Assembly: GCA_017434825.1 (NCBI GenBank)
Contig: JAFSGC010000002.1
Location: 1 to 64,000, forward strand
Direction of reading: 5' to 3'
Source of the DNA: Bacilli bacterium
GTDB lineage: Bacteria; Bacillota_I; Bacilli_A; RF39; UBA660
DNA length: 64,000 bases
Shown: positions 1 to 64,000 of the stretch, piece after piece
Layout: the number at the start of each line of letters is the position of its first letter
How positions within the stretch are numbered: position 1 is the first letter of the stretch
Notes under the pieces: model-generated
Database searches by the model: none
Told to the model about the DNA's origin: nothing
What the model saw: only the letters and a program-made list of their open reading frames with translations
Translations under genes and position numbers: made by a program

Positions 1-772
1 CTTCTTTTTCTTCCTCATATGGTTTTATATCAATATTATCATCACTATCAATGATAATTTCTTTTAAATTAATCTTTGCTTCATTCTTATAAAAGAAATA
101 TTCATTATCTAAATTAAGACTTAATTCATCACCTAATAAGATAGAAGCATTTTCTGCTATAGTTTGATAACTAGCTTCTTGATTCTCAACTTTAATAATT
201 CCTTCTTCTATAAAACTAAGTTCAACATAATTAGATTTAATATCAATATCTTTTTCTTTATCGAATCTTAATTTAATATCATCATGAACAAGTAAATATT
301 TATTATCACTAACTCTAACAATAAAAGCTTTAAACTTTAATTGTTTTCCTAAGTTATCAACATAATAAGTATCATTAACGTATTCAAGTACTGTTCCTTC
401 AAATAAATTGTAATATTTTGGAATTTCACTATTAATCTCAGCAAGATTTAAAATTACACCCTTCTTAAGAAGTGAAATTGAATCATCATTATAATGTACA
501 AAAGAAGCTTCATCAACTTTTACTTTATCACCATTCGTATCTTTAAATTCAATAGTATTATCAAAACTATTCTTATAGTTAGTATTTTCATTAAAATAAT
601 ATTTAACACTCTTACTATCAGAAGTATTTCCACTACCTTTTTCAGCATTTAAAATATATCCAGCTTTAGTAAAAGATTTTTGAGAAGCACTATAAAAAGT
701 GATGCCTGTATATACTAAAGCACCAATCATAAGTAAAACAGAAACCATAATAAAAATGATTTTCTTTTTCAT
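1..772 (-). CDS. Membrane-anchored protein of unknown function (C-terminal part outside window)
   Basis: The reading frame starts at the ATG on the minus strand at 772-770 (M-K-K-K-I-I-F-I...) behind a GGGAG-type ribosome binding site and runs off the left edge without a stop, so about 257 residues are visible. Residues 4-20 form one hydrophobic segment after three lysines, which fits a signal anchor or uncleaved signal peptide. The rest is hydrophilic, rich in Asp, Asn, Lys and Glu, with alternating beta-like segments, suggesting an extracytoplasmic domain. No lipobox Cys and no catalytic motif is visible. I do not recognise the family. It lies downstream of ezrA but is separated from it by the ezrA terminator, so it is probably its own unit. 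Confidence 0.75.
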   Translation of the reverse strand, partial: MKKKIIFIMVSVLLMIGALVYTGITFYSASQKSFTKAGYILNAEKGSGNTSDSKSVKYYFNENTNYKNSFDNTIEFKDTNGDKVKVDEASFVHYNDDSISLLKKGVILNLAEINSEIPKYYNLFEGTVLEYVNDTYYVDNLGKQLKFKAFIVRVSDNKYLLVHDDIKLRFDKEKDIDIKSNYVELSFIEEGIIKVENQEASYQTIAENASILLGDELSLNLDNEYFFYKNEAKINLKEIIIDSDDNIDIKPYEEEKE

Positions 773-843
773 ATACATTGCTCCCTATTTTCACATATTA
801 AAATTATACCTCAAAATCATAAATTTTACTAGTAGAAATAAAC

Positions 844-870
844 AAAAAAAGTAGATTTTATTCTACTTTT
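844..870 (-). terminator. Rho-independent terminator of ezrA
   Basis: Arms AAAAGTAGA (847-855) and TCTACTTTT (862-870) form a hairpin, followed on the minus strand by a U-run. The stop codon of ezrA lies within the stem. Confidence 0.85.
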
Positions 871-2575
871 CATATACATGTAATAACTTTTTATAAATAT
901 CTTCATCTACAATAGATGTTGCCTTAATTGAAATATCGAGTGCTTCCTTATAATTTCCTTTAAAAAATTCAATTTCTGCATCAAATAACCCTTTATCAAC
1001 CTCAGCATAATGTGCTCTATATCTATTACCATAAACAATAGACATTTCCGCAAGTTGTGCAGTTTTTATCATTTCATTTGTTGTATTATACAATTTTAAA
1101 ACTAAATCTCTTGCAGTATCTACTCTAGTATTTAAAGTCTTAATTACAATAGGTTTTTGTTCAAGTTCTTTAATAACTTCCACAATCGCCTCATTAGCCT
1201 CTGCTAATTGTACAAAATAATTATCAGTAATAACTGGCAACTTATAAGCACGCATTTTACTTTTACATTGTTTTAAAAACTCCTGAATTTCCTCTAATTG
1301 TTCCCTTGCTCTTACTTCATCATCATACATATTTCCAAGTGATTTTAAAGCTTTATCAAATTCATCTTCCATTGAATCAAGTCTAAGAGTTAACTCTTCA
1401 ATCTCTTGTTGTAGCATCGAATAAGGAGTTGCTCCACTCTCAACTTTAGCAGTAAGTTTCTTATAGTCATCATTAATCACAACTAAAATCTTATTAACTT
1501 CATGGATAATTTCAACATCAGCCTCTTCTAAATCATACATATGCTTAATATCATCCAATTGTTCATAAACATCACTAACTAATTTATTAGTTTTTTCAAT
1601 TTTCTTCTTAAAATCTTTATTAACCTCTTCAAATACCTTTTTAGAAAGTCTTTCTTTTTCAAAGTCAATAAATAATGCATCAAAATATTCAAGCATTGTT
1701 TTAAGATCAAACATACATCCCTCAAGATTTAATACTTTGACCTTATCCAAGCAAGCTTCAATATTTTTCTTAGTCTCATCCAAATTGTATTCAATGTTTA
1801 AATACTCAAGTGGATAGCCTTGTTCTAACATATCTTTGTATGTTAAATCAACTTCCCTCATACGATTAGGAATAACTTGATTAGCCATTAATAAAACATC
1901 AGGAACTTCTCTTACAATAATATCCATATGTTCAATCATTGTATCAAGTGCTTTAACAATATGAACTACTTCACTATACTCATTCTTTTCCATAACTTTT
2001 TCAAAGTCTAAGAAACGTCTTTCAATATTTTCTAATTGTAATTCTATTGCTTCTTGAACAGAATCATACATTTGCTTATGCTCATGATAATCCTTACTAA
2101 GAGTTCTATATTTCGTTTTTAATTTAATCACAATAGATCTATATTTTTCCTCGCTTAAAGTAATATCTTTAATTTCTTCAAGTAATGCTTCTGCAGATTC
2201 TCTTGCTTTATAAATTTCAATTTCAATTTTCGCAATATTATGACTACATGTCTTATAGTCTCTTTTTTCCATAAACAAATCCAAATCAATTAACATATCA
2301 TCAATTTGAGTTAATCTATGTTCTCTAATATAAGTAAATCTATCTTGCCATTTATTATATTTTTCTTCCATCTTGTCATTCTTAATAATAGGTTCAACTT
2401 TAGAAAGTTCTAAAAGAACTGGAGTTGATGCCACCATATTTCTTTGAACTTCAAGATTTTTAACTTTATCTTTATAATACTTTAATTCTGCTTTTTTAAT
2501 AAAGTGAAGCATAATCATAACAATAATAAGCGCAACTATAACAACTGATCCAACAATTAAATATTGTCCTTGCAT
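863..2575 (-). CDS. ezrA: Septation ring formation regulator EzrA
   Basis: EzrA is a membrane-anchored coiled-coil protein that acts at the inner face of the membrane, binds FtsZ and limits Z-ring formation while linking division to wall synthesis. The 570 residues match the family length (562 in Bacillus subtilis). A single transmembrane segment (about residues 5-25) is followed by spectrin-like helical repeats. The region after the membrane helix contains the family-typical stretch YNKWQDRFTYIREHR, and the C-terminal half shows continuous heptad-like Leu/Ile spacing. The start ATG has a GGTGAGG ribosome binding site. It is divergent from rpsD, an arrangement also common for ezrA in other Bacilli. 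Confidence 0.95.
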   Translation of the reverse strand: MQGQYLIVGSVVIVALIIVMIMLHFIKKAELKYYKDKVKNLEVQRNMVASTPVLLELSKVEPIIKNDKMEEKYNKWQDRFTYIREHRLTQIDDMLIDLDLFMEKRDYKTCSHNIAKIEIEIYKARESAEALLEEIKDITLSEEKYRSIVIKLKTKYRTLSKDYHEHKQMYDSVQEAIELQLENIERRFLDFEKVMEKNEYSEVVHIVKALDTMIEHMDIIVREVPDVLLMANQVIPNRMREVDLTYKDMLEQGYPLEYLNIEYNLDETKKNIEACLDKVKVLNLEGCMFDLKTMLEYFDALFIDFEKERLSKKVFEEVNKDFKKKIEKTNKLVSDVYEQLDDIKHMYDLEEADVEIIHEVNKILVVINDDYKKLTAKVESGATPYSMLQQEIEELTLRLDSMEDEFDKALKSLGNMYDDEVRAREQLEEIQEFLKQCKSKMRAYKLPVITDNYFVQLAEANEAIVEVIKELEQKPIVIKTLNTRVDTARDLVLKLYNTTNEMIKTAQLAEMSIVYGNRYRAHYAEVDKGLFDAEIEFFKGNYKEALDISIKATSIVDEDIYKKLLHVYEK

Positions 2576-2641
2576 ATCCTCACCTCTATTTTTAATTCTA
2601 TCATCATTTTATCACAATCATACTCCAATTTTCTACTATTT

Positions 2642-2657
2642 TAGATAAAATTATCTA
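2642..2657. repeat. Inverted repeat upstream of the rpsD promoter
   Basis: TAGATAA-AA-TTATCTA, seven-base perfect arms with a two-base spacer, lies 28 bases upstream of the rpsD -35 box in the ezrA/rpsD divergent region. It could be a protein binding site, but AT-rich palindromes are common here by chance. Confidence 0.3.
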
Positions 2658-2685
2658 TATACCTGCTTCTAATCTAATAAAAACG

Positions 2686-2714
2686 TTGACAAATCAACAC
2701 TTTTAACATATAAT
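2686..2714 (+). promoter_or_regulatory. Consensus sigma-A promoter of rpsD
   Basis: TTGACA (2686-2691) and TATAAT (2709-2714) are both perfect consensus hexamers with a 17-base spacer, as expected for a highly expressed ribosomal protein gene. Transcription should begin near 2721. Confidence 0.9.
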
Positions 2715-2720
2715 TAATAA

Positions 2721-2877
2721 TGCAAATTCCTTGAAACAGCGGAATTAGAGTATTTTAAAGTGTTTTTCAATTCAAGCTAGTAACAGTTGCTGTTTATGCG
2801 AAAACATAAGAAAAACTCCCTAAGATACGACTAACTCATTTCATTGATTTGTAAATATAAGAAAGGAGAAATAAATT
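2721..2877 (+). promoter_or_regulatory. Long structured rpsD 5' leader, possible S4 autoregulatory element
   Basis: About 157 untranslated bases separate the predicted transcription start from the rpsD ATG, far longer than most leaders in this window. It contains several short hairpins, for example AATTCC/GGAATT (2725-2746) and TTATG/CATAA around 2794-2809. A CTCC at 2816-2819 could pair with the GGAG of the ribosome binding site at 2865-2868. In Bacillus subtilis S4 represses its own gene through the leader mRNA, so the same is inferred here. I could not match it base by base to a known S4 leader. Confidence 0.45.
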
Positions 2878-3480
2878 ATGGCAAGATATACTGGTCCAGC
2901 TTATAAACAAGCTAGACGTGTTGGATTCTCAATCAGTGAAACTGGTAAAGAATTAGCTCGTCGTCCATATGGTCCTGGTCAACATGGTAATGCTCGTAAA
3001 GGTAAACCATCTGACTACGGAAACCAATTAAAAGAAAAACAAAAAGTTCGTTTTATGTATGGTGTTAATGAAAAACAATTCCATAAAACTTTCGTTGAAG
3101 CTGAAAAAATGACTGGAATTCACGGTACTAATTTCTTAAGATTATTAGAATCTCGTTTAGATAACTTAGTTTACCGTATCGGTTTCGCTTCTACTCGTCG
3201 TGGAGCTAGACAACTTGTTAACCACGGACACGTTACTGTTAATGGTAAAAAAGTTGATATTCCTTCATACAGAGTTAAAGTTGGAGATGTTATTTCATTA
3301 AAAGAAGATGATAAAAAATTAAAAGTTGTTAACGAATCATTAGAAAAAGTTACAAAAAGAGTTGAATTCATTACTTATGATGAAAACAAAAAAGAAGCTA
3401 CTTATGTTAGACTTCCTGAAAGAAATGAACTTAATGCTGATATCAATGAAGCATTAATCGTTGAATTCTATAACAAGTAA
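2878..3480 (+). CDS. rpsD: 30S ribosomal protein S4
   Basis: S4 is a primary 16S rRNA-binding protein that nucleates assembly of the small subunit body and contributes to decoding fidelity. The 200-residue product matches the family length. The N-terminal part shows the typical MARYTGP start and the YGPGQHG stretch (about residues 31-37). An S4 RNA-binding domain follows at about residues 90-150 ([30 protein letters not shown]). This is the Cys-free form without the N-terminal zinc site. AGGAG lies upstream of the ATG. The gene stands alone in this genome segment, as in Bacillus, rather than in the alpha operon. Confidence 0.98.
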
Positions 3481-3490
3481 TTATAAAAAG

Positions 3491-3524
3491 AAAAAGCTTA
3501 AGAATACTTAAGCTTTTTTTATTG
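3491..3524. terminator. Bidirectional terminator between rpsD and the 3519-3866 gene
   Basis: AAAAAGCTTAAG (3491-3502) and CTTAAGCTTTTT (3507-3518) form a 12-base stem with a four-base loop, followed by T-runs on the plus strand and A-rich sequence upstream that serves the minus strand. Confidence 0.9.
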
Positions 3525-3866
3525 TCTTACCTTACCAGTATCAAGTTCATCACTTGGAGTATATTTATTATCTTCAAGCATTGCTTCTATTTCCGCTGTA
3601 TCATCAATTAATCCTAAATTTTCAACAGCACGATTAACTGCATCATCAACAGTAATACCTTCTTCTTTAGCGGCTGTTTCATAAACTAAGTTTTCAACTG
3701 CTCCTTCAATAATATCTACAACAGATATTGGAGATATTTTATTTCCAAAACCATTAACAACACCTCTAGTACATTCTAAAACATCATGAAAGACATCCAA
3801 ATCAAGTTCCGAAAACTCTCTTATTTCTTCAATTTCATCTTCAAATAAATCCATATTATCTGACAT
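3519..3866 (-). CDS. Small acidic protein of unknown function
   Basis: A 115-residue, strongly acidic soluble protein with no signal peptide or membrane segment. The central part (about residues 40-75) is predicted helical with an Ala/Glu/Val-rich pattern (VENLVYETAAKEEGITVDD). I do not recognise it. It is the last gene of a minus-strand operon: its ATG lies three bases after the histidine phosphatase stop, so the two are almost certainly co-transcribed and translationally coupled. Confidence 0.7.
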   Translation of the reverse strand: MSDNMDLFEDEIEEIREFSELDLDVFHDVLECTRGVVNGFGNKISPISVVDIIEGAVENLVYETAAKEEGITVDDAVNRAVENLGLIDDTAEIEAMLEDNKYTPSDELDTGKVRQ

Positions 3867-3869
3867 AAC

Positions 3870-4403
3870 CTACACCTCTATTTCCTCATAATAACAATTA
3901 TCTATATCTTTAAGTAATAAATTCTTACTTAAATCACTCTTCAATAAAATATGTCTAATTGCCCTAATACTAGCAGCATGAGCAACAACCAAAACACATT
4001 CATCTCTATGTTTTTCTAAAACATAATCTAAAAAATCTCTACATCTTTTAAATATATCTTGTACAGGTTCAACACCTAAATCGTTAGAATTTAAATTATA
4101 ATCCCAATACTTATTAGAATCATATAAACTTCTACTCTTTCCTTCTAATTCACCTAAATGTCTATCTACCAATCTCTTATCAGGAATCATCTCTACTCTA
4201 TCTCCAATAAGTATCATAGCAGTTTCAACAGCCCTAACTAAAGGTGACATATAACATACATCAAACTTTTTATCTTTTATTTTATCTCTTAATTTTTGAC
4301 ATTGTCTACGTCCTGTATCATTAAGTAGTATATTAGTTGAACCCTGACATATCTCATTATAATTACTTTCTGTTTGACCATGTCTAACTAATGCTATTTT
4401 CAT
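3870..4403 (-). CDS. Histidine phosphatase family protein (phosphoglycerate mutase-like)
   Basis: A 177-residue member of the histidine phosphatase superfamily, which transfers phosphate through a phospho-His intermediate. The N-terminus carries the defining motif LVRHGQTESNYN with the nucleophile His at residue 8. The conserved Arg and Glu follow in MSPLVRAVETA. The second catalytic His is in VVAHAASIRAI near residue 142. The length and LVRHG-QTESN context resemble small broad-specificity phosphatases of the CobC/PhoE/GpmB group, but the substrate cannot be told from sequence. Its ATG overlaps the stop of the upstream 4403-5611 gene by one base (TAATG), indicating translational coupling. Confidence 0.88.
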   Translation of the reverse strand: MKIALVRHGQTESNYNEICQGSTNILLNDTGRRQCQKLRDKIKDKKFDVCYMSPLVRAVETAMILIGDRVEMIPDKRLVDRHLGELEGKSRSLYDSNKYWDYNLNSNDLGVEPVQDIFKRCRDFLDYVLEKHRDECVLVVAHAASIRAIRHILLKSDLSKNLLLKDIDNCYYEEIEV

Positions 4404-5611
4404 TATTCCACCCCTAATGTTTTAAGTGCGTCACTATAAGTAATAAACTTATTTAAATAACTTCCATCTTCATAAGATGAATAACCAGATACCAAATAAT
4501 TACCATCACTAACAATAACATCTGTAAAATAATCATCTCTATCATCACCATAACGTACAACAGAAACTTTCTCTAAATCTTTATCATATTTACCAATTAA
4601 TCCATCATGTGTAAATACATTTACTGATTCACTAGAATCAACTTTATTAACTTCAGCAGTAGTCCCTACAACAACTAAATTATTATTCTTATCAACAATT
4701 ACCTGATTAAATCTTTCAAACCCCTTGTCTTCATAAACAATTTCTTCATCAACATCTAAGTCTCTCTCATACTTAACAATTACTGCATCTACATCAGAAG
4801 TATTTACATTCTTCTTCCCACCAGTAACATAAAAATGCTTATCATAACAAACAATACCAGTAAAACCTAAATCATCTGTATATTTATATTTACTAGTATC
4901 AAGCAATTTCCCCTTATCATTATACTTAGAAATAATACCAACATTATTAGAAGTAACACCAACTACATAAATATCGTCTTTATATATCGCAACATCATTA
5001 TAAGAAGATGTTTTACTATCACCAAAATTATTCTTCCATACAAGTTTTAACTCTTTATCATACTTCATAACAAAAGCTCCACCATCCGAAGAAAAACCAA
5101 CCTTCATGTCAGAATAAACACTTTGTCCAGTAACAATATAACTATCTTCCATCACTTCAACACTAGTAAATTTAGTATTATCTAAAACCTTAAATGTATT
5201 TTCATATAACAAATTACCATCTTTATCATACTTAACAATCAAACCTATTCTTCTACCTTCTAAATGGTCTTCTTCACTAGATTCAAAACTACCTACGGCA
5301 ATTAAATTTTCCTCTTGATCTAAAATAACATCAAAGAAAACTCCATTGTATCCTTTATTATAAAGTTTCTCAAAAATCTTTTCCTTCTTATTATTATATT
5401 TTGTAATCTTAGCTTTTTCATAATACTTATCATTGTTATTATTACTACCAACTGCAACATATCCTTTATCAACATTTATAACAGAATTAATTCCATCAAA
5501 ATAAATTGATTTACCTTGTAGTAAGTAAATAATATATATAAGTTCTATAACCAAAATCACAACACAAACTATTGCGACTAATTTCAACAATTTAAATAAT
5601 TTCTTTTGCAT
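4403..5611 (-). CDS. Membrane-anchored beta-propeller-like protein
   Basis: A 402-residue protein with an N-terminal transmembrane anchor (about residues 10-31) and no cleavage site, then a large extracellular region. That region holds repeated units of about 45-55 residues with patterns such as G-Y-V-A-V-G-S, IVTGQS, IYVVGVTSN, FYVTGG, LVVVGTT and YLVSGYSS, each followed by an I-x-K-Y-D-K strand. This is the signature of a multi-bladed beta-propeller of the SBBP/delta-60 type. No catalytic motif is seen. It is the first gene of the operon with the phosphatase and the acidic protein. The role is unknown; binding of an extracellular ligand is only inferred from the fold. Confidence 0.75.
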   Translation of the reverse strand: MQKKLFKLLKLVAIVCVVILVIELIYIIYLLQGKSIYFDGINSVINVDKGYVAVGSNNNNDKYYEKAKITKYNNKKEKIFEKLYNKGYNGVFFDVILDQEENLIAVGSFESSEEDHLEGRRIGLIVKYDKDGNLLYENTFKVLDNTKFTSVEVMEDSYIVTGQSVYSDMKVGFSSDGGAFVMKYDKELKLVWKNNFGDSKTSSYNDVAIYKDDIYVVGVTSNNVGIISKYNDKGKLLDTSKYKYTDDLGFTGIVCYDKHFYVTGGKKNVNTSDVDAVIVKYERDLDVDEEIVYEDKGFERFNQVIVDKNNNLVVVGTTAEVNKVDSSESVNVFTHDGLIGKYDKDLEKVSVVRYGDDRDDYFTDVIVSDGNYLVSGYSSYEDGSYLNKFITYSDALKTLGVE

Positions 5612-5702
5612 GCATTATCACCTTCTCATACTTATGATAACAAAAATAATATATCTTTTCCACAAAAAAGGAAATACTTAACATATTTCCTCTTAAACTT
5701 TA

Positions 5703-6929
5703 CTATTCATAAATTCCAATATGATATTTCTTTTTACCACGTCTAATAATTACATATTTTTCAAATAAACAACTACTCTTAGTAATCATCATTTCTAAAT
5801 CTGTAACCTTTTCTCCATTAACACTAATTGATCCATTAGTAATAAATTCACGAGCTTCTCTCTTACTAGAGCAAACACCACCATTTACCAATACATCAAT
5901 AAGTAATGTATCTTCATTCAATTTAAATGGTTCTAATCCTTTAAAAGCATCATTAATTTCATTTTCAGTAAAATTCTTTATATCTCCACTGAATAATGAT
6001 TCACTAATTTTTACAGCTTCATCATATGCCCCTTCACCATGTAAATCAGTAATAACTTCACGAGCAAGAGCTTTATGAGCTTCTCTTAAATGTGGATTTT
6101 CATTATGACTCTTTTCGATTTCCTCAATTTCTTCTTTACTTAAGAAAGTAAGTTTCTTCAAGTAATCAATAATCATACAATCTTCTAAGTTAATTAAATA
6201 TTGATATAATTCATAACTTGAAGTTTTATTCTTATCTAACCATAAAGCATTACCTTCTGTCTTACCAAACTTCTTACCTGTAGAATCGGTAACAAGTGGC
6301 ATAACCATACCATAAGCTTCTTTATCAAGTTTCTTTCTAATAAGTTCAATACCAGAAGTAATATTACCCCATTGATCTGAACCAGCAACTTGTAGCACAC
6401 AATCTCTTGTTTCGTATAAATACATAAAGTCTAATGCTTGTAGAATCATATACGAAAATTCTGCATAAGTAATTCCAGTTTCCATACGTGATTTTACTTT
6501 ATCTTTAGCAAGCATATAATTAACATTAAAGTATTTACCATAATCTCTTAAGAAGTCTACCACATTAATATCTTTAGTCCAATCCCAGTTATTAACAACT
6601 TCAAATCCAAAGATTTTTTCAGCTTGTTCTGTAAGACCTTTAATATTATGATCAACTTCTTCTTTAGTAATCATCGGTCTTTCAGCATCTGGTTTAGGAT
6701 CTCCAATCATACCAGTTGCACCACCAACTAATAATAATGGATGATGTCCTGCTTTAGCTAATCTCTTAGATATTAAAAAAGATGAATAGTGTCCAATATG
6801 CATAGAATCAGCTGTTGGATCAGTACCAATATAAAAAGTTAATCCTCCTGCATTTAATTTATCTATTAATTCTGGGCTAGAAATATCTTGAACTAACCCT
6901 CTCCATTGTAATTCTTCAAATAATGTCAT
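5703..6929 (-). CDS. tyrS: Tyrosine--tRNA ligase
   Basis: TyrS charges tRNA-Tyr with tyrosine in the cytoplasm. The 408 residues fit the bacterial TyrS family. Class I signatures are clear: HIGH at residues 44-47 (DSMHIGHYSS), the tyrosine/AMP-binding GSDQWGNITSG, and KFGKTEGNALWLD, the TyrS form of the KMSKS loop. The C-terminal 65 residues are the S4-like tRNA-binding domain (REFITNGSISVNGEKV). Its ATG overlaps the stop of the CYTH gene by one base (TAATG), so it is expressed from the T-box-controlled transcript upstream of that gene. Confidence 0.97.
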   Translation of the reverse strand: MTLFEELQWRGLVQDISSPELIDKLNAGGLTFYIGTDPTADSMHIGHYSSFLISKRLAKAGHHPLLLVGGATGMIGDPKPDAERPMITKEEVDHNIKGLTEQAEKIFGFEVVNNWDWTKDINVVDFLRDYGKYFNVNYMLAKDKVKSRMETGITYAEFSYMILQALDFMYLYETRDCVLQVAGSDQWGNITSGIELIRKKLDKEAYGMVMPLVTDSTGKKFGKTEGNALWLDKNKTSSYELYQYLINLEDCMIIDYLKKLTFLSKEEIEEIEKSHNENPHLREAHKALAREVITDLHGEGAYDEAVKISESLFSGDIKNFTENEINDAFKGLEPFKLNEDTLLIDVLVNGGVCSSKREAREFITNGSISVNGEKVTDLEMMITKSSCLFEKYVIIRRGKKKYHIGIYE

Positions 6930-7474
6930 TATTTTCTATCCTCCTCTAATTTTAAATCATAAATTTCATTTAAATTATGACCATAATCTAAATATATTCC
7001 CTCTACATCTCTTGTAGTAGCAGCACTTTTTTCAAACCCAAGTTTTTTCAAAGTTTCATATACAGCATCTTCACTTGGCCCCTCAATTTCCAAATAAGTA
7101 GGAATTAAAGGCCAACTATCTATATCAATTTCAACACCATCTAAAACATATTGGCATCTTCTATTTTCTTGATATCCTTTAGCTTCATACCCTAATTCTT
7201 TTAATATTAAATGGCATCTTTCAAAATTATCAACTTCAATTTCCAATTCTTGTGTTCCATCAATCTCCGAAGAAACTAAATTCTTAATAGTAAGAGTTGT
7301 CTTCTTTCCGTTTGTTCTAAGTCTTATCCATTTACTATCTACTTTAGGAATAAAATCATAAACATATCTTCTTTGTACATAATCCCATTGGAATTCTGCT
7401 CCTAATTGTTCTAACCTTTTAACAATCTCTTCTCTATCAATTTCTAATACTCTAACCTCATATTCTGTATGCAT
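6929..7474 (-). CDS. CYTH domain protein (class IV adenylate cyclase / triphosphatase fold)
   Basis: A 181-residue single-domain CYTH protein, a fold that forms a beta-barrel tunnel binding triphosphates with divalent metals. The N-terminal signature is present but modified: H-T-E-Y-E-V-R at residues 2-8, where the family usually has E-x-E-x-K. Later strands carry charged residues lining the tunnel (WIRLRTNGKKTTLTIK, EIEVDNF, EIDSWPLIPTYLEIEG), so the protein looks intact. Relatives include CyaB-type adenylate cyclases, thiamine triphosphatases and inorganic triphosphatases; the substrate is not known. It is the first gene behind a Tyr-type T-box and is coupled to tyrS, an unusual regulon for a CYTH protein. 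Confidence 0.85.
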   Translation of the reverse strand: MHTEYEVRVLEIDREEIVKRLEQLGAEFQWDYVQRRYVYDFIPKVDSKWIRLRTNGKKTTLTIKNLVSSEIDGTQELEIEVDNFERCHLILKELGYEAKGYQENRRCQYVLDGVEIDIDSWPLIPTYLEIEGPSEDAVYETLKKLGFEKSAATTRDVEGIYLDYGHNLNEIYDLKLEEDRK

Positions 7475-7486
7475 AATACACCTCCT

Positions 7487-7700
7487 AAAAAAATAAAAAA
7501 CTACTCATCCAATATAAGGACGAATAGTTCGCGGTACCACCTTAATTCATAAACCTAAGTCTATGCACTTTATATCTTAACGCGATAAACGTTTTTTCTC
7601 CCAACATGTAATTCATTTAATTATAACTTTTAGTTTTCACCAACCACTAAATCTCTATAAAAATATAATTAAACTACTAATTGTTTTTCATCGAAAACCT
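7487..7700 (-). ncRNA. T-box riboswitch upstream of the CYTH-tyrS operon (Tyr specificity)
   Basis: On the minus strand the conserved T-box core AAGGTGGTACCGCG (complement of 7530-7543) is present, preceded by stem I features (AGAGA near 7655, GGTTGGTGAAAAC near 7640). The specifier loop near 7605-7613 reads GAATTACAT; UAC followed by a purine is a Tyr codon, consistent with tyrS downstream. The terminator is CTATTCGTCC/GGATGAGTAG followed by a long U-run (7487-7500). Uncharged tRNA-Tyr should favour the antiterminator and allow transcription. Confidence 0.93.
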
Positions 7701-7706
7701 ATTAAT

Positions 7707-7734
7707 ATAATAACATAAAACTAATATTTTTCAA
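7707..7734 (-). promoter_or_regulatory. Likely promoter of the CYTH-tyrS T-box transcript
   Basis: TTGAAA (complement of 7729-7734) and TATTAT (complement of 7707-7712) with a 16-base spacer lie just upstream of the T-box. They overlap the 3' end of the preceding gene. Confidence 0.55.
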
Positions 7735-8599
7735 TATTTTCTTTTAGTTTTTCAGAAAACTTATTACCTTTATCGAAGAAATGTTTTTCTAATCTTTTCT
7801 TTTTTCTACAAATAATATCCATAATATGTACCTTTTTTAGTATATTAACACCATTTTCAAATACACCACACACATTACCAGTATAATCTATATCAATTCC
7901 CTCTAGTCCAATATCTTTTAATTTATATTGCCCTAAAAAATTAAACTTTCCATCAAACAACTTAATTATAGAATTAAGTTTGCTATAAGACTGACTAAAC
8001 AAATAATATAATTTATCACTATTTTTAAAAACACAAATTCCTTGTACTGCCGGAGGTAAATCATTAATTATCTTACTAGAAATAACACTTACCTTATTTT
8101 TAGAAAATTCTAAATCAAATATAACCATTTTACCTATTCCTTCAAAAGTACATACATAAAGTTTATTATCATAAAAATACAAAGTAGCCGCACTTAATAC
8201 TTCTCCAACAATCTCAGAAATATTAATATCACTCTTAATCTTAACAATATTCCCACATATTAATTCAGGATAACTATATACATCAACATTCCCTTTTGAA
8301 CCAGTTATATAAACTAAATCATTTATATAATCATAACTAATTCCACCAACATGATTAGAATTATCTAATTCTATATATTTATTAAATTTTCCATTTTTCT
8401 CATACAAATAAACTCTTGATTTAGCATGAAATTTATTATAAGCAGAAACTAAAGAATAATCTCTACTAATAGTAAACCCTTGTACTACATAATTATCATC
8501 ATATATATTTTTATAATTAAAACAAATCGTATTTTTAAACAATAATAAATTATCATCTAATTTAAAACACTTATCAAATAAAGTCTTTTTAAAAAACAT
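7721..8599 (-). CDS. Predicted beta-propeller protein of unknown function
   Basis: A 292-residue protein with no signal peptide or membrane helix, so presumably cytoplasmic. It contains repeated beta-strand units such as GGISYDYINDLVYITG, LYFYDNKLYVCTFEG, KLYYLFSQSY and GIDIDYTGNVCGVFEN, resembling a six-bladed propeller. The C-terminal 40 residues are highly basic (ICRKKKRLEKHFFDKGNKF). I do not recognise a family or an active site. CGGAGG lies ten bases before the ATG. It sits between the YtxH operon terminator and the T-box; no obvious terminator follows its stop, and the T-box promoter overlaps its end. Confidence 0.7.
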   Translation of the reverse strand: MFFKKTLFDKCFKLDDNLLLFKNTICFNYKNIYDDNYVVQGFTISRDYSLVSAYNKFHAKSRVYLYEKNGKFNKYIELDNSNHVGGISYDYINDLVYITGSKGNVDVYSYPELICGNIVKIKSDINISEIVGEVLSAATLYFYDNKLYVCTFEGIGKMVIFDLEFSKNKVSVISSKIINDLPPAVQGICVFKNSDKLYYLFSQSYSKLNSIIKLFDGKFNFLGQYKLKDIGLEGIDIDYTGNVCGVFENGVNILKKVHIMDIICRKKKRLEKHFFDKGNKFSEKLKENIEKY

Positions 8600-8613
8600 A
8601 TATACCTCCGTTA

Positions 8614-8640
8614 AAAAAAGAATGACCTAAGTCACTCTTA
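8614..8640 (-). terminator. Terminator of the YtxH/DUF948 operon
   Basis: AAGAATGAC (8619-8627) and GTCACTCTT (8632-8640) form a nine-base stem with one G-U pair, followed on the minus strand by seven U. It overlaps the stop codon of the YtxH-like gene. Confidence 0.8.
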
Positions 8641-9054
8641 TTTCTTTTCTGCGTTTTCTAATTTTTTAAGAACATCCTTAGTTACATCAATAGTTTTTAA
8701 TCTAACTTCTTCTGCCATATCTTTTAAGATTGGAGTTCCTTTTTCTACTGCTAATTGAACTAAATCTTGTGCTTTTTCTTTTAATTCAACTGCTTTTTTC
8801 TTAGCAATTTCTAATACTTTTTCTTTATCTAAGTCAGCAAGTTCAGCTTTTAAGTTTTCTAATTTAACTTCAAATTCTTCCTTAACTTCTTCTAAATCAA
8901 TTTTTTTAATTTGTTTTACTAATTCATCAATTTTAGTTTTCAATTCAGCTCTTGTTTCACTACCTTTTTTTGGTGCAAATAAAATTCCTAATCCTGCACC
9001 AATTGCAGCTCCTGCTAAAAACTTACCTAATCCAGATTTTTTTTCTTTACTCAT
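8638..9054 (-). CDS. YtxH domain-containing protein
   Basis: A 138-residue YtxH-like protein. The N-terminus has the family glycine-rich membrane segment GLGKFLAGAAIGAGLGILFA followed by PKKGSETRAELK (about residues 8-40), and the rest is a long charged amphipathic helix typical of the family. YtxH proteins are general-stress-associated envelope proteins of unclear biochemical role. The ATG of this gene lies inside the end of the upstream DUF948 gene (overlap of eight bases), matching the conserved ytxG-ytxH pairing in Bacillus. Confidence 0.88.
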   Translation of the reverse strand: MSKEKKSGLGKFLAGAAIGAGLGILFAPKKGSETRAELKTKIDELVKQIKKIDLEEVKEEFEVKLENLKAELADLDKEKVLEIAKKKAVELKEKAQDLVQLAVEKGTPILKDMAEEVRLKTIDVTKDVLKKLENAEKK

Positions 9055-9337
9055 AATTATCCTCCTCTTTATTAAATCTCTTATTAATAAATCTTGTAAC
9101 TACACCTGTAATTCCATTTACAACTGTGTCACCAATTACAGCCAATGTATCAGTCGCTTTACTAACAACATCGAATGCAGAATTAAGTGAATTAACCTTT
9201 TCTTCAACGTTATCAACAACACGATCTACTTTATTAAGAATTTGAATTAATCTAATTCCTAATATTATTAACACTATTAATAATATGATACCAGCTACGT
9301 ATAATAATACAGGTAAAATTGCATTTAACATTTCCAT
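9047..9337 (-). CDS. DUF948 (YtxG-like) membrane protein
   Basis: A 96-residue protein with one N-terminal transmembrane segment (about residues 7-28, LPVLLYVAGIILLIVLIILG) and a helical tail with repeated Val/Asn/Asp heptads (LNKVDRVVDNVEEKVN). This layout is that of DUF948 proteins such as YtxG. It is followed at once by the YtxH-like gene, so the two probably act together at the membrane, possibly in envelope stress. The upstream gene ends 11 bases before its start, implying one operon. Confidence 0.85.
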   Translation of the reverse strand: MEMLNAILPVLLYVAGIILLIVLIILGIRLIQILNKVDRVVDNVEEKVNSLNSAFDVVSKATDTLAVIGDTVVNGITGVVTRFINKRFNKEEDNYE

Positions 9338-9348
9338 ATTCTTTTCTC

Positions 9349-10419
9349 CTAATCATTCTCTTTGTACATTGAATCAATTAAATCAAATAGATTATCATCT
9401 GAATCAACACTTAAATCTTTACTCTCTTCTTTCTTTTCATCTACTTTTTCTTCTTCAACTACTGGAAGTTCTTGAGTAATTTGTGGAACATCATCATAAT
9501 TATCTTTGCTTCTACGACCTGTTGCTTTATCTTTACTAGCATCAACATAATCTACATTATATTCTAATCCAAGATCTTCAAAATATTCTAAAGCATCTCC
9601 CATTGTAACTTCTTTTACTGCTGGTTTGCTTACATCACTACTTAAATCAACTAGTAGATTATTATCGTCATCATTATTATTATCTACTTCAAATGTTGTT
9701 TCCTCTTTCTTTTCTTCACGTAACTCTCTAGCTATTTCATCACTTAAACTTCCATATGCTTTTTTACGAACATCATCAACGCTTAAGTTTTCTTTAGCGT
9801 AACTACTAGTTAAACGAACTTCCTTCTTAGTAACAACATCTTCTTTTTTATAATTTTTATCTAAAATACCATAAATTGGTGAAATAATAGGTGATGGTTT
9901 AAAATGAGTCTTATCTTCTTTTCTCTCATAAATACCACTGTAAGAAACCTCACTACTTCTACCATATTCAGGAACACTTACACGACTTGATTCATCGATT
10001 CCATAAGGTTGTTTTTCTTTTTTATTTTGATAGTAATGTACTTCCTCTCTAACAGGTCTTTCATCCTTCTCAAAAACTTTCACAATCTTTGGTTCTACTG
10101 GTCTATAGTTTTCTTCCTCAACTTTAAAGTCTTCATCATCCATAACTTTAAAATCATTAACATCATCAAGAATCTCTTCTACTCTTGTTTCTTTCTTTTC
10201 TTCCTTTTTAGGTTGAATTTCGAAATCTTCATCTAAATATTCTGCTTCGTCTAATTCTTCAATTTTTTGTTCTTCTTTCTTTGGTAAAAGAACCTTCTTA
10301 GCTATTGGACGTTCAACTTCTTTTTTAAAAACCTCTTTCTTTGGTTTTTTAGGTTTTTCTTCAATTTCAACATATTCTTCTTCAAATAAAGCATTCTTTA
10401 TTTTTTCAAATAAGCCCAT
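9349..10419 (-). CDS. Highly charged, low-complexity protein of unknown function
   Basis: A 356-residue protein dominated by Glu, Lys, Asp and Val, without a signal peptide. The first 12 residues (MGLFEKIKNALF) could form an amphipathic helix able to touch the membrane. Residues about 15-250 look disordered (many KKE, EVE, PVR stretches). A short more ordered segment lies near residues 270-300 (TMGDALEYFEDLGLEYNVDYV), and another short motif closes the protein (DDNLFDLIDSMYKEND). Such a layout suggests a scaffold with short binding motifs at each end. It is in an operon with a lipoprotein upstream and DUF948/YtxH downstream, so an envelope or division role is possible but unproven. Confidence 0.7.
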   Translation of the reverse strand: MGLFEKIKNALFEEEYVEIEEKPKKPKKEVFKKEVERPIAKKVLLPKKEEQKIEELDEAEYLDEDFEIQPKKEEKKETRVEEILDDVNDFKVMDDEDFKVEEENYRPVEPKIVKVFEKDERPVREEVHYYQNKKEKQPYGIDESSRVSVPEYGRSSEVSYSGIYERKEDKTHFKPSPIISPIYGILDKNYKKEDVVTKKEVRLTSSYAKENLSVDDVRKKAYGSLSDEIARELREEKKEETTFEVDNNNDDDNNLLVDLSSDVSKPAVKEVTMGDALEYFEDLGLEYNVDYVDASKDKATGRRSKDNYDDVPQITQELPVVEEEKVDEKKEESKDLSVDSDDNLFDLIDSMYKEND

Positions 10420-10431
10420 ATATTCACCTCT

Positions 10432-11100
10432 TTAATAGTTTTCATCTAATTCGAATTCCTCATCAGACTTAAAATAACTCTCTTCGCTAGTAGATTCACC
10501 ATCTTCTACCACTTCTAAGAAATCTTCATTTGAACTTTCTGTATCAAATAACGTAAAGTTCTCTTCTTGATAACTTAAAACATTATCCCCAATTAAACTT
10601 TCTAAAACATCATCATTAAATTTTACTGTTCTTAAAATAAAGCACATATTATTAACTACTGTTGTTAAATCTTCTTCTGAAACATACGCTTCCATTTTAG
10701 CATAGTTAAACATAAAATGAACAAAATACTTACCATCAATTTCCTCAATGTTAATATATCCAGTTTTTCCATTATAATCTAACTTATTAGAATAATGAAT
10801 TTTATCATTAATCATGTAAGTATTTTCTGTTTTATTATAATAGCTTATCGCATCAACATATAAGTAATAATTATTACCATTATTATCTAAAAAAGTAGCA
10901 TTATACTCTTCCTTATTAGTTAACTTAACTCCTTTTGGTACATAATACTTATATCCATCGAAATATACATTGTATATCTTAACATCTTCTGATAATAAAA
11001 CTTTAATATTTGTTCCTAAATCAGTACTGTCTAACCTATAAACACTACATCCAGATACAAATAATACAACAATAGAGAGTAAAACAATTATCTTTTTCAT
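10432..11100 (-). CDS. Predicted lipoprotein
   Basis: A 222-residue protein with a lipoprotein signal peptide: positively charged start, hydrophobic core and lipobox VSGC with Cys at residue 18. The mature part has a beta-rich domain (about residues 25-165) and an acidic C-terminal tail of about 40 residues rich in Glu, Asp and Ser. No known domain is recognised. It is the first gene of the operon with the charged protein, the DUF948 protein and the YtxH-like protein. An extended -10 box (TGATATAAT, complement of 11121-11129) lies just upstream. Confidence 0.78.
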   Translation of the reverse strand: MKKIIVLLSIVVLFVSGCSVYRLDSTDLGTNIKVLLSEDVKIYNVYFDGYKYYVPKGVKLTNKEEYNATFLDNNGNNYYLYVDAISYYNKTENTYMINDKIHYSNKLDYNGKTGYINIEEIDGKYFVHFMFNYAKMEAYVSEEDLTTVVNNMCFILRTVKFNDDVLESLIGDNVLSYQEENFTLFDTESSNEDFLEVVEDGESTSEESYFKSDEEFELDENY

Positions 11101-11120
11101 ATTTCACCTACTCTTATTAC

Positions 11121-11129
11121 ATTATATCA
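11121..11129 (-). promoter_or_regulatory. Extended -10 promoter of the lipoprotein/YtxH operon
   Basis: The minus strand reads TGATATAAT, an extended -10 element, about 20 bases upstream of the lipoprotein ATG. No good -35 box is needed with such an element. Confidence 0.6.
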
Positions 11130-11159
11130 AATTTTTTTCAAATGTAAAATATTTTATAT

Positions 11160-11801
11160 CTATTTACTTTTTTGGACAGACTTAGTCGCAACAACAGAAT
11201 AAATAGGCATTCCTTTACTAGAAAATTTATCTTCATACTCCGTTGTAATTATATCTTCCTTATCTTTATGTAAATCAAATGTTATATCACTAAGAACATA
11301 ACCATTTTCACTATAACTCATTAACGAATAAATATATAATCCTTGATTATCAGTTTTTTGATAAATTATACAATCACCGCTAAATATCTTTTCATATTTC
11401 TCAAGAAAAACTCTACTAGACAATCTTCTTAAATGATGTCTTACCTTAGGCCATGGATCTGAAAAATTTAAATATATTCTATCTATTTCTTTTGAAAAAA
11501 CATTTTCAATATTTAACGCATCCATTCTAATAATTAATAGATTATCTAATCCTTCAGGTATTTTAGGTAAACTTCTTGCTAAAACACTATCAAATTTCTC
11601 AATACCAATAAAATTAATATCTGGATATCTCAAAGCATTCTCAATAATAAACTTACCTTTTCCCATTCCAATTTCAATATAAATAGGTTTATCATTACCA
11701 AATACTTCTTTCCATTTACCAATATTTTCCTCTGGATTTTTCACTAAATAAGGCGAAGCACCTAATATTTCTTCTTTATTTTTTACATTTCTAAGTCTCA
11801 T
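11160..11801 (-). CDS. trmB: tRNA (guanine-N7-)-methyltransferase
   Basis: TrmB uses S-adenosylmethionine to make 7-methylguanosine at position 46 of tRNA. The 213 residues fit the family. Visible signatures are the SAM-binding motif YIEIGMGKGKFI (about residues 41-52), the acidic residue in FIGIEKF, and the family-specific NFSDPWPKVRHHLRRL near residue 113, which carries the catalytic Asp and tRNA-binding basic residues. The start ATG has GGTGAT upstream. It is divergent from the small 11877-12053 gene and seems to be a single-gene unit. Confidence 0.96.
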   Translation of the reverse strand: MRLRNVKNKEEILGASPYLVKNPEENIGKWKEVFGNDKPIYIEIGMGKGKFIIENALRYPDINFIGIEKFDSVLARSLPKIPEGLDNLLIIRMDALNIENVFSKEIDRIYLNFSDPWPKVRHHLRRLSSRVFLEKYEKIFSGDCIIYQKTDNQGLYIYSLMSYSENGYVLSDITFDLHKDKEDIITTEYEDKFSSKGMPIYSVVATKSVQKSK

Positions 11802-11876
11802 AATATCACCTACAACTATTTTATCACAAAATACTTCTTAATTGCATATAATAAAACGAAATAGAGGTTGATTAAA

Positions 11877-12053
11877 ATGAATATGCATTACCCATTTATC
11901 CCAAATCCAATCCCATATCCTCAAAATAATATTGAGGAAGAAATAATAAAATTAAAACAAGAAATATATAAATTAAAAGAAAGAATATCTTTACTAGAAA
12001 ATCAAAAAAAATCTGATTATCTGAAAAAAGATGATAGTCTATATATGATGTGA
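11877..12053 (+). CDS. Short coiled-coil protein (58 residues)
   Basis: The ATG at 11877 follows a GAGG at 11864-11867 with nine-base spacing, so I prefer it to the in-frame TTG at 11868. The product of 58 residues begins with a Pro/Tyr-rich segment (HYPFIPNPIPYP) followed by a heptad-patterned helix EEEIIKLKQEIYKLKERISL of about 30 residues and an acidic/basic tail. It has its own terminator immediately after the TGA stop, which supports a real expressed gene. The function is unknown; self-association through the coiled coil is likely. Confidence 0.65.
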   Translation: MNMHYPFIPNPIPYPQNNIEEEIIKLKQEIYKLKERISLLENQKKSDYLKKDDSLYMM

Positions 12054-12074
12054 ACGTTTCTACGTTCTTTTTTT
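12052..12074 (+). terminator. Terminator of the 58-residue protein gene
   Basis: GAACGT (12052-12057) and ACGTTC (12062-12067) form a stem with a TTCT loop, followed by T7. The stem overlaps the stop codon. Confidence 0.85.
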
Positions 12075-12123
12075 GTTGCATAGTGTTCTTTTATGTTATA
12101 CTAGTATTGAAAGGATGACAAAG

Positions 12124-13317
12124 ATGTTAAAACTTAGAAGTATCAGTAAAATAGAATTTGACAATCATATAAAAAAACAAAACGACACTCACTTTATGCA
12201 ATCAACAGCATGGGGAGAATTTGAAAAAGTAACAAATTATGTAACCCCACACTATTTAGGCCTAGTTGATGAAGATAATGATATAATTGCCGCAACATTA
12301 TTATTAGAAGAACATTTACCACTAAACTGCTCAAATTTATATGCACCACGTGGTTTTGTAATAGATTATAAAAATAAAAGAACATTAAGAATATTTACAA
12401 ACAAACTTAAAGACTTTGCTAAATCAAGAAAAGCAACTTCAATTAGAATTAATCCTTCTATATCAACAGAAGATGAAGAACTAAATAATTTAAAAGACTT
12501 AGGTTATAAAAGAAATTCAAATATTAAGTTGTTAGAATATACTTATAAAATCGATTTAACAAAAGAACAAAAAGAAATTGAAAAATCATATTCAGAAAAT
12601 GTTAAAAGTAATTTAAAAGATACTGAAAAATATGATGCAGAACTAATAGTAGGTTCTCAAAAAGATTTAGAAGAATTCTTCCAATTACAAAACAATCAAA
12701 ATAATGATTATTATGAAACAATATATGATATTTTCAGTAATAATGAACATACTAAAGTTAAACTATTCTTAGGAAAATTACATATAACAAAAACTATTAA
12801 AATATTAGAAAAAGAATTAGTAAGAGTTAATAATCAAATCGCAATAATTCCAATAGACAACTTAGATGCATCATCTAAGGAAAGATTAACTACTCTAAGA
12901 AATCAAAAAAATAAAATTAATGATGATTTAAAAAGATTTAAAGAATATAAATTAGAATATGGAAATTCACTTACAATAAGTGCTACTCTAACAATGGAAC
13001 AAAAAGATAAAGTATGGATTCTAAGTGAAGCAAATAACCAAGTATTATTAGATACAAAATTAAACTATAGAATCTATAATGAATATATTAAATATTATAA
13101 AAATAATTCATTTAACCTTTTCAATCAACTTAGTCCATTAGAATGTAGTCCAAGTTTCAATGAATTTAAAAAGGAATTTGGTGGAGAATTTATCGAATAT
13201 GCCGGTGACTATGTTTTAGTAACAAATCATATAACTAACTTTATTCAAAATAAATTAATCCCATTATTTAATAAATTTAAGAAGGAGGATATAGATGAAA
13301 CTAGTAACTCTAACTGA
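12124..13317 (+). CDS. FemABX-family peptidoglycan interpeptide bridge aminoacyltransferase (first copy)
   Basis: FemABX enzymes add amino acids from aminoacyl-tRNA to the lysine of lipid II, building the peptidoglycan cross-bridge on the cytoplasmic side. This 397-residue protein has the duplicated GNAT-like layout, with the N-terminal FMQSTAWGEFEKV motif, LYAPRGFVIDYKN near residue 85, and a helical hairpin insert at about residues 215-275 that forms the tRNA-interacting coiled coil. I chose the ATG at 12124 because AAAGGA lies eight bases upstream; the longer frame from 12073 would start inside a terminator U-run. It overlaps the second FemABX gene by 23 bases. Confidence 0.87.
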   Translation: MLKLRSISKIEFDNHIKKQNDTHFMQSTAWGEFEKVTNYVTPHYLGLVDEDNDIIAATLLLEEHLPLNCSNLYAPRGFVIDYKNKRTLRIFTNKLKDFAKSRKATSIRINPSISTEDEELNNLKDLGYKRNSNIKLLEYTYKIDLTKEQKEIEKSYSENVKSNLKDTEKYDAELIVGSQKDLEEFFQLQNNQNNDYYETIYDIFSNNEHTKVKLFLGKLHITKTIKILEKELVRVNNQIAIIPIDNLDASSKERLTTLRNQKNKINDDLKRFKEYKLEYGNSLTISATLTMEQKDKVWILSEANNQVLLDTKLNYRIYNEYIKYYKNNSFNLFNQLSPLECSPSFNEFKKEFGGEFIEYAGDYVLVTNHITNFIQNKLIPLFNKFKKEDIDETSNSN

Positions 13318-14596
13318 AAAAGAATTTAAAAAATATGCAGATAAACATGAACAAATTACTTTCCATCAAACTAAGGAATGGGCTGATTTAAAAGCTAATA
13401 ATGGATGGGAAGCACATTATGTTGGTTTAAAAGATGAAAAAAAAGTCGTAGGAGCAGCACTTTTACTTGCTAAAACAGTTCCCTTTGTTAAAAAGAAAAT
13501 GTTTTATTCCCCTCGTGGTTTCTTAATAGATTACAAAAATTATGAATTATTAAAAACATTTACTGAAGAAATAAAAAAATATGCAAAAGAACATGAAGCA
13601 ATTTTTATAAAAATAGATCCATATGTTGAATATGTTGAACACGACAACAATGGTAATATTGTAGAAGATGGTTTTAATAATAAAGAAGCTGTAGAAAATC
13701 TAAAAAAATTAGGATACAAACATTATGGTTTCAACTTAATGCAAGATACTCTTCAACCAAGATGGATGCACGTTATCGAAACAGAAAACAAATCATTAGA
13801 TGATGTCATGAAAGATATGGAATCTAAGACAAGACAAATTCTTCGTAAAAATGAAAAATGTGGAATTTCAACAAGAGAAATTACAAGAGACGAACTTCCA
13901 TTATTTAAAGACATCATGCAACACACAAGTGATAGACGTGAATTTGTAGATAGACCACTTTCTTATTACGAAAGTATGTGGGATGCACTACATGATTCAG
14001 GAATTCTAAAAGTACTTCTTGCAGAAATAGACTTTAATGAATATAAAAAGAACACAGAAGAAGAATTAAAACAAAATAAAGATGAATTAGAAGATAGAAT
14101 TAATAAAAAAGAAAATAATCTTCTAAAAATGAATGATAAAAAATATGAACAAAGTAATAAACAAAATAAAGAAGCAATTGAACGTTTAGAAAAACAACTA
14201 GAAAAAATTGAAGAACTTAAAAAAGAACATGGAGAAAAAACATTACTTGGAGGAATTCTTTTCCTAGTATATGGTAATGAAGTATTATCTTTATATGGAG
14301 GATCAACCGCTAAACTAATGCAATTCCAATCAGCATATACAGTACACTTTGCCGGTGTTAAAATGGCTGTTGAAAACAACTACAAAAAATATAATTTCTA
14401 TGGAATTACAGGTGACTTTAGAAAAGAAAATCCATTATATGGATTATTCCTATTCAAAAAAAGTTTTGGTGGTCATGTATCAGAATTAATTGGAGAATTT
14501 GATTTAATAATTTCACCATTCTGGTATAACACATATAACATAGCATTCAGCCTATATCATGGATTAAAAAATCTAAAGAAAAAAATAACAAAATAA
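13295..14596 (+). CDS. FemABX-family peptidoglycan interpeptide bridge aminoacyltransferase (second copy)
   Basis: A 433-residue paralogue of the preceding protein. It keeps TFHQTKEWADLKANNGWEAH at the N-terminus, YSPRGFLIDYKN, the MurM/FemX-like segment KTRQILRKNEKCGISTREI, the long basic/acidic coiled coil at about residues 245-310 and the C-terminal YGITGDF motif typical of the family. AAGGAGG within the first gene's 3' end provides its ribosome binding site, so the two are one operon. Two consecutive enzymes usually add two residues of a cross-bridge in order, as MurM and MurN do; which amino acids is not readable from sequence. Confidence 0.92.
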   Translation: MKLVTLTEKEFKKYADKHEQITFHQTKEWADLKANNGWEAHYVGLKDEKKVVGAALLLAKTVPFVKKKMFYSPRGFLIDYKNYELLKTFTEEIKKYAKEHEAIFIKIDPYVEYVEHDNNGNIVEDGFNNKEAVENLKKLGYKHYGFNLMQDTLQPRWMHVIETENKSLDDVMKDMESKTRQILRKNEKCGISTREITRDELPLFKDIMQHTSDRREFVDRPLSYYESMWDALHDSGILKVLLAEIDFNEYKKNTEEELKQNKDELEDRINKKENNLLKMNDKKYEQSNKQNKEAIERLEKQLEKIEELKKEHGEKTLLGGILFLVYGNEVLSLYGGSTAKLMQFQSAYTVHFAGVKMAVENNYKKYNFYGITGDFRKENPLYGLFLFKKSFGGHVSELIGEFDLIISPFWYNTYNIAFSLYHGLKNLKKKITK

Positions 14597-14618
14597 AAGA
14601 GCTTAAGCTCTTTTTTAT
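14595..14618. terminator. Bidirectional terminator between the FemABX operon and the exported paralogue pair
   Basis: AAAAGAGC-TTAA-GCTCTTTT is a perfect eight-base stem with T-runs on the plus strand and A-rich flank on the other side, placed between convergent genes. Confidence 0.88.
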
Positions 14619-15316
14619 TTTGCTGTTGAAAATTTAAGTTCAATATTCGGAAAAGTTGCTTCAAACTTCCCATCAGGAAAAGGTCCCTCATAGTTAATTA
14701 TAACAGCAAACAATTCATCACTATTAACCGGAATTTTATAAATACTATCAGTTATTGTTTTACCATCACCTGTTTCTTTATCAATGATTGTAAATAATAA
14801 ATTTAATCCATTACAAGCAGCGTCTACTAAAGTCTCAGTAGCACCTTCATCTCCAACACAAGTTGGTTTATACATACCACTAACAACCGAATCATCAATA
14901 AATTCAGATAAATCAATATAAGCATCATACTTACCTTCATTTCTTATAACAAATGGATATGCAACCTCACTAGTTTGATTACCAAACAATCCTTTAACAC
15001 CAGAAATAGTATGATTCTTATTATCAATAACAGCTGTTTCCGCCGAAATATTATCACCGTTTATCGATGCTACACCAATAGTATCACTTAAATATCTTTC
15101 ATCAAAAACATAACCACTTTCACCAAAATCATTTAATGAATCATTATCTTTTACACCATAAATTTTTATCTTAAAATCCTCTTCATTAGGAGTAACTGTT
15201 GCACTTGATGAAACATTTAAATTTACAGAAAATGCAGCAAATCCTAAAGACATAGCAATTACACCAATAGCAAGAACAATAATAGTTAAAATTTTTGTAC
15301 GTTGTGATTTTTCCAT
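14615..15316 (-). CDS. Exported protein with SipW-type-like signal, paralogue A
   Basis: A 233-residue protein with a basic start and a hydrophobic segment (about residues 10-31) that runs into GFAAFSVNLNVSSSATVTPN. The G-x-A-A-F plus short linker followed by a beta-domain recalls SipW-dependent substrates such as TasA (GGTWAAFND). The remaining 190 residues look like a beta-sandwich with two Cys about 19 residues apart (in PTCVGDEG and DAACNGLN), which could form a disulfide. It is a paralogue of the next gene upstream (15341-16003), sharing the identical VSSSATVTPNEEDFK. Function unknown; a surface or matrix subunit is a guess. No SipW-like peptidase is in the window. Confidence 0.7.
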   Translation of the reverse strand: MEKSQRTKILTIIVLAIGVIAMSLGFAAFSVNLNVSSSATVTPNEEDFKIKIYGVKDNDSLNDFGESGYVFDERYLSDTIGVASINGDNISAETAVIDNKNHTISGVKGLFGNQTSEVAYPFVIRNEGKYDAYIDLSEFIDDSVVSGMYKPTCVGDEGATETLVDAACNGLNLLFTIIDKETGDGKTITDSIYKIPVNSDELFAVIINYEGPFPDGKFEATFPNIELKFSTAK

Positions 15317-15340
15317 TTAATCAACACTCTCCTTTTTATA

Positions 15341-16003
15341 TTAATTAGCACTACTATAAGTTAATTCAATATCACCAAATTGGACATTAAATGCACCATC
15401 TGCTCTATCCGAACCTTCCGGATAAATAATATTTACCTTTCCAGAAGAAACATATCCTTTTTTTAGTTTAATTTCATCAAAAGACATACTATCCTTAAAA
15501 TTAATAAATTGAGAACCCTGTTTTAAGTCCATAGACAATTCAATATCTTCACATGCTTTATTTACAAGTTCTAAAGATGCATCACCTTCTTCTACCACAT
15601 TACAAATTTTCTTACTATCTGAATCAACAACATTTTTAAAAGTTAACGTATTTAAAAATGCATCATATTGACCAACATTATGTAAATAAAATAAATACGT
15701 AACACTTTGACCAGGCTCAGTAAAATTAACATTAATACTAGTTGAAGAACTGTTTTTTGAATTATTAATTGTAATATCATCAGCAGTAGCATCACCAACT
15801 ATCTCAGGATTTACGATATTAACATTCGGATCAATATTACTTCCAGAAACTAATAACTTAAAATCTTCTTCATTAGGTGTTACAGTTGCACTAGAAGAAA
15901 CCCTTAAATTAGCAGAAAAAGCCGCAAAAGCTAATGTTGTACCAAGTAACAATATTGATAATCCTAAAATAAATAAACTTTTACTTCTTCTATCTTTTTC
16001 CAT
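15341..16003 (-). CDS. Exported protein with SipW-type-like signal, paralogue B
   Basis: A 220-residue protein with the same architecture as its downstream neighbour: MEKDRRSKS start, hydrophobic segment to about residue 28, then AFAAFSANLRVSSSATVTPN and a beta-rich domain. The Cys pair is conserved (SKKICNVVEE and NKACEDIE). Overall similarity outside the signal region is modest, so the duplication is old or the two copies are diverging under selection. RBS AGGAA precedes the ATG. The two genes lie 25 bases apart and are presumably co-transcribed, ending at the shared terminator near 14606. Confidence 0.7.
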   Translation of the reverse strand: MEKDRRSKSLFILGLSILLLGTTLAFAAFSANLRVSSSATVTPNEEDFKLLVSGSNIDPNVNIVNPEIVGDATADDITINNSKNSSSTSINVNFTEPGQSVTYLFYLHNVGQYDAFLNTLTFKNVVDSDSKKICNVVEEGDASLELVNKACEDIELSMDLKQGSQFINFKDSMSFDEIKLKKGYVSSGKVNIIYPEGSDRADGAFNVQFGDIELTYSSAN

Positions 16004-16021
16004 ATAATCATTCCTTTCAAT

Positions 16022-16054
16022 AAAAAAAATTCTAACAGGAATAACTGTTAGAAT
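16022..16054 (-). terminator. Second of two tandem terminators after the flippase operon
   Basis: ATTCTAACAG (16029-16038) and CTGTTAGAAT (16045-16054) form a perfect ten-base stem, followed on the minus strand by U8. Confidence 0.85.
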
Positions 16055-16058
16055 ATGT

Positions 16059-16089
16059 CAAAAAAAAAGAAATGATTAAACATTTCTTT
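16059..16089 (-). terminator. First of two tandem terminators after the flippase operon
   Basis: AAAGAAATG (16066-16074) and CATTTCTTT (16081-16089) form a nine-base stem, with a U-run on the minus strand. It touches the stop codon of the 39-residue gene. Confidence 0.82.
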
Positions 16090-16208
16090 TACATTTTACT
16101 TTCAACAAAGATATACCATAAAATACAAGCTACTAATAATAATATAGTAATAGTCATAAACCATCTATAAAACTTATCAAAAGCACCTAATTGTTTTTTC
16201 TTTTTCAT
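16089..16208 (-). CDS. 39-residue single-pass membrane protein
   Basis: A minus-strand frame from ATG at 16208 to TAA at 16089 encodes a basic N-terminus (MKKKKQLGAFDKFYRWF) and one transmembrane helix (about residues 18-34, MTITILLLVACILWYIF), with a short outside tail. A TAGGG sequence lies upstream at ribosome binding distance. It starts eight bases after the stop of the flippase gene and is followed directly by a terminator, so it sits in a proper operon position. It is too short for usual gene calling. Function unknown; such small membrane proteins often modulate the neighbouring transporter. Confidence 0.6.
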   Translation of the reverse strand: MKKKKQLGAFDKFYRWFMTITILLLVACILWYIFVESKM

Positions 16209-16216
16209 ATATATCC

Positions 16217-17851
16217 CTACTTCTTAAAAATCTTATTTAATTTATCTCCAAACACATTCTTTATAGTACCAAGTTTTAAAGTAAATAATAAATAAACAAT
16301 TAAACCTACTACAGAATATCCAAGAATTATAAATAAATTAATAATTCTTGTAGAACTCACTATTGGAATAATAAATTTCATTAAGAAAAGTATTACAACC
16401 ATTAACATACATCCACATAAGATATCCATAAAGTTTTTAACAGTTTCCTCATACTCAACTTTATATTTTATATGTAATGATACTAAACAAATTATAAATG
16501 ATACCAAATATGCAATTATACTTGCAGTAATAACTCCATAATATCCAGGCATTCCATATTGATGAAATGTATTAATCATACCAGCATTTAATAAAAATTT
16601 AATAATTACTCCCGTAACTAAACTAATAAATACTGTTTTATAATCTTTCATTACTTGAACAATAGAAATAGCCGCAGTAAATAATCCCATAATAAGACCT
16701 ACAAATATAAAGTAAGCTAAAACACTTGGACCGTATTTACTAGTTCCGTAAAATAACATCCATACAGGTTCAGCTAAAAAACTCAATCCAATAGTCATTG
16801 GCAACATTAAAAATAACAATATTCCTAATGCCTGATTAATTTTCTTATTAATATCCTTATGATCTTTCTTTACCACACTCTGTGTAAGATTAGGAATTAA
16901 ACTAACAATTACACCTGTTGATACTGATAAGATAATCATATTAAATTTAGAACTCCATGTAGAAAGCATACTCATTACTGTTTCTGCATCACTTACACTA
17001 AACTTAGCATACTCTACTAACCCTTTAACAACAGTAACCATATCAATATAGTTATACAAAGACTTAAATATATCAATTAATATAAATGGAACAGCATATA
17101 CTACCAATTTTCTAAAAATCATTTTATCAGTAATAATAGGCTCATTTACATTTCTAACTTTTTCATCAAATTTCTTTTTATTTCTATATCTTTTATCAAC
17201 AAGATAAAAATATGATACAAATGCCCCTATTGTTGCACCTACTAACGCAACACCTACTGCACTTGTAAGTGATAATTTAAATACCTTTAATGTTAAAAAA
17301 CTTCCTAAAACAATAATTAAAACTCTAACTATTTGTTCAATAACTTGTGATATAGATGGAGGGCTCATAAATCTATGTCCCTCAAAATATCCCCTATATA
17401 TACTTAGTACAGGAACTATTAATATTGCAGTAGAAATAACTCTAATAACAAAAGTTACATCTTCTATAGTATTTCCACCTACTAAATCCCCAAGTATTGC
17501 TTTAGCTAAAAGTGGAGCGAATAAAATCAAAACTAAAAAACATATAAATCCTAATAATAAAGCAACTTTCTTACCAATTTTAAACGCTCTTTTCTTCGCA
17601 CTATAATAACCTAATGTTTGATACTCACTAACAATCTTACTCATTGCAAGAGGAATACCCGCAGTTGCTAAAGACATAAATAAAGCATATATAGTATAAG
17701 CATAACCATATAATGCTCCACCCTGTTCTCCAATAACCGCATGAAAAGGAATAACATACACAATACCAAGTATTTTAGAAATAACAATACCTAAAGTAGT
17801 AATAAAAGCACCAGTAACAAATGAATTTTTCTTCATCGTCTTGTCCTTCAT
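16217..17851 (-). CDS. MurJ/SpoVB-type lipid flippase (MOP superfamily)
   Basis: A polytopic membrane protein of 544 residues with about 14 predicted transmembrane helices, of the multidrug/oligosaccharidyl-lipid/polysaccharide exporter superfamily. The start GAFITTLGIVISKILGIVYV and the segments GIPLAMSKIVSEYQ and YRGYFEGHRFMSPPSISQVIEQ are typical of the SpoVB/YtgP branch, which flips lipid II or related polyprenyl-linked sugars across the membrane. I place the start at the ATG at 17851 with AGGAGGG upstream; the longer frame to 17890 has no ribosome binding site. The gene for a 39-residue membrane protein follows at once. It could alternatively export another wall polysaccharide. Confidence 0.82.
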   Translation of the reverse strand: MKDKTMKKNSFVTGAFITTLGIVISKILGIVYVIPFHAVIGEQGGALYGYAYTIYALFMSLATAGIPLAMSKIVSEYQTLGYYSAKKRAFKIGKKVALLLGFICFLVLILFAPLLAKAILGDLVGGNTIEDVTFVIRVISTAILIVPVLSIYRGYFEGHRFMSPPSISQVIEQIVRVLIIVLGSFLTLKVFKLSLTSAVGVALVGATIGAFVSYFYLVDKRYRNKKKFDEKVRNVNEPIITDKMIFRKLVVYAVPFILIDIFKSLYNYIDMVTVVKGLVEYAKFSVSDAETVMSMLSTWSSKFNMIILSVSTGVIVSLIPNLTQSVVKKDHKDINKKINQALGILLFLMLPMTIGLSFLAEPVWMLFYGTSKYGPSVLAYFIFVGLIMGLFTAAISIVQVMKDYKTVFISLVTGVIIKFLLNAGMINTFHQYGMPGYYGVITASIIAYLVSFIICLVSLHIKYKVEYEETVKNFMDILCGCMLMVVILFLMKFIIPIVSSTRIINLFIILGYSVVGLIVYLLFTLKLGTIKNVFGDKLNKIFKK

Positions 17852-17890
17852 CTTATCCCTCCTAATATTATTATCATACCACAAATACAT

Positions 17891-17921
17891 AAAAAAAACA
17901 CTAAGACTTCTATCTTAATGT
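17891..17921 (-). terminator. Terminator of the Cse60-like gene
   Basis: ACACTAAGA (17898-17906) and TCTTAATGT (17913-17921) pair with one G-U, followed by eight U on the minus strand. Confidence 0.78.
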
Positions 17922-18092
17922 TCAACTATAAATAATCATCGCTGAAAAACAAAAGACTTGTTCATCACTAAATACTCCTACACTAACCTGATATTTAATA
18001 TCAATTACATTAATATTATTATCAGATAAAAAATTATTTACTTCATCTTCTAAATCTTTTTCATCCTCTAAATCAAAAATCTTCACCTTCAT
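17922..18092 (-). CDS. Cse60-like small protein
   Basis: The 56-residue product from the ATG at 18092 (GGTGAT upstream) begins MKVKIFDLEDEKDLEDEVNN, then INVIDIKYQVSVGVF and EQVFCFSAMIIY. This matches the pattern of the sporulation protein Cse60 family (short N-terminal strand, Glu/Asp-rich helix, IDIKYQV strand, YCYSALI-type strand). In Bacillus cse60 is a sigma-E-dependent gene of unknown function, but homologues occur in non-sporulating Firmicutes. The longer frame to 18167 is rejected because its extra 25 codons overlap the divergent promoter region and lack a ribosome binding site. Confidence 0.75.
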   Translation of the reverse strand: MKVKIFDLEDEKDLEDEVNNFLSDNNINVIDIKYQVSVGVFSDEQVFCFSAMIIYS

Positions 18093-18153
18093 ATAATCAC
18101 CAAAAGTATTATAAATATTTATTTTCGCAAACAATGTAGAAAAATTAAAAAAA

Positions 18154-18182
18154 TTGCAAAAAAACAACTTTTATGTTATAAT
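18154..18182 (+). promoter_or_regulatory. Promoter of the HipA-like gene
   Basis: TTGCAA (18154-18159) and TATAAT (18177-18182) with a 17-base spacer. Its position shows that coding must start downstream at 18214, where a G6-containing ribosome binding site (18199-18204) precedes the ATG. Confidence 0.75.
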
Positions 18183-18213
18183 CTACAGAAAAAAAAGAGG
18201 GGGGAAGATTTAT

Positions 18214-19092
18214 ATGATAACAATTGATAATTCATATACAATTCTTCCAGATAAATTAAGAGGAAGAAAACCAAAATTTAAACTAAAAAAAGATGGGAAA
18301 ACATACATATATAAGTATGGTTCTCTAAATAATGAAATATGGGCAGAATTAATAGCTGAACAATTAGGAAAACAAGCAGATATAGAAATGGCACACTATG
18401 AAGTAGCAGAATATAAAGGAACAATTGGAGTTCTAACTGATTATTTTCTAGACTCAACAGAATTAATTATTTCAAGTGATAATCTTAAAGCCAATATTCA
18501 AAATATATATGATGAAAATAATATAAATATAAACTTAAAAGAAAATACTATTTCAAATTTAGTTCTTGCCGCTTCAATGTACGATGATCGAGTAGATCCA
18601 AAACAATTAATGTTAGAGCTAATGCAACGTTGGTGCTTTTACGGATTAATTATGGAAAGTGACAAAAACGAAACAAATATTGGTTTTATAAAAGGTCTAA
18701 AACCATTAAGATTAACTCCAGATTATGACAACTCATCAATGGCAGCGTTAGACAATAACATTCAAAATTTCATTAGCTCATTAATGCAAGGACAAAACTT
18801 TTACGGAATTACTGATGGATTTAAATCAAATCTAAAAATTAATAAAGATGACACTGAAGACTTTTTTATTGATTTTGCAAATTTTTGTCAAAAATATCCA
18901 AGTCAAGCAAAATATTGTATAACAAAATTAAATAATATTAATGTTGATGAAGCTTTTGAAAAAGTTGAAAAAATTAACCAAGTCAGCATACCATGGGAAG
19001 TACAATTCTGGGTTTCAAAAACAATAACATCAAGGCTAGAAGACATGAACAATATCTATAAACAAAATCATGCAAAACAGTTAGTAAAATAA
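18214..19092 (+). CDS. HipA-like kinase-fold protein
   Basis: A 292-residue protein resembling the C-terminal kinase domain of HipA, a Ser/Thr kinase fold with similarity to PI3/4-kinases. Candidate elements are the ATP-binding Lys in TYIYKYGS (about residue 29), the catalytic loop ESDKNETNIGFI (D-x4-N, about residues 149-160), and the metal-binding LTPDYDNSSMA (Asp-Tyr-Asp-Asn). The HipA N-terminal subdomain is missing and no HipB-type DNA-binding partner lies nearby, so it is not a classic toxin-antitoxin pair. Stand-alone kinases of this type (CtkA-like) are known. The gene has its own promoter and terminator. Substrate unknown. Confidence 0.62.
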   Translation: MITIDNSYTILPDKLRGRKPKFKLKKDGKTYIYKYGSLNNEIWAELIAEQLGKQADIEMAHYEVAEYKGTIGVLTDYFLDSTELIISSDNLKANIQNIYDENNININLKENTISNLVLAASMYDDRVDPKQLMLELMQRWCFYGLIMESDKNETNIGFIKGLKPLRLTPDYDNSSMAALDNNIQNFISSLMQGQNFYGITDGFKSNLKINKDDTEDFFIDFANFCQKYPSQAKYCITKLNNINVDEAFEKVEKINQVSIPWEVQFWVSKTITSRLEDMNNIYKQNHAKQLVK

Positions 19093-19107
19093 ACTAACTG
19101 TTTTTTT
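19077..19107 (+). terminator. Terminator of the HipA-like gene
   Basis: ACAGTTAGT (19077-19085) and ACTAACTGT (19093-19101) form a nine-base stem followed by T7. Confidence 0.88.
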
Positions 19108-19110
19108 ATA

Positions 19111-19138
19111 AAAAAAAGATTAGCTCTAACACTAACCT
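19111..19138 (-). terminator. Terminator of leuS
   Basis: AGATTAG (19117-19123) and CTAACCT (19132-19138) pair with one G-U, followed on the minus strand by U7. Confidence 0.65.
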
Positions 19139-21525
19139 TTCACTACTATATTAACAATTTTTCCTTTAATAACAATAACTTTAACTACTTCTTTTCCTTC
19201 AATATGACGACAAACATTCTCTTCAGCTAAAGCCTTTTCTTTAATTGATTCTTCATCTTCATCTACTGCAATTTTTACTGTTGCTCTTACTTTACCATTA
19301 ACTTGAACAGCTATTTCTTTTTCTGCTTCTCCAAGTAATGATTCATCCCATGTAGGCCATGCTTCATATGCAATTGTATTATCATGTCCTAACATTTCCC
19401 ATAACTCTTCACCAATATGAGGAGCAACAGGGTTAAGTAACTTAACAAATCCTTCAGCATATTCTTTAGGGAATACATCTTCTTTATAAACTGCATTAAT
19501 AAAGATCATCATTTGACTAATAGCAGTATTAAATCCTAATGATTCAAAATCAGTAGAAACTTTCTTAACTGTTTGATGATAAATCTTTTCAAGATTCTTA
19601 TTTTCTTCATCCTTAATCTTACCAGATTCAAATAAACGATAAATTCTGTCTAAGAACTTTTGAGCACCTTCAACACCTTGTTGACTCCAAGGTTTAGAAG
19701 CTTCAAGTGGTCCCATAAACATTTCATATAAACGTAATGTATCTGCACCATAATTATTAACAATATCCATTGGGTCAATACAGAATTCTGGGAATCTCTT
19801 ACCCATTTTAATTCCATTAGCACCTAAAATCATACCTTGATGAACTAATTTCCTAAAAGGTTCTTTAACAGGACATAATCCTTTATCATATAAGTAATTT
19901 GTCCAAATTCTAGAATACATTAAGTGTCCAACCGCATGTTCTGGTCCACCAATATATAAGTCTACTGGTAACCAATGTTTTAATAATTCTTGATTTGCAA
20001 ACTCTTTATCGTTTTCAGGGTCAATATATCTTAAGAAATACCAAGAAGAACCAGCAGAACCAGGCATTGTAGAAGTTTCTCTAACACCTTTGATACCATT
20101 CTTATTATATTGTTTCCATTCTGTAGCATTTTCAAGAGGAGCTTTACCATTATGTCCTTTATAATCTTCAAGTTCTGGTAATACTAGTGGCAATTCACTA
20201 TCATCTAGCATATGAATCTTACCATCTTCTTCATAAACAACTGGCATTGGTTCTCCCCAATATCTTTGACGAGCAAATATCCATTCTCTCATCTTATAAT
20301 TAATTTGTTTAGAACCAATCTTTCTTTCTTCTAACCAATTAATCATAGCATCAATTGCATCTTCTTTATTCATACCATCCATAAATCCAGAATTAATATG
20401 AACACCATCACCTGTATAAGCTTCTTTAGAAATATCTCCACCTTCAAGTACTTGAATAATTTCAATATTAAATTTTTTAGCAAATTCATAATCTCTATCA
20501 TCATGTGCAGGAACTGCCATAATAGCACCAGTACCATAAGTAGCAAGTACATAATCAGAAATATAAATTGGAATTTCTTTATCATTAACAGGGTTTATTG
20601 CATATGCACCAATAAATACACCTGTTTTATCTTTATTTAATTCTGTTCTTTCAAGATCACTCTTAGAAGCACATACTTTTTTATAAGCTTCTACTTCTTC
20701 CTTCTTATCATCACTTGTAATTAAATCAACAAGTTCATGTTCAGGAGACATAACACAATAAGTAGCTCCAAATAATGTATCACAACGAGTTGTAAATACT
20801 TTGAATTCTTTATCAGTATCTTTTATTTTAAAGATTACATGTGCACCAATTGATTTACCAATCCAGTTTCTTTGCATTTCTTTAGTAGATTCTGGCCAAT
20901 CAATTTCATCCATTCCTTCAAGTAATCTTTCTGCAAAAGCAGCTTGGTCAATAACCCATTGTTTCATATTTTTTCTAACAACAGGATATCCCCCACGTTC
21001 ACTTTTACCATCAATAATTTCATCATTAGATAAAACTGTACCTAATTCTTCACACCAGTTAACTGGCATATCAACGTATTTAGCATAACCATCTTCATAT
21101 AACTTTTTAAATATCCATTGAGTCCACTTATAATAAGCAGGATCACTAGTTTGTACTGTCTTAGTCCAATCATAATCAAATCCAATAGATCTTAATTGTT
21201 CACCAAAAGTTTCAATATTCTTTTGTGTAAATCCATTAGGGTGATTTCCAGTACTTACTGCATATTGTTCAGCAGGAAGTCCAAATGAATCATACCCCAT
21301 TGGATGAAGTACATTATATCCTTGCATTCTCTTCATACGAGATACAATATCAGTAGCAGTATATCCCTCAGGGTGTCCTGCATGTAGTCCTACACCAGAT
21401 GGATAAGGAAACATATCAAGAGCATAGAACTTAGGTTTACTAAAATCCCATACATCAGTGTGGAAAGTATCATTTTCTTCCCAATATTTTCTCCATTTTT
21501 TTTCTATATCTTTAAAATTATACAT
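19132..21525 (-). CDS. leuS: Leucine--tRNA ligase
   Basis: LeuS charges tRNA-Leu with leucine and edits mischarged tRNA. The 797-residue length is normal. The class I HIGH motif appears as HAGH at residues 48-51 ([17 protein letters not shown]), followed by [18 protein letters not shown]. The editing domain is visible around [19 protein letters not shown] and the conserved [15 protein letters not shown]. The signature loop reads KMGKRFPEF instead of KMSKS; I believe this variant occurs in other Firmicutes-type LeuS, and the flanking [18 protein letters not shown] is intact. A Val-rich C-terminal tRNA-binding domain follows ([13 protein letters not shown]). It lies in a T-box-controlled operon. 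Confidence 0.97.
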
Positions 21526-21882
21526 CTAAATCAATCCTTTCTTCTTATAAACTAAATAAACTATATGATAACTAATTAATATTACTGGAACTACGAGCAG
21601 TAGAACCACTAACATTTGTAATAATCCATTTTCAAATAACATTGCCAGTGTAACAATAAGTGCCATATCAAACGAAGATACAAATGCACATACATGCAAT
21701 AACTTATGATAATCTAACTTTTTTAAATTAAACTTATACTTTGTTACTAAAAATTTAATTTCAACAGGCTCTTTATTATCTTTTTTCTTCTTCTCATGTT
21801 TCTTCGCCCTATTAACAATTAATAATTCATAAGCAATAAGTATAACAACATAACTCATAATAAATAAAATTAATTCTTGCAT
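21526..21882 (-). CDS. Small membrane protein in the leuS operon
   Basis: From the ATG at 21882 (AAGGAGG upstream) 118 residues are encoded. There is one N-terminal transmembrane helix (about residues 2-20), a short basic loop (NRAKKHEKKKKDNK), a middle soluble segment with KFLVTKYKFNLKKLDYHKLLH, and two more helices (about residues 65-110). The layout resembles small membrane proteins of unknown function found beside leuS in some Firmicutes, but I cannot name it. It is the first gene after the Leu-type T-box and its stop is adjacent to the leuS ATG, so it shares leucine-responsive control. Confidence 0.75.
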   Translation of the reverse strand: MQELILFIMSYVVILIAYELLIVNRAKKHEKKKKDNKEPVEIKFLVTKYKFNLKKLDYHKLLHVCAFVSSFDMALIVTLAMLFENGLLQMLVVLLLVVPVILISYHIVYLVYKKKGLI

Positions 21883-21900
21883 AAATCCTCCTTTATTAAT

Positions 21901-22111
21901 AAAAAAACTATTCATCCACATAAGGACGAATAGTTCGCGGTACCACCTTAATTCATAGTTAAACTATGCAACTTTAATAGATATAAAGGTCTTACCCTAC
22001 ATATTAATAAACTAGTCAAGTTCATAACCTCTTAATACTTATTTTCACCAGACATAAGCTCTCTAAAATTAAGAATAATTACTACTACTACCAGCAACAT
22101 CTCAAAAATAT
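21901..22111 (-). ncRNA. T-box riboswitch upstream of the leuS operon (Leu specificity)
   Basis: The minus strand contains AAGGTGGTACCGCG (complement of 21935-21948), the antiterminator core that pairs with the tRNA acceptor end. Stem I features AGAGAG and GGTGAAAATAAG are present. The specifier loop reads GAACTTGAC; CUU, or TUG aligned as in the Tyr T-box of this window (UUG), both read Leu. The terminator is CTATTCGTCC/GGATGAATAG with a U7 run at 21901-21907. Uncharged tRNA-Leu should turn on the small membrane protein and leuS. Confidence 0.94.
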
Positions 22112-22117
22112 ATCAAT

Positions 22118-22146
22118 AGTATAGTATTATTTCTTAATTTTTTCAA
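22118..22146 (-). promoter_or_regulatory. Promoter of the leuS T-box transcript
   Basis: TTGAAA (complement of 22141-22146) and TATACT (complement of 22118-22123) with a 17-base spacer place the transcription start near 22111. Confidence 0.75.
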
Positions 22147-22160
22147 GTACAAACTACCAA

Positions 22161-23378
22161 TTAATTAAATAATTTTTTTCTATAAATTAGACATCCACCA
22201 ATACCTAATATCATAATAATAGCACTAATAATATAAGTTACTGCACTATCACCAGTTTTTGGATTTTCAATTTTCTTTAATTGATTAAATGCTTTAGTTA
22301 CCGCATCAATCATTTTATTAACATCTGCTTGTTTACTCTTTCCAAGTTCCCAATCAACCTTTTCAAGTTCTTTTTCTAAAGCAGTAATACTTTCTTTAGT
22401 ATAAGTATCTACTCCTTCATCAATTACCTTTTCAATAATTTCATCTATCTTACTATAATCAGCATAAACAAAATTAACTGAATAAGTACCATCTTCATTT
22501 TTAACACTTTCTGAATCAGCATTCATATAAGTAGAAACATCTTGATTAAAGTCACCATTTATAACTTCAATCTTACCTTCCCCCTCAGTAGATAAAATCT
22601 CTTTACCAGAAACTGCAATAAATGTTCCTCCATTAATTTGAACATTTCCTGCAGCTTTCAATACACCAGTTGCTCCTTCAGAAAAAGTCCCACCATTAAT
22701 TACAGTATTATCTCCAGGATCACTAGTAACAGATCTTTTTCCACCAACAAATGTTCCACCATTAATAACTAGGTTAGTTTTAACACTTTCATCATATGAA
22801 TATTCCAAATTATTAGAACTATTTGATATATCCCAGCCAGATGCAATTAAAGATGAGCCTTTAGTAGCATCACCACTATTTAAATTAACACCTTCATTAA
22901 CTGTAACTGTTCCTAAATTTTTAATAATATATCCACTATTACCAGTAGTTTTACCATTTTTACTTCTAGTATATGTTCCGCCATTTAAAATCAATGTTGC
23001 ACCAGGGTGATTACCTATTACAGGAGCTGACCAGTCACCATTATTTGCTTTATTAACTACAGTACCAGAACCATTAATAGTTAATTTACCCATATTTTCA
23101 ATTACAAGTACATCTGTCCAATCACTTGTTGATATTGTATAACCATTTAAATTTAATATAATTTCAGCATCTTTAGCAATTTTTATGTAAGTTGCAGCGC
23201 TCTTAGTAATGTTAACTTCTCCTTTTCCAGAAAAAACAACATAAGTAGCTCCTTTAACTTCTTCTGATTCAGTAATGCCAGAAGAAACAGTCCAATTTTT
23301 CTCTGCAGCATTAACATTACAACTAATTCCCAAAAATAGAACTAACACTAATATTATTTTAAACACACTTTTCTTCAT
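22161..23378 (-). CDS. Sortase-anchored surface protein with beta-helix-like and FIVAR-like domains
   Basis: A 405-residue surface protein. It has a signal peptide with likely cleavage after NVNA (about residue 25). A region of short repeats rich in NGGT (LILNGGTYT, LVINGGTFVGG, TVINGGTFSEG, VQINGGTFIAV) from about residue 120 to 275 resembles a right-handed parallel beta-helix. A helical segment at about 310-365 (YTKESITALEKELEKVDWEL, VNKMIDAVTKAFNQLKKI) resembles a FIVAR-type domain. The C-terminus carries the sorting signal NPKTGD, a hydrophobic helix and RKKLFN, so it should be attached to the wall by a sortase. Its promoter contains a G10 tract, suggesting on/off or graded switching. Confidence 0.88.
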   Translation of the reverse strand: MKKSVFKIILVLVLFLGISCNVNAAEKNWTVSSGITESEEVKGATYVVFSGKGEVNITKSAATYIKIAKDAEIILNLNGYTISTSDWTDVLVIENMGKLTINGSGTVVNKANNGDWSAPVIGNHPGATLILNGGTYTRSKNGKTTGNSGYIIKNLGTVTVNEGVNLNSGDATKGSSLIASGWDISNSSNNLEYSYDESVKTNLVINGGTFVGGKRSVTSDPGDNTVINGGTFSEGATGVLKAAGNVQINGGTFIAVSGKEILSTEGEGKIEVINGDFNQDVSTYMNADSESVKNEDGTYSVNFVYADYSKIDEIIEKVIDEGVDTYTKESITALEKELEKVDWELGKSKQADVNKMIDAVTKAFNQLKKIENPKTGDSAVTYIISAIIMILGIGGCLIYRKKLFN

Positions 23379-23410
23379 AAAATTATCTCCTATCTTCCTA
23401 TTCTAATAAA

Positions 23411-23441
23411 ATTGTACCCCCCCCCCACATCATTTTGTCAA
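23411..23441 (-). promoter_or_regulatory. Promoter with a G10 homopolymer in the -35/-10 spacer (predicted phase-variable)
   Basis: On the minus strand TTGACA (complement of 23436-23441) and TACAAT (complement of 23411-23416) flank a 19-base spacer that contains ten consecutive Gs (complement of 23417-23426). Spacing would become optimal at 17 bases if two Gs were lost. The gene 30 bases downstream encodes a wall-anchored surface protein. Slipped-strand change of tract length is therefore predicted to change promoter strength. Confidence 0.8.
23417..23426 (-). repeat. Poly-G (G10) simple sequence repeat
   Basis: Ten consecutive C on the plus strand, the longest G/C homopolymer seen in this very AT-rich window. 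Its location inside a promoter spacer argues against chance. Confidence 0.95.
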
Positions 23442-23478
23442 TATCCACAGGTTCACTTTTTCAACAATGTTTTTTCAC

Positions 23479-23501
23479 AAAAAAAGAAGCCAAAGCTTCT
23501 T
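23479..23501 (-). terminator. Terminator of the 23500-24435 gene
   Basis: AAGAAGC (23484-23490) CAAA GCTTCTT (23495-23501) with a U7 run on the minus strand. Confidence 0.87.
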
Positions 23502-24435
23502 ATTTACTTCCTCCTGTATATGGAGTATCAAATGTACTACCTAACATCTCATCTCCAACAGACCAAGCTTCTTGAATAAGTTCACTCTCAGTATCAAATT
23601 TAACACTAGATACTTCAGTACTTAAAGTAATTTCATTCTTTCTAACATAATCTCTATATTTATCAACTAATGTTAATACTTCATCATAGAACTCAAACTC
23701 ACCTTCTCTAAAGAATTCACTTAAAGTTAAAAGTAAAGGTTCTAAATCACTCTCATTAATTTCTGTAATAGGATCATCACTATTAACATTATTATATATT
23801 TCTACCCCAAGTACTAGTGGATAAGTAATTCTAATATCATTTTCTCCATAAGCATATAAAGTACCCTCTGGATAATTTAATAAAATACCTTTTTGTTCAT
23901 CAGTAAATATATTATAAAAACTATCTTTTTTAGACATATCAAGTAATACACTACTTAATACTTTATCATCTACAAAAGTATTCTTTAAATAATTTACTAA
24001 AGCTGTATCTCTTAAGTCTTCACTCGCACGAAGAGAAACAAGTAACTCTAAAGCATCCCTTCCTCCTTCTTTAGCAAGATGAAGTAAAAAATCATAACTA
24101 TTAAATATAGAATAAGCAATTAAACTATAATCAAATATTGGAGTATTCTCTAATGAATCTAACCAATAATCAACATCTCCATTAGAAAAACATAATCCAA
24201 CAAACTCTCTAGTTAAATCAAAAAGATCATTTTTCTCTTTATCACTCATTCCCTTAGTAACAGATGCATCAAAAACATCATCCAAGTCACCATTAACAAA
24301 ATGATTAATCATTACATCATATAAAGATAAATCTTGATCAAACTCAATTTCATCAGTATATCTAAGAATAGTTTCTTGTTTTAACTTTTCTAATCTCTTA
24401 ATTCCTTCATCTATAATATCTTGTTTAGTCTTCAT
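23500..24435 (-). CDS. Hypothetical helical protein
   Basis: A 311-residue soluble, acidic, largely alpha-helical protein without signal peptide or membrane helix. It contains patterns such as YDVMINHFVNGDLDD, LFDLTREFVGLCFSNGD, LLHLAKEGGRDALELLVSL and LEPLLLTLSEFFREGEFEF that hint at helical repeats. No catalytic motif is recognised. It follows the GH31 glucosidase by 12 bases and shares its transcript, with a terminator just after its stop, so it could be an accessory protein of the same pathway, but nothing proves this. Confidence 0.7.
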   Translation of the reverse strand: MKTKQDIIDEGIKRLEKLKQETILRYTDEIEFDQDLSLYDVMINHFVNGDLDDVFDASVTKGMSDKEKNDLFDLTREFVGLCFSNGDVDYWLDSLENTPIFDYSLIAYSIFNSYDFLLHLAKEGGRDALELLVSLRASEDLRDTALVNYLKNTFVDDKVLSSVLLDMSKKDSFYNIFTDEQKGILLNYPEGTLYAYGENDIRITYPLVLGVEIYNNVNSDDPITEINESDLEPLLLTLSEFFREGEFEFYDEVLTLVDKYRDYVRKNEITLSTEVSSVKFDTESELIQEAWSVGDEMLGSTFDTPYTGGSK

Positions 24436-24447
24436 AAATGAGTCCTC

Positions 24448-26868
24448 CTAAACTTCTCCTAAGTATTCTAATAATTTCAAGAATAATCCAATATATTCTT
24501 TAGAAAGTCCCCTTTTCTTCAATTTACGAATAGCAATTCTTTTCTTACTAATTGTTTCTTCACCAAACATAATCTCTGCTATTTCTTCTTTTAAATATGT
24601 ATTAATCTTCAAATCAATTAAGATACTATTTACTTCATCGTTAATTAAACGAGCAGCATCTATTTCAATATCTTTTCCCTTACAATTTATAGTAACTTGA
24701 CCAATAGTTGGAATATCCTTTAATTCAACTATAAAATCATTACCATCTTCGTAAGAAACACATTCAAGTTTTTCTGCGTTAAAATATGTAATTACTTCTT
24801 CAGGTTTCTTAGTATTTCTAAATACCATTTTATAATTTCTTCTATCTGGTACAATACCACTCTTACCATCAACACTTCTAATAACAACAGTATAATTATC
24901 TCTTAAATAATTATAATCAATTGATGTCCTTAAGAAATAACCCTCTCTATATAAAGCAGTAACTCCATCATCTTCATACATTGTATATGTATTACTTACA
25001 CCTGGGAATATTTGAATTTCTAAGTCAACAGGTATCCCTGTATTATTATAATCACTTCTATTAGATAAAGGTATTATTGAACCAGCATGCGCAAAAACTG
25101 GATAATCTTCTTCTTTAAAGAATGAAACATATTTCTTATTACCTGGGAACTTCTTTCCAGTAATAAAGTCATACCAAATACCTTCTGGTATAAAGAATCT
25201 ATGAATTGTACGTTCCATTGTTTTATCCATTTTATCTAATATAGGACATACTAATAATTGTGAACCAAAATAATATTGATTTCTATAAGTAGCATCATCA
25301 TAACACCACATATAATTGTAATAGAATGGTTGAATTAGTGGTGTACCTGATTTTGTATAGTTATAAGCCTCTGTATATAAATATGGAATTAATCTATGAC
25401 GAAGTCTTAAATAATCAGTCGCAATTTCTTCAGTTTCAACATCCCATAACCAAGGTTCCTTTTTATAATAAACCCCTCTTGCTCCATGGAATCTTAAAAT
25501 TGGTGAGAAAGTACTTAATTGAAGATATCTAACATAAAGTTCTCCTTCTTCAATACCACCATGATTTCCACCAACATCATGACTCCACCAACTAACTCCA
25601 GCATTCGCGGCATTTAAATACATAAATGGTAATCTTTTTAATGCTTCCCAACTAATCTCACTAGAACCACCATAGGTAATTGGATATCTATGAGGAGCAT
25701 AAACACTTCCTCTTCCAAGTAACATTGGTCGCTTATTATTAGCTCTACCACTATCTAAAAACATATAATGGTTTAAAGCCCACAATTTAGTAATATTATT
25801 TTCACCCATAGAATCATTCCAGAAGAAATCAACTCCCTTAGCTTCCAATGGATGTAGTAACATTTTAAACATAACATCTAATAATTTAGGATTTAATGGA
25901 TCAAATAAAATAATTTTTGATTCTTGTAATCCTAATGCTTCTGCTATATTTTTATAATATTCTTCATGAGGATAAATACCATTAGTAGGATTAACACAAA
26001 GACCTACTCTAATTCCCCTCTTATGAAATTCCTCAATCATTTTTTCTGGTTCAGAGAATAAACTTTTATTAAAAGTATAACCAGATTTAAGTCCTTTATA
26101 AGCACCAACATCTCTATAATGCCAATCATGATCAAACAGCATAACAGATAGCGGTATTTTATTCTTTTCAAAATTTCTAATTAATTCTTTAATAGATTTA
26201 TCATCATATGTAATATTTCTACTCCACCAATTTCCAAGAGCATAACGAGGAATAAGTGCTGGAGCACCTGTCATTTTAAAGTAATCAAGTAAAGCTTGTT
26301 TGAAATCTTTATCATACATAAAAACATATATATCCATATGATCTGCCGGTGCATCTGCTAATGTACCATCATCCATAATTACTTTTGTAACACTATCATC
26401 AAAAGAAACAAATCCATCTAAAGAATAAAGACCTTTATCCAAAGGTTTAGGTATTCCCATATCTACACTAATCATATTACCAAGTAAATTTCTAGCTTCA
26501 GCATGACCAACATACCAATCTTTATTTCTATCTTTTTCCCTACTCATTAAAGTAATTTTCAAGAACTTCATTGGATCCATTTTAGGTCCTATAAAAGGTT
26601 GTTCCTTCAAATAAGTTAGAGTAAAATATTTTGTACTTACTTCCAAAATATGCGTATCTTGACGCAACGAAAAATCAGGTAGTCCTAAATTTCTTCTTTT
26701 AACTAACTGTGTAGGTCTATCTATAAATTGTCCGCTAGCAGAATACTCAAGTCTAATAACTCTTTCTGATATAACAGAAATACGATATTTAGTACCTTGA
26801 ATGATTGCCTTAGCATCGCTCTTTGCTTTAGTGGAATCAACACTAAATTGTCTTCCAAGCGGATACAT
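24448..26868 (-). CDS. Glycoside hydrolase family 31 alpha-glucosidase
   Basis: A GH31 (alpha/beta)8-barrel enzyme of 806 residues that should release glucose or a related sugar from alpha-linked oligosaccharides by a retaining mechanism. The nucleophile motif reads VDFFWNDSMGEN (the family has W-x-D-M-N-E), with Asp in WND. The acid/base region is WWSHDVGGNHGG. An N-terminal beta-sandwich (galactose-mutarotase-like) precedes the barrel, and a C-terminal beta-domain follows (DLEIQIFPGVSNTYTMYEDDG). No signal peptide, so it is cytoplasmic. I chose the ATG at 26868 over the GTG at 26877 because the GTG overlaps the AAGGTGG ribosome binding site. Confidence 0.92.
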   Translation of the reverse strand: MYPLGRQFSVDSTKAKSDAKAIIQGTKYRISVISERVIRLEYSASGQFIDRPTQLVKRRNLGLPDFSLRQDTHILEVSTKYFTLTYLKEQPFIGPKMDPMKFLKITLMSREKDRNKDWYVGHAEARNLLGNMISVDMGIPKPLDKGLYSLDGFVSFDDSVTKVIMDDGTLADAPADHMDIYVFMYDKDFKQALLDYFKMTGAPALIPRYALGNWWSRNITYDDKSIKELIRNFEKNKIPLSVMLFDHDWHYRDVGAYKGLKSGYTFNKSLFSEPEKMIEEFHKRGIRVGLCVNPTNGIYPHEEYYKNIAEALGLQESKIILFDPLNPKLLDVMFKMLLHPLEAKGVDFFWNDSMGENNITKLWALNHYMFLDSGRANNKRPMLLGRGSVYAPHRYPITYGGSSEISWEALKRLPFMYLNAANAGVSWWSHDVGGNHGGIEEGELYVRYLQLSTFSPILRFHGARGVYYKKEPWLWDVETEEIATDYLRLRHRLIPYLYTEAYNYTKSGTPLIQPFYYNYMWCYDDATYRNQYYFGSQLLVCPILDKMDKTMERTIHRFFIPEGIWYDFITGKKFPGNKKYVSFFKEEDYPVFAHAGSIIPLSNRSDYNNTGIPVDLEIQIFPGVSNTYTMYEDDGVTALYREGYFLRTSIDYNYLRDNYTVVIRSVDGKSGIVPDRRNYKMVFRNTKKPEEVITYFNAEKLECVSYEDGNDFIVELKDIPTIGQVTINCKGKDIEIDAARLINDEVNSILIDLKINTYLKEEIAEIMFGEETISKKRIAIRKLKKRGLSKEYIGLFLKLLEYLGEV

Positions 26869-26897
26869 ATTAACCACCTTCTTATTACTCTAATATC

Positions 26898-26926
26898 ATA
26901 ATATCACACCTAAATAAATATTCCAA
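26898..26926 (-). promoter_or_regulatory. Promoter of the GH31 gene
   Basis: TTGGAA (complement of 26921-26926) and TATTAT (complement of 26898-26903), 17-base spacer, with a TG extension before the -10 box. Confidence 0.7.
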
Positions 26927-26978
26927 GTTAAAAACACCATAAAAAACTGAAATTTACAAAACAAAATATGACTAAATA

Positions 26979-26987
26979 TGATATACT
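26979..26987 (+). promoter_or_regulatory. Extended -10 promoter of the first VanY-type gene
   Basis: TGATATACT, an extended -10 element, lies 28 bases upstream of the ATG, and AAGGAGG precedes the start. It is divergent from the GH31 promoter. Confidence 0.6.
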
Positions 26988-27014
26988 AAAAGCGAAAATA
27001 TTTAAGGAGGGACT

Positions 27015-28067
27015 ATGAAAAAGAAAATAATTATTATATCGTCAATTATCTTACTAATTGCATTAATAACAACTTCAATTTACTTTATTTTTTATAATCC
27101 ATTTTTAGATATAAAACTTAAAGGTAAAAAGAAAATAACATTAGAAGTAAATACAGAATATAAAGAACCAGGAATTATTACTTCTGGTACTAAAAACAAA
27201 TATAAAGTAACAGGAAAAGTTAATACTAAAAAATTAGGAAGTTATATACTTACATACAAAATTAAATTATTAAAAACAGAAAAAGAAATTAAACGAGAAA
27301 TTATTATTGTCGATACTACAAAACCAGAAATAAAGTTAACTAAAGGTAATATTAGTATTTATCAAAATGAAACATTTAAAGACCCTGGGTATGAAGTAAC
27401 AGACAATTATGATGAGAACACTAAAGTTAAAGTTACCGGTAAAGTTGATACTAAAAAAGTTGGAGAATATAAACTAACTTATACTGCAACTGATTCAAGT
27501 AATAATCAAGCAACTGCTGAAAGAAAGATAACAGTAAAGAAAAAAGAAGTAAAAGCTACTACTTCTGGAATAACATATATTAATGGAATACTACTAGTTA
27601 ATAAAAAGTATTCTCTACCTAGCACATATAATCCAGGTGTTAATCAGACTGCACAAAGTGCTTTAAACAAATTACAAAGCGCTGCAAATAAAGCAGGCCA
27701 TAAAATGCCGCTAGTATCAGGATTTAGATCTTATTCAAGACAAAAAACAATATATAATAATTATGTTGCAATGGATGGTGTTGCTAAAGCAGATACCTAT
27801 TCTGCTCGTCCAGGTCATTCAGAACATCAGACAGGACTAGCATTTGATGTTGGAGCAATTGATGATAATTATGGAAATACTGCTGCAGGAAAATGGTTAG
27901 CAAATAACGCTCATAAATATGGATTCATAATTAGATATCCAAAAGGAAAAACAAATATAACTGGATATAAATACGAACCATGGCATATACGATATATTGG
28001 AATAAATCACGCAACTACAATTTACAATAAAAATATTACTCTAGAAGAATACCTAAATGTAGCATAA
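27015..28067 (+). CDS. VanY/DdcA-type D-Ala-D-Ala carboxypeptidase with two Ig-like domains
   Basis: A 350-residue membrane-anchored wall peptidase of the M15B family, which trims the terminal D-Ala from peptidoglycan stem peptides. An N-terminal membrane helix (about residues 5-27) precedes two immunoglobulin-like DUF5011-type repeats (YKEPGIITSGTKNKYKVTG and FKDPGYEVTDNYDENTKVKV) at about 40-175. The C-terminal peptidase carries the zinc and catalytic motifs GFRSYSRQ, PGHSEHQTGLAFDVG (S-x-H-x2-G-x-A-x-D) and YEPWHIRYIG (second zinc His). The Ig-like domains probably hold the enzyme at the wall. It converges on a second VanY gene of a different architecture. Confidence 0.93.
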   Translation: MKKKIIIISSIILLIALITTSIYFIFYNPFLDIKLKGKKKITLEVNTEYKEPGIITSGTKNKYKVTGKVNTKKLGSYILTYKIKLLKTEKEIKREIIIVDTTKPEIKLTKGNISIYQNETFKDPGYEVTDNYDENTKVKVTGKVDTKKVGEYKLTYTATDSSNNQATAERKITVKKKEVKATTSGITYINGILLVNKKYSLPSTYNPGVNQTAQSALNKLQSAANKAGHKMPLVSGFRSYSRQKTIYNNYVAMDGVAKADTYSARPGHSEHQTGLAFDVGAIDDNYGNTAAGKWLANNAHKYGFIIRYPKGKTNITGYKYEPWHIRYIGINHATTIYNKNITLEEYLNVA

Positions 28068-28094
28068 AAAAAGAGACATAAGTCTCTTTTTATT
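28066..28094. terminator. Bidirectional terminator between the two VanY-type genes
   Basis: AAAAAGAGAC (28068-28077) and GTCTCTTTTT (28082-28091) form a perfect stem with an ATAA loop, followed by T/A runs on both sides. Confidence 0.88.
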
Positions 28095-29223
28095 TATCTA
28101 AAAACATTACATAATACTCTTCAAAAGTAATATTATGTTTATAAATATACTCAGCTATTTCTTTACCTACATATCTAAAATGAGCCGGTTCACTTCTATA
28201 ACCAGTAATAGATTGTCCTCTCTTTGTAAACCTAGCTATAAAACCATACTTATGAGCATTTTTAATAATCCACTCATATTCCTTAGAATCAGCAAATGTC
28301 TTACTTTTCTTACTACCCATATCAAACGCAAGTCCTGTCTGATGTTCAGAATATCCAGGTTTAGCAATATAATTTTCTACATAATTATCTCCATACCACT
28401 TACGATAAAACTCTGCAATCTCTATTTGATCTGCATGGCTTCTATATGATGAATTAACTACTAACTCTAATCCATCAATACTCGCACTCTCAATCATCTG
28501 AATAACCGCATTTACAGCTGTTCTATTAGCTAATACTACTTCTGTCCCACCTCTATATTCTTCAGAAATTTCTATCAAATCATTAGGAATAAAATCTTCT
28601 TCTAAATAATGAAACTTATTAACTAACATATCATAACTAAACACATCTTCAGTAACAGCATCTTCATATTCCTTTTTATCCATATTTAAATTAACATGAA
28701 TAACAGTAGTTTTCTCATCCTCACCTGTTTCATCAGTATAAGCAATATATCTATCATAATATTTTATCTTAGCATATGGAAAATCCAAAAATTCTTCTAA
28801 ATATCTTACTCTTTCTCTCTTAGTAAATTCAATCACATCTTCTTCACTACCATGAGTAAGTATTATTGAAACATCACTATTAGAATAACCCTTCTCTAAT
28901 AACTTATTAATATTTTTTATTAAACTCTTATGATCAACAAAAGATATCTTTGCATAATTCTTCAAATATTTATCTTTAAAATCTTCACTTTCAAAAGCAG
29001 CATTTAAGGTTTTATTTTCTTTAACAGTTAAAATATACTCTTTATGTTCACTAAATAAAATCTTTTTACTTGCTTCTCTACTATATCCTAATTCAGTAAA
29101 TTGACTAAGTTGTTTACAATAAAACATATATGCAACTAATAAAACACCTAGAATAACCCCAATTATTTTCATTTTTTTAATAACACCTGGTTTTAATTTT
29201 AACTTAACTTTCTTTGTTTTCAA
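28090..29223 (-). CDS. VanY-type D-Ala-D-Ala carboxypeptidase, second copy
   Basis: A membrane-anchored M15B peptidase of about 377 residues. After a basic N-terminus and one transmembrane helix (about residues 19-36) there is a 150-residue region unlike that of the first copy (FTELGYSREASKKI, KGYSNSDVSIILTHG), then the peptidase with NSSYRSHADQ, PGYSEHQTGLAFDMG and SEPAHFRYVG. The zinc ligands are intact. A frame start at 29244 is unlikely because that ATG lies within an extended -10 promoter element; a TTG at 29223 preceded by AGGTGG fits better, although the ATG at about 29169 is also possible. Role: trimming stem peptides during wall turnover. Confidence 0.85.
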   Translation of the reverse strand: MKTKKVKLKLKPGVIKKMKIIGVILGVLLVAYMFYCKQLSQFTELGYSREASKKILFSEHKEYILTVKENKTLNAAFESEDFKDKYLKNYAKISFVDHKSLIKNINKLLEKGYSNSDVSIILTHGSEEDVIEFTKRERVRYLEEFLDFPYAKIKYYDRYIAYTDETGEDEKTTVIHVNLNMDKKEYEDAVTEDVFSYDMLVNKFHYLEEDFIPNDLIEISEEYRGGTEVVLANRTAVNAVIQMIESASIDGLELVVNSSYRSHADQIEIAEFYRKWYGDNYVENYIAKPGYSEHQTGLAFDMGSKKSKTFADSKEYEWIIKNAHKYGFIARFTKRGQSITGYRSEPAHFRYVGKEIAEYIYKHNITFEEYYVMFLDK

Positions 29224-29242
29224 TCTACCACCTACTATATAC

Positions 29243-29251
29243 ATTATATCA
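29243..29251 (-). promoter_or_regulatory. Extended -10 promoter overlapping the upstream in-frame ATG of the second VanY gene
   Basis: The minus strand reads TGATATAAT; the TATAAT hexamer (complement of 29243-29248) overlaps the first in-frame ATG at 29244-29242. Transcription should begin near 29236, downstream of that ATG. Confidence 0.65.
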
Positions 29252-29279
29252 CACTATAATTGATTTTTCTTAATAATTA

Positions 29280-29288
29280 TGATATAAT
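29280..29288 (+). promoter_or_regulatory. Extended -10 promoter of the patatin-like gene
   Basis: TGATATAAT with TATAAT at 29283-29288 faces away from the VanY promoter. A second TATAAT at 29342-29347 is too close to the ATG for a normal leader. Confidence 0.5.
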
Positions 29289-29364
29289 TTAAGCACTTTT
29301 GTCGGAAAGAAAATTACTATTCCTATAAAGATAAATAATGCTATAATATAAGAAAGGTGAGAGA

Positions 29365-30564
29365 ATGAAAGCATTAGTTTTATCCGGAGGAGGTTCCAAA
29401 GGATCATACCAAATTGGAGTATGGAAAGCATTAAAGGAATTAAATATTAAATTTGATATTGTAACAGGTACATCAGTAGGTGCATTAAATGGTGCTATGA
29501 TTGTTCAAAACGACTATAGAAAAGCAATCAATATTTGGAAAAAAATCAATTTAAAAGTACTATTTGGAGAAGATGCAATCGAAAGTACAAATAACTTTGA
29601 AATATATAAATTATATAGTAAACACTTTATAAAATATGGCGGTATGGATGTAAGAGATTTAGAAAAACTAATTAAACGTTCTCTAAACCTACGTAAATTT
29701 TATAAATCAAAAATAAACTATGGTTTAACAACATACAATCTAACTACAAAACAAGCTATGGAATTAAAGAAATGTGATATTGATAAAAATCAATTAGATG
29801 ACTACCTAATGGCATCTGCTTCATGTTTCCCTGCCTTTAAAAAGAAAGATATTGAAGGAGAAAAGCATATTGATGGAGGATATCATGATAACCTACCAAT
29901 CAATCTCGCAATAGATATGGGTGCTGATGAAATAATAGCAGTTGATTTAAGTGCACCTGGTTTAAAAAAATCTCCAAAGAAAAAAACAAAAATTACATAT
30001 ATTAAACCAAAAAACAAATTAACAAACTTCTTAAACTTCTATGAAAAAGGTACAGAAAAAAATATGAAGTATGGTTATAACGATACAATGAAAGTATTTG
30101 GTAAATTTGAAGGAAATAAGTATACTTTTAGAAAAACACAACTAGAAAAAAATAGAGAATTATATCAAGATACATATCTACATGTATTTAATAAAGTCTT
30201 AAAATACAAAAAAGCTATTAAAGCATTTGAAGAATTAATAAATACAAACATCTCAATTGAAGATGAAACTAAAAATGAAATAATAGGAAAATTATTACTT
30301 CGCGTAATGGAATCTCTTGCTAAATCATTTAAACTAGACGATACACGAGTATATACACATCATAGTTTTAACAAATATCTTCAAATTAAATTAAAGAAAT
30401 ATCTAAAGGATGAAATTGAAACAAATAAAACATGTGATAAAAAAGAAGTTGAACTATACAAATTACTTAAACTACAAGATTATAATGAATTAAGAAAACA
30501 AGCTCTTCTAAACCCAATTGATACATTAAAAGCAATCTATTTATATACAATATGTGAGGCATAA
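29365..30564 (+). CDS. Patatin-like phospholipase
   Basis: A 399-residue protein with the patatin Ser-Asp lipase fold, expected to hydrolyse acyl chains from membrane lipids or related esters. Diagnostic motifs are the oxyanion loop SGGGSKGSYQIG (residues 7-18), the nucleophile elbow GTSVGALNG (Ser near residue 39), and the catalytic Asp in HIDGGYHDNLP near residue 172. The C-terminal 170 residues are helical, basic and not part of the core domain (KAIKAFEELINTN, SFNKYLQIKLKKYLKDEI). No signal peptide. AAAGGTGAG precedes the ATG. It forms an operon with the radical SAM and DUF1294 genes, starting two bases from the next start. Confidence 0.9.
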   Translation: MKALVLSGGGSKGSYQIGVWKALKELNIKFDIVTGTSVGALNGAMIVQNDYRKAINIWKKINLKVLFGEDAIESTNNFEIYKLYSKHFIKYGGMDVRDLEKLIKRSLNLRKFYKSKINYGLTTYNLTTKQAMELKKCDIDKNQLDDYLMASASCFPAFKKKDIEGEKHIDGGYHDNLPINLAIDMGADEIIAVDLSAPGLKKSPKKKTKITYIKPKNKLTNFLNFYEKGTEKNMKYGYNDTMKVFGKFEGNKYTFRKTQLEKNRELYQDTYLHVFNKVLKYKKAIKAFEELINTNISIEDETKNEIIGKLLLRVMESLAKSFKLDDTRVYTHHSFNKYLQIKLKKYLKDEIETNKTCDKKEVELYKLLKLQDYNELRKQALLNPIDTLKAIYLYTICEA

Positions 30565-30565
30565 A

Positions 30566-31513
30566 ATGATTAATAATTTTAAATATTCAAATACAAATAA
30601 AAGATATCATACCTTAGATTATTATTATAAAAATAGATTTAACGAAAAGATTTTTAAAGTTAGTTTAAATGCTAATTTTTCATGTCCAAATATAGATGGA
30701 ACAATTGGATATGGTGGATGTATCTATTGCTCAAAAACCGGAAGTGGAGAATTTGCTGGTAATAAAGAAGAGTCAATTGAAAAACAATTTCAAGAAGTTA
30801 AAGAAGTAATGCTTAAAAAATGGCCCAAAGCCAAATACATAGGTTACTTTCAAGCAAGAACTAATACCTATGCCCCTGTGGAAACTTTAAGAAAACTTCA
30901 TGATGTTGTCTTAAAACAAGATAATGTAATTGGAATAAATATTTCTACAAGACCAGATTCAATTACAGATGAATGTTTAGACTACTTAGAAGAATTAAAT
31001 AAAAAAACCTATTTAACAATAGAATTAGGATTACAAACAACAAATCCTAAAACTACAAAATTAATTAATAGATGTCATTCACTAGAATGTTTTGAAGAAA
31101 TGACTAATAAACTACGAGAAAGAAACATTGATGTAATAGTTCATATAATTAATGGTCTTCCATATGAAACAAAAGAAGACATGTTAAATACAGTAAAATA
31201 TTTAAATAATTTGGATATTCAAGGAATAAAAATACATATGCTAAGTATCTTAAAAGATACACCATTAGAATATCTATATCAAAAAGATAAATTCCATGTT
31301 TTAACAAAAGAAGAATACGTTGATATCGTAATAGACCAATTAGAATTATTAAGACCAGAAATAGTAATTCACAGAATTACAGGAGATCCTAAAATAGATG
31401 ACTTAGTTGAACCTAAATGGTTAACAAAAAAATTCTGTGTATTAAATGATATTGATAAAGAAATGGTAAGAAGAGACTCTTATCAAGGTAAAAAACTAAA
31501 TGAAAATAATTAA
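30566..31513 (+). CDS. TIGR01212-family radical SAM protein (YhcC/YtqA-like)
   Basis: A 315-residue radical SAM enzyme of the TIGR01212 family. The start is typical (KRYHTLDYYYKNRF) and the three cluster cysteines lie in NFSCPNIDGTIGYGGCIYCS, the characteristic wide spacing C-x11-C-x2-C of this family. ISTRPDSITDECLDYL and ELGLQTTNPKTTKLINRCHS follow. Such proteins bind a [4Fe-4S] cluster and SAM; their substrate is not established, although tRNA or amino-acid modification has been suggested. The ATG at 30566 is preferred to the GTG at 30554 because GAGG lies six bases upstream. It shares a transcript with the patatin gene. Confidence 0.88.
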   Translation: MINNFKYSNTNKRYHTLDYYYKNRFNEKIFKVSLNANFSCPNIDGTIGYGGCIYCSKTGSGEFAGNKEESIEKQFQEVKEVMLKKWPKAKYIGYFQARTNTYAPVETLRKLHDVVLKQDNVIGINISTRPDSITDECLDYLEELNKKTYLTIELGLQTTNPKTTKLINRCHSLECFEEMTNKLRERNIDVIVHIINGLPYETKEDMLNTVKYLNNLDIQGIKIHMLSILKDTPLEYLYQKDKFHVLTKEEYVDIVIDQLELLRPEIVIHRITGDPKIDDLVEPKWLTKKFCVLNDIDKEMVRRDSYQGKKLNENN

Positions 31514-31754
31514 TATATATTTAATAATTATAAATATTGTTTCTCTAATTTTAATGGTTACTGATAAGATATTAGCTATAAAGAAAAAACAAAGAATTAG
31601 TGAATTCCATTTATTAATATTATCTCTTTTTGGCGGAAGTATAGGTACACTACTTGGAATGATATTAGTAAGACATAAAATAAGGAAACTAAAATTTTTG
31701 ATATTAGTTCCCCTATCATTAATATTACATATACTTATATATTTAAACTTATAA
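31500..31754 (+). CDS. DUF1294 membrane protein
   Basis: An 84-residue protein with three hydrophobic segments. The middle contains SEFHLLILSLFGGSIGTLLG and the following MILVRHKIRKLKF, the signature of DUF1294 (YsdA-like). Its role is unknown. The start overlaps the end of the radical SAM gene by 14 bases, a translationally coupled arrangement. It is the last gene of the operon. Confidence 0.85.
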   Translation: MKIINIYLIIINIVSLILMVTDKILAIKKKQRISEFHLLILSLFGGSIGTLLGMILVRHKIRKLKFLILVPLSLILHILIYLNL

Positions 31755-31778
31755 AAGACAAGAAATTGTCTTTTTAAT
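31753..31778. terminator. Bidirectional terminator after the DUF1294 gene
   Basis: AAAAGACAA (31753-31761) and TTGTCTTTT (31766-31774) with a GAAA loop, between convergent genes. Confidence 0.85.
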
Positions 31779-33096
31779 TTGTCTTCTCAACTATTTTTCC
31801 ATCTTCCAAAAATTTAGCATTTATTGACCAATTAGTCATATTATTATATATTCTCTTTGCCTCATTACTACTAGCTTCTCTTGTGTAACAGTCACTTTGA
31901 ATTCCTGGATAAAAATAATAATTACTTTCCCCATTATTATTAAGTTCCCATTTTAATATACCAGTATCAACAGTATGACCATTAAAAATAAAATTACCAA
32001 GATTATAAGCAATTAACTTTCCTTTATAAAATTCTACTCCCTGTAAAACATGAGCATGATGTCCAACCACCATATCAGCACCACTATCAATGTATTCTTT
32101 TCCACTACTAAGTTGAACCTGTTCTAATGTATGATAAGTTTCTTTTCCCCAATGAACAATAACAACAACATAGTCACTTATTTCTTTTTCTTCCTTAATT
32201 CTTTGTTTTAATCTAGTGGTATCATAACATCTAAAAACACCAGGACTATTTGTTTTAGCCTCGGGAGTCATAATATATTTTTCTGCTCTTGTAGCATTTA
32301 AAAAAGAAATCTTATAACCATTAATAACTAAATAATAGGCACTTTCTGCCTCTTTTTTATTAGAACCTGCACCAATATATGGAAGTTTATTATTTTTTAA
32401 TGTACTTAATGTATCATAAAAAGCATTTTGTCCATAATCATAAACATGATTATTAGCAAGCGTCACCATATCAACACCCATATCATTATAAATACTAACA
32501 TGTTTAGGATTAGCTCTAAAAGTATACTGTTTACCCGCCATAGCAGAACCCCTATTACTAAAAGCAAATTCACTATTAACACTCATCCAATCTAACTCCG
32601 ACATATATTTGACCATACCTTTAGATAAAATACCATATACACCTTTATTACGACTCTTATATTTAGGCATAATAGTCCAATTATCCGCAAGAGAAACATC
32701 ACCAGCAAATCCAACATTAACACTTTCTTTATTACCATATACATACTTTAAATCATTTCTATTCTCATATTTATTTAAGTACAAATCATTTAATACAATA
32801 AAAGAATTGCCTGTTTCATTATGCCAAAAAAAATCAGTATATAGATTATTACTTAAACTATCATATAACTTCTCCAAAACAGTATCATAATTATAATTAA
32901 CCCACTCTAAAAAATCTTCATCAAAAGAATTATTTTCTAATTTTAATATTTCTGATACATAATTAATTTTAACTACTTCATCTTCCCTATTTTCAATCTT
33001 TTTAAAATCATAAATATAAACACTAATTAAAGATAAGATAACAATTAAACATATCGAAATAAAAATTTTTACTTTCTTCTTTAACTTACGTTTCAT
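31774..33096 (-). CDS. CapA/PGA-synthesis family protein (metallophosphatase fold)
   Basis: A 440-residue protein of the CapA/YwtB group, named for poly-gamma-glutamate capsule synthesis but with a calcineurin-like metallophosphatase fold. An N-terminal membrane helix (about residues 10-29) anchors it outside. Metal-binding motifs are NVGFAGDVSLADNW, TLANNHVYDYG, VIVHWGKETYHT and VVGHHAHVLQG. The first 100 residues after the anchor are not part of the domain. No capB/capC genes are near, so the usual capsule role is not supported here. I used the ATG at 33096; AAAGG lies 12 bases upstream, a little long, and the earlier TTG codons are also possible starts. Confidence 0.85.
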   Translation of the reverse strand: MKRKLKKKVKIFISICLIVILSLISVYIYDFKKIENREDEVVKINYVSEILKLENNSFDEDFLEWVNYNYDTVLEKLYDSLSNNLYTDFFWHNETGNSFIVLNDLYLNKYENRNDLKYVYGNKESVNVGFAGDVSLADNWTIMPKYKSRNKGVYGILSKGMVKYMSELDWMSVNSEFAFSNRGSAMAGKQYTFRANPKHVSIYNDMGVDMVTLANNHVYDYGQNAFYDTLSTLKNNKLPYIGAGSNKKEAESAYYLVINGYKISFLNATRAEKYIMTPEAKTNSPGVFRCYDTTRLKQRIKEEKEISDYVVVIVHWGKETYHTLEQVQLSSGKEYIDSGADMVVGHHAHVLQGVEFYKGKLIAYNLGNFIFNGHTVDTGILKWELNNNGESNYYFYPGIQSDCYTREASSNEAKRIYNNMTNWSINAKFLEDGKIVEKTN

Positions 33097-33149
33097 AATA
33101 ATCAACAACCTTTAATATAATTGTACATATGAAGATAAAAACTGTCCAC

Positions 33150-33175
33150 AAAAAAACACCACATTAGTGGTGCTT
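33150..33175 (-). terminator. Terminator of the SPFH/NfeD operon
   Basis: CACCAC-ATTA-GTGGTG (33157-33172) followed on the minus strand by a U-run. Confidence 0.82.
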
Positions 33176-33178
33176 TAA

Positions 33179-34144
33179 TTACTTAGTAACTGGTTCTTCT
33201 GACAACTCAGGAACTACTCTTGCTTTTGGTTTTGGTAATTCTACAGATTTTGGAGGTAATGGTTTTCTATCCATCATTTCATTAAATACCATTCCAGCTG
33301 TTGCAAAGTTTTGTAATTCACTTGGAACAATAATCTTAGTAGCATTTCCATTAGCAACTTGTGCCATTGCTTCAAAACTTCTATATTTTAATAAAGCTTC
33401 ATCCATATTAACATCTTTTAAAAGTCTTAAACCTTGAGCAGTAGCTTCTTGAATTTTAACAATAGCTTCAGCTTCACCTTCTGCTTCACGGATAGCTGTT
33501 TCACGTTTAGCATCAGCTCTTAAGATAGCACTTTCTTTTTCACCTTCAGCAAGTAAGATGGCAGCTTTCTTTTCTCCTTCAGCTTTAAGAATAGCTTCAC
33601 GTCTTTCACGTTCAGCACGCATTTGTTTTTCCATTGCTTCTTGAATATCTCTTGGTGGAATAATATTTTTAACTTCTACACGAGTTACTTTAATTCCCCA
33701 TGGATCAGTAGCAACATCTAAAATTGAACGCATCTTAACATTAATTACATCACGAGATGTTAATGTTTCATCTAATTCAAGTTCACCAATAATATTACGT
33801 AATGTTGTTGCTGTTAAATTTTCAATAGCACTAACAGGATTTTCAACTCCATAAGTATATAACTTAGGATCTGTTATATGAAAATATACAACAGTATCAA
33901 TTTGCATTGTAACATTATCTTTAGTAATAACTGGTTGCGGTGCAAAATCTTTAACAATTTCCTTTAAACTAACAGTATTAGAAACTCTTTCAAAGAAAGG
34001 AATAACATATTTTAAACCTGTATGATTAATTCTATGATAAGCTCCTAATCTTTCAATAACTTGTGCTTTTGATTGAGATACAATCTTAACTCCTGATACA
34101 AAAAGTACAGCAAGTGCAATAATAATAAATAAAATTAACTCCAT
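33179..34144 (-). CDS. SPFH/band 7 (stomatin-like) membrane protein
   Basis: A 321-residue SPFH-domain protein of the stomatin/QmcA type. An N-terminal membrane segment (about residues 2-18) is followed by the band 7 domain (VERLGAYHRINHTGLKYVIP, TLRNIIGELELDETLTSRD) and a long Ala/Glu-rich helical region (RAERERREAILKAEGEKKAA), which drives oligomer formation. Such proteins form membrane scaffolds and often work with NfeD partners. Here the NfeD gene lies two bases upstream. Function: membrane organisation or quality control; no protease gene is directly adjacent. Confidence 0.92.
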   Translation of the reverse strand: MELILFIIIALAVLFVSGVKIVSQSKAQVIERLGAYHRINHTGLKYVIPFFERVSNTVSLKEIVKDFAPQPVITKDNVTMQIDTVVYFHITDPKLYTYGVENPVSAIENLTATTLRNIIGELELDETLTSRDVINVKMRSILDVATDPWGIKVTRVEVKNIIPPRDIQEAMEKQMRAERERREAILKAEGEKKAAILLAEGEKESAILRADAKRETAIREAEGEAEAIVKIQEATAQGLRLLKDVNMDEALLKYRSFEAMAQVANGNATKIIVPSELQNFATAGMVFNEMMDRKPLPPKSVELPKPKARVVPELSEEPVTK

Positions 34145-34146
34145 AA

Positions 34147-34569
34147 TTATTCTTCTCCTTCTTCTTTTACGATAAGTTTATTGCCTTCAATTTTTTGAAC
34201 TACAACTTTAGAACCAACTTTATGATTTTTATCACTTGCAGCTAACCAAACAGTTCCAAAAACAACCACTTCACCATATTCATTAGATTTAATTTCCTTA
34301 GTAACTTCAACTACTTTACCAATAACTCTATCAGAATTAGTAGGCTCATAATTAGTAATTTTCAACTTTTTCATTAATGGTTTTGTAACAAAAAGAGTCA
34401 CAACTGAAACAATTACAAATACTATAGTCTGAATAAGAACTGACTCAGTAATAAAAGATGTAATTAAAGCCCCAAGCGCTCCAACTGCAAACCATATAGA
34501 AACAAGTCCTACAGTAATAAATTCAACTAGTAAAAGTCCTAAAAAAGCAATTACCCAAATCAATGACAT
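34147..34569 (-). CDS. NfeD family membrane protein
   Basis: A 140-residue protein with three or four transmembrane helices in the first 75 residues (WVIAFLGLLLVEFITVGLVS) and a C-terminal OB-fold-like domain (RVIGKVVEVTKEIKSNEYGE, DKNHKVGSKVVVQKIEGNKL). This is the short form of NfeD that lacks the N-terminal ClpP-like protease. It pairs with the SPFH protein encoded directly downstream; the pair is a conserved two-gene module in bacteria. Confidence 0.92.
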   Translation of the reverse strand: MSLIWVIAFLGLLLVEFITVGLVSIWFAVGALGALITSFITESVLIQTIVFVIVSVVTLFVTKPLMKKLKITNYEPTNSDRVIGKVVEVTKEIKSNEYGEVVVFGTVWLAASDKNHKVGSKVVVQKIEGNKLIVKEEGEE

Positions 34570-34636
34570 CTAACTCACCTCTATTTAAATTATATGTTAC
34601 AACTATACATTTTTCAACAAAATATTTTAAAAATTC

Positions 34637-34665
34637 TTGAGAATCATTGAAAAATATAATATAAT
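34637..34665 (+). promoter_or_regulatory. Promoter of the 34692 surface protein gene
   Basis: TTGAGA (34637-34642) and TATAAT (34660-34665), 17-base spacer. The ATG at 34692 follows AAGGAG. Confidence 0.75.
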
Positions 34666-34691
34666 CAATATTAAGATAAGGAGTGTGTGTG

Positions 34692-35417
34692 ATGAAGCAA
34701 GGAATTACTAAAAAAGAAAGTCGATTTTTATCATTAACAATCGCAACTTGTGGAATACTTTTAATTAGTAGCGGTCTAATTATGAATACAACTGCAAATC
34801 AAACAATTATTAAACATAACTACACAGTATCCGTATCTGAACAAAAAGTTGCAGAAGCCAAAACAAATGAAATTAAACTAAAAGACATTGAATTAGAAAT
34901 AAATAATCCAATTAGTTTAAATATTAAAGATTATATTGAAAATATTGATCAAATTGATGAAAGTATCATTAAATCATTAAAATTAGACACTTCATTAGTA
35001 AATATTAATCAAGCAGGATCATATACATATACAATTAGTTATAAAAAGAAAAAATACAGCGCAGCATTTGTTATTAAACCAAAAGCATTACCAAAAGTAG
35101 ACTTAACACTTAAAAATTTAAGTTTAGAAAAAGGTTCTGCCCTATCAACAAATGTATCTACATATATTGTTGAACAATTAACAGATGAAGTGCGCAATAA
35201 TATAATTATTAACTTAAAAGATGTTAATACAGCAAAACCTGGTGAATATCAATACACTGTTAAATATGATAATAGATTATATACAGCAAAGATCTGGATT
35301 TATGAAAAACAACCTACTATTATTACACCTAATACACCTAATGAAGATGAAAATAATAATGTAGGAACAACAGAACCAACTCCAGAACAACCAACTCAGC
35401 CCGAAAATGCATCGTAA
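34692..35417 (+). CDS. Membrane-anchored protein with two Ig-like repeats
   Basis: A 241-residue protein, starting at the ATG with AAGGAG eight bases upstream. One N-terminal hydrophobic segment (about residues 14-33) is followed by two related repeats of about 75 residues, each ending in a typical Ig-like strand pair: GSYTYTISYKKKKYSAAFVI and GEYQYTVKYDNRLYTAKIWI. The C-terminus is a Pro/Thr/Glu-rich tail (TPNEDENNN, TEPTPEQPTQPENAS) that resembles a wall-spanning region without a sorting signal. Probably exported and attached by the N-terminal helix. No enzyme domain is visible; a scaffold or binding role is inferred. Confidence 0.75.
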   Translation: MKQGITKKESRFLSLTIATCGILLISSGLIMNTTANQTIIKHNYTVSVSEQKVAEAKTNEIKLKDIELEINNPISLNIKDYIENIDQIDESIIKSLKLDTSLVNINQAGSYTYTISYKKKKYSAAFVIKPKALPKVDLTLKNLSLEKGSALSTNVSTYIVEQLTDEVRNNIIINLKDVNTAKPGEYQYTVKYDNRLYTAKIWIYEKQPTIITPNTPNEDENNNVGTTEPTPEQPTQPENAS

Positions 35418-35440
35418 AAAAGAGTAAACTCTCTTTTTTT
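35416..35440 (+). terminator. Terminator of the Ig-like repeat protein gene
   Basis: AAAAGAG (35418-35424) and CTCTTTT (35431-35437) with a six-base loop, then T-run. Confidence 0.75.
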
Positions 35441-35505
35441 CTTATGCATTTTTGTTGATAAAAATATGCAAATTAGCGTATTCTAAAATTAAGGAGGAAA
35501 AACAA

Positions 35506-36579
35506 ATGGGAAAAATCAGAGTAGTACAATATGGTACTGGAAAAATGTCTGTATACACAATGCGTTATGTATACGAAAAAGGAGCTGAAATTGTAGGAGC
35601 AATAGACGTAAATCCTGCAGTTATCGGTAAAGATATTGGTGAAATCATTGGATGTGAGCCAAAAGGAGTTAAAGTTACAGCTGCTGAAAACGCAGAAGAA
35701 TTACTAAAAGAAGTAAAACCTGATGTATGTATCGTAACAACAATGTCATTATTAAGTGACCTTGAAAATCCATTAATGTTATGTGCAAAATTAGGAATCA
35801 ATGCAATCACAACATGTGAAGAAGCATTCTTCTCTTATAATTCAAATCCAACATTATCTAATAAAATTAATGAACTTGCAATTCAAAACAACTGTACAAT
35901 TACAGGTTCAGGATACCAAGATATTTATTGGGGAGAATTAATCAGTGCAATAGCTGCATCAACACACAAAATTACAAAAATCAAAGGAAGTTCTTCATAT
36001 AACGTAGAAGACTATGGAATAGCTTTAGCAGAAGCACATGGTGCAGGATTAACATTACCTGAATTTGATGAAAAAATTGCTAGCGTAGATAGAATGAGTA
36101 AAGAAGAACTTGATAACTTAATTCAAAGCGGAACTTATTCTCCATCATACATGTGGAATGTTAATGGTTGGTTAGCAAGAAAATTAGGATTAACCGTAAC
36201 TAATCAAACACAAAAATGTGTTCCAACTACATATAAAGAAGATATCGCTTCTTCAACATTAAATATGACAGTTAAACAAGGAGACGCTACAGGAATGAGC
36301 GCCATTGTAACAACTGAAACAGCTGAAGGAATTATTATTGAATCTGAATGTATTGGTAAAGTATATGGTCCAGATGAGTTTGATAAAAATGAATGGACAG
36401 TTATGGGTGAACCAGAAACAACTATCACAGTAAATAGACCTGCTACAGTAGAATTAACTTGTGCAACTATTGTTAATAGATTACCAGATGTAATCAATGC
36501 TAAACCAGGATTTGTTCCTACATGTGATATGGATGAATTAATGTATCGTCCAAAAGCATTAGACTCATACTTAAAATAA
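35506..36579 (+). CDS. NAD(P)-dependent dehydrogenase, DapB-N / 2,4-diaminopentanoate dehydrogenase-like
   Basis: A 357-residue oxidoreductase with an N-terminal Rossmann fold (VVQYGTGKMSVYTMRYV, IVGAIDVNPAVIGKDIGEI) like dihydrodipicolinate reductase. The catalytic part contains TITGSGYQDIYWGELISAIA and a long C-terminal domain. The layout and length resemble 2,4-diaminopentanoate dehydrogenase of clostridial ornithine degradation, but the other genes of that pathway are absent from the window, so the substrate is uncertain. The ATG at 35506 has AAGGAGG upstream; the longer frame has no ribosome binding site. A single-gene unit with its own promoter (TTGATA/TATTCT) and terminator. Confidence 0.6.
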   Translation: MGKIRVVQYGTGKMSVYTMRYVYEKGAEIVGAIDVNPAVIGKDIGEIIGCEPKGVKVTAAENAEELLKEVKPDVCIVTTMSLLSDLENPLMLCAKLGINAITTCEEAFFSYNSNPTLSNKINELAIQNNCTITGSGYQDIYWGELISAIAASTHKITKIKGSSSYNVEDYGIALAEAHGAGLTLPEFDEKIASVDRMSKEELDNLIQSGTYSPSYMWNVNGWLARKLGLTVTNQTQKCVPTTYKEDIASSTLNMTVKQGDATGMSAIVTTETAEGIIIESECIGKVYGPDEFDKNEWTVMGEPETTITVNRPATVELTCATIVNRLPDVINAKPGFVPTCDMDELMYRPKALDSYLK

Positions 36580-36587
36580 AATTAAAG

Positions 36588-36612
36588 CACTAGTTTAACT
36601 AGTGTTTTTTTT
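36588..36612 (+). terminator. Terminator of the dehydrogenase gene
   Basis: CACTAGT-TTA-ACTAGTG (36588-36604) followed by T8. Confidence 0.85.
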
Positions 36613-36646
36613 ATGTTATAATTTAACTAAGAAACGAGGTAGTATT

Positions 36647-37768
36647 ATGAAAAAGAAAAAAATTGAAATATTTGGTTTAATAATAAATATTGTATTATCA
36701 ATATTATTCACTGTTATTTTAATATTCAGTTTAAATAGTCACCTCAATTCAATACCAGATGAACAAGAAATAATCCTAATGCTTATATTTTTCCTAAGTA
36801 TATATATAACAATGTATGTTCAATTAATTATTCATGAACTAGGACATTTAATATTTGGATTAATGACTGGTTATAAATTTTCATCTTTCCGTATAGGAAA
36901 TATTATGTTATTAAAAACAGGTGGAAAATTTAAAATTAAAAAACTAACAATAGCTGGAACTGCAGGACAATGTTTAATGTCCCCTCCGGATTTAAAAGAT
37001 AACAAGATGCCCGTTATTATATATAATCTAGGTGGCGCATTATTAAACATAATCTCATGTATTATATTCTTTATAATATACTTATTTATAAAAGACAACG
37101 ACTTTATATCAGTAATATTTGAATTATCAATTGCCTATGGAATTTATTTTGCAGCACTAAATGCAATTCCAATGAAAACAGGAACTATTGATAATGATGG
37201 ATATAATGCTTTATCCTTAAAAATAAACCCTGATGCACAAAAAGCATTTTGGATTCAACTAAAAATAAATGAAATGCAATCTAAAGGAACAAGATTAAAA
37301 AACATGCCGGATGAATGGTTCTATATTCCTAAACCAATTGAAATGAAAAATAATTTAATTGCATCAATTGCAGTATTTACATGTAATAGAATGATGGATC
37401 AACATAATTTTGAAGATGCTAATCTAAGAATGAAGCAAATACTTCGAGCAAAAACAGCAATTATTGGTATCCATAGAAATTTACTAGTGTGTGATAGAAT
37501 TTTTTGCGAATTAATAAATGATAATAAAAACACTGCTAAAAAATTAATGACACCAGAATTACAAAATTTTATTAAATCAATGAAAGATTTTCCATCAGTT
37601 ATAAGAACAGAATATACATATGCACTACTATATGAAGAAGATATGGATAAAGCAAATCAACTAAAGAAAAAATTTATTGAACGCGGAAAAAACTATCCAT
37701 ATCAATCAGATATACGTTCTGAAAAAGAATTAATTGATATTGCAACAAATATAAAAAAGAACAAATAA
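36647..37768 (+). CDS. M50-type membrane metalloprotease-like protein with C-terminal extension
   Basis: A 373-residue polytopic membrane protein with a HELGH zinc motif at residues 63-67 in the middle of a hydrophobic helix (VQLIIHELGHLIFGLMTGY), and a second conserved element DNDGYNALSLK near residue 184 that supplies an Asp ligand, as in site-2-protease-like peptidases. Six hydrophobic segments cover about residues 10-165. The last 180 residues are soluble and helical, containing TPR-like patterns, and may control substrate access. No PDZ domain. The true substrate is unknown. I chose the ATG at 36647 with GAGG upstream; the frame from 36602 begins in the preceding terminator. Confidence 0.72.
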   Translation: MKKKKIEIFGLIINIVLSILFTVILIFSLNSHLNSIPDEQEIILMLIFFLSIYITMYVQLIIHELGHLIFGLMTGYKFSSFRIGNIMLLKTGGKFKIKKLTIAGTAGQCLMSPPDLKDNKMPVIIYNLGGALLNIISCIIFFIIYLFIKDNDFISVIFELSIAYGIYFAALNAIPMKTGTIDNDGYNALSLKINPDAQKAFWIQLKINEMQSKGTRLKNMPDEWFYIPKPIEMKNNLIASIAVFTCNRMMDQHNFEDANLRMKQILRAKTAIIGIHRNLLVCDRIFCELINDNKNTAKKLMTPELQNFIKSMKDFPSVIRTEYTYALLYEEDMDKANQLKKKFIERGKNYPYQSDIRSEKELIDIATNIKKNK

Positions 37769-37797
37769 AAAAATCCACAAATCTGTGGATTTTTTAT
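37768..37797. terminator. Bidirectional terminator after the M50-type gene
   Basis: AAATCCACA (37771-37779) and TGTGGATTT (37784-37792), AATC loop, with U-runs in both directions between convergent genes. Confidence 0.87.
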
Positions 37798-37805
37798 TTT
37801 ATATA

Positions 37806-38810
37806 TTATTTAATTTGTTGGAAGAATGTTCCATTATTTGAACCAGGAATACTTACTGAGAATGATGATGAAGTTTCACCAGAACCAGTACCGTTAACGT
37901 CACTTACGAAATCTTCAACCATATTATATCCATCATTCCATTCAGTTCCAGTTTTAGTAATCATTAATCCTTGAATAACGTGAGTACTATCTAAACCAAC
38001 AATAAAGAATTGGAATGGAATATTTTGATATGTACCACTAAATACCATATAATCTCTATTATTATATTTCTTTGTTTCATAAGTAATTGTTCCATATCCA
38101 GAAGAAACTAATTGTTGTTTTAAACTTTCAGAAGAAGCTAAATATTGAGAATAACTTCCATAAGCTGAAGACATTTGAGCAGAAACTGTAACTGCAGCAT
38201 TTCTAACTACTAACATACCATTTTGAACTTGATAAACTATTCCTTTATCAACATTATAATTATATCCATTATGAGTAATTGTTTGAGTATTAGAATTATC
38301 TACTTGTCCTACATTTCCTTCGTCTTCTACAACTTCTTCTTGACCAGGTTCAACTTCTTCTACTTCTGGATTATCTCCACCATTAGAAGAATTTCCTCCT
38401 AATAAAGAAATACCAATAAATCCAGCTAATCCTAAAATAACTACTCCAATTACAATGATTAAAATAATTAATCCAGTATTACTTTTCTTTGGTGCAGGTG
38501 CTCCAGGCATTTGTTGTTGTGGCATACCATTCATCGGCATTTGTTGTGGTGCAGCTTGAGGCATTCCATTATTTACTGGCATAGCAGCAGGTTGTGCAGC
38601 ACCATCCATTGGCATTTGTTGTGGTATAGCTTGTGTCATTCCAGCATCAACTGGCATTTGTTGTGGCGCAGCTTGAGGCATTCCATTATTTACTGGCATA
38701 GCAGCAGGTTGTGCCATAGTTTGATTCATCCCATTATCAACAGGAACTTGATTTTGAACACCATTTGGGTTCATATTATTTTGCATTCCATTCATTTGAT
38801 TATTATCCAT
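37806..38810 (-). CDS. Single-pass membrane protein with Met/Gln/Pro-rich repeat region
   Basis: A 334-residue protein. The first 110 residues are a low-complexity region of short units such as AQPAAMPVNNGMPQAAPQQM, with a 62-base near-exact duplication in the DNA (38536-38597 and 38653-38714). A transmembrane helix follows (about residues 113-136, TGLIILIIVIGVVILGLAGF), then an acidic linker (GQEEVVEDEGNV) and a C-terminal beta-rich domain (about residues 170-334) resembling small extracytoplasmic domains. The repeats are therefore cytoplasmic and the domain outside. It is encoded one base after the clostripain gene, so the two should act together. Function unknown. Confidence 0.75.
   Translation of the reverse strand: MDNNQMNGMQNNMNPNGVQNQVPVDNGMNQTMAQPAAMPVNNGMPQAAPQQMPVDAGMTQAIPQQMPMDGAAQPAAMPVNNGMPQAAPQQMPMNGMPQQQMPGAPAPKKSNTGLIILIIVIGVVILGLAGFIGISLLGGNSSNGGDNPEVEEVEPGQEEVVEDEGNVGQVDNSNTQTITHNGYNYNVDKGIVYQVQNGMLVVRNAAVTVSAQMSSAYGSYSQYLASSESLKQQLVSSGYGTITYETKKYNNRDYMVFSGTYQNIPFQFFIVGLDSTHVIQGLMITKTGTEWNDGYNMVEDFVSDVNGTGSGETSSSFSVSIPGSNNGTFFQQIK
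38536..38714 (-). repeat. 62-base direct repeat inside the Met/Gln/Pro-rich gene
   Basis: Copies at 38536-38597 and 38653-38714 are offset by 117 bases (39 codons) and differ at one position. Recombination between them would remove or add 39 residues in frame. Confidence 0.9.
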
Positions 38811-38811
38811 A

Positions 38812-41118
38812 TTATCCTCCTATCTTAATCAACTTTGAATAATGATAATTATTTGTAATATCAGCTATTTTGAAAATACAATAATAATTATCTGCATCAT
38901 CTAAAGAACCAACAATTAATTCCTTAGTAATATCCTCTACATCTAATTCAATTAAATATTTAGTATTTTGTGATTGCCAATTTTCATTATAATTACCTTT
39001 AGCATCTAAAATACCATATCTATAATTAGTAAATTGAACTGTACTAAAATTATCTAATTGTAATACACGAGTTGCTAAACCATCTTTTTCCACCTTAGTA
39101 ACCTTAGTAATATGAGGTTTCTTATTTTTATCTACTCTAATATCAAAGTTAGCACCTTCAACTTCCCAATCACTAACTTCACCTTCAAAGGAATATAAAA
39201 TTCCCATGGCAACGTATTGACGATTAGAATCATTAGAAGTTACTTCTGTAGCTTGCATATAAAATTCTTCACCAGAATCTTTATCCTTTAATTTTAACAA
39301 ATTATTTTTAACATTAGTAGTTAATAAACCAGAATCAGATAACTTATAATCCTTACTATTTACAATCGGCATAAATGTACCATCTTCTTGTTTTTGGAAA
39401 ATTATATATTGTGCTGAAGCAAAATTTTTCATTTCTTCTTCAGTAAGTTGAATACTAAATTCATTTTTATCAACAGTAGATACTTCTCTATTTTGTAAAC
39501 TAAATGCACTTACTGTACTACTATTTTTCGCATTATAAAATGATGTAATAAATTTATGATATTCTTTACTGAAATCAATTTGATCATATAATCCCATATG
39601 AACTTGTTGAGCACCAGCACTTCCCTTGAATGGGAAATAAATTGATATACCATTCGAAAACTTATTAGTAGCCCAATTATATTCAACTACATCTTTTAAT
39701 GCTGTTAACACTTTTTCAGCCTCATTAGGAGCTAAGTCTTTAAGATTAGTAACCATTTGATGTAAATCAACGGTATCATAATCTGTACATCCACTACCCT
39801 CAGCATATTGATGTAAATTACTTCTTACTCTAGCAAGTTGTGCATAATTAGTTTTTACATCAATCTTACTAACAAAGTTACCAAGTGCAGTAATTAATTC
39901 ATCAACTTTATCCAACTCCATAATTGAATATGTTGAATCAGTAGTACCAAAGAAATCAATTTCTTCTACTTGTTTCTTATATGAATTAATGAACTTAGTA
40001 CCATACTCAATACCATCATCATCATTTTCTATTCCATTTAAGAAACTAAGAACATTAGAACTAGCAGAACCAATAGTAATTTCTTCAGAAGCAATCATAT
40101 ATTTTGCATAAGGTGCAAATGTATCAGCAACTTCAATTGTTCCATTTAAACATGTTCTAAATGTTACTGTTTCAATTACTTTCTTCTTCCCAAATCCACT
40201 ACTCTTTAATGCAGTAGCCATTTCTGCAATTGATAAATAATCATCCGAATACTCATCACTTATACTACCTAAAGCACCAAGTCCATGATCCCAAAATATT
40301 AAATCATAAACATCTGCACTATAATTATTATAAGCAAAATCTAAGAAAGTCTTAAATGTATTAGAATCACCTAAATTAGTTAAATTATAACTTTTTACTT
40401 TTTCAAATCCTGTCGATTTTAACAAGTATATTGCATTTTCATCTTCTTTAAAATCGTTATACCATTTCTTAGTACCACCAGTATAAACTAATATATTAGT
40501 TTTTTCTAAATCTATTTCTTCAGGTAATATTGCCTTCAAATCATTCGAAGCAAGTCCACCCTCACTTTCTAGATTACAACCAGCCATATAAATCATAATA
40601 GTTCTCGTATCTAAAGAATTACTAGGTTTATTAATAACAAAAACAACTCCAACTAACAAACCAATAAGTATTAATCCCATTATAATTAAAATTATATATA
40701 AAAGTTTATTAGAACTTGCTGTATGATTATTATTAAACGTTTGAATAGTAGTATAACTTTGTTCTTGATTAGCATTATTATTAATCATTGGTTGAGCATT
40801 TATCATATTATTTTGCTCAGTTGCTTGATTATTAATAACATCATTACTCTCTTGAGCAACACTACTATCTTGTTTATCATCAACATCTAAAACTTCATCA
40901 CCAGGAATATTATCCTCTATGTTTGGATCAACCATTTGAGGTACTTCTACATTATTCTTATTATCTTCTACATTATTGTCTACTTCAAGAACCTCATCAT
41001 CATCTTCTAATGATTCAACTTGTTCTTCTATAACTTCAACAACTGCTAGTTTATTACCACAAGAACCACAAAAAGAAGCATCATCACGGTTTTTAAATCC
41101 ACATTTACCGCAATACAA
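38812..41118 (-). CDS. Clostripain (C11) family cysteine peptidase with N-terminal zinc ribbon
   Basis: A protein of about 768 residues. It begins with a zinc ribbon of two Cys-x2-Cys knuckles (YCGKCGF and FCGSCGN, residues 2-25), an acidic/Asn-rich linker, a membrane helix (about residues 140-166, KLLYIILIIMGLILIGLLVG), and a C11 peptidase domain with the catalytic His in FWDHGLGALG and Cys in RTCLNGTIEVADTF. The usual DACLM context is changed to RTCLNG. About 330 further residues form a C-terminal beta-rich domain. I chose the TTG at 41118 because GAGGG lies eight bases before it; GTG at 41127 is the alternative. It shares an operon with the repeat protein. Confidence 0.87.
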   Translation of the reverse strand: MYCGKCGFKNRDDASFCGSCGNKLAVVEVIEEQVESLEDDDEVLEVDNNVEDNKNNVEVPQMVDPNIEDNIPGDEVLDVDDKQDSSVAQESNDVINNQATEQNNMINAQPMINNNANQEQSYTTIQTFNNNHTASSNKLLYIILIIMGLILIGLLVGVVFVINKPSNSLDTRTIMIYMAGCNLESEGGLASNDLKAILPEEIDLEKTNILVYTGGTKKWYNDFKEDENAIYLLKSTGFEKVKSYNLTNLGDSNTFKTFLDFAYNNYSADVYDLIFWDHGLGALGSISDEYSDDYLSIAEMATALKSSGFGKKKVIETVTFRTCLNGTIEVADTFAPYAKYMIASEEITIGSASSNVLSFLNGIENDDDGIEYGTKFINSYKKQVEEIDFFGTTDSTYSIMELDKVDELITALGNFVSKIDVKTNYAQLARVRSNLHQYAEGSGCTDYDTVDLHQMVTNLKDLAPNEAEKVLTALKDVVEYNWATNKFSNGISIYFPFKGSAGAQQVHMGLYDQIDFSKEYHKFITSFYNAKNSSTVSAFSLQNREVSTVDKNEFSIQLTEEEMKNFASAQYIIFQKQEDGTFMPIVNSKDYKLSDSGLLTTNVKNNLLKLKDKDSGEEFYMQATEVTSNDSNRQYVAMGILYSFEGEVSDWEVEGANFDIRVDKNKKPHITKVTKVEKDGLATRVLQLDNFSTVQFTNYRYGILDAKGNYNENWQSQNTKYLIELDVEDITKELIVGSLDDADNYYCIFKIADITNNYHYSKLIKIGG

Positions 41119-41163
41119 AACTATCACCCTCTATTCTTATATGAGTATAACATATTAATGCAT

Positions 41164-41187
41164 AAAAAAAAAGGATTTTACTCCTTT
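41164..41187 (-). terminator. Terminator of the formate-THF ligase gene
   Basis: AAAGGA (41170-41175) and TCCTTT (41182-41187) with a U9 run on the minus strand. Confidence 0.8.
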
Positions 41188-42805
41188 AATTTACTCCGAT
41201 TATTTCTCCATCAACAACATCAATCACTTCATAATTTGGATTTCTTGATAAACCAGGCATTGTCATTATATCTCCTAATAAAACAGTAACAAATCCCGCA
41301 CCATTATAAAGATTAACATCGCGTACATTAATAACAAAATTATCAGGTGCTCCTACAGCTTTCAAATCATCAGAGAATGAATACTGTGTTTTCGCAACAC
41401 AAATTGGAAGATTAGATAAACCCTTACTTTTTAATAATTCTAATTTTTCTAACGCTAAATCTGAAAATATAACATCGCTTGCTCTATAAATCTCTTTTGA
41501 AACAATTTTTACTTTTTCCACAAGGTCTACATCATCTTGATATAGTAATTTAAAACTATTTTCTTTTTCACAAAGAGAAACCACTTTTTCTGCAAGTTCA
41601 ACAGCTCCTTCTCCACCCAAAGAATAAGCTTTACTTTCAGCAAACTCAACATTATTTAAACAACAACATTCCTTAACAAGAGCAATTTCTGAATCTAAAT
41701 CTGTATCATATCTATTTAAACAGACAATAACATTATTCATATATTTTTTCATATTTTCTATATGTCTAACTAGATTTGATAACCCTTTTTCTAATGCATC
41801 ATTATTTTCTAAATAAATATCATCTTTCTTAACACCACCATGATATTTTAATGCCTTAATAGTTGCAACTAAAACAACTGCAGATGGTTTCAAGTTAGCT
41901 TTTCTACATTTTATATCAAAGAACTTTTCAGCACCTAAATCTGCCCCAAAACCTGCTTCAGTTATAACATAATCAGCTAACTTTAATCCATATTTAGTTG
42001 CTACAATACTATTACATCCATGAGCAATATTTGCAAAAGGACCACCATGAATAATAACAGGATTTCCTTCTAATGTTTGAACCAAATTTGGTAAAAAGGC
42101 ATCTTTTAATAAAGCTGTCATCGAACCTTCTACCTTTAAATCTTTTGCATATATTTCATCATCATTACTGTTATATCCAATAACGATATTCCCTAATTTT
42201 TCTTTTAAATCATTCAAATCCTTTGCTAAACAAAATAACGCCATTATTTCGCTAGCAGCAGTTATTGCAAAAACATCAGTTCTTCCACCAGCAACAACGC
42301 TTCTTAAACTTCTATCATTAACATCTAAACATCTACCAAATGTAACTCTATTAATATCAAGTTTATTACCAAAATAAATATGATTATCAATAGCGGCACA
42401 TAATAAATTATTCGCTGCAGTAATTGCATGAAAATCTCCAGTAAAATGTAAGTTAATATCTTCCATTGGAACAACTTGACTATATCCTCCACCTGTTGCT
42501 CCACCCTTCATACCAAAAACAGGTCCCATAGAAGGTTCTCTTAAAACACCGACTACATTCTTATTAAGAATATTTAAAGCATCTGTTAAACCAATAGAAA
42601 CAGTAGTCTTTCCTTCACCATAAGGTGTAGGACTTATCGCAGTAACTAACACAAGTTTACCATCTTTATTTTCTCTAACTGACTTAATCTTCGCCTTATC
42701 ATTACCATATAAAATTAAATCATCTTCACTAATACCTATTTTTTTTGCTACTTCTTTAATATCTTTCTTTTTAATACTTCTTGCGATTTCAATATCTTTC
42801 ATCAA
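41186..42805 (-). CDS. fhs: Formate--tetrahydrofolate ligase
   Basis: Fhs joins formate and tetrahydrofolate using ATP to give 10-formyl-THF for purine and fMet-tRNA synthesis. The 539-residue length fits the family (about 556). The nucleotide-binding loop reads SPTPYGEGKTTVSIGL (about residues 60-75). Other family signatures are REPSMGPVFGMKGGATGGG and HFTGDFHAITAANNLL. The rest is collinear with the family and looks intact. It is monocistronic, ending at a clear terminator; a TGATATAAT extended -10 box lies in its upstream region. It can assimilate the formate made by the pyruvate formate-lyase encoded at the other end of the window. Confidence 0.97.
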   Translation of the reverse strand: MMKDIEIARSIKKKDIKEVAKKIGISEDDLILYGNDKAKIKSVRENKDGKLVLVTAISPTPYGEGKTTVSIGLTDALNILNKNVVGVLREPSMGPVFGMKGGATGGGYSQVVPMEDINLHFTGDFHAITAANNLLCAAIDNHIYFGNKLDINRVTFGRCLDVNDRSLRSVVAGGRTDVFAITAASEIMALFCLAKDLNDLKEKLGNIVIGYNSNDDEIYAKDLKVEGSMTALLKDAFLPNLVQTLEGNPVIIHGGPFANIAHGCNSIVATKYGLKLADYVITEAGFGADLGAEKFFDIKCRKANLKPSAVVLVATIKALKYHGGVKKDDIYLENNDALEKGLSNLVRHIENMKKYMNNVIVCLNRYDTDLDSEIALVKECCCLNNVEFAESKAYSLGGEGAVELAEKVVSLCEKENSFKLLYQDDVDLVEKVKIVSKEIYRASDVIFSDLALEKLELLKSKGLSNLPICVAKTQYSFSDDLKAVGAPDNFVINVRDVNLYNGAGFVTVLLGDIMTMPGLSRNPNYEVIDVVDGEIIGVN

Positions 42806-42942
42806 ATCACCTCACAAAATATTATATCATAAAACATATAAACTTGTTTTTTCAAAAGAATATTATATACAAATTTTTATTTTCATATAAGAGATTTATA
42901 AAATTCAAATATAATTACACCACAAAATTAAAAATCCTCCGT

Positions 42943-42971
42943 TTGCATTACTACATAACAAATGTTATTAT
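42943..42971 (+). promoter_or_regulatory. Promoter of the thioester adhesin/sortase operon
   Basis: TTGCAT (42943-42948) and TATTAT (42966-42971) with a 17-base spacer; AAGGAGG precedes the ATG at 43002. Confidence 0.72.
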
Positions 42972-43001
42972 CAAAACCATTAAGAAAAAAGGAGGAATTT
43001 T

Positions 43002-44441
43002 ATGAAAAAATATATATATTTCTTAATACTATTATTTATTAGTCTTATCTTTATTCCAAAAGATACATATGCAGTATCATTTTATGAAGATAATTATATA
43101 CCTAATGTCTGGATGAATAAAAAGAATCCAGATGATGGGCTAATATATTATAATCAAGCACGTTTTATAAGAGAAAGTGGTACAAATAAAATTGCATACT
43201 GTATAGAACCCTTTGTTTATTTAAACAGTGATGGAACATATTCAAAAACATCATCACCAACAAATTATACAAAAGAACAAATTGAAAATATGACACTCGC
43301 AGCACACTTTGGTTATGGATATAAAAATCATACCGAAGATAAATGGTATGCATTAACTCAAATGTATATATGGAAGATTGCAAAGCCAAGTGCCAAATAT
43401 TACTATAGTTCAGTTAAAAATGGTGAAAAAGTTGAAATGTTCGAAAATGAAACTAACGAATTAAAACAATTAATTGAAAATTATAAAAAAGATACACAAT
43501 TTAATAATCAAACATACTACTCAGTAAATAATCAAGTATTTACAAAAACAGACTTTAATCAAGCATTAAGAAACTATAAAATAAAAGAAACTAATGCTGG
43601 AAAAACAGTAATTCATGATATAGCAATACAAACAAATAATCCATTAACAACAGGAGACTACTATGTAATATTAGAAAGAAATAGTACATATTATAACCAT
43701 CCAACATTATTCTATCAATCATCAACAAATCAAGATGTAATAACTATAGGAGATCCTGCACCTAAAACAAATAAATTTAATATAAAAGTAATAAATACTG
43801 AAGTAAATATTAATAAAATAGATAGTGAAACATTAAGTACAAAACCACAAGGAGATGGTATATTAAACAATTCTGTTTTCACATTATATGATAGGTATAA
43901 TTTTAAAATTAAAGATATAAATCTAAATGAAAACGGAACATTTCAAATAAAGGATCTAAATTTCAATACATATTATATAAAAGAAAAAACTCCAGGAACA
44001 GGATATAGATTAAACGAAAAAAAATATACATTTACTTTAACTCCTGAAAATCCAATAATAAATATTGATGTAACAAATGAAATCATAAAAGGAACACTTA
44101 AAATAAAAAAAGAATATGGAACAGAAAATAATTTCAAACCAGAAGCAAATGTTAGTTTTAATATATATAATTCTAAAGATGAATTAATAAAGACTATTAC
44201 TACAAATAATAATGGAGAAGTAGAAATAACACTACCCTATGGAAAATATAAATTAACTCAGTTAACAACAACAGAAGGATATCAAAAGGTAGAACCAATA
44301 GAATTCGAAATAACTAAAGACCAAGAAGAACTATATTATAATTTACAAAATTATAAAATTAAAGTTCCTAATACTTTTTCCACAAGTATATTTGAAAAAA
44401 TAATTAAAGTGATAAAGGATATAATATGTGGAAAAAAATAA
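43002..44441 (+). CDS. Thioester-domain surface adhesin with two CnaB/SpaA-like domains
   Basis: A 479-residue exported protein. A signal peptide ends near DTYA (residue 24). The N-terminal domain holds the two parts of a Cys-Gln thioester site: YCIEPF with Cys67 and ALTQMYIW with Gln120, as in TQXA-type thioester domains that bind host surfaces covalently. Two prealbumin-like CnaB domains follow at about 265-360 (VNINKID... YIKEKTPGTGYR, with Lys and Glu suited to an isopeptide bond) and 365-455 (LKIKKEYG... KLTQLTTTEGY, where the Glu is Gln). The C-terminus reads VPNTFSTSIFEKI then a weakly hydrophobic, Lys-rich tail: an unusual sorting signal. The sortase gene overlaps its end. Confidence 0.83.
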   Translation: MKKYIYFLILLFISLIFIPKDTYAVSFYEDNYIPNVWMNKKNPDDGLIYYNQARFIRESGTNKIAYCIEPFVYLNSDGTYSKTSSPTNYTKEQIENMTLAAHFGYGYKNHTEDKWYALTQMYIWKIAKPSAKYYYSSVKNGEKVEMFENETNELKQLIENYKKDTQFNNQTYYSVNNQVFTKTDFNQALRNYKIKETNAGKTVIHDIAIQTNNPLTTGDYYVILERNSTYYNHPTLFYQSSTNQDVITIGDPAPKTNKFNIKVINTEVNINKIDSETLSTKPQGDGILNNSVFTLYDRYNFKIKDINLNENGTFQIKDLNFNTYYIKEKTPGTGYRLNEKKYTFTLTPENPIINIDVTNEIIKGTLKIKKEYGTENNFKPEANVSFNIYNSKDELIKTITTNNNGEVEITLPYGKYKLTQLTTTEGYQKVEPIEFEITKDQEELYYNLQNYKIKVPNTFSTSIFEKIIKVIKDIICGKK

Positions 44442-44983
44442 TTGTAATTGTATTAGTATTAATATCATATATTGTTATTTGTAACATTATTTATAATAAT
44501 TTTACAATTGAAAAAAATAAAATATCCACAAGTATAAATATACCAAATCCTAAAAAAGTAACTAAAATTATTCCAAAAGAAAATAGTATTGGTAAACTAA
44601 CAATAGATAAAATATCATTAAATAAAAAATTATATCCTATAAACTCAAAAGAAAATAATATAGAAAAAAATATAACTATTTTACCTGGTTCTATTGAACC
44701 TTCAAATGAAAATTCCATTATGTTTATTGCTGCCCATTCAGGGACAGGAAAAAAGGCATATTTTAAAGAACTACATAAAATGAAGAAAAATGATTCAATT
44801 ATATTAGAATATAAAAATATAAGGTATACCTATATAATTAAAAATATATGGGAAACAAAAAAATTAGGAACAATATCAGTTCCTAAAGAAAATATAAATC
44901 AACTAATCTTAACAACATGTAGTATGAAAGATAAAGAGAATCAACTTATAATTAATTCAGTATTAACAAAAAAAGAGTCATAG
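44426..44983 (+). CDS. Sortase dedicated to the thioester adhesin
   Basis: A 185-residue sortase, a membrane transpeptidase that joins surface proteins to the wall. One N-terminal membrane helix (about residues 4-23). The catalytic His lies in FIAAHSGTG (His104) and Cys in LILTTCSMKD (Cys165). At the place where most sortases have the catalytic Arg, eight residues after the Cys, this one reads ENQLIIN (Gln173). The domain is small and the class is uncertain; the wide spacing looks closest to class D or E-like enzymes. It overlaps the adhesin gene by 16 bases, so both are made together, which indicates a cognate pair. Confidence 0.85.
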   Translation: MWKKIIVIVLVLISYIVICNIIYNNFTIEKNKISTSINIPNPKKVTKIIPKENSIGKLTIDKISLNKKLYPINSKENNIEKNITILPGSIEPSNENSIMFIAAHSGTGKKAYFKELHKMKKNDSIILEYKNIRYTYIIKNIWETKKLGTISVPKENINQLILTTCSMKDKENQLIINSVLTKKES

Positions 44984-44998
44984 ACTCTTTATTTTTTT
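44972..44998. terminator. Bidirectional terminator between the sortase gene and the S41 peptidase gene
   Basis: AAAGAGTC (44972-44979) ATA GACTCTTT (44983-44990), with T-runs, spanning the sortase stop codon. Confidence 0.83.
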
Positions 44999-46275
44999 AA
45001 TATTTCTACTGCTTTTTGTAATTGCAAATCATTATCATAACTAGCATTAGTAGAATACTTTTCACTTTGATCAACAACTACGTCAGGAATAATACCTTTT
45101 TCATTTATCCACTCACCTTTAGGAGTTAACCATTTTTGAGTAGTGTATTTTATACTTGCACCACTAGAAAGTTCTATCGCTTTTTGAATAGTTCCTTTAC
45201 CATAAGTAACACTACCAACAATATTTACATTTTTATAATTATCTTTAAAACTAGCTGCAAGTATTTCAGATGCAGAAGCACTATTATGATTTACTAAAAT
45301 AACAACCGGTAAATTTCTCTTAGTTGAATTTTCTGCATATACATTAGTTGTTTTTTCTTTAGTAACAATTTTATATAAAATAGTCTTCTTACTAAAGAAT
45401 TCATCTAATATTTTATTAACTTGACCAAGTTTACCACCTGGATTATCTCTAACATCAATAATTAACGACTTAATTTTATCTTTTTCAAGACCTTCAAGCT
45501 TATTAATAAATTGTTCACTTGTTGTTGCTGAGAAAGATGAAATTGTCATATACCCAATATTATTTTCTAAAATCGAACTAGTTACAGAAGGAATTTCCAC
45601 AACACCACGTTTAACTTTAAGCGTTAATTCTTCTTCTCCTCTTCTTACAGTAACATTAACCTTGGAACCTGACTTACCCTTTAATAATTTAGATAACTCA
45701 TCCAAACTTAAATCTTCAACACTTTTACCATCAACTTTAACAATATAATCATTAACTTCTAATTTTGCCTCTTGAGCAGGTGAATTATTAAAAATCTCAA
45801 CAATCTTAAATTTATTATCAGACCATTCAACAGTAACACCAATTCCAACAAAAGAACCATTAACACTTTCTAAAAAAGAATCAGTATCATTACTATTCAT
45901 ATACACCGAATAAGGATCATCCAAAACTCCAATCATACCAGACACAGCAGCATCTGCAAGTTCACTAGGATCAACTTCATCATAATAATTTTCTAAAATT
46001 GCATTATATGTTGTAATAATTTCACTAGCCTCATTTGATACTTCTTTACCAATTGATTTAGTAGAATTTAAAATACAGCCAATTACAACACCAAATAACA
46101 CAGATATAAGAATAATGACCATAACTTCTATTGTATTAAACCCACTATCTCTTTCAATAACAACTTCTCTTACATTATCAAGTTCTTCATCTATCTCAAT
46201 AACTTTCTTCTTATTTTTTTTACCAAAGAAAGGCTTTTTATCAGATTTATTTCTTTTATTATCTTTTTTCTTCAT
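44989..46275 (-). CDS. S41 family carboxyl-terminal processing peptidase
   Basis: A 428-residue serine protease of the CtpA/CtpB type. A basic cytoplasmic N-terminus (KKKDNKRNKSDKK) and one membrane helix (about residues 52-74) place the rest outside. A PDZ domain (about 125-205, GIGVTVEWSDNKFKIVEIF, SVEDLSLDELSKLLKGKSGS) precedes the protease core with the catalytic Ser in NHNSASASEILAASF and Lys in YGKGTIQKA. The ATG at 46275 is favoured over the GTG at 46284, since AAAGGA lies 11 bases before it. Such enzymes degrade or trim envelope proteins. It stands alone between terminators. Confidence 0.92.
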   Translation of the reverse strand: MKKKDNKRNKSDKKPFFGKKNKKKVIEIDEELDNVREVVIERDSGFNTIEVMVIILISVLFGVVIGCILNSTKSIGKEVSNEASEIITTYNAILENYYDEVDPSELADAAVSGMIGVLDDPYSVYMNSNDTDSFLESVNGSFVGIGVTVEWSDNKFKIVEIFNNSPAQEAKLEVNDYIVKVDGKSVEDLSLDELSKLLKGKSGSKVNVTVRRGEEELTLKVKRGVVEIPSVTSSILENNIGYMTISSFSATTSEQFINKLEGLEKDKIKSLIIDVRDNPGGKLGQVNKILDEFFSKKTILYKIVTKEKTTNVYAENSTKRNLPVVILVNHNSASASEILAASFKDNYKNVNIVGSVTYGKGTIQKAIELSSGASIKYTTQKWLTPKGEWINEKGIIPDVVVDQSEKYSTNASYDNDLQLQKAVEILKK

Positions 46276-46354
46276 AATAAGCACTATCCTTTCTTACCTA
46301 TAAATTATAATATCACAGTATACTTTTATTTAGAACAAAAAAATCTAAATAAAA

Positions 46355-46378
46355 TAAAAAAAGACAATTACTTGTCTT
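46355..46378 (-). terminator. Terminator of the Trx-like membrane protein gene
   Basis: AAGACAA-TTAC-TTGTCTT (46361-46378) with a U6 run on the minus strand, between the 46377 and 46275 genes. Confidence 0.82.
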
Positions 46379-46916
46379 AATTTAAATAATCAATAATTGA
46401 ATCTACACCTTCAATATATCTAGTTACTTTACCATCTTCAAACTTAATAAGTGTTGGTCCTTTAATTAATAATTCATCAGCACTCTTAGGTTTCTTATTA
46501 GACTTTTCACTAACATATTGCTTATTAAATCCATTACTCATATCAACTTTATAAAATCTATATTTTCCATTATATGAATAATTATTTAAAGTAGAAGTTA
46601 ATTCAGCTAGTTCAGCATCAGTAAAGTCATAATATACAACTAAATATTTCTCATTTCTCATATTGAAACTTGAACCGGCTAAAATTTCATCATATTGAAT
46701 TTCAGCTTCAACTTTTTCTTCCTCTTGTTTACTATTATTACCAGTAACAAACACTGTTATTAAATAGAAACAACTTAGTACTGCAAGCACTCCTAGTAAA
46801 ACAGTAACAACCTTTAGTATTTCATAAGATGTACTAGTTTCCATTTCATCAATTTTTTTATTAATATTCTTTTTTGTAGTTCCCTTTTTATTAATTGTTT
46901 TTTTACTTTTTGCCAT
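46377..46916 (-). CDS. Membrane-anchored thioredoxin-like-fold protein lacking CxxC
   Basis: A 179-residue protein with a very basic N-terminus (SKKTINKKGTTKKNINKK), one membrane helix (about residues 38-58) and an outside domain of about 115 residues. The order of elements, KYLVVYYDFTDAELAELTS, YRFYKVDMSN and GPTLIKFEDGKVTRYIEG, fits a thioredoxin fold with a cis-Pro in GPTL. The redox Cys pair is absent, so a binding rather than redox role is likely. The ATG at 46916 follows GGTGA by six bases; the longer frame begins inside that site. Its function is unknown. Confidence 0.65.
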   Translation of the reverse strand: MAKSKKTINKKGTTKKNINKKIDEMETSTSYEILKVVTVLLGVLAVLSCFYLITVFVTGNNSKQEEEKVEAEIQYDEILAGSSFNMRNEKYLVVYYDFTDAELAELTSTLNNYSYNGKYRFYKVDMSNGFNKQYVSEKSNKKPKSADELLIKGPTLIKFEDGKVTRYIEGVDSIIDYLN

Positions 46917-46966
46917 TTTAATCACCACGAATCAATTATAGCATAAGTAAAAATCAACGTAAAGTC

Positions 46967-47953
46967 TTATTTAAGAGTTGGAACAGAACTAATGCTTTGA
47001 GCTATCTCAATCAATTCGTCTTTTCCCATTACATCACTCACAATATAATAATCAATTCCTCCACTTGTCCAAGACAATGAATTGTCTGTCATAACACCTA
47101 AAGTATCCATAAACATATATGGCTCACCATAAGTAGGAATAACAGTAAATTCATCCATAACATTACTTGTCTCTTCTACAAGTAAGAATGGCTTATCACC
47201 TTCAAACGTCATAATAATCCTTTCACCTGTATCAGTTGTTATCTTCTCACTATTAGACAAAGTTGTATTAGTTGGAAGTAATAATGGATATATAGAATCA
47301 TCTAAATTAGAACTTTCCACAACATCTAATTCTTCAAATGACTCCATAACATAATTCAATTTAAAATAATCATCCTTAAATGTTGGAGAATAATCTATAT
47401 CTTTAATATCTAATTCCATTTTTATAGTATCGTTGGAATCATATATTTTTACCTCTTTAATATTTAAATCTTTATCAATAAATATTTTTTGATTTACAAG
47501 TAATCTATTATTAGGATAATTAACCTTAGTAGTAAAATTATATCCTTTCTCTACTTCTTCAAATTTATGTTCCTTATCATTTTTTATATCATTAATTAAA
47601 GCTTCTAATAAATAAATTTGTGAGTGTTCATAAGGCCAATCACTTTGAAACTTAAAACTTTTATTTAAAGCAGGTGTCAACACATATACACCATCATCAT
47701 TTTTTAATATAACTTGTGTATGACCATTAGCCATATTCGTCATACTAACTTTATAATAATTATCCTTCTTATAACTAACTTCAATATCATAATTATAAAC
47801 ATCATCATTATTAGTTATAGCAAGTTCACCACTTAACATATAACTTTTTTTAATCTTTTTACTTATTTCATTTACAATATCTTTCTCATTGTATTTACCA
47901 CATCCAGTAAGAAAAATTATCATTGCAAATAAAAACAAAAATATTTTTTTCAT
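46967..47953 (-). CDS. LolA/GerS-like-fold lipoprotein
   Basis: A 328-residue lipoprotein with lipobox FLTGC (Cys18). The mature domain shows a half-barrel beta pattern (SYMLSGELAITNNDDVYNYD, YYKVSMTNMANGHTQVILKN, GVYVLTPALNKSFKFQSDWP) similar to LolA/MucB-type domains found in Gram-positive lipoproteins such as GerS. A C-terminal part with GGIDYYIVSDVMGKDELIEI resembles DUF4367. It likely binds a hydrophobic ligand or an envelope enzyme. It has its own short leader and no obvious partner gene. Assignment rests on pattern only. Confidence 0.68.
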   Translation of the reverse strand: MKKIFLFLFAMIIFLTGCGKYNEKDIVNEISKKIKKSYMLSGELAITNNDDVYNYDIEVSYKKDNYYKVSMTNMANGHTQVILKNDDGVYVLTPALNKSFKFQSDWPYEHSQIYLLEALINDIKNDKEHKFEEVEKGYNFTTKVNYPNNRLLVNQKIFIDKDLNIKEVKIYDSNDTIKMELDIKDIDYSPTFKDDYFKLNYVMESFEELDVVESSNLDDSIYPLLLPTNTTLSNSEKITTDTGERIIMTFEGDKPFLLVEETSNVMDEFTVIPTYGEPYMFMDTLGVMTDNSLSWTSGGIDYYIVSDVMGKDELIEIAQSISSVPTLK

Positions 47954-48009
47954 AGTTCACCCCATTAATATTTATACTAAATTATATTTAGGTAGAACTA
48001 ATTTATTAC

Positions 48010-48041
48010 AAAAAAAGAAATAGTCATTCAACTATTTCTTT
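48010..48041 (-). terminator. Terminator of the cdaA-cdaR operon
   Basis: AAAGAAATAGT (48014-48024) and ACTATTTCTTT (48031-48041) form an 11-base stem with a six-base loop and U-run on the minus strand. Confidence 0.87.
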
Positions 48042-49390
48042 GTAATAACAATCTTAACTTTCTTAGTCTTAGATTCATAATTTAACTTCAAGTCATCTCC
48101 AGAAACTTGAACTTCTACTTCATGAGTACCTACTCCATAATCTTTAAGATCGATGTAAGGTTTAATTGATGTAGACTCAACTTTCTTAACAACATCACTA
48201 CTTCCAGATACTACTACAGTAACTTGTCTATCGTCATCAGTTAATGCTTGAACTTTATAATTATTTCCAAGATTCTTAAATTGAATTGCAATATTTTCAA
48301 ACTCTTTAGTAATTGAGTCATCTAAAGTTAATTTAATTGTTAATGTTTTTGTACTAAGTTCAGTAATACCAGAAGGTTTCTTTAAAGTAACATGATATTC
48401 TTTATCTTTAGCTAATCCCTTAGTATCAATTTCAACTTCAAGTTGTTCAATTTCATCAACAGCAGCTTGTTCACCATAAATAGTAACTAAAGTAGAACTT
48501 AATACCATTGATTTAATTGATCTACCAAATGCTAAGTCTCCTTTTGGAATAACTTTAATTGGAACTTCTTTACTTGGAGAAGTAATTGTAAGTTTAGCTT
48601 TTACTGTTTTAGGAACTATTTCAACATCATCTAAAATCATTCCATCAGTATCATAAGCAACTAGAGGAACATCTTTTAATTCAATTTCCCCAGCCTTTGG
48701 ATTAGGAATTTCATTAACATCAACTAATGCTTTTACAGATGCAACTTGTTTTAACTTATATTCTGCACCCTTAATAATTACATCAGTTCTATCTAATTCA
48801 ATATCACTAATATATAATTTCTTATCTAAATTATCTTTATGTAATACATCATAAGTTAATGTTCTAGTATCACTAACTTTTTCATAAATTGTAACTGTTA
48901 CATTTTCAGGATCTAACTTATAATCTAACGATTTAAGTCGTTGTGTATACTTTAATGTAACCTTATGATTTCCTGGTTTTAATCCAGTTAAATCAACAGA
49001 TACACCTTTAGCAGGAGATTGCTTTGCTAAGAAGATGTGTCTTCTTTGTCCTACTAAAGTAATATCAACAGTATCAGGTAAACCTTCAACTACATATAAT
49101 TCCTCATTATAAACTGCTGTTACTTGTTGGTCTGATAAAATTTCTGCATATTGATCAATCATAATATTAGATTCTTTATCAGTCCATACAAATACAATAA
49201 ATGCTAAAATCATACTTATTATTAACAAAGTAGATTTTTTACCAGCAAATCTATCAATATTTTTAGAATTGTTTTTGAAGAAATTCATAACAATTAAGAT
49301 GAGTTTTGTAATAGGAGTTATTAACCATTTATCAAAGAATAATCCAATATGGTGGAATAATCTTCCAATTTTTCTAATTATCTTCTTCAT
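48032..49390 (-). CDS. cdaR: CdaR (YbbR-domain regulator of diadenylate cyclase)
   Basis: CdaR is the membrane partner that modulates CdaA activity. The 452-residue protein has an N-terminal transmembrane helix (about residues 55-70, TLLIISMILAFIVFVW) and four YbbR repeats outside, each with a VDVTLVG/ITLKG-like strand pattern (PDTVDITLVGQRR, VIIKGAEYKLKQVASVKALV, VTIYGEQAAVDEIEQLEVEI, VTVVVSGSSDVVKKVESTS). The repeats end in a short I-x-x-x-K tail. Its start overlaps the cdaA end by 17 bases, the standard arrangement. In many Firmicutes glmM follows; here a terminator follows instead. Confidence 0.92.
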   Translation of the reverse strand: MKKIIRKIGRLFHHIGLFFDKWLITPITKLILIVMNFFKNNSKNIDRFAGKKSTLLIISMILAFIVFVWTDKESNIMIDQYAEILSDQQVTAVYNEELYVVEGLPDTVDITLVGQRRHIFLAKQSPAKGVSVDLTGLKPGNHKVTLKYTQRLKSLDYKLDPENVTVTIYEKVSDTRTLTYDVLHKDNLDKKLYISDIELDRTDVIIKGAEYKLKQVASVKALVDVNEIPNPKAGEIELKDVPLVAYDTDGMILDDVEIVPKTVKAKLTITSPSKEVPIKVIPKGDLAFGRSIKSMVLSSTLVTIYGEQAAVDEIEQLEVEIDTKGLAKDKEYHVTLKKPSGITELSTKTLTIKLTLDDSITKEFENIAIQFKNLGNNYKVQALTDDDRQVTVVVSGSSDVVKKVESTSIKPYIDLKDYGVGTHEVEVQVSGDDLKLNYESKTKKVKIVITKK

Positions 49391-50201
49391 AAGCTGCTTC
49401 CTCTATTTCTTCTTCAAATTCTATATCTTGTTTTGGTTTTAACTCATCTATTAACATCATTCTAACATCATCAAGTGTTAGGTTATATAACATTTCTCCC
49501 TTTAACGCTATTGAAACTCTTCCTGTTTCTTCAGAAACAACAATACAAATAGCATCTGTTTCTTCAGCTAACCCTAAGGCCGCTCTATGTCTTGTTCCTA
49601 ATCTTTTATTCAACTTAGGACTATTACTTGTTGGAAAAACAGCACCAGCACAAGTAATTCTATCACCTTGAATAATAACTCCACCATCATGTAATGGATT
49701 ACCTTCATAGAAAATAGCTATTAATAAATCACTTGTTAAATCAGCATATAACTTTTTAGCTTTATCAATGTAATTACCAAGACTAATATCTCTTTCAATT
49801 ACCATTAATGCTCCAATTCTTTCTTTTCTTAAATAGTCAATTGCATTAACCATTTCATAAACCATACGTTCACGTTCATCAACTGTTAGTACTTTATGTC
49901 TTCCTAATAATTGAGTACGTCCAAGTTGCTCTAATATAGTTCTAATTTCTGGTTGGAAAATAACAATTAAAGCAATTGGTCCCCATTGAAGAATATAATC
50001 TAATAAAACTCCAATAGTTACAAATCCAAAAAGATCACTTACCGCATAAAGTAAAACAATAAATACTAATCCTTTAAAAATTAACGATAATTTAATATTA
50101 TTTTTAATATTTTTCAAAATATAATAAATTACAAACCATACTAATAAGACATCAACGAAATCTCTTAATACGGATAATACATCTGTTACTGTTATTGACA
50201 T
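49374..50201 (-). CDS. cdaA: Diadenylate cyclase CdaA
   Basis: CdaA makes cyclic di-AMP from two ATP, a second messenger that controls potassium/osmolyte balance and wall homeostasis. Three membrane helices occupy about residues 10-80. The DAC domain follows with the catalytic GNPLHDGGVIIQGDRI (DG[A/G] motif) and GTRHRAALGLAEETDA (RHR motif), both intact. The 275-residue length is typical. GGAG precedes the ATG. It is the first gene of the pair with cdaR, starting about 60 bases after the stop of the gene upstream. Confidence 0.96.
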   Translation of the reverse strand: MSITVTDVLSVLRDFVDVLLVWFVIYYILKNIKNNIKLSLIFKGLVFIVLLYAVSDLFGFVTIGVLLDYILQWGPIALIVIFQPEIRTILEQLGRTQLLGRHKVLTVDERERMVYEMVNAIDYLRKERIGALMVIERDISLGNYIDKAKKLYADLTSDLLIAIFYEGNPLHDGGVIIQGDRITCAGAVFPTSNSPKLNKRLGTRHRAALGLAEETDAICIVVSEETGRVSIALKGEMLYNLTLDDVRMMLIDELKPKQDIEFEEEIEEAAYEEDN

Positions 50202-50263
50202 TACATCCTCTCCTTCTAAAAATGCTATAATCTAGTATACAAAATTTTATCTAAATAGTAAAG

Positions 50264-50578
50264 TTATTGATTATTGTTAGAATCTACAACGGGTGCAGAA
50301 ACAGCAACATCAACTACTGGCGCAACCATTGCTTGTTCTACAGATGTTACACCAGCTGGTTGTTGAACCGGTGCTGCAGCAAAAGCACTAGCATCAACCA
50401 TATCTCCTGCAATTGCAGCATGTGTCGCTTCATATTCTTTTTTCTCTTTTTGTTTATTTAAATACTGTTCACCTAAATAACCAATACATGAACAAATTAA
50501 TATTCCACAAACAATAGATACTCCAATATATAATGGACCATTTAGAACATCTCTAAAAAATGTAATTATAAAATCCAT
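50264..50578 (-). CDS. Small membrane protein with Ala/Val/Pro-rich tail
   Basis: A 104-residue protein (ATG at 50578, AGGGG eight bases upstream). One membrane helix (about residues 14-36, LYIGVSIVCGILICSCIGYL), a charged cytoplasmic stretch KQKEKKEYEATHAAI, then a low-complexity tail (ASAFAAAPVQQPAGV, APVVDVAVSAPVVD). I do not recognise it. It lies upstream of cdaA on the same strand with a 62-base gap, so co-transcription is possible but not shown. The Gly/Ala/Pro-rich tail is similar in style to that of the repeat protein at 37806-38810. Confidence 0.6.
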   Translation of the reverse strand: MDFIITFFRDVLNGPLYIGVSIVCGILICSCIGYLGEQYLNKQKEKKEYEATHAAIAGDMVDASAFAAAPVQQPAGVTSVEQAMVAPVVDVAVSAPVVDSNNNQ

Positions 50579-50655
50579 CAATATCACCCCTATTCTTAAT
50601 AACTATAATAACATTTAATAGAAAATTTATCAACCTTCGAAACTAAAAAACAAAC

Positions 50656-50676
50656 AAAAAAAGACCGAAGTCTTTT
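50656..50676 (-). terminator. Terminator of the DUF378 gene
   Basis: AAAAGAC-CGAA-GTCTTTT (50659-50676); read on the minus strand the loop is UUCG, a very stable tetraloop, followed by a U-run. Confidence 0.87.
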
Positions 50677-50880
50677 CTATTTAGTTGGTTCAATATGATT
50701 AAATAAAATTCCAATATTAACAAGACCACAAACACCAACAAGTGTATAAATAATTCTTGAAAATAAAGTTGCTTCACCAAAAATCATAGCAACCAAATCA
50801 AAGTCTAATAAACCGATTAATCCCCAGTTTACTGCTCCAATTATTGTAATAACTAACAATACTTTTTGTAATGTTTCCAT
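50677..50880 (-). CDS. DUF378 small membrane protein
   Basis: A 67-residue protein starting at the ATG at 50880 behind TAGGAGG. Two transmembrane helices: KVLLVITIIGAVNWGLIGLL and RIIYTLVGVCGLVNIGILF. The GAVNWGLIG motif is the signature of DUF378. The family is widespread and of unknown function. The longer frame to 50985 would overlap the NlpC/P60 gene end and lacks a ribosome binding site, so I reject it. It is probably the last gene of the NlpC/P60 transcript. Confidence 0.88.
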   Translation of the reverse strand: METLQKVLLVITIIGAVNWGLIGLLDFDLVAMIFGEATLFSRIIYTLVGVCGLVNIGILFNHIEPTK

Positions 50881-50933
50881 AATCAATCCTCCTAAATATA
50901 GGATTTCCAAAAACAAACAAAAATATACATAAA

Positions 50934-51899
50934 TTATGATAATCTTCTCACTGATACGATATGAACACCAGTATAACTTCCCCAACTATCTACTTTATTA
51001 ACAACAACACCATCACGTGGATTAGATGCATGAATCATTAAACCATTTCCCACATAAATAGCAGTGTGTGTAATATTATTTCTTCCATAACCCCAAACAA
51101 TAATATCTCCTACTCTTGCATTTTTATAAGAAACTTCATATCCATTATAAAGTTGATCTGTAGCACTGCGTCCAACTTTTAAACCATTTCTAGCATAAAC
51201 ATATTGAACAAATCCACTACAATCGAATCCATTAATACTACTACCACCATAAACATAAGGTTTACCTAATAAAGAATAAGCTGTACTTTTAATTGAATTT
51301 TCTCTACCATGACTAGTAACAACCACATTAAACTTTTTACTAGAAACATTTTCAGCATTATCAACAGCTTTAATCTCAATACTATATTTACCAATCTGAT
51401 TAGTATTAACAGACCCATTAATCGTATAATAATTAGTATCTCCATCAATAATTTCTTCATTCTTTTTAAATGTAAGTTTCCCATCAACATTATCAGTAAC
51501 ACTCTTAATATTACCAAAAACATCAAATGATTTACCAACACTTACATAAACTGTATCTTTTTTTAATTCAATAATAGGCTTAACACTATCTACAACCTTT
51601 ATCGAAACAGGAACATGTTTTTTAACATTACTTTTTTCAATTTCAAATAAAACCACTTGTTCCCCAACTTTATTAGTATTAACATCCTTTATTATTGAAA
51701 CATCCCCTGATACATTGCTAAGCATTGCAATAGAATCATAACTAGAAGTACCAAATTCAACCACCCTATTATCATTAACATCTACTGTAATACTATTAAA
51801 AATAATTTTATTTCTATAAGAATATCCCGCAATACATAATATTACTAAGAATAAAACACTCATTAAAAACTTCAACCTAACGGTCTGCCCCGTTTGCAT
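50934..51899 (-). CDS. NlpC/P60-type peptidoglycan hydrolase with Ig-like domain
   Basis: A 321-residue secreted or anchored wall hydrolase. After an N-terminal membrane segment (about residues 10-28) comes one or two Ig-like domains (DUF5011-type, GDVSIIKDVNTNKVGEQVVL and KSVTDNVDGKLTFKKNEEII), then the NlpC/P60 cysteine peptidase: catalytic Cys in NGFDCSGFVQYVYARNG, His in NITHTAIYVGNGLMIHASNP. It should cut stem peptides (D-Glu to mDAP/Lys bond). GGGAGG precedes the ATG at 51899. Its Ig-like domains resemble those of the first VanY protein, which may direct both to the same wall site. Confidence 0.92.
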   Translation of the reverse strand: MQTGQTVRLKFLMSVLFLVILCIAGYSYRNKIIFNSITVDVNDNRVVEFGTSSYDSIAMLSNVSGDVSIIKDVNTNKVGEQVVLFEIEKSNVKKHVPVSIKVVDSVKPIIELKKDTVYVSVGKSFDVFGNIKSVTDNVDGKLTFKKNEEIIDGDTNYYTINGSVNTNQIGKYSIEIKAVDNAENVSSKKFNVVVTSHGRENSIKSTAYSLLGKPYVYGGSSINGFDCSGFVQYVYARNGLKVGRSATDQLYNGYEVSYKNARVGDIIVWGYGRNNITHTAIYVGNGLMIHASNPRDGVVVNKVDSWGSYTGVHIVSVRRLS

Positions 51900-51924
51900 A
51901 AAATTTCCTCCCTGAATGCCGTAT

Positions 51925-51953
51925 ATTATACCAAATTTAACCAAAAAAGTCAA
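51925..51953 (-). promoter_or_regulatory. Promoter of the NlpC/P60 gene
   Basis: TTGACT (complement of 51948-51953) and TATAAT (complement of 51925-51930), 17-base spacer, 25 bases before the ATG. Confidence 0.8.
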
Positions 51954-52049
51954 AAATCATACTTCTAAAACTAGTATTATTCTGAATTCAAAAATTATAA
52001 TTGGAAAAATTTTCAAAAAAAAATATAATATATTTAAGGAGGAATCAAC

Positions 52050-52502
52050 ATGGTACATTACGAGGGAATATTTTTTGATAAAAAAACTCAAGATTATATT
52101 ATTTCTTTAGACAAGAATAAATTACCTGTATTAAATGATGAAATACATTGTACATTTAAACCAAAACCAACTAATGAAGAATTATTTGATGAACTACTTG
52201 GGCAAGAAATAGAAATAGAACTAATTGGATATGGAAGCGATGGAAAAAACAGCGGTTTTGAAGTAAAAATTCCAGAAAAATATATGAAATATTATATTAA
52301 TTACGAGGAAGAAGATCCAACCAAACTAAAAATCCCACATATCACTACATCTATATCAGAAGATTCAAAAGCATATCTTACGAAAAACTTAAATTTTATT
52401 TCGTTAGATTCACCAATAAAAGTAACAGGAAAATTTGCTTATTGGATAAAAGAGGAAGATGGAACAGAATACTTAACTTATGAAAAACAAAAAAAGTATT
52501 AG
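52050..52502 (+). CDS. 2H phosphoesterase-like protein
   Basis: A 150-residue soluble protein with two H-x-[ST]-x motifs: HCTF at residues 33-36 in DEIHCTFKPKP and HITT at 97-100 in KIPHITTSISEDSK. This spaced pair is the signature of 2H phosphoesterases (ligT / tRNA-ligase phosphodiesterase-like fold), which open cyclic phosphates on RNA or nucleotides. The segment between them (EIELIGYGSDGKNSGFEVKI) is consistent with the sheet of that fold. It stands alone with a strong promoter-like region and a perfect terminator. An RNA repair or cyclic nucleotide role is inferred only; no ligase or kinase partner is adjacent. Confidence 0.6.
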   Translation: MVHYEGIFFDKKTQDYIISLDKNKLPVLNDEIHCTFKPKPTNEELFDELLGQEIEIELIGYGSDGKNSGFEVKIPEKYMKYYINYEEEDPTKLKIPHITTSISEDSKAYLTKNLNFISLDSPIKVTGKFAYWIKEEDGTEYLTYEKQKKY

Positions 52503-52520
52503 GAAACTAATACTTTTTAT
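52491..52520. terminator. Bidirectional terminator between the 2H protein gene and the MFS gene
   Basis: AAAAAGTATTAG (52491-52502) GAAA CTAATACTTTTT (52507-52518): perfect 12-base stem with a tetraloop; it includes the 2H gene stop codon. Confidence 0.88.
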
Positions 52521-53641
52521 ATATCAAAATCTTTTCCTCTAGCCCTCTTAAACTTAACAAAAACACCTGAAAGCATAACTAAAAGCGTAATATAAATCAT
52601 TATTTTCAAGTCTTTTACAAAAAAAAGTAAAACTAAAGTCATTAGCGTTCTAGAAATATTTTGAATTACTTCATAAGCTAAATTATAGTTATAATATTCA
52701 AACTTTTTACTTAAAGCATAAAATTCTTTTGACATTGAAATCTCATGCATTTTTCCCACAATACCTTCAAAGAAAGAAACTATAACAAGTAATATACCAG
52801 TAACATTACATTTCATAAAAAATACTAATACTACCAAAACTAAACTCAAAGTTAAAAAATTCTTTTTACCATTAACTTTCTTACCATAAAAATATGCAAA
52901 TAAAATAGTAGCTAAATTAGTAAATAAAGTTAATAAACCAACTGTTTGAAATGTGTCCTTAACATATAAATATAAAAATAAAGGAAAAATAAGTTTCACT
53001 ACAGTAGTCAATTCATAAGTACCAAATAAAAATATATCCTCTTTTGGAATTTTCTTTAAAGTTTTAAATAAATCAATCTTAATATCATTTTTCTCATGAG
53101 TAAACTTTAATTTGTATAAATAAATTACACTAAATAAGAACAGTACAATAGATATAACAGTTAAAATTTTTAAACTAAAATAATCTAAGAATAATGCCCC
53201 TATATATGATGAAACAATAACACCAATTTGATTTATAATACTTATAATTGAATAAGATTTTGAAATATCATCTTTATGAATAACCTTTAAATTATAATAT
53301 CTTCTCGCAATCCAATATCCCCTTCTATATAAAGCATAGATAAATGCAATCAGTATAATAGAAAAAATACCAATCATTTTAATATTCAGAAGTATCTGTA
53401 ATAAACAAAAAGCAATTATTCCAACTATTGATAAAACTCTATTATCAAACTTTTTAGATAAATAAATACACGGATAATCTAAAAGTAAAGATATAAAATG
53501 AATTAGTAAAAAATAAATCATTATACTAGGCAAATCATATCCTGCTTTATAAAATAATATAGGAATATATAATTCTACTAAATTTCTCGCAAATGTAGAA
53601 AAGAAAACATATAAATTAAAGTTTTTTTGATTACTATCCAT
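52517..53641 (-). CDS. MFS transporter-like membrane protein
   Basis: A 374-residue membrane protein with about 11 hydrophobic segments and short charged loops, in the style of the major facilitator superfamily. The segment RRGYWIARRYYNLKVIHKDD lies where MFS proteins carry a basic loop between helices 4 and 5. GGTGAT precedes the ATG. Substrate not readable. It is divergent from the Nudix gene across a 104-base gap and ends at a terminator shared with the 2H gene. Confidence in the exact family is moderate, as no strong signature motif is seen. Confidence 0.75.
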   Translation of the reverse strand: MDSNQKNFNLYVFFSTFARNLVELYIPILFYKAGYDLPSIMIYFLLIHFISLLLDYPCIYLSKKFDNRVLSIVGIIAFCLLQILLNIKMIGIFSIILIAFIYALYRRGYWIARRYYNLKVIHKDDISKSYSIISIINQIGVIVSSYIGALFLDYFSLKILTVISIVLFLFSVIYLYKLKFTHEKNDIKIDLFKTLKKIPKEDIFLFGTYELTTVVKLIFPLFLYLYVKDTFQTVGLLTLFTNLATILFAYFYGKKVNGKKNFLTLSLVLVVLVFFMKCNVTGILLVIVSFFEGIVGKMHEISMSKEFYALSKKFEYYNYNLAYEVIQNISRTLMTLVLLFFVKDLKIMIYITLLVMLSGVFVKFKRARGKDFDI

Positions 53642-53745
53642 ATTATCACCATAAAAATTATATCACTAAAAGATAAATAAATATTAATAATAAACAAACT
53701 TGACACAAAAATAAACAACTAATTATAATAAAAAAGAGGTGTCCC

Positions 53746-54258
53746 ATGAATATAGTAATAAATAAAAATAACGCACAAATAAATGATGACTGGTCAATAT
53801 TTAGAAAAGTACGTGCAATTATTAAAAATAATGATAAATATGCAATTACTGAAGAAGGAGGCAAAGTCATCTTTCCTGGAGGAAAATGCGATAAAGACGA
53901 AGACTTTGATGATGCAATTATAAGAGAACTAGAAGAAGAAACAGGAATTTCTTTTGAAAAAAACTCATTAGAAAACATATTAACACTAGAAACATATTAT
54001 GAAGACTTTTATAACTACCGAATATCAAAAGAAACGCCACGATATACAATAACAAAATATTATTATGTAGAAACTACATCAGATATAAATAAATCAAATC
54101 AATCCTTAACAACATCTGAAATTAATGAAAACTTTAATATTAAATTTGTTACAAAAGAAGAACTAATAAAATTATTAAATATTGATCATTCATCCTCAGT
54201 AAATGGGAAATTCTTTGATGAAGAAAATAAAGTTATATTAGAAAATATTTTAAAATAA
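53746..54258 (+). CDS. Nudix hydrolase
   Basis: A 170-residue enzyme of the Nudix superfamily, which cleaves nucleoside diphosphates linked to another group. The Nudix box is complete: GGKCDKDEDFDDAIIRELEE followed by ETGI (G-x5-E-x7-R-E-L-x-E-E-x-G-I, about residues 45-68). The N- and C-terminal strands carry the fold but not substrate-specific signatures. GAGGTG precedes the ATG. Substrate unknown; nucleotide pool cleaning is the common role. It is a single-gene unit, divergent from the MFS gene and convergent with the LysR gene. Confidence 0.9.
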   Translation: MNIVINKNNAQINDDWSIFRKVRAIIKNNDKYAITEEGGKVIFPGGKCDKDEDFDDAIIRELEEETGISFEKNSLENILTLETYYEDFYNYRISKETPRYTITKYYYVETTSDINKSNQSLTTSEINENFNIKFVTKEELIKLLNIDHSSSVNGKFFDEENKVILENILK

Positions 54259-54290
54259 AAATACTAGATAACTAGTATTTTATTTTTTTA
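54257..54290. terminator. Bidirectional terminator between the Nudix and LysR genes
   Basis: AAATACTAG (54259-54267) ATAA CTAGTATTT (54272-54280), followed by T-rich sequence; A-rich flank on the other side. Confidence 0.85.
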
Positions 54291-55143
54291 ATAAATTAAT
54301 AAATGCTTTTACTCTATATGTTGGAACACTATTTTTTACTAAAGTATAACCAAATTTTCTCTTTGGCAAACAAACATCATGATTAACTATAAATAAGTTT
54401 TTCCCAAGCTCATTCTTAACATATTCTTCTGTAACAACACCTATTCCCATTCCCGCTTTAACAAGTTCAGTAACTAATCTATGACTAACAACTTCCATAA
54501 AAGGAACATATTTTATATCATTTTTCTTAACATATTCATTAAAACTAGTTCTAGCAACAGATGGTGCAGTTTGTAATATCAAATTACTGTTAAATAAATC
54601 TTCTTTCGATAAAGAAGTTTTTTTATTACTAACAAAAACTTCACCTACTTCTGATATTTCAAAGAATTCTAGGTCTTTATCAACATAATCACCATTACTT
54701 CCAATAACAATATCAACATTACCATTTCTAAGTTCTTTAAGTAATACATCTGTTAATAAATTAACTATTTTAATTTCAACATTAGGATAAAGTTCATGAA
54801 ACCTAGTAATATATGGCATTAAATAATGTTCAGTAACTGAAGTAGAAGCACCAATTCTTAAAACACCTGCTTCTAAGTTTTTTAATGACATTACTTTATT
54901 ATGTCCATTAATAAAATAAGTCATTCCTTCTTTTACATACTTGTATAATTCTTCTCCTTCATCAGTAAGAATTACTCCCTTTTTAGTTCTAACAAACAAA
55001 GTAACTCCTAATTGTCCTTCTAACATTTTAATAGATTGTGTAACAGCAGGTTGACTAATCATTAACTCCTCTGCTCCCTTAGAAATACTTTTATTATTAG
55101 CAACTACATAAAACATTTTGTATAATTCAAAGTTTACATCCAT
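54280..55143 (-). CDS. LysR-family transcriptional regulator
   Basis: A 287-residue LysR-type regulator. The N-terminal winged helix-turn-helix reads FYVVANNKSISKGAEELMIS then QPAVTQSIKMLEGQLGVTLF (about residues 10-50). A periplasmic-binding-like effector domain follows (GASTSVTEHYLMPYITRFHE, NGNVDIVIGSNGDYVDKDLE, GMGIGVVTEEYV). AGGAG precedes the ATG. It is divergent from coaB across a gap of 92 bases, the classic position for a LysR protein to regulate its neighbour and itself. The effector is unknown. Confidence 0.93.
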   Translation of the reverse strand: MDVNFELYKMFYVVANNKSISKGAEELMISQPAVTQSIKMLEGQLGVTLFVRTKKGVILTDEGEELYKYVKEGMTYFINGHNKVMSLKNLEAGVLRIGASTSVTEHYLMPYITRFHELYPNVEIKIVNLLTDVLLKELRNGNVDIVIGSNGDYVDKDLEFFEISEVGEVFVSNKKTSLSKEDLFNSNLILQTAPSVARTSFNEYVKKNDIKYVPFMEVVSHRLVTELVKAGMGIGVVTEEYVKNELGKNLFIVNHDVCLPKRKFGYTLVKNSVPTYRVKAFINLLKK

Positions 55144-55235
55144 ATTATAATTTCTCCTTATATTTAAGATAAGTTATATATATTATACTTATAACACAAA
55201 TACTAGTAAAATACAAATTGAAAGGAGAGATAAAT

Positions 55236-56000
55236 ATGAAAAAAATATTAATCACAGCAGGACCTACAAACGAATATATTGATGAGGTCATGAAAATAAC
55301 AAACATGTCTACTGGTAGACTAGGTATTGAATTAACCAGAAATTTTTTAGAAAGTGGAGAACAAGTTACATTAATTGGAACAAGAAGTGTATTTAGAAGT
55401 GGCTTATTTGAAAAATATCACTTGGCGGGACACAAAAACTTAAGATCAATTCCAATTGAAACTACACAAGATATGTATCTTGCATTAGAGCAAGAATCAA
55501 AAAATGAATATGATTTAGTTATTCACTCTTCAGCAGTAGGAGATTATAAACCAGAATTTTCATTTAGAATGGAAGATTTAGCTAAAGAATTAGTTGAGGC
55601 TATTGCATCTGGACAAACTACAGAAGAAGAAATTTTAAGTATTTTAACTAATCCATCATGTAAAGTTGATGATGATACAAAGATTAGTAGCTATGAACCA
55701 CACCTTACTGTTAAGCTAACATTAACACCAAAACTAATCTCAAACTTAAGAAACTGGTATCCAAATGCAACATTAGTAGGCTTTAAACTTCTAGAAAATG
55801 TCACTAAAGAACATTTATTAGAAGTAGCAAGAAAATTATGTGACAAAAATAATATGGATTATATTATCGCTAATGATTTGGCTGATCTAAGACAAGGTCA
55901 ACATTTATCATTCTTAGTAAATAAAGATGGCTACCAAAACACAGAATTTCATTCTCCTGAAGACATTTATCAAAAAACAAAATCATTTATTCAGAAATAA
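55236..56000 (+). CDS. coaB: Phosphopantothenate--cysteine ligase (CoaB)-like protein
   Basis: A 254-residue CoaB domain protein, which ligates phosphopantothenate to cysteine in coenzyme A synthesis. Signatures are KILITAGPTNEYIDEVMKIT, NMSTGRLGIELTRNFL (nucleotide binding), VIHSSAVGDYKPEF and the C-terminal VGFKLLENVTKEHLL, DYIIANDLADL. It is a stand-alone CoaB, as in Streptococcus, rather than a fused Dfp. I chose the ATG at 55236 with AAAGGAGAG upstream. A divergent LysR gene lies next to it. The CoaC decarboxylase gene is not in the window. Confidence 0.88.
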   Translation: MKKILITAGPTNEYIDEVMKITNMSTGRLGIELTRNFLESGEQVTLIGTRSVFRSGLFEKYHLAGHKNLRSIPIETTQDMYLALEQESKNEYDLVIHSSAVGDYKPEFSFRMEDLAKELVEAIASGQTTEEEILSILTNPSCKVDDDTKISSYEPHLTVKLTLTPKLISNLRNWYPNATLVGFKLLENVTKEHLLEVARKLCDKNNMDYIIANDLADLRQGQHLSFLVNKDGYQNTEFHSPEDIYQKTKSFIQK

Positions 56001-56023
56001 AAGACACATCAGTGTCTTTTTAC
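55999..56023. terminator. Bidirectional terminator after coaB
   Basis: AAAAGACAC (55999-56007) ATCA GTGTCTTTT (56012-56020), with U-runs on both strands between convergent genes. Confidence 0.87.
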
Positions 56024-56481
56024 AACCTATTAATAATTTCCACAGCGTATTCTAATAGTTTATCTAAATCGTTAAATGGTTCTTCATTATAATCAGTCTT
56101 ATATAACCAATCTAAATATTTAGTTTTAGGGGCACCATCTGGTCTACCATAAATAACTTTCTTAGAATGTAACCAATAACCAAACTCTACATTTGTAGAA
56201 AAACCAGGCATATCAGGTAAACTTCTAGGAATCCAAAATAATATAACGGTTGCCTCAGTTAATGCTTCTCTTTCCCAATTAGCTTGATCTACATAATTTG
56301 TTTTAGGAACCCAAGTAGAATATTCCGGAACAAATACTACTCCATCAAACCCAAGTTCTTCTAATTTCTTAACAGCATCAACTCTCCAAGAAGCAACTTT
56401 TTCCTCTCTAGGTGTAGGTCCTGCTAAAAATATTGACTTCTTACCCTTTAATACAACCTCATCAGAAAAATTTACTCTCAT
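56020..56481 (-). CDS. Nucleoside 2-deoxyribosyltransferase-like protein
   Basis: A 153-residue protein of the nucleoside 2-deoxyribosyltransferase-like superfamily. The N-terminal SIFLAGPTPREEKVASWRVD resembles the conserved FLAGP nucleotide-binding segment, and REALTEATVILFWIPRSLPD plus GFSTNVEFGYWLHSKKVIYG carry the acidic residue and the end of the fold. Such proteins exchange or hydrolyse N-glycosidic bonds of (deoxy)nucleosides. It overlaps the P-loop kinase gene by four bases (ATGA), so both are made from one transcript, next to a divergent HAD nucleotidase. A role in nucleotide salvage is inferred from this context. Confidence 0.75.
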   Translation of the reverse strand: MRVNFSDEVVLKGKKSIFLAGPTPREEKVASWRVDAVKKLEELGFDGVVFVPEYSTWVPKTNYVDQANWEREALTEATVILFWIPRSLPDMPGFSTNVEFGYWLHSKKVIYGRPDGAPKTKYLDWLYKTDYNEEPFNDLDKLLEYAVEIINRL

Positions 56482-57041
56482 ATATCCACCTCTTCTACTC
56501 TTTTTAAAAATTCATTTAATCCTAAATACCATTTATATATAGCTTTCTTTCTTTCACTATATTTTATAAAATCCTCATCCAAATAATTTGGATTATTTTT
56601 TTTATATCTTTCTAAGCATCTTTCATAACAAGTATTAACAGATGTCCTCATCACAATAAGTTTTCCTTTTAACTTACTAACATCTTTCATATTTCTAAAT
56701 TGCGCAGAATCAATAACAATAGTTTTTCCACAACCCTCAAAATATTCTAAAATATCTTGGTAATACATATCAAATTCATAAATAAGTTCTGGTAATACAT
56801 CAAATTTTTCTCTAATATGTTCTCCATACTCCCTATTAACACCAGAAGAAGTTTCAAATCTTCCAAAAACCTCATCTGTATCAATTACAATATAATTATC
56901 ATCATTTAAATACTGTTGTGCATAAAAAGACTTACCACTTCCACTTTCTCCAGTCAAATTAATAACTGGATCATTAGAAAAATTTTTAATATATGGTTTC
57001 TTATCAATTACTAAATCAATAAACATTTCCTCATTTGACAT
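56478..57041 (-). CDS. P-loop kinase of unknown substrate
   Basis: A 187-residue P-loop NTPase. The Walker A motif is NLTGESGSGKSFYAQQYL (about residues 28-45), and TIVIDSAQF may supply the Walker B Asp. The layout, with a C-terminal RYKKNNPNYLDEDFIKYSER segment, resembles small-molecule or nucleoside kinases such as those related to shikimate or adenylylsulfate kinase, but no lid motif identifies the substrate. It is coupled to the deoxyribosyltransferase-like gene by an ATGA overlap. GGTGAT precedes its ATG. A nucleoside-phosphorylating role is inferred from the partner. Confidence 0.75.
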   Translation of the reverse strand: MSNEEMFIDLVIDKKPYIKNFSNDPVINLTGESGSGKSFYAQQYLNDDNYIVIDTDEVFGRFETSSGVNREYGEHIREKFDVLPELIYEFDMYYQDILEYFEGCGKTIVIDSAQFRNMKDVSKLKGKLIVMRTSVNTCYERCLERYKKNNPNYLDEDFIKYSERKKAIYKWYLGLNEFLKRVEEVDI

Positions 57042-57107
57042 ATCATCACCTACTTTTATTATATCATATATACTGCTTATGTTATAATTATAATGAGGAG
57101 TGATAAA

Positions 57108-57674
57108 ATGAAGATACTCAATATAGGAATAGATATAGATGATACAATAACAAACACATTTAATTATCTAATGCCTGCTGTAGCAGAATTTTATAATATG
57201 GATTTAGACTACTTAAAAGAAAATAAAATATCATATACAACTCTAACTCCTAAAATGAAAGAACAAGAACTTGAATTTGCCAAAGCAAATTTTGATAAAT
57301 TAATACCTAATACTCCAGTAAAACCAGATGCAGCTGAATACATTAGAAAAATAAAAAAACTAGGACACAAGATAACAATCATAACCGCAAGAAACAATCT
57401 ATTTTATACAGATGCTTATAAAACATCATCTGAATACCTAAAAAATCATGGTATAGAATATGATGAATTAATATGTACCTTTGATAAAGCTGGAATTTGT
57501 AAAGAACAAAATATTGATATATTTATTGACGACTCTATAAATCAATGTAATAGTGTTAAAGAAAAAGGAATTAAAGCACTATTATTTGTTTCCCCAATAA
57601 ATGAATCAAATGAAGAACACCAAAAAGTATATAATTGGGAAGATGTATATAATTACATAGCAAATCATTCATAG
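57108..57674 (+). CDS. HAD-family 5'(3')-deoxyribonucleotidase-like protein
   Basis: A 188-residue HAD hydrolase. The nucleophile motif is IGIDIDDTITNTFNYL (D-x-D-x-T near residue 8-12), motif II is TIITARNNLF, and motif IV lies in DIFIDDSINQC. A short helical cap of about 60 residues lies between motifs I and II. This pattern fits the NT5C/5'-nucleotidase branch. Product: dephosphorylated (deoxy)nucleoside. I chose the ATG at 57108 with GAGGAG upstream. It is divergent from the P-loop kinase gene, and the three genes together suggest nucleotide pool metabolism. Confidence 0.82.
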   Translation: MKILNIGIDIDDTITNTFNYLMPAVAEFYNMDLDYLKENKISYTTLTPKMKEQELEFAKANFDKLIPNTPVKPDAAEYIRKIKKLGHKITIITARNNLFYTDAYKTSSEYLKNHGIEYDELICTFDKAGICKEQNIDIFIDDSINQCNSVKEKGIKALLFVSPINESNEEHQKVYNWEDVYNYIANHS

Positions 57675-57702
57675 AAAAAGAACCAAATGGTTCTTTTTTA
57701 TC
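57675..57702. terminator. Bidirectional terminator after the HAD gene
   Basis: AAAAAGAACC (57675-57684) AAAT GGTTCTTTTT (57689-57698), with U-runs on both strands. Confidence 0.87.
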
Positions 57703-58591
57703 TTCTATAAACTTTAGGACTTTCTTCAACTCTATCTAAAGTAAATTCCTTACTATCTATTCTATTAACATAATCAAAAACACTATTTGCATCTGCAACA
57801 ACATTTCTACCACATACATTTAATTCTTCAATTGTAGGAATAATAATATCATTTTTATCTAAATCTATTACCTTTTTCATTGTTTCTAAATCACTAGGTT
57901 TGCCATAACCTCCAGACCAACTAGATGTAATATCTGGAGTAACCTCAATTAATCTAAAATTAAGTCTTCTAATCCAAGAAGGATGACAAAGAGGAAAATA
58001 CAATTTTTGAATATTCATTCTTTCATTTTCAGCCTTTAAAATAAAGTCACTAAAATGCATCATTGAACCAACAGTCGACATTTCAAACAAATGCAAATCA
58101 ACACTAAATCCCATATTCTCCAAAATCTCAACCATAGATAACACAATTGCACCTCTATTAAAAATTGCCTCTTTAGAAGTATTTCCATAAAAAGATGTAT
58201 TCATATAAACGTTTATTTTCTTACGTATTTCACTTTTTTTATTTAGCATTGATAAAGGATTTCCTTCTAAATAAGCTTTAACATCAGGAACATATCCAAT
58301 ATAATCATTAAATTGTTTATTTCTCTTTTTAGACATTTTTATATACTTCTCTAATTTTAATTTTAATTGAACTAATTTTTCAAAGTCATCGTGATAACCA
58401 TATTTTATTAAATCAATTGCTTCATCAAAAGATCTTGTTTGTGTAAAACTATAACTACCTGATTCACTAGATAGATTATAAAAAGCATCAGATTGAATTG
58501 GAGCATTCTTCAAATAATCAACAAACTCAGAAATAGAATCAAATCTATAATACATTACATCATAACCATTTTTTCGATATGTCTTATACAT
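57698..58591 (-). CDS. VWA-like partner protein of the MoxR-like ATPase
   Basis: A 297-residue soluble protein encoded three bases after the ATPase gene. The N-terminal 100 residues are helical (TRSFDEAIDLIKYGYHDDFE). A central region INVYMNTSFYGNTSKEAIFN, AIVLSMVEILENMGFSVDLHLFE resembles the alternating strands of a von Willebrand factor A fold, but the metal-binding D-x-S-x-S is replaced by N-T-S. The C-terminal part contains SSWSGGYGKPSDLETMKKVI. MoxR-like ATPases typically act with VWA proteins, which supports the pairing. The fold call is only an inference; I cannot name the family. Confidence 0.6.
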   Translation of the reverse strand: MYKTYRKNGYDVMYYRFDSISEFVDYLKNAPIQSDAFYNLSSESGSYSFTQTRSFDEAIDLIKYGYHDDFEKLVQLKLKLEKYIKMSKKRNKQFNDYIGYVPDVKAYLEGNPLSMLNKKSEIRKKINVYMNTSFYGNTSKEAIFNRGAIVLSMVEILENMGFSVDLHLFEMSTVGSMMHFSDFILKAENERMNIQKLYFPLCHPSWIRRLNFRLIEVTPDITSSWSGGYGKPSDLETMKKVIDLDKNDIIIPTIEELNVCGRNVVADANSVFDYVNRIDSKEFTLDRVEESPKVYRR

Positions 58592-58594
58592 AAA

Positions 58595-60340
58595 CTACCT
58601 CCTTAAAGTTAATTGTTTAACTCCCTCAAGGTACTTATTTGAAGTATTTATATCTCTCATATTACCAACAATAGTATTAACATCATCTTGTCCTAAATTC
58701 TTAATAACATTAGAAGTTAAAATATCTTCAACAGGTATTCCGTTAATTTCTTTTTTATATACTTTACCAATTCCGCGAGTAGATACAACATGTGGAATTT
58801 TTGTTTTTAATACTGCATCTCTAAATGACCACATAAATTTAAGAACATCTTCATTAGGATATAAACATTCTTCTAAATGTCTATCATAATCAAAGAAAAT
58901 ATTATCAAATCTGTCAAGAGTTGCGGCATCAAGAGCATTTCTACCAACATATTGTAAATCAGCACCCTTACCCCATGTATTTGCAGCTGCAATAATTCTA
59001 AAATCAGGATGTCTATCAATAGTTTCATGAGGAAAAGCCATATATCCATTAGCAAGCGCAGAGTTAATAACAATTAATGCAGAAGGATCAGAATTATCAA
59101 TTTCATCTAAGAAAAATACTCCACCATTTTTAAAAGCTTTATAAAACTCTGTATCCCTATAATTACCACCAGCATCAATAAATCCAGTTAGTTTAAATTC
59201 ATTAGAAGCATTATTTGTATAATACATTTTTAAACCTAAAGAATCTGCTACTTGACTAACTGCAACATTCTTACCAGAACCAGCAGGTCCGATTAGCATT
59301 ATTGGTTCATCTAATTGAATTTGTCTCAATATCTGTGGATACTTTTCATGATAAAAGCCACCATTAGTTTGTCCAACTTGATTACCATTTAAATACACAT
59401 TATATGAAACAGGAACATTTACAGTTTTAGAATATTCCTCCAAAACATTATCAAATAAATCTCTCAAAGTTTGTTCAACATTTTCTTCTAATCTATAATC
59501 ATCAATAACACGATTAATTAATTCTAAAACCTCTTTTTTAGTTATATCATCTAATTCCTTAGTAATATAATCAGTAAGTTTTTTCTTAGGATCATCAGAA
59601 GCTAAATATTCATCTAAATTTTCCTCAATCTTCGCTTTTACAGATTCCTTTGTAATTGAAACAAGTAAAGCATTTAATCCATCTAATAAAAAATCAGCAT
59701 TTTGACGAGTTTTTTTAATTAAAGGATCATTTCCTTTCTTAATAGGTTCACCATCAAGAGTAAATAATTCCCCATTTTTCATATAAGTATTAGCTTCCAT
59801 CTCAATAACTTCACTACAGAAATCCCTTAATACTTCAGCATCATTAGAAAACATTAATTCTTCATTATTATTTGTATATCCATAATAAAGTTTAGTATAT
59901 GATTTTCTACCATTAGTAACTCCAGCAATTAAATCTTTTGTTCTACCATCCCAAATAACAGAACAAAAATTCATTCTACTTTCAAGTTTTCTAAATACAC
60001 TTTCTCCACTATCTCGATAAAGTCTATTTACAAGCACATGATATTTATCAGAATCATCAATATTATAAGTACTATAATCCCTGACTGCATTACCAATTTC
60101 ATCTTGATCATATCCATTAACAGTCATAACACCAACCTGTGAATGATTAGGATCTCTATCTTCTAAATAGTTATCACACACTATTTTTGCAAAAACAACC
60201 CCATCATCCCTTTTAGTATTACTCTTAACAGTATATCCACCTGGACAATCTCTATTTAGTCTAGCAACAATATCATGGTTACTATACTCTCTCCCTTGAT
60301 ATGCTATAAATGTTCTACCACTCTTTTCATAATTACTCAT
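58595..60340 (-). CDS. MoxR-like AAA+ ATPase with N-terminal Ntn-amidotransferase-like region
   Basis: A 581-residue protein. The AAA+ module lies at about 345-520: Walker A PIMLIGPAGSGKNVAVSQVA, Walker B GGVFFLDEIDNSDPSALIVI, sensor 1 IIAAANTWG and the arginine finger region NALDAATLDRFDNIFFDY. The MoxR/CbbQ-like pattern predicts a chaperone or remodelling factor. The N-terminal 340 residues contain FCSVIWDGRTKDLIAGVTNG then LYYGYTNNNEELMFSNDAEV, similar in order to a class II glutamine amidotransferase, but without an N-terminal Cys. RBS AAGGG supports the ATG at 60340. The VWA-like gene follows immediately. Confidence 0.75.
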   Translation of the reverse strand: MSNYEKSGRTFIAYQGREYSNHDIVARLNRDCPGGYTVKSNTKRDDGVVFAKIVCDNYLEDRDPNHSQVGVMTVNGYDQDEIGNAVRDYSTYNIDDSDKYHVLVNRLYRDSGESVFRKLESRMNFCSVIWDGRTKDLIAGVTNGRKSYTKLYYGYTNNNEELMFSNDAEVLRDFCSEVIEMEANTYMKNGELFTLDGEPIKKGNDPLIKKTRQNADFLLDGLNALLVSITKESVKAKIEENLDEYLASDDPKKKLTDYITKELDDITKKEVLELINRVIDDYRLEENVEQTLRDLFDNVLEEYSKTVNVPVSYNVYLNGNQVGQTNGGFYHEKYPQILRQIQLDEPIMLIGPAGSGKNVAVSQVADSLGLKMYYTNNASNEFKLTGFIDAGGNYRDTEFYKAFKNGGVFFLDEIDNSDPSALIVINSALANGYMAFPHETIDRHPDFRIIAAANTWGKGADLQYVGRNALDAATLDRFDNIFFDYDRHLEECLYPNEDVLKFMWSFRDAVLKTKIPHVVSTRGIGKVYKKEINGIPVEDILTSNVIKNLGQDDVNTIVGNMRDINTSNKYLEGVKQLTLRR

Positions 60341-60360
60341 AGTCATCCCTTCTTTTTGTT

Positions 60361-60377
60361 ATTAACAATATGTTAAT
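60361..60377. repeat. Palindrome in the 5' leader of the MoxR-like operon
   Basis: ATTAACA-ATA-TGTTAAT has perfect seven-base arms and lies between the promoter and the ATG of the ATPase gene. It might be an operator or a leader hairpin. Confidence 0.45.
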
Positions 60378-60416
60378 ATGTCTTATCAAAAAAAAGTGCA
60401 CTCTTCTGACAATTTC

Positions 60417-60446
60417 ATTATACGACCCCTCTTCTGTTTTTGTCAA
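60417..60446 (-). promoter_or_regulatory. Promoter of the MoxR-like operon
   Basis: TTGACA (complement of 60441-60446) and TATAAT (complement of 60417-60422), 18-base spacer, both perfect hexamers. Confidence 0.8.
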
Positions 60447-60519
60447 TATGTTTTTAACAAAATATTAAAATGTTGTCATATACCTATTAAAAAATCTTTA
60501 AAATAACCACTTTATGTAT

Positions 60520-60525
60520 TATAAT
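60520..60525 (+). promoter_or_regulatory. -10 box of the HD-domain gene
   Basis: TATAAT (60520-60525), with a weak TTTAAA 17 bases upstream (60497-60502), divergent from the MoxR-like promoter. Confidence 0.5.
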
Positions 60526-60547
60526 TCAAATATAAGGAGGCGATATA

Positions 60548-61621
60548 ATGACACAATATTTAAATTTTTCAAGTAATTATTATAAAAATATTACTAAGCA
60601 TAAAGTAACCGCAAAATATGAAAATAATAATACAGCATCTGATGCATTTTTAATGTGTATTAAATCTCTTCCATATGAAGAACTAGACAATTTATGTAGT
60701 AAAATCGAATACTACTATCGATATAAAGAAAATCCAATTTCAATATCCTTAGAAGATTGTTATAAACTAACACAAGGATTTGATACAAAAGATATAAAAT
60801 GTGATAAAGACTTTAAAGAAATTCTTTTGAGATTAGCCTATGATTGTATTAATCAAGATATTACAGTAGGTTCAAAACTAAGAGAAAATTCATCAAATTC
60901 TACAACTGCATGGATTAGTCATTGCCTATACCAAGGCGAAGCTGCTGCTAATATTGCCAAATCTTTAGGACTTAATCCAGATACAGCAAGAAAATTAGGG
61001 ATACTTCATGATATTGGAAGAAAATATACACATACCTTAATGCATACAGTAGCTGGTTTCGAAATATTATCAGATGAAGGATGGACAGATGAAGCATTTA
61101 TATGCCTTACACATTCATTTATAGGTAATAAACAAACAAATAAAGGTGGACGATGCTGTGGATGTGACCCTGCTCTCCCAAACTTTTATATTGATGAAGA
61201 TGGAAATCCAAAATTTGAAGAAAATGCAACAAAAGACGATGTAACAGAATTTTTAGAAAATTATAACTATAACATATATGATTCAATTATAAATATGTCC
61301 GATTTAATGGCAACATCATATGGAATACTTTCACCATATGATAGAGTATCTGATATTGCAACACGTTCAACTCCCGATCCAAAAAATAGAAATTACTTTA
61401 AAGCAGAATTTTCTAACCTTATGTTTTATTTCTTAGAACAAACAGGTGAAATTGAACCAAATTCTATTGGAACATTAAAAGCAACATATAACATATCAGA
61501 TGAACAATTAGACAAAATATTTTATGATGTATCATCATTATTTACATATTACTTTAACAATATAAGTAGTACAAAAATAAAAGAATCACAACAAATTAAA
61601 CCAAAAGAAAACTCTAACTAA
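60548..61621 (+). CDS. HD-domain phosphohydrolase-like protein
   Basis: A 357-residue soluble protein with a central HD domain: AWISHCLYQGEAAANIAKSL, GILHDIGRKYTHTLMHTVAG and INMSDLMATSYGIL give the H...HD...D metal set, with additional His in LTHSFIG. A Cys cluster GGRCCGCDPALPNF is inserted near residue 200. The N-terminal 100 residues and the last 60 are unrecognised helices. HD enzymes hydrolyse phosphoesters of nucleotides, often signalling ones. It is divergent from the MoxR-like operon, which suggests but does not prove a joint role. AAGGAGG precedes the ATG. Confidence 0.78.
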   Translation: MTQYLNFSSNYYKNITKHKVTAKYENNNTASDAFLMCIKSLPYEELDNLCSKIEYYYRYKENPISISLEDCYKLTQGFDTKDIKCDKDFKEILLRLAYDCINQDITVGSKLRENSSNSTTAWISHCLYQGEAAANIAKSLGLNPDTARKLGILHDIGRKYTHTLMHTVAGFEILSDEGWTDEAFICLTHSFIGNKQTNKGGRCCGCDPALPNFYIDEDGNPKFEENATKDDVTEFLENYNYNIYDSIINMSDLMATSYGILSPYDRVSDIATRSTPDPKNRNYFKAEFSNLMFYFLEQTGEIEPNSIGTLKATYNISDEQLDKIFYDVSSLFTYYFNNISSTKIKESQQIKPKENSN

Positions 61622-61643
61622 AAAGTTAGAGTTAATTTTTTTA
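61610..61643 (+). terminator. Terminator of the HD-domain gene
   Basis: AACTCTAAC (61610-61618) TAAAAA GTTAGAGTT (61625-61633) then a T-run, between the HD gene and ssrA. Confidence 0.82.
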
Positions 61644-61644
61644 T

Positions 61645-62026
61645 TGGTGGAGCTGAGGAGAATCGAACTCCTGTCCGAAAATAAAGCTACATAAACCTCT
61701 ACAAGCTTAGTTAACTAATTATTCTTATACATTACCCAAGTAATTAACGACCAAGATAATGTACCAGTCTAGAGATTCTTTCTATTAGCTAGACAACTAA
61801 TAGCTATAACTCGCTAAATCGAGCTTTCTAAAAATTCACGAGTAGAAATTAAAAGAAAGCGCAGGCCATTATATTATTATTAGGCAAAAGCAACTGCTTG
61901 GTTTCCACCAAATAAGTTTGCTACTGCATTTTTAATTTTGTTTGCATTTATTTTTTTGTGTCCGTGACGTGGACATTCGACTTGCCATCTATGCTCAAAT
62001 ATTCCCGTCGAAACCAAGTCAGCCCC
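61645..62026 (-). ncRNA. ssrA: tmRNA
   Basis: tmRNA rescues stalled ribosomes and tags their products. On the minus strand the 5' end GGGGCTGACTTGGTTTCGAC (from 62026) and the 3' end GATTCTCCTCAGCTCCACCA (to 61645) are typical. GGGGCTG pairs with CAGCTCC in the acceptor stem with one G-U. The TTCGAAT-like T-arm is present. The encoded tag (resume GCA at 61945-61943) has 21 codons: ANKIKNAVAN at the start and a C-terminal NQAVAFA, then TAA TAA. The tag is long and ends AFA, unlike the usual ALAA. Confidence 0.97.
61880..61945 (-). other. tmRNA tag reading frame
   Basis: From the GCA resume codon to TAA: 21 residues, beginning ANKIKN and ending QAVAFA. The first Ala from the tmRNA itself adds one more residue to the tag. 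Confidence 0.9.
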
Positions 62027-62036
62027 ATGTACAAAG

Positions 62037-62065
62037 ATTATAGCACAAACTAAAAAATAATTCAA
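62037..62065 (-). promoter_or_regulatory. Promoter of ssrA
   Basis: TTGAAT (complement of 62060-62065) and TATAAT (complement of 62037-62042), 17-base spacer. Transcription should begin a few bases before the mature 5' end. Confidence 0.8.
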
Positions 62066-62128
62066 TGTAAACTACTACCAAAAATAGTGTCTAATAAGAA
62101 GAATTAGCATATTAAAAATTAGTTATTC

Positions 62129-62138
62129 GTGGTATACT
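62129..62138 (+). promoter_or_regulatory. Extended -10 promoter of pflB
   Basis: TGGTATACT about 25 bases before the pflB ATG; no convincing -35 box is seen, as is usual with a TG extension. Confidence 0.6.
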
Positions 62139-62159
62139 AATAATCGGAGGACGAGGCTT

Positions 62160-64000
62160 ATGGAACAATGGAAAAATTTTAACGAAGGTAGCTGGCAAAA
62201 AACAATTAATGTCAGTGATTTCATACAAAAAAACTATAAACAATATGAAGGTGATGATTCATTTTTATCTCCAAAAAGTGCTAAAACAACAAAAGTTTGG
62301 GATAAATGCGAAGAATTACTAAAAGAAGAATTAGAAAAACATGTTCTTGATATTGATGTAGACCACATGTCAGGAATAAATGCATTTGATAAAGGATATA
62401 TCTGTGAAGATGACGATGTAATCGTTGGACTACAAACAGATGCACCATTAAAGAGAATTGTAAATCCTTTTGGTGGAATTAGAATGGTATATCAAGAATT
62501 AGAAGCATACAATTATAAATTAAATCCAGAAGTAGATAAATATTTTAATGCCTATCGCAAAACACATAACCAAGGTGTTTTTGATGCCTATACTGCTGAA
62601 ATAAGAAAAGCTCGTCACGTTGGTTTATTAACAGGTCTACCAGATGCATATGGCCGTGGTAGAATCATTGGAGACTATCGACGTATAGCTTTATATGGTA
62701 TAGACTTCTTACAAGAACAAAAGAAAAAAGATTGGGACGAACTAAAAGGTCCAATGTCAGCAAAATTAATTCAACTAAGAGAAGATGTATCAATGCAATA
62801 TAGAGCATTAGAAGAAATTAAACAAATGGCTGCAACTTATGGATTTGATATTTCAAAACCAGCAAGCAATGCAAAAGAAGCAGTTCAATGGACATATTTT
62901 GGATATTTAGCAGCAATTAAAGAAAACAATGGTGCTGCAATGAGTTTAGGTAGAGTTGATGCCTTCTTCGATATCTATATTAATAGAGACTTAGAAGCAG
63001 GGCTAATTACTGAAGAAGACGCTCAAGAATTAATTGATCAATTCGTAATTAAATTACGTTTAGCAAGACATTTAAGAACTCCTGACTATGATGAATTATT
63101 TTCAGGAGACCCAACTTGGGTTACATGTAGTATTGCCGGAGTTAACGATCACAATGAACATATGGTTACAAAAAGTTCATATCGTATCCTACATACACTA
63201 ACAAATCTTAACCCAGCACCAGAACCAAATATGACAGTTTTATGGAGTGAAAAACTTCCAGAAAACTTCAAAAAATATTGTGCTAAAATGTCTATTAATA
63301 CAGACGCAATTCAATATGAAAGCGACGATTTGATGCGTCCAATCTATGGAGATGACTATGCAATAGCTTGTTGTGTATCTGCAATGCGTTTAGGAAAAGA
63401 CATGCAATTCTTTGGTGCACGTTGTAACTTAGCAAAAACACTTTTATACTCAATCAATGGTGGTATTGATGAAGTAAAAAAAGAAAAAGTATTAGATGAT
63501 TTCGAAATAATGCAAGACGAAGTTCTTGATTATGATAAAGTAAAAGAAGTATATTTTAGAGCAATAGAAAAAGTTGCTGAAATATATGCAAGTGCAATGA
63601 ACATAATTCACTTCATGCATGATAAATATGCTTATGAAGCAGGACAAATGGCACTACACGATACAACAGTACATCGTTATATGGCATATGGAGTTGCTGG
63701 ACTATCAGTAGTAGCTGACTCACTATCTGCAATTAAATATGCAAAAGTAAAACCAATTCGTGATGAAGACGGTTTAGCAATTGACTTTGAAATCGAAGGA
63801 GATTATCCACAATACGGAAATGACGATGACAGAGTTGATGATATAGCAGTTGAAATAGTTAATAAAATGTCTTCTGAATTAAAGAAACATAAAACATATA
63901 GAAATGCAGAACCTACTCTATCAGTATTAACAATAACATCAAATGTAGTATATGGTTCAAAAACAGGAGCTACACCAGATGGTAGAAAAGCCGGAATTCC
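62160..64000 (+). CDS. pflB: Formate C-acetyltransferase (pyruvate formate-lyase), 5' part
   Basis: PflB converts pyruvate and CoA to acetyl-CoA and formate by a glycyl-radical mechanism under anaerobiosis. From the ATG at 62160 613 codons are visible without a stop; the family has about 750, so the C-terminal Gly loop lies beyond the edge. Signatures include [36 protein letters not shown], and the catalytic Cys-Cys at residues 404-405 in [25 protein letters not shown] lies nine bases upstream, and TGGTATACT is an extended -10 box. pflA is not seen; the activase may follow outside the window. Confidence 0.97.

What the first reader, a model, noticed from the sequence alone, without database searches (positions are those of the whole stretch)
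23411..23441. G10 tract inside a promoter spacer: a likely phase-variable switch for a wall-anchored protein
Seen: on the minus strand TTGACA and TACAAT are separated by 19 bases, ten of which are one uninterrupted G-run, in DNA that is otherwise extremely AT-rich. Known: homopolymer tracts in -35/-10 spacers (for example Neisseria porA) change length by slipped-strand pairing and switch promoter strength. Inference: at G10 the spacing is longer than the 17-base optimum; losing one or two Gs would raise expression of the surface protein with the NPKTGD sorting signal encoded 30 bases downstream.
Basis: partly seen in the sequence, partly recalled or inferred. Interest (0 to 1): 0.85.

Follow-up and report, generated by a model that had tools for sequence, protein, structure and literature searches.

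The report
Slippery G-tract promoter switches surface protein
An uncultured, probably gut-dwelling bacterium has a run of ten Gs inside the promoter of a wall-anchored surface protein; the run is one G shorter in a near-identical strain, and dozens of sister genomes carry the same device in front of surface genes, so it is very probably a mutation-driven dimmer for surface proteins.

Summary
On the minus strand TTGACA-AAATGATGT-G10-TACAAT (19-bp spacer) lies 32 bp before the ATG of a 405-aa secreted protein with an LPXTG-type anchor. About 0.001 G-runs of this length are expected in the window.

The decisive test came from G351:C4, a contig syntenic with the whole window (97.4-99.7% identity over 63 kb). 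Its promoter is identical except that the tract is G9. The tract is the only G-run of 7 or more in the window, and it differs; 75 of 78 unsubstituted A/T runs of 7 or more do not.

The same architecture occurs in 79 of 386 genomes of the family (46 of 150 genera) and beyond. G is always on the non-template strand (0 of 386 with C), usually abuts the -10, and is followed mainly by secreted or surface genes (75% against 29% of other ORFs). Some genomes hold 20-48 long G tracts.

It works like porA and tp0126: slippage changes the -35/-10 spacing. Switching within one population and the effect on expression are not shown. The locus is a new member of a known kind; its multi-locus use in uncultured, probably commensal bacteria seems undescribed. 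The window contig is probably misbinned.

The parts
23436..23441 (-). -35 hexamer TTGACA (perfect consensus)
23417..23426 (-). G10 tract, directly abutting the -10; G9 in the syntenic locus of G351
23417..23435 (-). 19-bp spacer AAATGATGT + G10 (18 bp in G351)
23411..23416 (-). -10 hexamer TACAAT
23387..23391 (-). ribosome-binding site AGGAG
   Evidence: read from sequence; RBS flagged
22161..23378 (-). 405-aa surface protein: N-terminal hydrophobic signal, repeats of the NGGTF type with mostly short predicted strands (low-confidence model), helical stalk, sortase anchor
   Evidence: (TIGR01167 LPXTG_anchor 17.0 bits over cut-off 15.9, residues 373-402)
22248..22265 (-). NPKTGD sorting motif
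23484..23501 (-). intrinsic terminator of the upstream gene, insulating this promoter
44597..44953 (+). sortase-family domain on the same contig
   Evidence: PF04203, 53.5 bits, over cut-off

Best explanation
This is a phase-variable promoter. Slipped-strand mispairing adds or removes Gs in the tract between -35 and -10, moving the two hexamers apart or together and so changing RNA polymerase recognition and the amount of the wall-anchored protein. Because the Gs abut the -10, position -14 stays G at every tract length, so only the -35 moves. The present G10 (19 bp) is most likely a weaker state, and G8-G9 (17-18 bp) stronger. Shown: anatomy, tract difference between two strains, recurrence before surface genes, strand and position constraint, length variation between otherwise identical promoter cores. 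Inferred: slippage as the cause, switching within a population, effect on transcription and its direction, benefit (evading antibodies or phages, or changing adhesion).
For: Two strains aligned over 63.3 kb at 97.4-99.7% identity: hexamers and non-G spacer identical, G10 against G9; it is the only G-run of 7 or more in the window, while 75 of 78 unsubstituted A/T runs of 7 or more kept their length. Family scan: 79 of 386 genomes (46 of 150 genera) with the G pattern, reversed-pattern control 0, C-tract version 0 of 386. Other class families. Otherwise identical promoter cores in one genome carry G9, 10, 11, 11, 13 and 14 (G020), G9-11 (G344), G13/16 (G184). Of 126 first ORFs, 94 have an N-terminal hydrophobic segment against 82 of 279 other ORFs (Fisher p=1e-17); median -10 to start codon 34 bp. 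Families include T4P prepilins, InlB-type repeats, PARCEL/DUF285, BspA LRR, SpaA folds. -14 is G in 263 of 286; where the tract stands 3 or more bases off the -10, TGN precedes it in 13 of 20. Non-tract promoters nearby peak at 17-18 bp, tract promoters at 19. The surface protein is 91.4% identical between the strains, while the other measured neighbours are 97-100%.
Against: Only one strain pair, both from assembly consensus; a one-base homopolymer difference could be an assembly or sequencing error, and three A/T runs differ too. No reads, transcript starts or expression data. Other members of the window assembly's genus lack such sites, which misbinning of this contig would explain. Some tracts precede genes with no surface role (an IclR-type regulator, an ABC ATPase), and a few G9+ runs have no clear promoter.
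Confidence: 0.85

Rival explanations
1. A fixed promoter-strength element: the G-tract sets unusual DNA geometry or supercoiling sensitivity (long-spacer promoter) and is kept for regulation, not for hypermutation.
For: G abuts the -10 and is always on the non-template strand, so the sequence itself matters; the lengths cluster at G9-G11.
Against: Length differs between two strains and between otherwise identical promoter cores of one genome while flanking bases hold; a tuned element should keep its length.
Confidence: 0.07
2. The tract varies but is neutral: a mutational by-product with no effect on transcription.
For: No expression data exist here.
Against: Absolute strand bias (79 genomes against 0), placement between hexamers, conserved -14 G or TGN, and enrichment before surface genes do not fit neutrality; spacing changes alter output in porA and tp0126 (PMC3639595, PMC7864442).
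Confidence: 0.03
3. The G10/G9 difference is an assembly or sequencing artefact and the tract is in fact constant at this locus.
For: Both sequences are assembly consensuses; homopolymers are error-prone.
Against: Two strains independently hold a long tract; the other isolated indels in 63 kb are few; length variation recurs in many genomes.
Confidence: 0.05

Closest known systems
Treponema pallidum tp0126 (OmpW homologue) promoter
   Same: Poly-G between -35 and -10, before a surface protein; optimal transcription is reported when tract length brings the spacing to 17 nt (PMC7864442).
   Different: A spirochaete pathogen and an outer membrane protein; here a wall-anchored protein of an uncultured member of a Bacilli-type class, and no expression measured.
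Neisseria meningitidis porA promoter
   Same: Poly-G between -35 and -10; 11G, 10G and 9G give high, 2-fold lower and about 13-fold lower surface expression (PMC3639595).
   Different: More Gs mean more expression in the 9-11 range; here the clade's own promoter spacing suggests the opposite direction from G10, untested.
Mycoplasma hyorhinis vlp promoters
   Same: Multi-gene surface family, each gene with a homopolymeric tract in its promoter that switches it ON/OFF (PMC10502178).
   Different: Poly-A tract; a wall-less pathogen; related genes, whereas here unrelated surface genes share the device.
Mycoplasma mycoides vmm promoter
   Same: Switching by indels in a repeat inside the promoter spacer (PMC10502178).
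   Different: Dinucleotide repeat, one locus described.

Membership tests
poly-G promoter-spacer phase-variable genes (porA / tp0126 type) | homopolymeric G tract between -35 and -10 | tested here: met
poly-G promoter-spacer phase-variable genes (porA / tp0126 type) | tract length differs between strains, flanks unchanged | tested here: met
   G10 against G9, one pair, assembly consensus
poly-G promoter-spacer phase-variable genes (porA / tp0126 type) | mixed tract lengths within one population, reversible | not testable with these tools
   no reads available
poly-G promoter-spacer phase-variable genes (porA / tp0126 type) | expression follows tract length | not testable with these tools
   needs reporters or transcript data
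poly-G promoter-spacer phase-variable genes (porA / tp0126 type) | controls a surface-exposed protein | tested here: met
   signal segment plus LPXTG anchor HMM over cut-off
LPXTG-type sortase substrates | signal peptide, sorting motif, hydrophobic segment, basic tail | tested here: met
   sequence; TIGR01167 17.0 bits against cut-off 15.9
LPXTG-type sortase substrates | sortase encoded in the same genome | tested here: met
   PF04203 at window 44597-44953 on the same contig
LPXTG-type sortase substrates | covalent wall anchoring | not tested
   needs biochemistry
multi-locus SSR phasome (as in Neisseria, Campylobacter) | ten or more long repeat tracts at surface genes in one genome | tested here: inconclusive
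   met in related genomes (G163 48 G9+ runs, G404 36, G025 22), but the assembly holding the window shows one and is probably mixed, and the same-species genome G351 has only 6

The most novel reading that the evidence does not exclude
A large lineage of genome-reduced, uncultured, probably commensal Bacilli-class bacteria runs a multi-locus, combinatorial phase-variation regulon: up to tens of unrelated surface genes per genome, each behind its own independently slipping poly-G promoter of one fixed design (TTGACA, about 9 bp, G8-G16 abutting the -10 so that -14 G is always kept), giving each cell its own surface profile without recombinases or loss of mismatch repair.
Probability: 0.7. Interest if true: 0.82.

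Novelty: new member of a known kind. Interest (0 to 1): 0.68.

Why it matters
[quoted passage not shown] The scan here finds the same type of device, with up to about 48 long G tracts per genome, across uncultured lineages far from the classical pathogens. That makes the question directly testable with existing metagenome reads: tract lengths can be counted per host and over time. It also means that a MAG's gene content says little about which surface proteins are expressed, and it gives a simple sequence signature for finding phase-variable genes in uncultured bacteria.

Tried and rejected
Chance: rejected. Mismatch-repair loss as the driver: rejected as a general explanation; MutS was over cut-off in 150 of 164 family genomes and found in the tract-rich G163, G025, G035, G020, G126 and G150 (mutL not tested). 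C-tract version of the same architecture: 0 of 386. Phage origin: only 10 stretches in 2.9 million viral contigs, no hit in the phage collection for this locus. Conservation in the assembly's own genus: neither the gene nor its neighbour has a close relative there; this most likely reflects misbinning. A single-sequence AlphaFold model was too poor for a fold search (mean pLDDT 53). Pfam gave nothing for the protein. Comparing 40+40 bp flanks across all tract loci gave only 19 near-identical pairs, 6 with different G length: consistent but small. Papers on this architecture in RF39-type or other uncultured gut Bacilli: none found; preprints and most subscription papers are not in that library.

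Full report
Observation. The minus strand reads TTGACA (23441-23436), AAATGATGT, G10 (23426-23417), TACAAT (23416-23411), then 32 bp with AGGAG and the ATG of a 405-aa ORF. The spacer is 19 bp. The window holds no other G-run above 6; the expectation for a run of 10 or more is 0.0009. A terminator ends the upstream gene just before this promoter, so the unit stands alone, and a T-box leader for the next gene follows it.

The gene. The protein has an N-terminal hydrophobic signal, repeated NGGTF-type motifs, a helical stalk, and NPKTGD plus hydrophobic segment and basic tail. NCBIfam's LPXTG anchor model matches residues 373-402 over its cut-off. A sortase domain lies on the same contig at 44597-44953. 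A beta-solenoid is suggested by the repeats, but the single-sequence model is too weak to say.

The strain test. A family-wide protein search found one near-identical copy, in G351 (91% aa). G351:C4 matches the whole 64-kb window in order, 97.4-99.7% identical over 63.3 kb, which is within-species distance. At the promoter, -35, -10 and the non-G spacer are identical, but the tract is G9. It is the only G-run of 7 or more in the window and it differs. Of 78 unsubstituted A/T runs of 7 or more, 75 kept their length. The surface gene has diverged more than its measured neighbours: 91.4% aa against 97-100%, dN/dS 0.36 against 0.02-0.17 for leuS, the glucosidase, the patatin-like, MurJ-like and 311-aa genes, though dS is also raised, which points to some recombination; two other genes are also elevated (131-aa 0.47 on three changes, VanY-like 0.25).

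Whose genome. The tool places the assembly (G000) in a different genus from G351. Tetranucleotide profiles of the window match other parts of G351 (0.92-0.96) but not other G000 contigs (a 7-kb piece 0.48; G351 pieces of that size at least 0.83). With 5.8% contamination reported, contig C4 is probably misbinned. Statements resting on other G000 contigs (MutS, two further sortases, 'only one G9 run') therefore may not apply to this organism. The three sampled genomes of G351's genus carry 4, 5 and 6 tract promoters.

The lineage. The pattern TTGACA-N4-13-G8-N0-4-TANNNT occurs in 79 of 386 family genomes and 46 of 150 genera, with no match for the reversed control, and the C version occurs in none. 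Some genomes hold 20-48 G9+ runs. Of 20 runs chosen because they missed the strict pattern, several are the same promoter with a slightly different -35 or cut by a contig end, others lie elsewhere.

Anatomy of 134 sites. Tract length is mostly G9-G11; spacer 19 (59 sites), 18 (32), 20 (19), 17 (12). Ordinary TTGACA/TATAAT-like promoters in the same DNA peak at 17-18, so tract promoters sit one to two bases long (Fisher p=4e-6; small comparison set, some chance matches in it). Longer tracts go with shorter non-G parts (rho -0.35, partly a consequence of the search pattern). The tract abuts the -10 in 115 of 134. Over 286 sites -14 is G in 263, and where the tract stands 3 or more bases away TGN, the extended -10, fills the gap in 13 of 20. 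My inference is that G on the non-template strand is kept because it supplies -14 G at any length, leaving the -35 as the moving part.

What lies downstream. Median distance from -10 to start codon is 34 bp; 94 of 126 first ORFs have an N-terminal hydrophobic segment against 82 of 279 other ORFs (p=1e-17; the background set may contain spurious ORFs). Families: type IV prepilins, InlB-type repeats, PARCEL/DUF285, BspA-type LRR, prealbumin-like folds, a glycosyltransferase. In G327 seven such promoters stand in a row, each before a related sortase-type gene.

Variation. Otherwise identical promoter cores (-35, non-G spacer, -10) in one genome carry different lengths: G020 G9, 10, 11, 11, 13, 14; G344 G9-11; G126 G8/10 and G11/13; G184 G13/16.

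Mechanism. The best reading is a slipping spacer that alters -35/-10 distance, as in porA and tp0126 (PMC3639595, PMC7864442). MutS is present in most of these genomes, so it does not depend on lost mismatch repair. The direction is open: tp0126 and the clade's own promoters favour 17-18 bp, so G10 would be a low state; porA gains expression from 9 to 11 Gs.

Novelty. The single locus is a new member of a known kind. What seems new is the scale and the host: a 2025 review (PMC11868660) describes multi-locus phase-variable genomes as apparently restricted to pathogens and treats this as an open question.

Limits. One strain pair, assembly consensus only, no reads, no transcripts. The literature search covered open-licence PMC papers only; within that, no report of this architecture in these lineages was found.

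Noticed in passing
window 1-64000 (contig C4 of G000): The window contig is syntenic and 97-99.7% identical with G351:C4, a genome of another genus, and its tetranucleotide profile does not fit other contigs of its own assembly: probable misbinning.
   Followed up: yes
window 21919-22101 (-): T-box leader (RF00230, 96.6 bits) upstream of the 131-aa gene and leuS.
   Followed up: partly
window 14627-15331, 15340-16060, 22586-22605, 27176-27178: A stretch of about 0.7 kb absent from G351 and short patches of clustered mismatches and indels against an otherwise 99% identical background, one of them inside the surface gene: looks like recombination or mosaic replacement.
   Followed up: no
L263 and L264 (G327:C6:5000-28000): Seven poly-G promoters in tandem, each before a related MKNLKMFAI... 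surface gene ending in a VPKTNDN-type anchor; G8 or G9.
   Followed up: partly
L320 (G693:C98), minus strand 643: A G10 run with no promoter hexamers that may lie inside an ORF near its start: possible translational (frameshift) phase variation beside the promoter type.
   Followed up: no
L134 (Streptobacillus notomytis), L095 (Lentisphaerae MAG), L159 and L173 (gut MAGs): Two poly-G promoters each on short stretches before related secreted proteins, far outside the window's class or in other gut lineages: the device is spread over several phyla.
   Followed up: no
L327, L325, L317, L219, L220: Contigs of several assemblies end in or just after a poly-G promoter, as expected if repeated promoter plus signal-peptide stretches break assembly; surface genes are likely under-counted in such MAGs.
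   Followed up: no
window 23500-24435 (-): 311-aa protein without Pfam match, absent from nine other species of the assembly's genus but present in G351.
   Followed up: partly
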